A stretch of DNA of 10,267 bases, taken from the NCBI GenBank assembly GCA_020061125.1, contig JAGUYV010000053.1, positions 1-10,267 of the forward strand. Direction: 5' to 3'. Position 1 is the stretch's first letter. Each line of letters starts with the position of its first letter. This document shows positions 1 to 10,267 of the stretch, in pieces. The position numbers and the translations under genes are program-made. The notes beneath the pieces are model-generated. The model saw only the letters and a program-made list of their open reading frames with translations, was not told where the DNA came from and searched no databases. Source of the DNA: a bacterium. Lineage in GTDB: Bacteria; UBP15; UBA6099; DSWB01.

Positions 1-681
1 ACCGCGGTGGTGCGCGTGTTTGACCTCACCGTGGCGTCCACGGGCATGAGCGAAAAGCTGTGCAAACGCCTGGGCGTGGACCATCTGGTCTCCTACACGC
101 ACTCCGGCTCACACGCGGGTTATTATCCGGGCGCCGAGATGATGGCCGTGAAACTGGTATTTGCGCCCGGCAGCGGCAAAATTCTGGGCGCGCAAATCAT
201 CGGCAAGGACGGAGCGGACAAGCGCATAGATGTCATCGCCATGGCCATTCAAGGCGGCATGACCGTGTTCGACCTCGAACAAGCCGAACTGGCGTACGCG
301 CCCCCGTTCGGCTCGGCCAAAGACCCGGTGAACATCGCGGGCTTCGTGGCCGCTAACATGCTCAAGGGCGATTTTTCCGCTGTGAACTGGCCCGAAATGG
401 ACGCCATCCGCAACGACGACAGCTTCGTGCTTCTCGATGTGCGCATGAAAATGGAACTAGACGAAGTTGGCGAGATTCCCGGCGCTCTGCACATCCCGCT
501 TCCCATGCTGCGCGCGCGCCTGGACAAACTGGACAAGAGCAAAACCTATGTGCCGTTCTGCGCCATCGGCCTGCGCGGCTACATCGCCTGCCGCATCCTC
601 ACCCAGAACGGCTTCAAGGCCAAAAACTTGAGCGGCGGCTACAAAACCTGGAAGATTGTGGAGAAGCAGAAAAAGGCATAA
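1..681 (+). CDS. CoA-disulfide reductase-type flavoprotein with C-terminal rhodanese domain (3' part only)
   Basis: The reading frame is open from base 1, so the FAD- and NAD(P)H-binding N-terminal half lies outside the window; 226 codons and a TAA stop are visible. Fragment residues 1-120 match the dimerisation domain of the pyridine nucleotide-disulfide oxidoreductase family. The HAGYYPGA and AYAPPFGSAKDPVN motifs carry the tyrosines that in CoA-disulfide reductases work with the active-site cysteine of the partner subunit. Residues about 122-221 form a rhodanese domain with LLDVR near its start and the loop CAIGLRGY, whose Cys187 (fragment numbering) is the expected persulfide carrier. Enzymes of this fused class reduce CoA disulfide, CoA persulfide or polysulfide with NAD(P)H in the cytoplasm. 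The substrate cannot be settled here, because the N-terminal redox cysteine is not visible. A terminator follows, so the gene ends its transcription unit. Confidence 0.9.
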   Translation, partial: TAVVRVFDLTVASTGMSEKLCKRLGVDHLVSYTHSGSHAGYYPGAEMMAVKLVFAPGSGKILGAQIIGKDGADKRIDVIAMAIQGGMTVFDLEQAELAYAPPFGSAKDPVNIAGFVAANMLKGDFSAVNWPEMDAIRNDDSFVLLDVRMKMELDEVGEIPGALHIPLPMLRARLDKLDKSKTYVPFCAIGLRGYIACRILTQNGFKAKNLSGGYKTWKIVEKQKKA

Positions 682-713
682 CCGCAATCCGCGACACCCA
701 ACGGACATTCCAG

Positions 714-741
714 AGCCTGGGCCATGCGCGCCCGGGCTTTT
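714..741 (+). terminator. Intrinsic terminator after the CoA-disulfide reductase-like gene
   Basis: A 9-bp stem (714-722 with 730-738, including one G-U wobble at 718/734) closes a 7-base loop and runs into TTTT at 738-741. The stem is GC-rich and starts 33 bases after the stop codon at 679-681. The T tract is short, so termination may be partial. It separates the flavoenzyme from the mannosidase promoter just downstream. Confidence 0.7.
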
Positions 742-745
742 CGCG

Positions 746-772
746 TTGCGGGGACGGAAAGCGGCGTATAAT
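746..772 (+). promoter_or_regulatory. Putative sigma-70-type promoter of the alpha-mannosidase gene
   Basis: A perfect TATAAT lies at 767-772 in otherwise GC-rich DNA. The -35 is weak: the best match is TTGCGG at 746-751, with a short 15-base spacer. Transcription would begin near 779, giving a leader of about 22 bases before the ATG at 801. The location, between a terminator and a start codon with a ribosome binding site, supports the call. Confidence 0.55.
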
Positions 773-790
773 ACCTTTGAGAATTGCGCG

Positions 791-796
791 GGGAGG
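791..796 (+). promoter_or_regulatory. Ribosome binding site that fixes the alpha-mannosidase start
   Basis: GGGAGG sits 4 bases before ATG 801. An in-frame TTG at 777 would add eight residues, but it has no binding site and lies at the predicted transcription start. ATG 801 also puts the signal peptide exactly at the N terminus. Confidence 0.7.
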
Positions 797-800
797 ATTC

Positions 801-3800
801 ATGAACAAGAACCTTTTCAGATTCCTGCACATAATGGTGTTGCTTATCGGCGCTCAATGGATTCAGCCGGAATGCCGCGCCCAGGTCGAGGAAGTCTATC
901 TCACGCCGCATTTTCATTACGACCCGGTGTTTCAGGAGGATCAGAACGATTACACGGCCGTGGGCTTCGACAGGTGCCGTAGATTTCTCGCGGATCTGGC
1001 CGCGGACCCGGACTACGCCGTTGTATTCTCGGAAATTGATTATATGAAACCGTTCTTCGACGCATTCCCCGAAGAGCGCGCGGATGTTTTAACGCTGATC
1101 GCGGGGCGCCGCATCGAGACGGGCGGGTCGTATTCCGAACCCAACGAATTGAGCATCGGCGGCGAGGGGATCATCCGCAACATTCTGTACGGCCGCGCGT
1201 ATCACGAGGGCGTGCTGGGCGACACGCGCGCCGGGGTGTACATGCCGTTCGATGTGTTCGGACATTCCATGCAGTTGACGCAGATTCTGGCCAAAACGCG
1301 CTATCAGGGCTGCATCTGGCGCAAGGGCAACCCGCCCACGGAGAAATGGGTGGGCGTCACGGTTCCGGGCCTGCCCCCGGATTTCATGAGCGTGGCCCCG
1401 GACGGCTCGACCCTGCACCACCGGCGCGAGCACTACAAGGCCATCAGCGGCACAAAATCCCTCGAGCAGCTCACCGGCGATGTGATGCGCAAGATCCGCA
1501 CGCAGGAGGCGCTGGGCTGGCGCGCGGATTTCGCCACCCTGTCCTCCGCGGATTTCGCATACCCCGAGCCGTGGCTGGCCGGGCACGGCGCCGCGCTCAA
1601 GGCGCAAACGCCGTCCATCCTGCTGTCCGGCCCGCTGGCGTATTTCGAAGCCATAAAGAGACAGTCGGAAGCGGAGGGCAAGCGCCTGCCCGAGGTGGCG
1701 CGAGATTTCTCGCTCTACCATGCGGGCACCGCGCTCACGCGCGTGAATCTCAAGATGGCGAACCGCTACGCCGAGAACGCGCTCCTGTCCGCGGAAAAAT
1801 ATTCCGCCATGGCCGCGCTCCTGGGCGCGCGCTATCCCGAGGCCGCGCTGGACAAGGCATGGCGGCAGGTGATCTTCAACCAACACCACGACGGCATCAC
1901 GGGCACATGCAACGACCGCTCGTATTTCGACATGATGGGCGGCTACCGCGAAGCTCTGGAGCTGGCCGCGGGCGTGCGGGACAACGCCGCGGCGTTTCTC
2001 GCGAAACAGGTGAACACGGCCGCGGCCGCGCCCGCCGGGGCCGCGGAATCTTTTCCCATTGTGGTGTTCAATCCGCTTGGACACGCGCACACGGGCGTGG
2101 TGTCCCTGCCCTGGATGCAGGAAATCCCGGCCGGGATTTCATTCACGGATTCCAGCGGCGCGCCCGTGGATGCGGAGATCACCGGCGCACGCATGCGCGG
2201 CATGAATCCGCTCGAATTCCGGTACCGGTTCGTGGCGCGCGGCGTGCCGCCCATGGGACACAAAACCTATTACATGTCCGTGGACCGCGCGGCCATGAAC
2301 AACAGCGGGGATTTCGAGTGGGTTGACGAGAGCGGCCCCGCAGTGATTGAAAACGAATTTTTCCGCGTGGCCGTGGACCCCGCGCGCGGGGGAGCCGTCA
2401 CGGATCTGCTCGACAAGCAGGCGAACCGGCGCATCGTGGATGCGGATTCGGCATTCCCCGGCAACGAGCTGATCGTGCTCCAGGAAGACCGGGGGCCGCA
2501 GTATCCGGCGTGGGAATTGTCCACCACGGGCGTCAAGGACATGTCCTCGAAGCGCGCGGCCGAGGTGCGCGTGAAGAGGCGTCCCGTGTCGCAGACCATC
2601 GAGGTGCGCGGAAGCCTGCCGGGCCTGGGCGATTTTCTGCAGGAGATCATTCTTTACAAGGGAATCAAGCGCATTGATTTCGTCACCACCATCGCGAATC
2701 CCGCATCGGTCGCAGATGAAAACGACCGCAACCTGTGGATGGTGCGATTTCCGGCCAGACTGAACGGAACCGCGCCCGTGGTGGAAGACCGCTTTTTCGC
2801 GGCCGCGCGGCGGCGCAGCCTGGAGCCGCTCTCGTACCGCACGGATCTCGAAAAGATGCTCACGCAGAGCGCACCCTATTCGGCCGGGCAATGGGTGGAG
2901 GAAGGCGCGGCCGTGCGCCTGGACATTCTGGACCCGGACGGCAAAACCGCGGATGCGCTGGCCCTGCAACTGTGCGGCATCGTGCACACCGCCGCGCCCG
3001 AGTCCGTGGCCGCCGCGCAATCCCTTCAACGCGCGCTCATTCAACGCGGGGTGTCCTGCACGCCCGCAATAGACTCGGAAAACCAGAACGCCGACTTACT
3101 GAACCGCAACTTCCGTTTCGTCCTGGACATCGCCGGGGACAACGCCTACGCCGCGGCCGCTCTCAAGGGCAAACGCCGGGAAGCCTACACACAATGGCTT
3201 GCTGAAACCGGAACCGCGAAAATCCTGTTCGAGGCCCTGGCCAACGATCTGAACATCAAGAAAGTCACGACCCTGGCCATCGGGGCCAAAGACGCCGCGG
3301 CCATGGGCGCGCTCATCGCGGACATCACGGAAACCATCAAGCGGGACGCGCGCATCAGAATCAGCAACCGCGAGGACACGCGCGGCAAGAGCGAACGCGC
3401 GGCGCCGGACGACTACGGCATCGCATTGATAAACCAGGGAACGATCCTGCACAGTTTCGACGGCAACGGCGCAATCGTCATGGGCCTGTTCCATTCGGCG
3501 CAATGGGCCAAAGACCTCATGGGCACGCCATTCACATTTCCGGAGAACAAAACGCACCGGTTCACCTATTCGCTGTATCCGCACCAGGGCGACTGGCGCG
3601 CGGCGGACACCTGGAAAGCGGCGCAGGAGGTAAACGCTCCCCTGTCCGCGGCCATGACGGACATTCACCCCGGGCCGCTGCCGGCGGTCGGTTCATTCAT
3701 AAACATCACCTCGGACAGTGTGGCGCTTTCGGCGGTCAAGGCCGCGGGCAATCCCCTGGCGTTCATGCAAACCGCCGTGCAGGCCGGTCCGCACCGGGGC

Positions 3801-4808
3801 GTAGTGATCCGGCTCAACGAAACCGAGGGCAAGCCGGACACCGCCACGCTGGAGTTCTTCCGCCCGGTCAAGGCGGTCTGGCGCGCGAATATGATCGAGG
3901 AAAAGACCGGAGATGCGCCGCTGCCCCTGTCCGGACCGCGCACGCTCAAGCTCGACATCGGCCCCAACGCCGTGGAAACCATTGTCGTGGAATTCGCGGA
4001 CGCGCAACCGGCCGCGCCCGGCGCACCCGCGCTGGGGCCCGAGTCCGAGCCGCCCGGGGCGATCTTTTCCAAGTACTGGGACTACAACCTTGGCGCGGCG
4101 TATATGCGGAACTCGCCGGTCACGGTCAGCGTGGGATTCCCACCCGGGGAACTGCTTGATCCGGAGCAGATCAGGCTCGGAATCGTCAAGGCGGGAGAAC
4201 CCGGGATTGGCAAGGGCGAGAACAGGCTGCGCCTGGCCGTGTCCAACAACAGCGCGGACGCGCGGCTCAAGGGCAGAGTCACGGTGAGCATTCCCCAGGG
4301 CTGGAGTGCGGAGCCTGATGTACTGGGCGTGGACCTCGGTCCCCTGGAATTTCAAACCGTTGATCTCACGGTGCATGCGGAACGGCCTGTGGAATCGGGC
4401 TGGGTGCGCGCGGATTTCTTGTCAGACGCCGGGGAGCGGTATTTTGACGCGCTGCGCATCCGGCAGGCCGCGCCCCTGGACGCCACGGCCGAGACCGCGC
4501 ATTCGCCGGATCGCCTTATCGTGCGCTTACGCAACAACCAGCAGGACCGCATCACCGGAGCGGTCATGCCCGTAACGCCCATGGAAGCCTGGCCCGAAGC
4601 GCTTTCGGGCGGTGTTTCTTTTGTGTCTGGATTCGACAGGGCCAAACAATTCGATCTCGCGGCCGGGGAAACTGCGGATCTTGAATTCGGGTTCCGCGTA
4701 AATGCGCCGGATCTTCCAGGCGCGGGGCGGTTCTGGATCATGGTGAAAATCCTTTATAACGGCGAATTTTTGTATATTCCCGTGCATGCGGGATCCCGGA
4801 AAGGCTGA
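801..4808 (+). CDS. Exported glycoside hydrolase family 38 alpha-mannosidase, multidomain
   Basis: This 1335-residue protein should hydrolyse alpha-mannosides outside the cytoplasm. Residues 1-27 look like a signal peptide with likely cleavage after CRA; no lipobox is present. Family 38 catalytic marks are clear. HFHYDPVF supplies zinc ligands His39 and Asp41, FDVFGHS supplies the nucleophile and ligand Asp151, and NQHHDGITGT supplies His363. The N-terminal catalytic domain spans about 32-300, the helical middle domain about 305-395, and the C-terminal beta region about 505-1067. Two features are unusual. The beta region is interrupted by an alpha/beta-like stretch at about 711-868. After a Pro/Ala-rich linker (about 1068-1085) come two beta-rich modules (about 1086-1219 and 1235-1335) resembling NEW3-type domains of secreted glycosidases. 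Phe44 replaces the tryptophan usual in this motif. Family and metal site are secure; the natural substrate (mannan, N-glycan or other alpha-mannoside) is not. Confidence 0.93.
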   Translation: MNKNLFRFLHIMVLLIGAQWIQPECRAQVEEVYLTPHFHYDPVFQEDQNDYTAVGFDRCRRFLADLAADPDYAVVFSEIDYMKPFFDAFPEERADVLTLIAGRRIETGGSYSEPNELSIGGEGIIRNILYGRAYHEGVLGDTRAGVYMPFDVFGHSMQLTQILAKTRYQGCIWRKGNPPTEKWVGVTVPGLPPDFMSVAPDGSTLHHRREHYKAISGTKSLEQLTGDVMRKIRTQEALGWRADFATLSSADFAYPEPWLAGHGAALKAQTPSILLSGPLAYFEAIKRQSEAEGKRLPEVARDFSLYHAGTALTRVNLKMANRYAENALLSAEKYSAMAALLGARYPEAALDKAWRQVIFNQHHDGITGTCNDRSYFDMMGGYREALELAAGVRDNAAAFLAKQVNTAAAAPAGAAESFPIVVFNPLGHAHTGVVSLPWMQEIPAGISFTDSSGAPVDAEITGARMRGMNPLEFRYRFVARGVPPMGHKTYYMSVDRAAMNNSGDFEWVDESGPAVIENEFFRVAVDPARGGAVTDLLDKQANRRIVDADSAFPGNELIVLQEDRGPQYPAWELSTTGVKDMSSKRAAEVRVKRRPVSQTIEVRGSLPGLGDFLQEIILYKGIKRIDFVTTIANPASVADENDRNLWMVRFPARLNGTAPVVEDRFFAAARRRSLEPLSYRTDLEKMLTQSAPYSAGQWVEEGAAVRLDILDPDGKTADALALQLCGIVHTAAPESVAAAQSLQRALIQRGVSCTPAIDSENQNADLLNRNFRFVLDIAGDNAYAAAALKGKRREAYTQWLAETGTAKILFEALANDLNIKKVTTLAIGAKDAAAMGALIADITETIKRDARIRISNREDTRGKSERAAPDDYGIALINQGTILHSFDGNGAIVMGLFHSAQWAKDLMGTPFTFPENKTHRFTYSLYPHQGDWRAADTWKAAQEVNAPLSAAMTDIHPGPLPAVGSFINITSDSVALSAVKAAGNPLAFMQTAVQAGPHRGVVIRLNETEGKPDTATLEFFRPVKAVWRANMIEEKTGDAPLPLSGPRTLKLDIGPNAVETIVVEFADAQPAAPGAPALGPESEPPGAIFSKYWDYNLGAAYMRNSPVTVSVGFPPGELLDPEQIRLGIVKAGEPGIGKGENRLRLAVSNNSADARLKGRVTVSIPQGWSAEPDVLGVDLGPLEFQTVDLTVHAERPVESGWVRADFLSDAGERYFDALRIRQAAPLDATAETAHSPDRLIVRLRNNQQDRITGAVMPVTPMEAWPEALSGGVSFVSGFDRAKQFDLAAGETADLEFGFRVNAPDLPGAGRFWIMVKILYNGEFLYIPVHAGSRKG

Positions 4809-4853
4809 ACCAAATCCGGGTGGCGGCTGTCAAAAGGGGAAGTGGGCCAAGAG

Positions 4854-4874
4854 CCGGAGATTGTGCAATTCCGG
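4854..4874. other. Dyad upstream of the sigma factor gene, possible operator
   Basis: CCGGA at 4854-4858 pairs with TCCGG at 4870-4874, and ATT (4860-4862) pairs with AAT (4867-4869), around a GTGC loop with a single unpaired G at 4859. No T tract follows, so it is not an intrinsic terminator of the mannosidase gene. It lies some 45-65 bases upstream of the predicted start of sigma factor transcription, a place where a regulator could bind. Function is inference only. Confidence 0.3.
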
Positions 4875-4882
4875 TGTAAGCC

Positions 4883-4912
4883 TTCATGCGCGGGGCCGCA
4901 TTACGCTATAAT
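4883..4912 (+). promoter_or_regulatory. Putative promoter of the sigma factor operon
   Basis: TATAAT at 4907-4912 is a perfect -10. The -35 is poor (TTCATG at 4883-4888, 18-base spacer). Predicted transcription would begin at about 4918-4920, only 6-8 bases before ATG 4926, so the message would be almost leaderless. This context resembles the mannosidase promoter, which also has an exact TATAAT preceded by GC-rich DNA and a weak -35. No terminator is seen after the mannosidase gene, so read-through from it is also possible. Confidence 0.45.
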
Positions 4913-4925
4913 TGCCGGTGACACG

Positions 4926-5528
4926 ATGACCGACACTTTACTGACACCGGAACTGGAACAGAAACTGCTGGAGCGCGCACGCCGGGGCGACGGCGAGGCG
5001 TTCGGACGCATTTACGATGCGTACAAGCGGAATCTGTATGTAACGGTGATTTATCCGCGCGTGAACGACGCGGACGCGGCCGAAGAGGTGCTGCAGGAGA
5101 CCTTTCTCCTGGCCCTGAACAAGCTCGACACCTTCGAGTGGCAGGGGCGGAGCATTTTTTTCTGGCTGCGCATGATCGCCATTAACAAGGCGCGCGAGTG
5201 GATCAACAGCCAGCGCCGCCACGCCACCGTTGACGAGGAAGTCTTGAACTACCAGCACGATGTGAGCTTCCAGCCCGAGCGGGACACCATAGAAAAGGAG
5301 CAGACCGAGGCGCTGGCCGCGCGCATCGCCGAGGTGCTCGGGCAGATCAACGAGCGTTACCGCGAGGCCATCGAGCTGCGCCTCAAGAAAAAACTGCCGC
5401 GCGACGAATGCGCCCGCATCCTGGATGTGACCGTTGAAACTTTCGATGTGATCTTTTTCCGGGCCTGTAAGTCTTTCAGGCAGAAATATATTAAGAAGTA
5501 CGGAGATTTTGCGGGGTCGCCCATCTGA
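4926..5528 (+). CDS. ECF-type RNA polymerase sigma factor
   Basis: The 200-residue product has the two-domain layout of extracytoplasmic-function sigma factors. Region 2 lies at about 12-98: RARRGDGEAFGRIYDAY, the AAEEVLQETFLLAL core-binding helix, then the -10-reading segment ending in NKAREWINSQRRH. Region 4 lies at about 128-190, with a helix-turn-helix around RDECARILDVTVETFDVIFFRACKSFR. The recognition helix (ETFDVIFFRACKSF) departs from the common TVKSRLxRA pattern. ATG 4926 was chosen because it starts right at the family N terminus. An in-frame GTG at 4842 would add 28 unlike residues and has a purine tract (4835-4840) too close to use. The Shine-Dalgarno is weak (GGTGA, 4917-4921). 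It directs RNA polymerase to an unknown regulon. The next gene, 42 bases on, encodes a one-pass membrane protein, the usual place for a sigma regulator. Confidence 0.9.
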   Translation: MTDTLLTPELEQKLLERARRGDGEAFGRIYDAYKRNLYVTVIYPRVNDADAAEEVLQETFLLALNKLDTFEWQGRSIFFWLRMIAINKAREWINSQRRHATVDEEVLNYQHDVSFQPERDTIEKEQTEALAARIAEVLGQINERYREAIELRLKKKLPRDECARILDVTVETFDVIFFRACKSFRQKYIKKYGDFAGSPI

Positions 5529-5570
5529 CGCCCCGGCCGGGCCGTTAAATTCGCGCAAACGGATGCCGCC

Positions 5571-6140
5571 ATGACCATGGACGAAAACCAGGAAAAGAAA
5601 CAGGCCGCGCTGCTGTCGGACATCGTGGACGGCCGCGCGGGCATGGACTCCGCGGCCGGGGAACCGGAAGTTCTGGACGCGGCCGTGGCCGCCAATGTGC
5701 TGCGCCAGGGGTTTGGGGACGAGCCGGAGTTTGCGGCCTTGTTCGACGCGCGGCTGCGTGAGCGCCTGGTGGCGCAGACAGCGGCGCGCGCAAAAATCGT
5801 TCCCATGCACCGCAGGCCGTGGGTGCGCGGCGCTCTTGCCGCAGCCCTCATCATGCTCATTGTCGGCCCCTTCTGGCTGTTCAGCCGCCATGCCGGCGTG
5901 GACCCCTTCGGCGATGACGAGTCAAGGCAATTGCAGCGGCTCGAATATTATGATAATAAATATGAATCCCGGCTTAATCAGTTGCGGGAGCGGATTGACC
6001 GGAGCGCGGAGACGGACATCACGGTGCGCACCAGCTTGAGCCGCAGCGACGAGCGCTTCGAGAACATCCGACAGAAGCGCCAGAACGAGCGCCGCCTGCA
6101 ACGGGTCCGGGAGTACACGACCGGAGGAAATGAATTATGA
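5571..6140 (+). CDS. Single-pass membrane protein, putative anti-sigma factor
   Basis: I do not recognise this 189-residue family by sequence. Residues 1-85 are a soluble, acidic then basic N-terminal part, followed by the positively charged MHRRPWVR. One hydrophobic helix lies at about 87-105 (GALAAALIMLIVGPFWLF). The tail at about 110-189 is highly charged and rich in Arg, Glu and Gln, with coiled-coil-like stretches at about 116-145 and 160-182. The basic flank before the helix predicts an inside N terminus and an outside tail. That topology and the place directly after an ECF sigma gene fit an anti-sigma factor. However, the zinc-binding HxxxCxxC signature of many anti-sigma domains is absent, and no cysteine occurs at all. 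The start has a partial binding site (GGA at 5561-5563). Its last codons overlap the next gene, so the two are probably translationally coupled. Confidence 0.8.
   Translation: MTMDENQEKKQAALLSDIVDGRAGMDSAAGEPEVLDAAVAANVLRQGFGDEPEFAALFDARLRERLVAQTAARAKIVPMHRRPWVRGALAAALIMLIVGPFWLFSRHAGVDPFGDDESRQLQRLEYYDNKYESRLNQLRERIDRSAETDITVRTSLSRSDERFENIRQKRQNERRLQRVREYTTGGNEL
6123..6128 (+). promoter_or_regulatory. Ribosome binding site of the TPR-like gene inside the membrane protein gene
   Basis: GGAGGA lies 8 bases before ATG 6137, within the final codons of the upstream gene. The ATGA overlap at 6137-6140 joins the start of one gene to the stop of the other, which favours coupled translation and fixed stoichiometry. 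Confidence 0.75.
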
Positions 6141-6682
6141 GGAGCCGAATACTTGCGCCCCGGGCCGCGCTTCTTGTGTGCCTGGCCGCGCTTCTGGCAG
6201 CGCCCGTGTCCGCGCAGGCCCAGAAGACGGACGCAAAGAAACAATACGAACTCGCGCTCGACCAGGCCATCATCCACTACGAGCAGTTCAAAATCCATCT
6301 CGAAAACAAGGAAAACGCGAAGGCCATGAAGGAGCTGCGCTCCATCGTGGACATCGAATTCCCGGACGGGTATGAGGGTTCCGACGGGGTTCTGCTCCAG
6401 GTGGACGCGCACATTCTGCTCGGCGAGATGATCGTGGAGAATGCGGCAAAGGAAAAGGACGCCAAAAAGAAAGCCGCACTCATTGACGACGCAGTGGGCC
6501 TGTTCCGGCGCGGACTGCTCAAGGCCCCGGCCGTGCACGAGCTGACCTATCAGCTTTACATGGACCTTGGCCACGCCTACAAAATGGCGGGCAAAAAAGA
6601 CGATGCGCTCAAAGCCTTTGAAAACGCGCAGAAAATCAACAAGAAACTCCAGGAAGCCCAGAAGCAGAACAAGAGCGGATAA
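6137..6682 (+). CDS. Exported TPR-like repeat protein
   Basis: The 181-residue product begins with a typical signal peptide: basic MRSR, a hydrophobic core at about 10-22, and likely cleavage after VSA at residue 26. The mature part is helical, very lysine-rich and free of cysteine. A convincing tetratricopeptide-like unit lies at about 137-170 (YQLYMDLGHAYKMAGKKDDA and onward). A weaker one lies at about 35-68, around an ENAKAMKELRSIV helix. The C terminus is a charged KQNKSG tail. TPR folds bind protein partners, so this is probably a periplasmic or surface scaffold. By position it may interact with the outside tail of the membrane protein encoded just upstream. No enzymatic motif is seen. 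A strong terminator follows after 33 bases, making it the last gene of the unit. Confidence 0.82.
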   Translation: MRSRILAPRAALLVCLAALLAAPVSAQAQKTDAKKQYELALDQAIIHYEQFKIHLENKENAKAMKELRSIVDIEFPDGYEGSDGVLLQVDAHILLGEMIVENAAKEKDAKKKAALIDDAVGLFRRGLLKAPAVHELTYQLYMDLGHAYKMAGKKDDALKAFENAQKINKKLQEAQKQNKSG

Positions 6683-6715
6683 CTCCGCCCGTTTCAGCAA
6701 GCACAAAATGCCTCG

Positions 6716-6749
6716 CGCGATCCCGGTTCCGGGATCGCGTTTTTATTTT
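6716..6749 (+). terminator. Strong intrinsic terminator of the sigma factor operon
   Basis: A perfect 10-bp GC-rich stem (6716-6725 with 6730-6739) closes a GTTC tetraloop and runs into TTTTT at 6740-6744, continued as ATTTT to 6749. It lies between convergent genes. The T tract is only on the + side, so it mainly stops transcription arriving from the TPR-like gene; no equally good terminator is seen for the thiolase gene from the other side. Confidence 0.9.
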
Positions 6750-6808
6750 CAGTTCATTCGGAATTTCGGTGTCTGCAGCCAAAAAACAACAGACGCAGCC
6801 AGCTATTG

Positions 6809-7996
6809 CTACGCCTCGCGCTTCACGATCATGGTGACGCTTTCCGCGCCGCCGAGGCACAGGGAGGCCTGGCCCAGGGTTGCGCCGCGGCGCGGCATTT
6901 CGTGAAGCAGCGTGGTGAGCACGCGCGCGCCGCTGCACCCGATGGGATGGCCCAAGGCTACTGCCCCGCCGTTCACATTGCAGATCTCCGGGTCTATACC
7001 CAACTCGCGCTGCACGCACAGGGTCGAGCCGCTGAACGCTTCGTTCACTTCGTGCAGCTCGATATCCTTCACGGACAAGCCCGCGATGCCAAGCACTTTG
7101 GGGATGGATTTGATGGGGGCGATGAGCACATATTTGAGTTCAAGCCCGGAACTGCCATAGGCCACGATGGACGCCAGCGGCTTGACGCCGAGTTCTTCGG
7201 CTTTGCTGCGCGACATGATGCAAATGGCGCTGGCGCCGTCGGCGATGACCGACGAATTGCCCGCGGTGGCGAACCCCTGTTTCTGGAACGCGGGCTTCAT
7301 CTTCGAGAGAATTTCGTATGAGGTGTCTCGCGGGTTCTCGTCGGTGTCGAACACCGTGACCGCGCCCTTTTTGCCGGGAATTTCCACAGGCACGATTTCT
7401 TCCTTGAACCGGCCCGTGGCGATGGAGTTCATGGCGCGCGCGTAGGTCATTTCCGCATATCGGTCCTGGTCCTCGCGCGAGATATTGTAGTCCGTGCAGA
7501 TGATGTCGTTGCTGATGCCCATGTGGAAATCGTTGACCACATCCCAGAGGCCGTCGTGCACCATGTGGTCAATGATTTTAGCGTTGCCCATGCGATAGCC
7601 GGTGCGCGCGCGCTCCATGTAGTAGGGCGCGTTGCTCATGCTCTCCATTCCGCCGGCAATGATGATGTGGCTGTCGCCCGCGCGGATGGCCTGGGCCGCG
7701 AGCATTACGGCCTTGAGTCCGCCGCCGCACACTTTGTTGATGGTGAGCGCGCCGGTCTCGAACGGAAGGCCCGCTTTGAGCATGGCCAGGCGCGCGGGGT
7801 TCTGCCCGCACCCGCAGGGAAGCACCTGCCCCATGATCACTTCCTCGACCTGCTCTTTGTCAACGCCCGCCCGGCGGATGGCCTCGGCGATGACAAGCGA
7901 TCCCAGGGTCACGGCGTCCACGGGCGCGAGGGAGCCGAGAAAACCTCCCAGAGGCGTACGGCACGCACTCACGATAACTGCTTCATTCGGGTTCAT
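6809..7996 (-). CDS. Thiolase family protein (acetyl-CoA acetyltransferase-like)
   Basis: The 395-residue length is standard for thiolases, which split or condense 3-ketoacyl-CoA using two cysteines and a histidine. The catalytic set is present at the expected spacing: nucleophile Cys90 in NKVCGGGL, Asn318 in NEAF, His350 in GHPIGCSG, and Cys380 in LCLGGAES. HMG near the middle matches the acyl-pocket loop of biosynthetic thiolases. Several loops are unusual. CGGG replaces CGSG, the NASGxNDGA pantetheine-binding stretch reads NSSVIADGA, and CLGGA replaces CxGGG. The enzyme is therefore probably active but of a divergent clade with uncertain chain-length preference. ATG 7996 is chosen because GGAGG lies 8 bases upstream (8005-8009). 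An upstream in-frame start at 8047 adds 17 unlike residues and would fall within the inserted repeat element. It is the second gene after the CoA-transferase. Confidence 0.9.
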   Translation of the reverse strand: MNPNEAVIVSACRTPLGGFLGSLAPVDAVTLGSLVIAEAIRRAGVDKEQVEEVIMGQVLPCGCGQNPARLAMLKAGLPFETGALTINKVCGGGLKAVMLAAQAIRAGDSHIIIAGGMESMSNAPYYMERARTGYRMGNAKIIDHMVHDGLWDVVNDFHMGISNDIICTDYNISREDQDRYAEMTYARAMNSIATGRFKEEIVPVEIPGKKGAVTVFDTDENPRDTSYEILSKMKPAFQKQGFATAGNSSVIADGASAICIMSRSKAEELGVKPLASIVAYGSSGLELKYVLIAPIKSIPKVLGIAGLSVKDIELHEVNEAFSGSTLCVQRELGIDPEICNVNGGAVALGHPIGCSGARVLTTLLHEMPRRGATLGQASLCLGGAESVTMIVKREA

Positions 7997-8033
7997 GGCA
8001 AAGGCCTCCGTCAACGGGGAATGAAAAAATCGC

Positions 8034-8168
8034 GTCTCTAAACCCAATACTGTTCAAATAAGGGGAAACCCGGCCCGGCCCAAAAATCCGACCCTCGACA
8101 TCCTGTCCCCTGGATTCCGGTCCTCTGACCGGAATGACGGCTTGAGCAAACGGTATTGTCTCTAAACC
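8034..8168. mobile_element. MITE-like insertion with flanking direct repeats
   Basis: GTCTCTAAACC occurs exactly at 8034-8044 and again at 8158-8168. The DNA between the repeats (8045-8158, 114 bp) begins CAATACTGTT and ends AACGGTATTG, a 10-bp terminal inverted repeat with one mismatch. The last G of the right terminus coincides with the first G of the right repeat, so the target duplication may be 10 bp. The element encodes no protein and contains a 9-bp-arm palindrome at 8114-8135. It sits wholly between two co-oriented genes. Excising it together with one repeat would leave a 55-bp operon-like spacer. This structure fits a non-autonomous transposable element; the parent transposase is not in the window. 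Confidence 0.6.
8114..8135. repeat. Palindromic repeat unit inside the inserted element
   Basis: ATTCCGGTC (8114-8122) and GACCGGAAT (8127-8135) form a perfect 9-bp hairpin around CTCT, flanked by TGG on the left and GACGG on the right. The TGGATTCC...GGAATGACGG frame resembles intergenic palindromes scattered in many bacterial genomes, such as the Neisseria dRS3 type (recollection, not a search). No T tract follows on either strand, so it is not a terminator. Confidence 0.6.
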
Positions 8169-8175
8169 TCATCAA

Positions 8176-9888
8176 TCAGGACAGGAACAGCTTCTTGAGA
8201 TCGTAGCCCTGGCCGGTCATGATGTCCGCGCCCACCAGGGGCACTTCGCCGCTCTCGGGCAGAACCACTTTCATGGTGCAGCCATTGATGATGTCCTTCT
8301 GGATGTCCACGCCGGGCGTGACGCGGATCAATTCCATGCCGCGCTCCGTGAGCTTGAACACGCCCACATTGGTGCAGTAGAAAACCGTTTTGCCGGCCTT
8401 GAGCGCCTCGGGACCGCAGAAGGTGACCTCGTCCACTTTGTCCACGAACTTCGGCGTGCCCGGCTGCGCGATGTTGAGCTTGCCGTCCTTGATTTCCATT
8501 TTGGCATGCGCCATCCAGGTGCCCACGAACACGACCATCCTGGCGGCTGTGGTGAGGTCAATGAACCCGCCCGGTCCAACATAGTTGATGGCGCCCTTGC
8601 CGCGGTTGGATACATTCACATTGCCCAGGCTGTCGGCCTGGAGCACGCCCAGGCAGGTGACATCGAGTTTCTCGTAGCACATTTTGAAAATCTGGGGCGA
8701 GGTGATGATGCGCTTGGGATTCACGCCCGCGCCGAAGAACACGCCGGGTGCGGGCAGCCCGCCCATGACGCCGCTCTCGGTGAGCAGCGTGATGTCCTCG
8801 AAAAGGCCCCCCTCGAACATGAGGCGGCACACTTCCTCGGGCAGGCCCACGCCGATGTTCACGAACATGCCCTTTTGCCCGTTTTCCGCGAAGGTGGCCG
8901 CGGCCAGTCGCGCCAGGCAGTTCTCCACTTCATAGCGCCGCGGGGTGATGCCCAGGGTCTGGTTGGCGAACTTGAGCATGGCGATGCCCTTCTCGATGGG
9001 CAGGTCGCTGTTGGTGGTGAACAGGGGCCAGTGCTTGCGGTGGCTGATGCTGCCGGTCTGCTCGGTGCCGGGATACACCACCACGGCGTCCACCATGTCC
9101 GCGGGCATGAAGATGTCGTCGTAGCCCTCGTCCACCAGCAGGCCCACATTGGCGATGACCTTGCCGCCGTTTCTCTTGGCGGCCACGGACATCTCATAAC
9201 TCTCGCCCACCATGGAGCAGTTCTTGACATAGATGTTGCCCTTGCGGTCCGCGGCCGGGGCGTTGAAAAACGACACATTCGGCTTGGGGCAGGTGAAGCA
9301 GAGCATGTCGTCCTTGACCGTGACGAGCTGCCCGTGCGCCGGGTCCATGAGCGGCGTGCCGCGGCCCGTGCGCGGGTCCACGAATGTGCCCGTGCCCGTG
9401 GTGGTGCAATATTCGCTCTCGCCGCGCGCCAGCGCGTCCCACAGCAGCGCCATGGTGCCCTGGGGGATAATCTGCACCTCGCACTTGCCTGCGTCAGCCA
9501 GCTTGAGCACGGCTTTGAATGTTTCCATGTGCCCGGAAATGAAGCGCGTGACCAGGCCCTCGACGCCGAGTTCGTCAAATGTGCCCGGCGCCTTGCCGCG
9601 CCCGCCGTGGCCCCCGATGCTCATGAGCGTCAGCCCGCGCGGATGCCCGGTTTCCTTGTAGATTTCCTGGATGGCCCAGTACATGATGGACGCGCGCTGG
9701 TTGCCGCCCAGCCCCGAATTCACTACCACATCGCCGTCCTTGATGAGCCTGACCGCGTCGCGCGGACCCATGAATTTGGGATTGTCCGGCAGGGTGAACC
9801 GGTAATGCGTGTTGCGGCGGTTCCATGTCAGACGCCATTTAATCAAATGTGCGAGTACGCGCGCTTTTTCTGCAAATGTCAGACTCAT
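8176..9888 (-). CDS. Family I CoA-transferase, fused alpha and beta domains (acetate/propionate or 3-keto acid CoA-transferase-like)
   Basis: The 570-residue protein joins the two subunits of family I CoA-transferases, as in propionate CoA-transferases and YdiF-type enzymes. The alpha-like domain begins near 40 (RDAVRLIKDGDVVVNSG) and runs to about 300. The beta-like domain covers about 315-550, with the GVGLPEEV loop at 346-353. The expected catalytic glutamate, which forms a glutamyl-CoA thioester, is Glu371 in LLTESGVMGGLPAPG; this departs from the family pattern of VExGxxGGxP in the residue after Glu. Residues 1-39 are a basic extension before the domain. The enzyme should move CoA between short-chain acids in the cytoplasm; the exact acid pair is not readable. 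ATG 9888 has GGAG 8 bases upstream (9897-9900) and a promoter about 40 bases away. The thiolase gene lies downstream on the same strand, so together they could activate and cleave a keto acid. Confidence 0.9.
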   Translation of the reverse strand: MSLTFAEKARVLAHLIKWRLTWNRRNTHYRFTLPDNPKFMGPRDAVRLIKDGDVVVNSGLGGNQRASIMYWAIQEIYKETGHPRGLTLMSIGGHGGRGKAPGTFDELGVEGLVTRFISGHMETFKAVLKLADAGKCEVQIIPQGTMALLWDALARGESEYCTTTGTGTFVDPRTGRGTPLMDPAHGQLVTVKDDMLCFTCPKPNVSFFNAPAADRKGNIYVKNCSMVGESYEMSVAAKRNGGKVIANVGLLVDEGYDDIFMPADMVDAVVVYPGTEQTGSISHRKHWPLFTTNSDLPIEKGIAMLKFANQTLGITPRRYEVENCLARLAAATFAENGQKGMFVNIGVGLPEEVCRLMFEGGLFEDITLLTESGVMGGLPAPGVFFGAGVNPKRIITSPQIFKMCYEKLDVTCLGVLQADSLGNVNVSNRGKGAINYVGPGGFIDLTTAARMVVFVGTWMAHAKMEIKDGKLNIAQPGTPKFVDKVDEVTFCGPEALKAGKTVFYCTNVGVFKLTERGMELIRVTPGVDIQKDIINGCTMKVVLPESGEVPLVGADIMTGQGYDLKKLFLS

Positions 9889-9924
9889 GGTCTCGGCTCC
9901 GTTTCAGATGTAAAAACCCAGCAA

Positions 9925-9953
9925 ATTATATTTATTTGATGAATTCGTTTAAA
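9925..9953 (-). promoter_or_regulatory. Sigma-70-type promoter of the CoA-transferase/thiolase operon
   Basis: Read on the - strand, TTTAAA (9953-9948, 4 of 6 to TTGACA) and a perfect TATAAT (9930-9925) are separated by exactly 17 bases in a strongly AT-rich patch. Transcription would begin near 9918, giving a leader of about 30 bases with a Shine-Dalgarno before ATG 9888. This is the best-formed promoter in the window. Confidence 0.75.
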
Positions 9954-10094
9954 GAAAATGTGCGCGGGCGCGGACAGGATGCGCGATGAAAAGCTGTTTT
10001 TTGTCCACGAAGAACAAGAAGAAAAGACCACAAATAGACAGAGAGCGCGGCCTCCGTGGCGTGATCGTCTTTCCCTTTTCCGCCGGACTGCGCC
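9954..10094. other. Intergenic spacer with a purine-rich CCACGAAGAAC-type tract
   Basis: Between the CoA-transferase promoter and the upstream - strand gene end there is no convincing coding region. Bases 10005-10041 on the + strand are a purine-rich, repetitive-looking tract (CCACGAAGAACAAGAAG, then AAAGACCACAAATAGACA) unlike the surrounding GC-rich DNA. It recalls degenerate CACGAAGA-type intergenic repeats that I remember from environmental bacterial genomes. No clear terminator is seen for the gene ending at 10095. Confidence 0.4.
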
Positions 10095-10267
10095 CTACTC
10101 CGCGGCGGGCAGCGCAATGATATTCGAATACACCGGTCCGGATTTATAGTTGGCGCGCAGGCGCACGAGCGCCCGGCCCTTGGGCGCGGACGACAGCGCG
10201 GCATGCTCCACCACGCCGGGGACGCCCTGCGACCCGGTCCACTTTGCGCCGTTATCCGTGGAAAACT
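10095..10267 (-). CDS. C-terminal end of an Asp-box (BNR repeat) containing protein, partial
   Basis: On the - strand a frame is open from the window edge for 56 codons to TAG (10097-10095); the start lies beyond the window. The second to ninth residues read STDNGAKW, an exact match to the Asp-box pattern SxDxGxxW found on beta-propeller blades of sialidases and other secreted proteins. The rest (ending SGPVYSNIIALPAAE) looks like strands of a C-terminal beta domain. One Asp-box does not identify an enzyme, so sialidase, photosystem-stability-factor-like or other BNR proteins are all possible. Coding is supported by the uninterrupted frame, the motif and codon choice like its neighbours, but the visible piece is short. 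Confidence 0.6.
   Translation of the reverse strand, partial: FSTDNGAKWTGSQGVPGVVEHAALSSAPKGRALVRLRANYKSGPVYSNIIALPAAE

Follow-up and report, generated by a model that had tools for sequence, protein, structure and literature searches.

Window positions 8045–8158 contain a 114 bp MITE (plus strand) without an ORF; the window is the whole stretch of DNA analysed, 10,267 nucleotides in length. The element is very probably a non-autonomous member of the IS4 family, in its IS4 subgroup, moved by an IS4-type transposase encoded elsewhere and carrying a CGTC REP along with it. Directly seen are its ends, the length of its target site duplication, copies at unrelated sites, the target motif and, in a relative, an IS4-family IS whose ends match. 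Among MITEs it is an ordinary element of a known type. The unexpected part is the cargo, a CGTC REP unit inside a moved IS4-type shell, in an order where the unit is also free-standing at high copy number. The first-pass annotation, made from the sequence alone, was right on the kind of element, an IS4-type MITE, and missed the REP interior.

Boundaries and target duplication

A repeat search of the 179 bp spacer in which the element lies revealed one direct pair, one inverted pair and no others. The direct repeat, GTCTCTAAACC, is found at 8034–8044 and 8158–8168; the inverted repeat, CAATACTGTT/AACGGTATTG, matches at 9/10 positions (8045–8054 and 8149–8158). The first pass had reported both, the latter as 10-base termini with one mismatch, as is the case, and the former as an 11-base direct repeat. 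That sequence repeat is present, but the duplication itself is 10 bp, not 11, because the G at 8158 closes the element itself and matches G8034 by coincidence. The target site duplications, TCTCTAAACC with a central TA, thus occupy 8035–8044 and 8159–8168 and are identical at 10/10 positions. Duplications of the same length flank other copies and related ISs, so that the predicted transposition stands with an exact repeat of 10 bp from the range of 10–11 bp first given. Alignment of the copies extends the ends to a degenerate 18 bp inverted repeat of about CAATACCGTTCACTTAAG, represented by CAATACTGTTCAAATAAG on the left (8045–8062, plus strand) and CAATACCGTTTGCTCAAG on the right (8141–8158, minus strand; 3 mismatches versus CAATRCYGTTCANNTAAG).

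The arrangement of direct and inverted repeats at 8034–8168 is not due to chance. When exact 10 bp direct repeats 60–400 bp apart were considered across the whole window, an inverted repeat lay just inside the pair at the MITE only (9/10); at all other exact 10 bp direct-repeat pairs window-wide the inner inverted repeat reached 5/10 or less. The size (within 70–300 bp), the terminal inverted repeats and the lack of coding capacity are those of a MITE, as are the dispersed copies with target duplications and the ends held in common with an autonomous IS, L087, of genome G001.

Copies, shared ends and a candidate mobilizing IS

The genome to which the window belongs (G000; 4.1 Mb in 513 contigs, 79 % complete) contains four more full-length copies, 79–85 % identical (C411, C422, C288 and C294; E down to 4e-31), and two partial copies (C410 and C210), all with different flanks and beside unrelated genes. 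The C411 copy is bounded by an exact 10 bp duplication, CGGTTAAAAG; imperfect duplications are present at C288 (6/10) and C422, and no recognizable duplication was found in the flanks of the C294, C410 and C210 copies. Two further full-length copies are present in G001, a genome of the same order, one with an exact duplication, ACCTTAGTCG (C112), and one with a 7/10 duplication (C58). The first pass had proposed a search for further copies, whose absence would have told against a mobile element, and they occur in both genomes. Three of the full-length copies (five in the window's own genome, two in G001) have exact 10 bp duplications. Since the seven, of 113–115 bp, align end to end across two genomes, several with their own duplications, the short form itself has moved. 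G001 corresponds to the MAG Dive96_bin1.91 (L104, JAJRTR010000138.1); the Dive96 sample came from a vent chimney on the Southwest Indian Ridge (PMC9769843).

A search for DDE_Tnp_1 (PF01609) transposases over seven genomes of the order led to L087 in G001. This IS is 1,496 bp long, and its ends, CAATACCGTTCAGTTAAG and CAATGCCGTTCAGTTAAG, match those of the MITE. Its single ORF encodes a transposase of 408 aa that is over the cut-off of NCBIfam NF033592 (IS4 family; E 9e-66), shares 29 % identity with InsG of E. coli IS4 and contains the DDE Y(2)R(3)E(6)K motif, reading YEQRQEIEFTFDEIK. The flanks of L087, compared with each other, gave no match. Among the plasmid relatives of L087 that were read, 7/14 have an exact 10 bp duplication, all with TA at positions 5–6 and six of the seven as YTAR. 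The same YTAR is found in each of the four exact duplications of miniature elements: TCTCTAAACC, CGGTTAAAAG, ACCTTAGTCG and, at G001:C48, CCCTTAGAAC.

The IS4 subgroup is defined by ends of the form -AATR--------WTW---- and direct repeats of 10–13 bp (De Palmenaer et al., PMC2266710). The left end of the window copy matches this motif in full; the right end is off at one base, at which the copy consensus fits, and the exact 10 bp duplication lies within the range. Because IS4-family ends match and the 10 bp central-TA duplications are shared, this is an IS4-subgroup MITE which, judging from these sequences, was probably moved in trans. The IS4-type mobilizer predicted in the first pass is therefore supported by an IS with matching ends in a relative; no transposase with such ends was found in the window's own genome (79 % complete), so L087 is linked to the MITE as the same kind of mobilizer and not as one from the same strain.

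An IS4-type DDE transposase encoded elsewhere would have recognized the 18 bp inverted repeats, in ancestral form about CAATACCGTTCACTTAAG, and the 114 bp element would have been inserted at a target with YTAR at its centre, TCTCTAAACC in this case. The 10 bp duplication would then have arisen from repair of the staggered cut, and the REP hairpin in the interior would have moved as a passenger. A cut-and-paste step is suggested by the known behaviour of the IS4 family. The insertion had also been called recent, which is not upheld: the perfect duplication favours it, but divergence of 15–21 % between copies does not, the nearest sister copy being merely 85 % identical, and neither does the failure to find a cognate transposase in the incomplete own genome.

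Other candidates for the autonomous partner were rejected. C291 (L041) is an intact IS4-family IS with a 400 aa transposase, but has different ends, with an inverted repeat around CCCATAAGCGTTAACTTAAGG. The DDE gene of C240 is broken. A possible 1.56 kb IS on C210 (692–2249) has no transposase inside, and its second end was taken as chance; on C118 just one end matches, and no second end bounded by a duplication accompanies it.

In its -AATR...WTW ends and 10 bp duplication, the MITE is like the IS4-subgroup elements E. coli IS4 (ends TAATGCC..TCAGTTAAG in NC_000913) and L087, and its central-TA target is that of the relatives of L087. It differs from the ISs of this subgroup in having no transposase gene and in its length of 114 bp versus about 1.4–1.65 kb, while the duplication of E. 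coli IS4 is longer, about 12 bp in the copy that was read, versus 10 bp for the MITE. Mobile insertion cassettes such as MIC231 of Bacillus cereus are non-autonomous elements with IS231 ends, within the IS4 family, which are moved in trans and carry genes. MIC231 is thus like the MITE in being non-autonomous with IS4-family ends, but is of the IS231 subgroup and gene-bearing, whereas the MITE is small, non-coding and REP-carrying. RUP, NEMIS/Correia, ERIC and Nezha belong to transposase families other than that of this MITE. Their ends also differ from its ends; they are likewise non-coding elements of 70–300 bp with inverted ends, often intergenic (listed in PMC3733652).

The REP hairpin and other interiors

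The internal palindrome noted in the first pass, ATTCCGGTCCTCTGACCGGAAT at 8114–8135, forms the stem and loop of a CGTC-type REP unit at 8111–8139 (minus strand). CGTC REPs have a CGTC tag, a stem of 8–9 bp beginning AT (A-T, T-A pairs), a loop of 4–5 nt and a CCA tail (PMC3733652), and the window hairpin fits in all of these: the tag is at 8136–8139, a nine-pair stem with a 4 nt loop is at 8114–8135 and the tail is at 8111–8113. The minus strand reads CGTC-ATTCCGGTC-AGAG-GACCGGAAT-CCA, the ninth stem pair being C-G in the window copy. One stem pair covaries, as G-C, U-A, A-U or C-G by copy, and is paired in 18/19 distinct sequences.

The unit lies within a core module at 8068–8139 (minus strand), which is common to about 77 repeats without ends in G005, a genome of another family in the same order. 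The module is delimited by BLAST similarity, a covariance model and the conserved boundaries of the G005 unit, which is about 60–65 nt long, from CCCCGAAA to GACG. Core similarity of 76–86 % gave 41 BLAST matches in G005, and the covariance model gave 77; those of model R1 that span 1–114 count for the core alone, because the copies were checked and are without ends. The exact hairpin pattern occurs 46 times in G005 and four times in G000; the other 384 genomes searched have no instance of it. G005 therefore has the high copy number expected of a CGTC REP (46 exact-pattern and about 77 model matches), while the window's own genome has just four to six hairpins, all within MITE copies or fragments. 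The G005 loci L029–L040, L073–L082 and L124–L136 are copies of the module without recognizable transposon ends. Head-to-head dimers predominate among CGTC REPs and are not described as obligatory (PMC3733652); the MITE holds a single unit, and inverted pairs at up to 300 bp are few among the G005 loci read.

CGTC REPs are widespread; they are reported to have no associated transposase genes, and their movement by other transposases has been left open (Di Nocera et al., 2013, PMC3733652). Both the CGTC-type hairpin with its covarying stem pair and its multiplication in G005 without ends could suit an element mobilized primarily by a RAYT, through single-strand hairpin transposition, with the IS4-like ends incidental. 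Transposition of the RAYT type (IS200/IS605 group) would make no 10 bp target duplications, yet these sit exactly outside the IS4-type ends, and elements with the same ends hold different interiors. The order's 16 Y1_Tnp loci also gave no such hairpin in the surrounding DNA that was retrieved. The tag, CGTC, is not that of GTAG-type REPs or REPINs mobilized by RAYTs, and no REP-flanked Y1_Tnp gene was found. This explanation is thus highly improbable. A one-off, internally deleted IS remnant, as opposed to a family mobile in its short form, is slightly less credible still. The ends match an IS and MITEs often arise by internal deletion of an IS, but the seven aligned copies with their several duplications argue against a single remnant, and the interior is a REP module with no match in the IS4-type IS.

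The preferred reading, an IS4-subgroup MITE with a REP passenger, shares with the CGTC REP super-family (PMC3733652) the lack of any RAYT found in association. It differs in that the REP lies inside a MITE with IS4-type ends and target duplications, the module is longer (60–70 nt) and the units are mostly single. As CGTC REPs are reported without a dedicated transposase, the element shows one way in which a REP can travel. The CGTC REP may have been captured by an IS4-type shell or released later from the MITE core. A search of the accessible literature for CGTC REPs together with MITEs did not find this arrangement reported, which is weak evidence of novelty. The question of CGTC REP mobility becomes testable with one transposase and one 114 bp substrate.

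Reading of 284 kb of G001 revealed five miniature elements with paired ends (92, 113, 114, 126 and 152 bp; duplications of 7–10/10), from which element density in that genome is not to be inferred because some of the contigs read had been selected on earlier matches. Ten shuffled ends gave none in the same 284 kb. The REP core is present in 2/5, and the other three have mutually unrelated interiors. These are an element of 92 bp (L188:3624–3715), one of 126 bp at C35 (L189:6225–6350), the interior of which is a long palindrome with a fold z of −9.2, and one of 152 bp (L180:10398–10549), with a further matching end at L180:10847. In the 529 kb of the window's own genome that were read, again from partly chosen contigs, the REP-core type alone was recognized. 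The shell interiors in the order thus include at least four that are unrelated, at least two of them hairpin-forming. A tentative and on balance doubtful extension is that IS4-subgroup ends form a reusable shell that takes up REP-like hairpins and spreads them, and that may have seeded the G005 expansion without ends. If so, CGTC REPs, lacking a transposase of their own, would gain a route of spread.

Genes around the insertion

The insertion lies downstream of a CoA-transferase gene (8176–9888, minus strand; 3-oxoacid/acetate CoA-transferase models, below their cut-offs; 71 % identical to the G001 orthologue) and upstream of a thiolase gene (6809–7996, minus strand; acetyl-CoA C-acyltransferase type, TIGR01930 over cut-off). 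Removal of the element and one repeat does reduce the gap from 179 to 55 bp, as calculated in the first pass, which took the insertion to have split an operon. This second point found no support, as no examined relative has a thiolase adjoining this CoA-transferase. An empty site was sought in relatives, none of which has the two genes side by side; the scan of genome contigs obtained just three distant relatives. The other CoA-transferase relatives are Hydrogenedentota and Desulfobacteraceae MAGs, so sampling of the lineage is sparse.

A change in thiolase output, also suggested at first, is likewise not borne out: no terminator-like or promoter-like site was found in the 114 bp element, no reading frame is broken and the thiolase GGAGG site, past the insertion point and ahead of the start codon, is undisturbed. 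If transcribed, the hairpin could possibly affect the mRNA between the two genes. A stable hairpin between two same-strand genes might suggest a conserved regulatory element of their transcript (an attenuator, riboswitch or processing site), but this is the least probable of the explanations, hardly to be entertained given copies at unrelated genes, relatives without the gene pair, no Rfam match, no terminator-like site and a fold of the whole element that does not surpass those of shuffled sequences (z −0.44). Elsewhere in the window, a large ORF at 777–4808 resembles, by eye, a family-38 alpha-mannosidase, and is followed at 4842–5528 by an ORF that, again by eye, is ECF-sigma-like.
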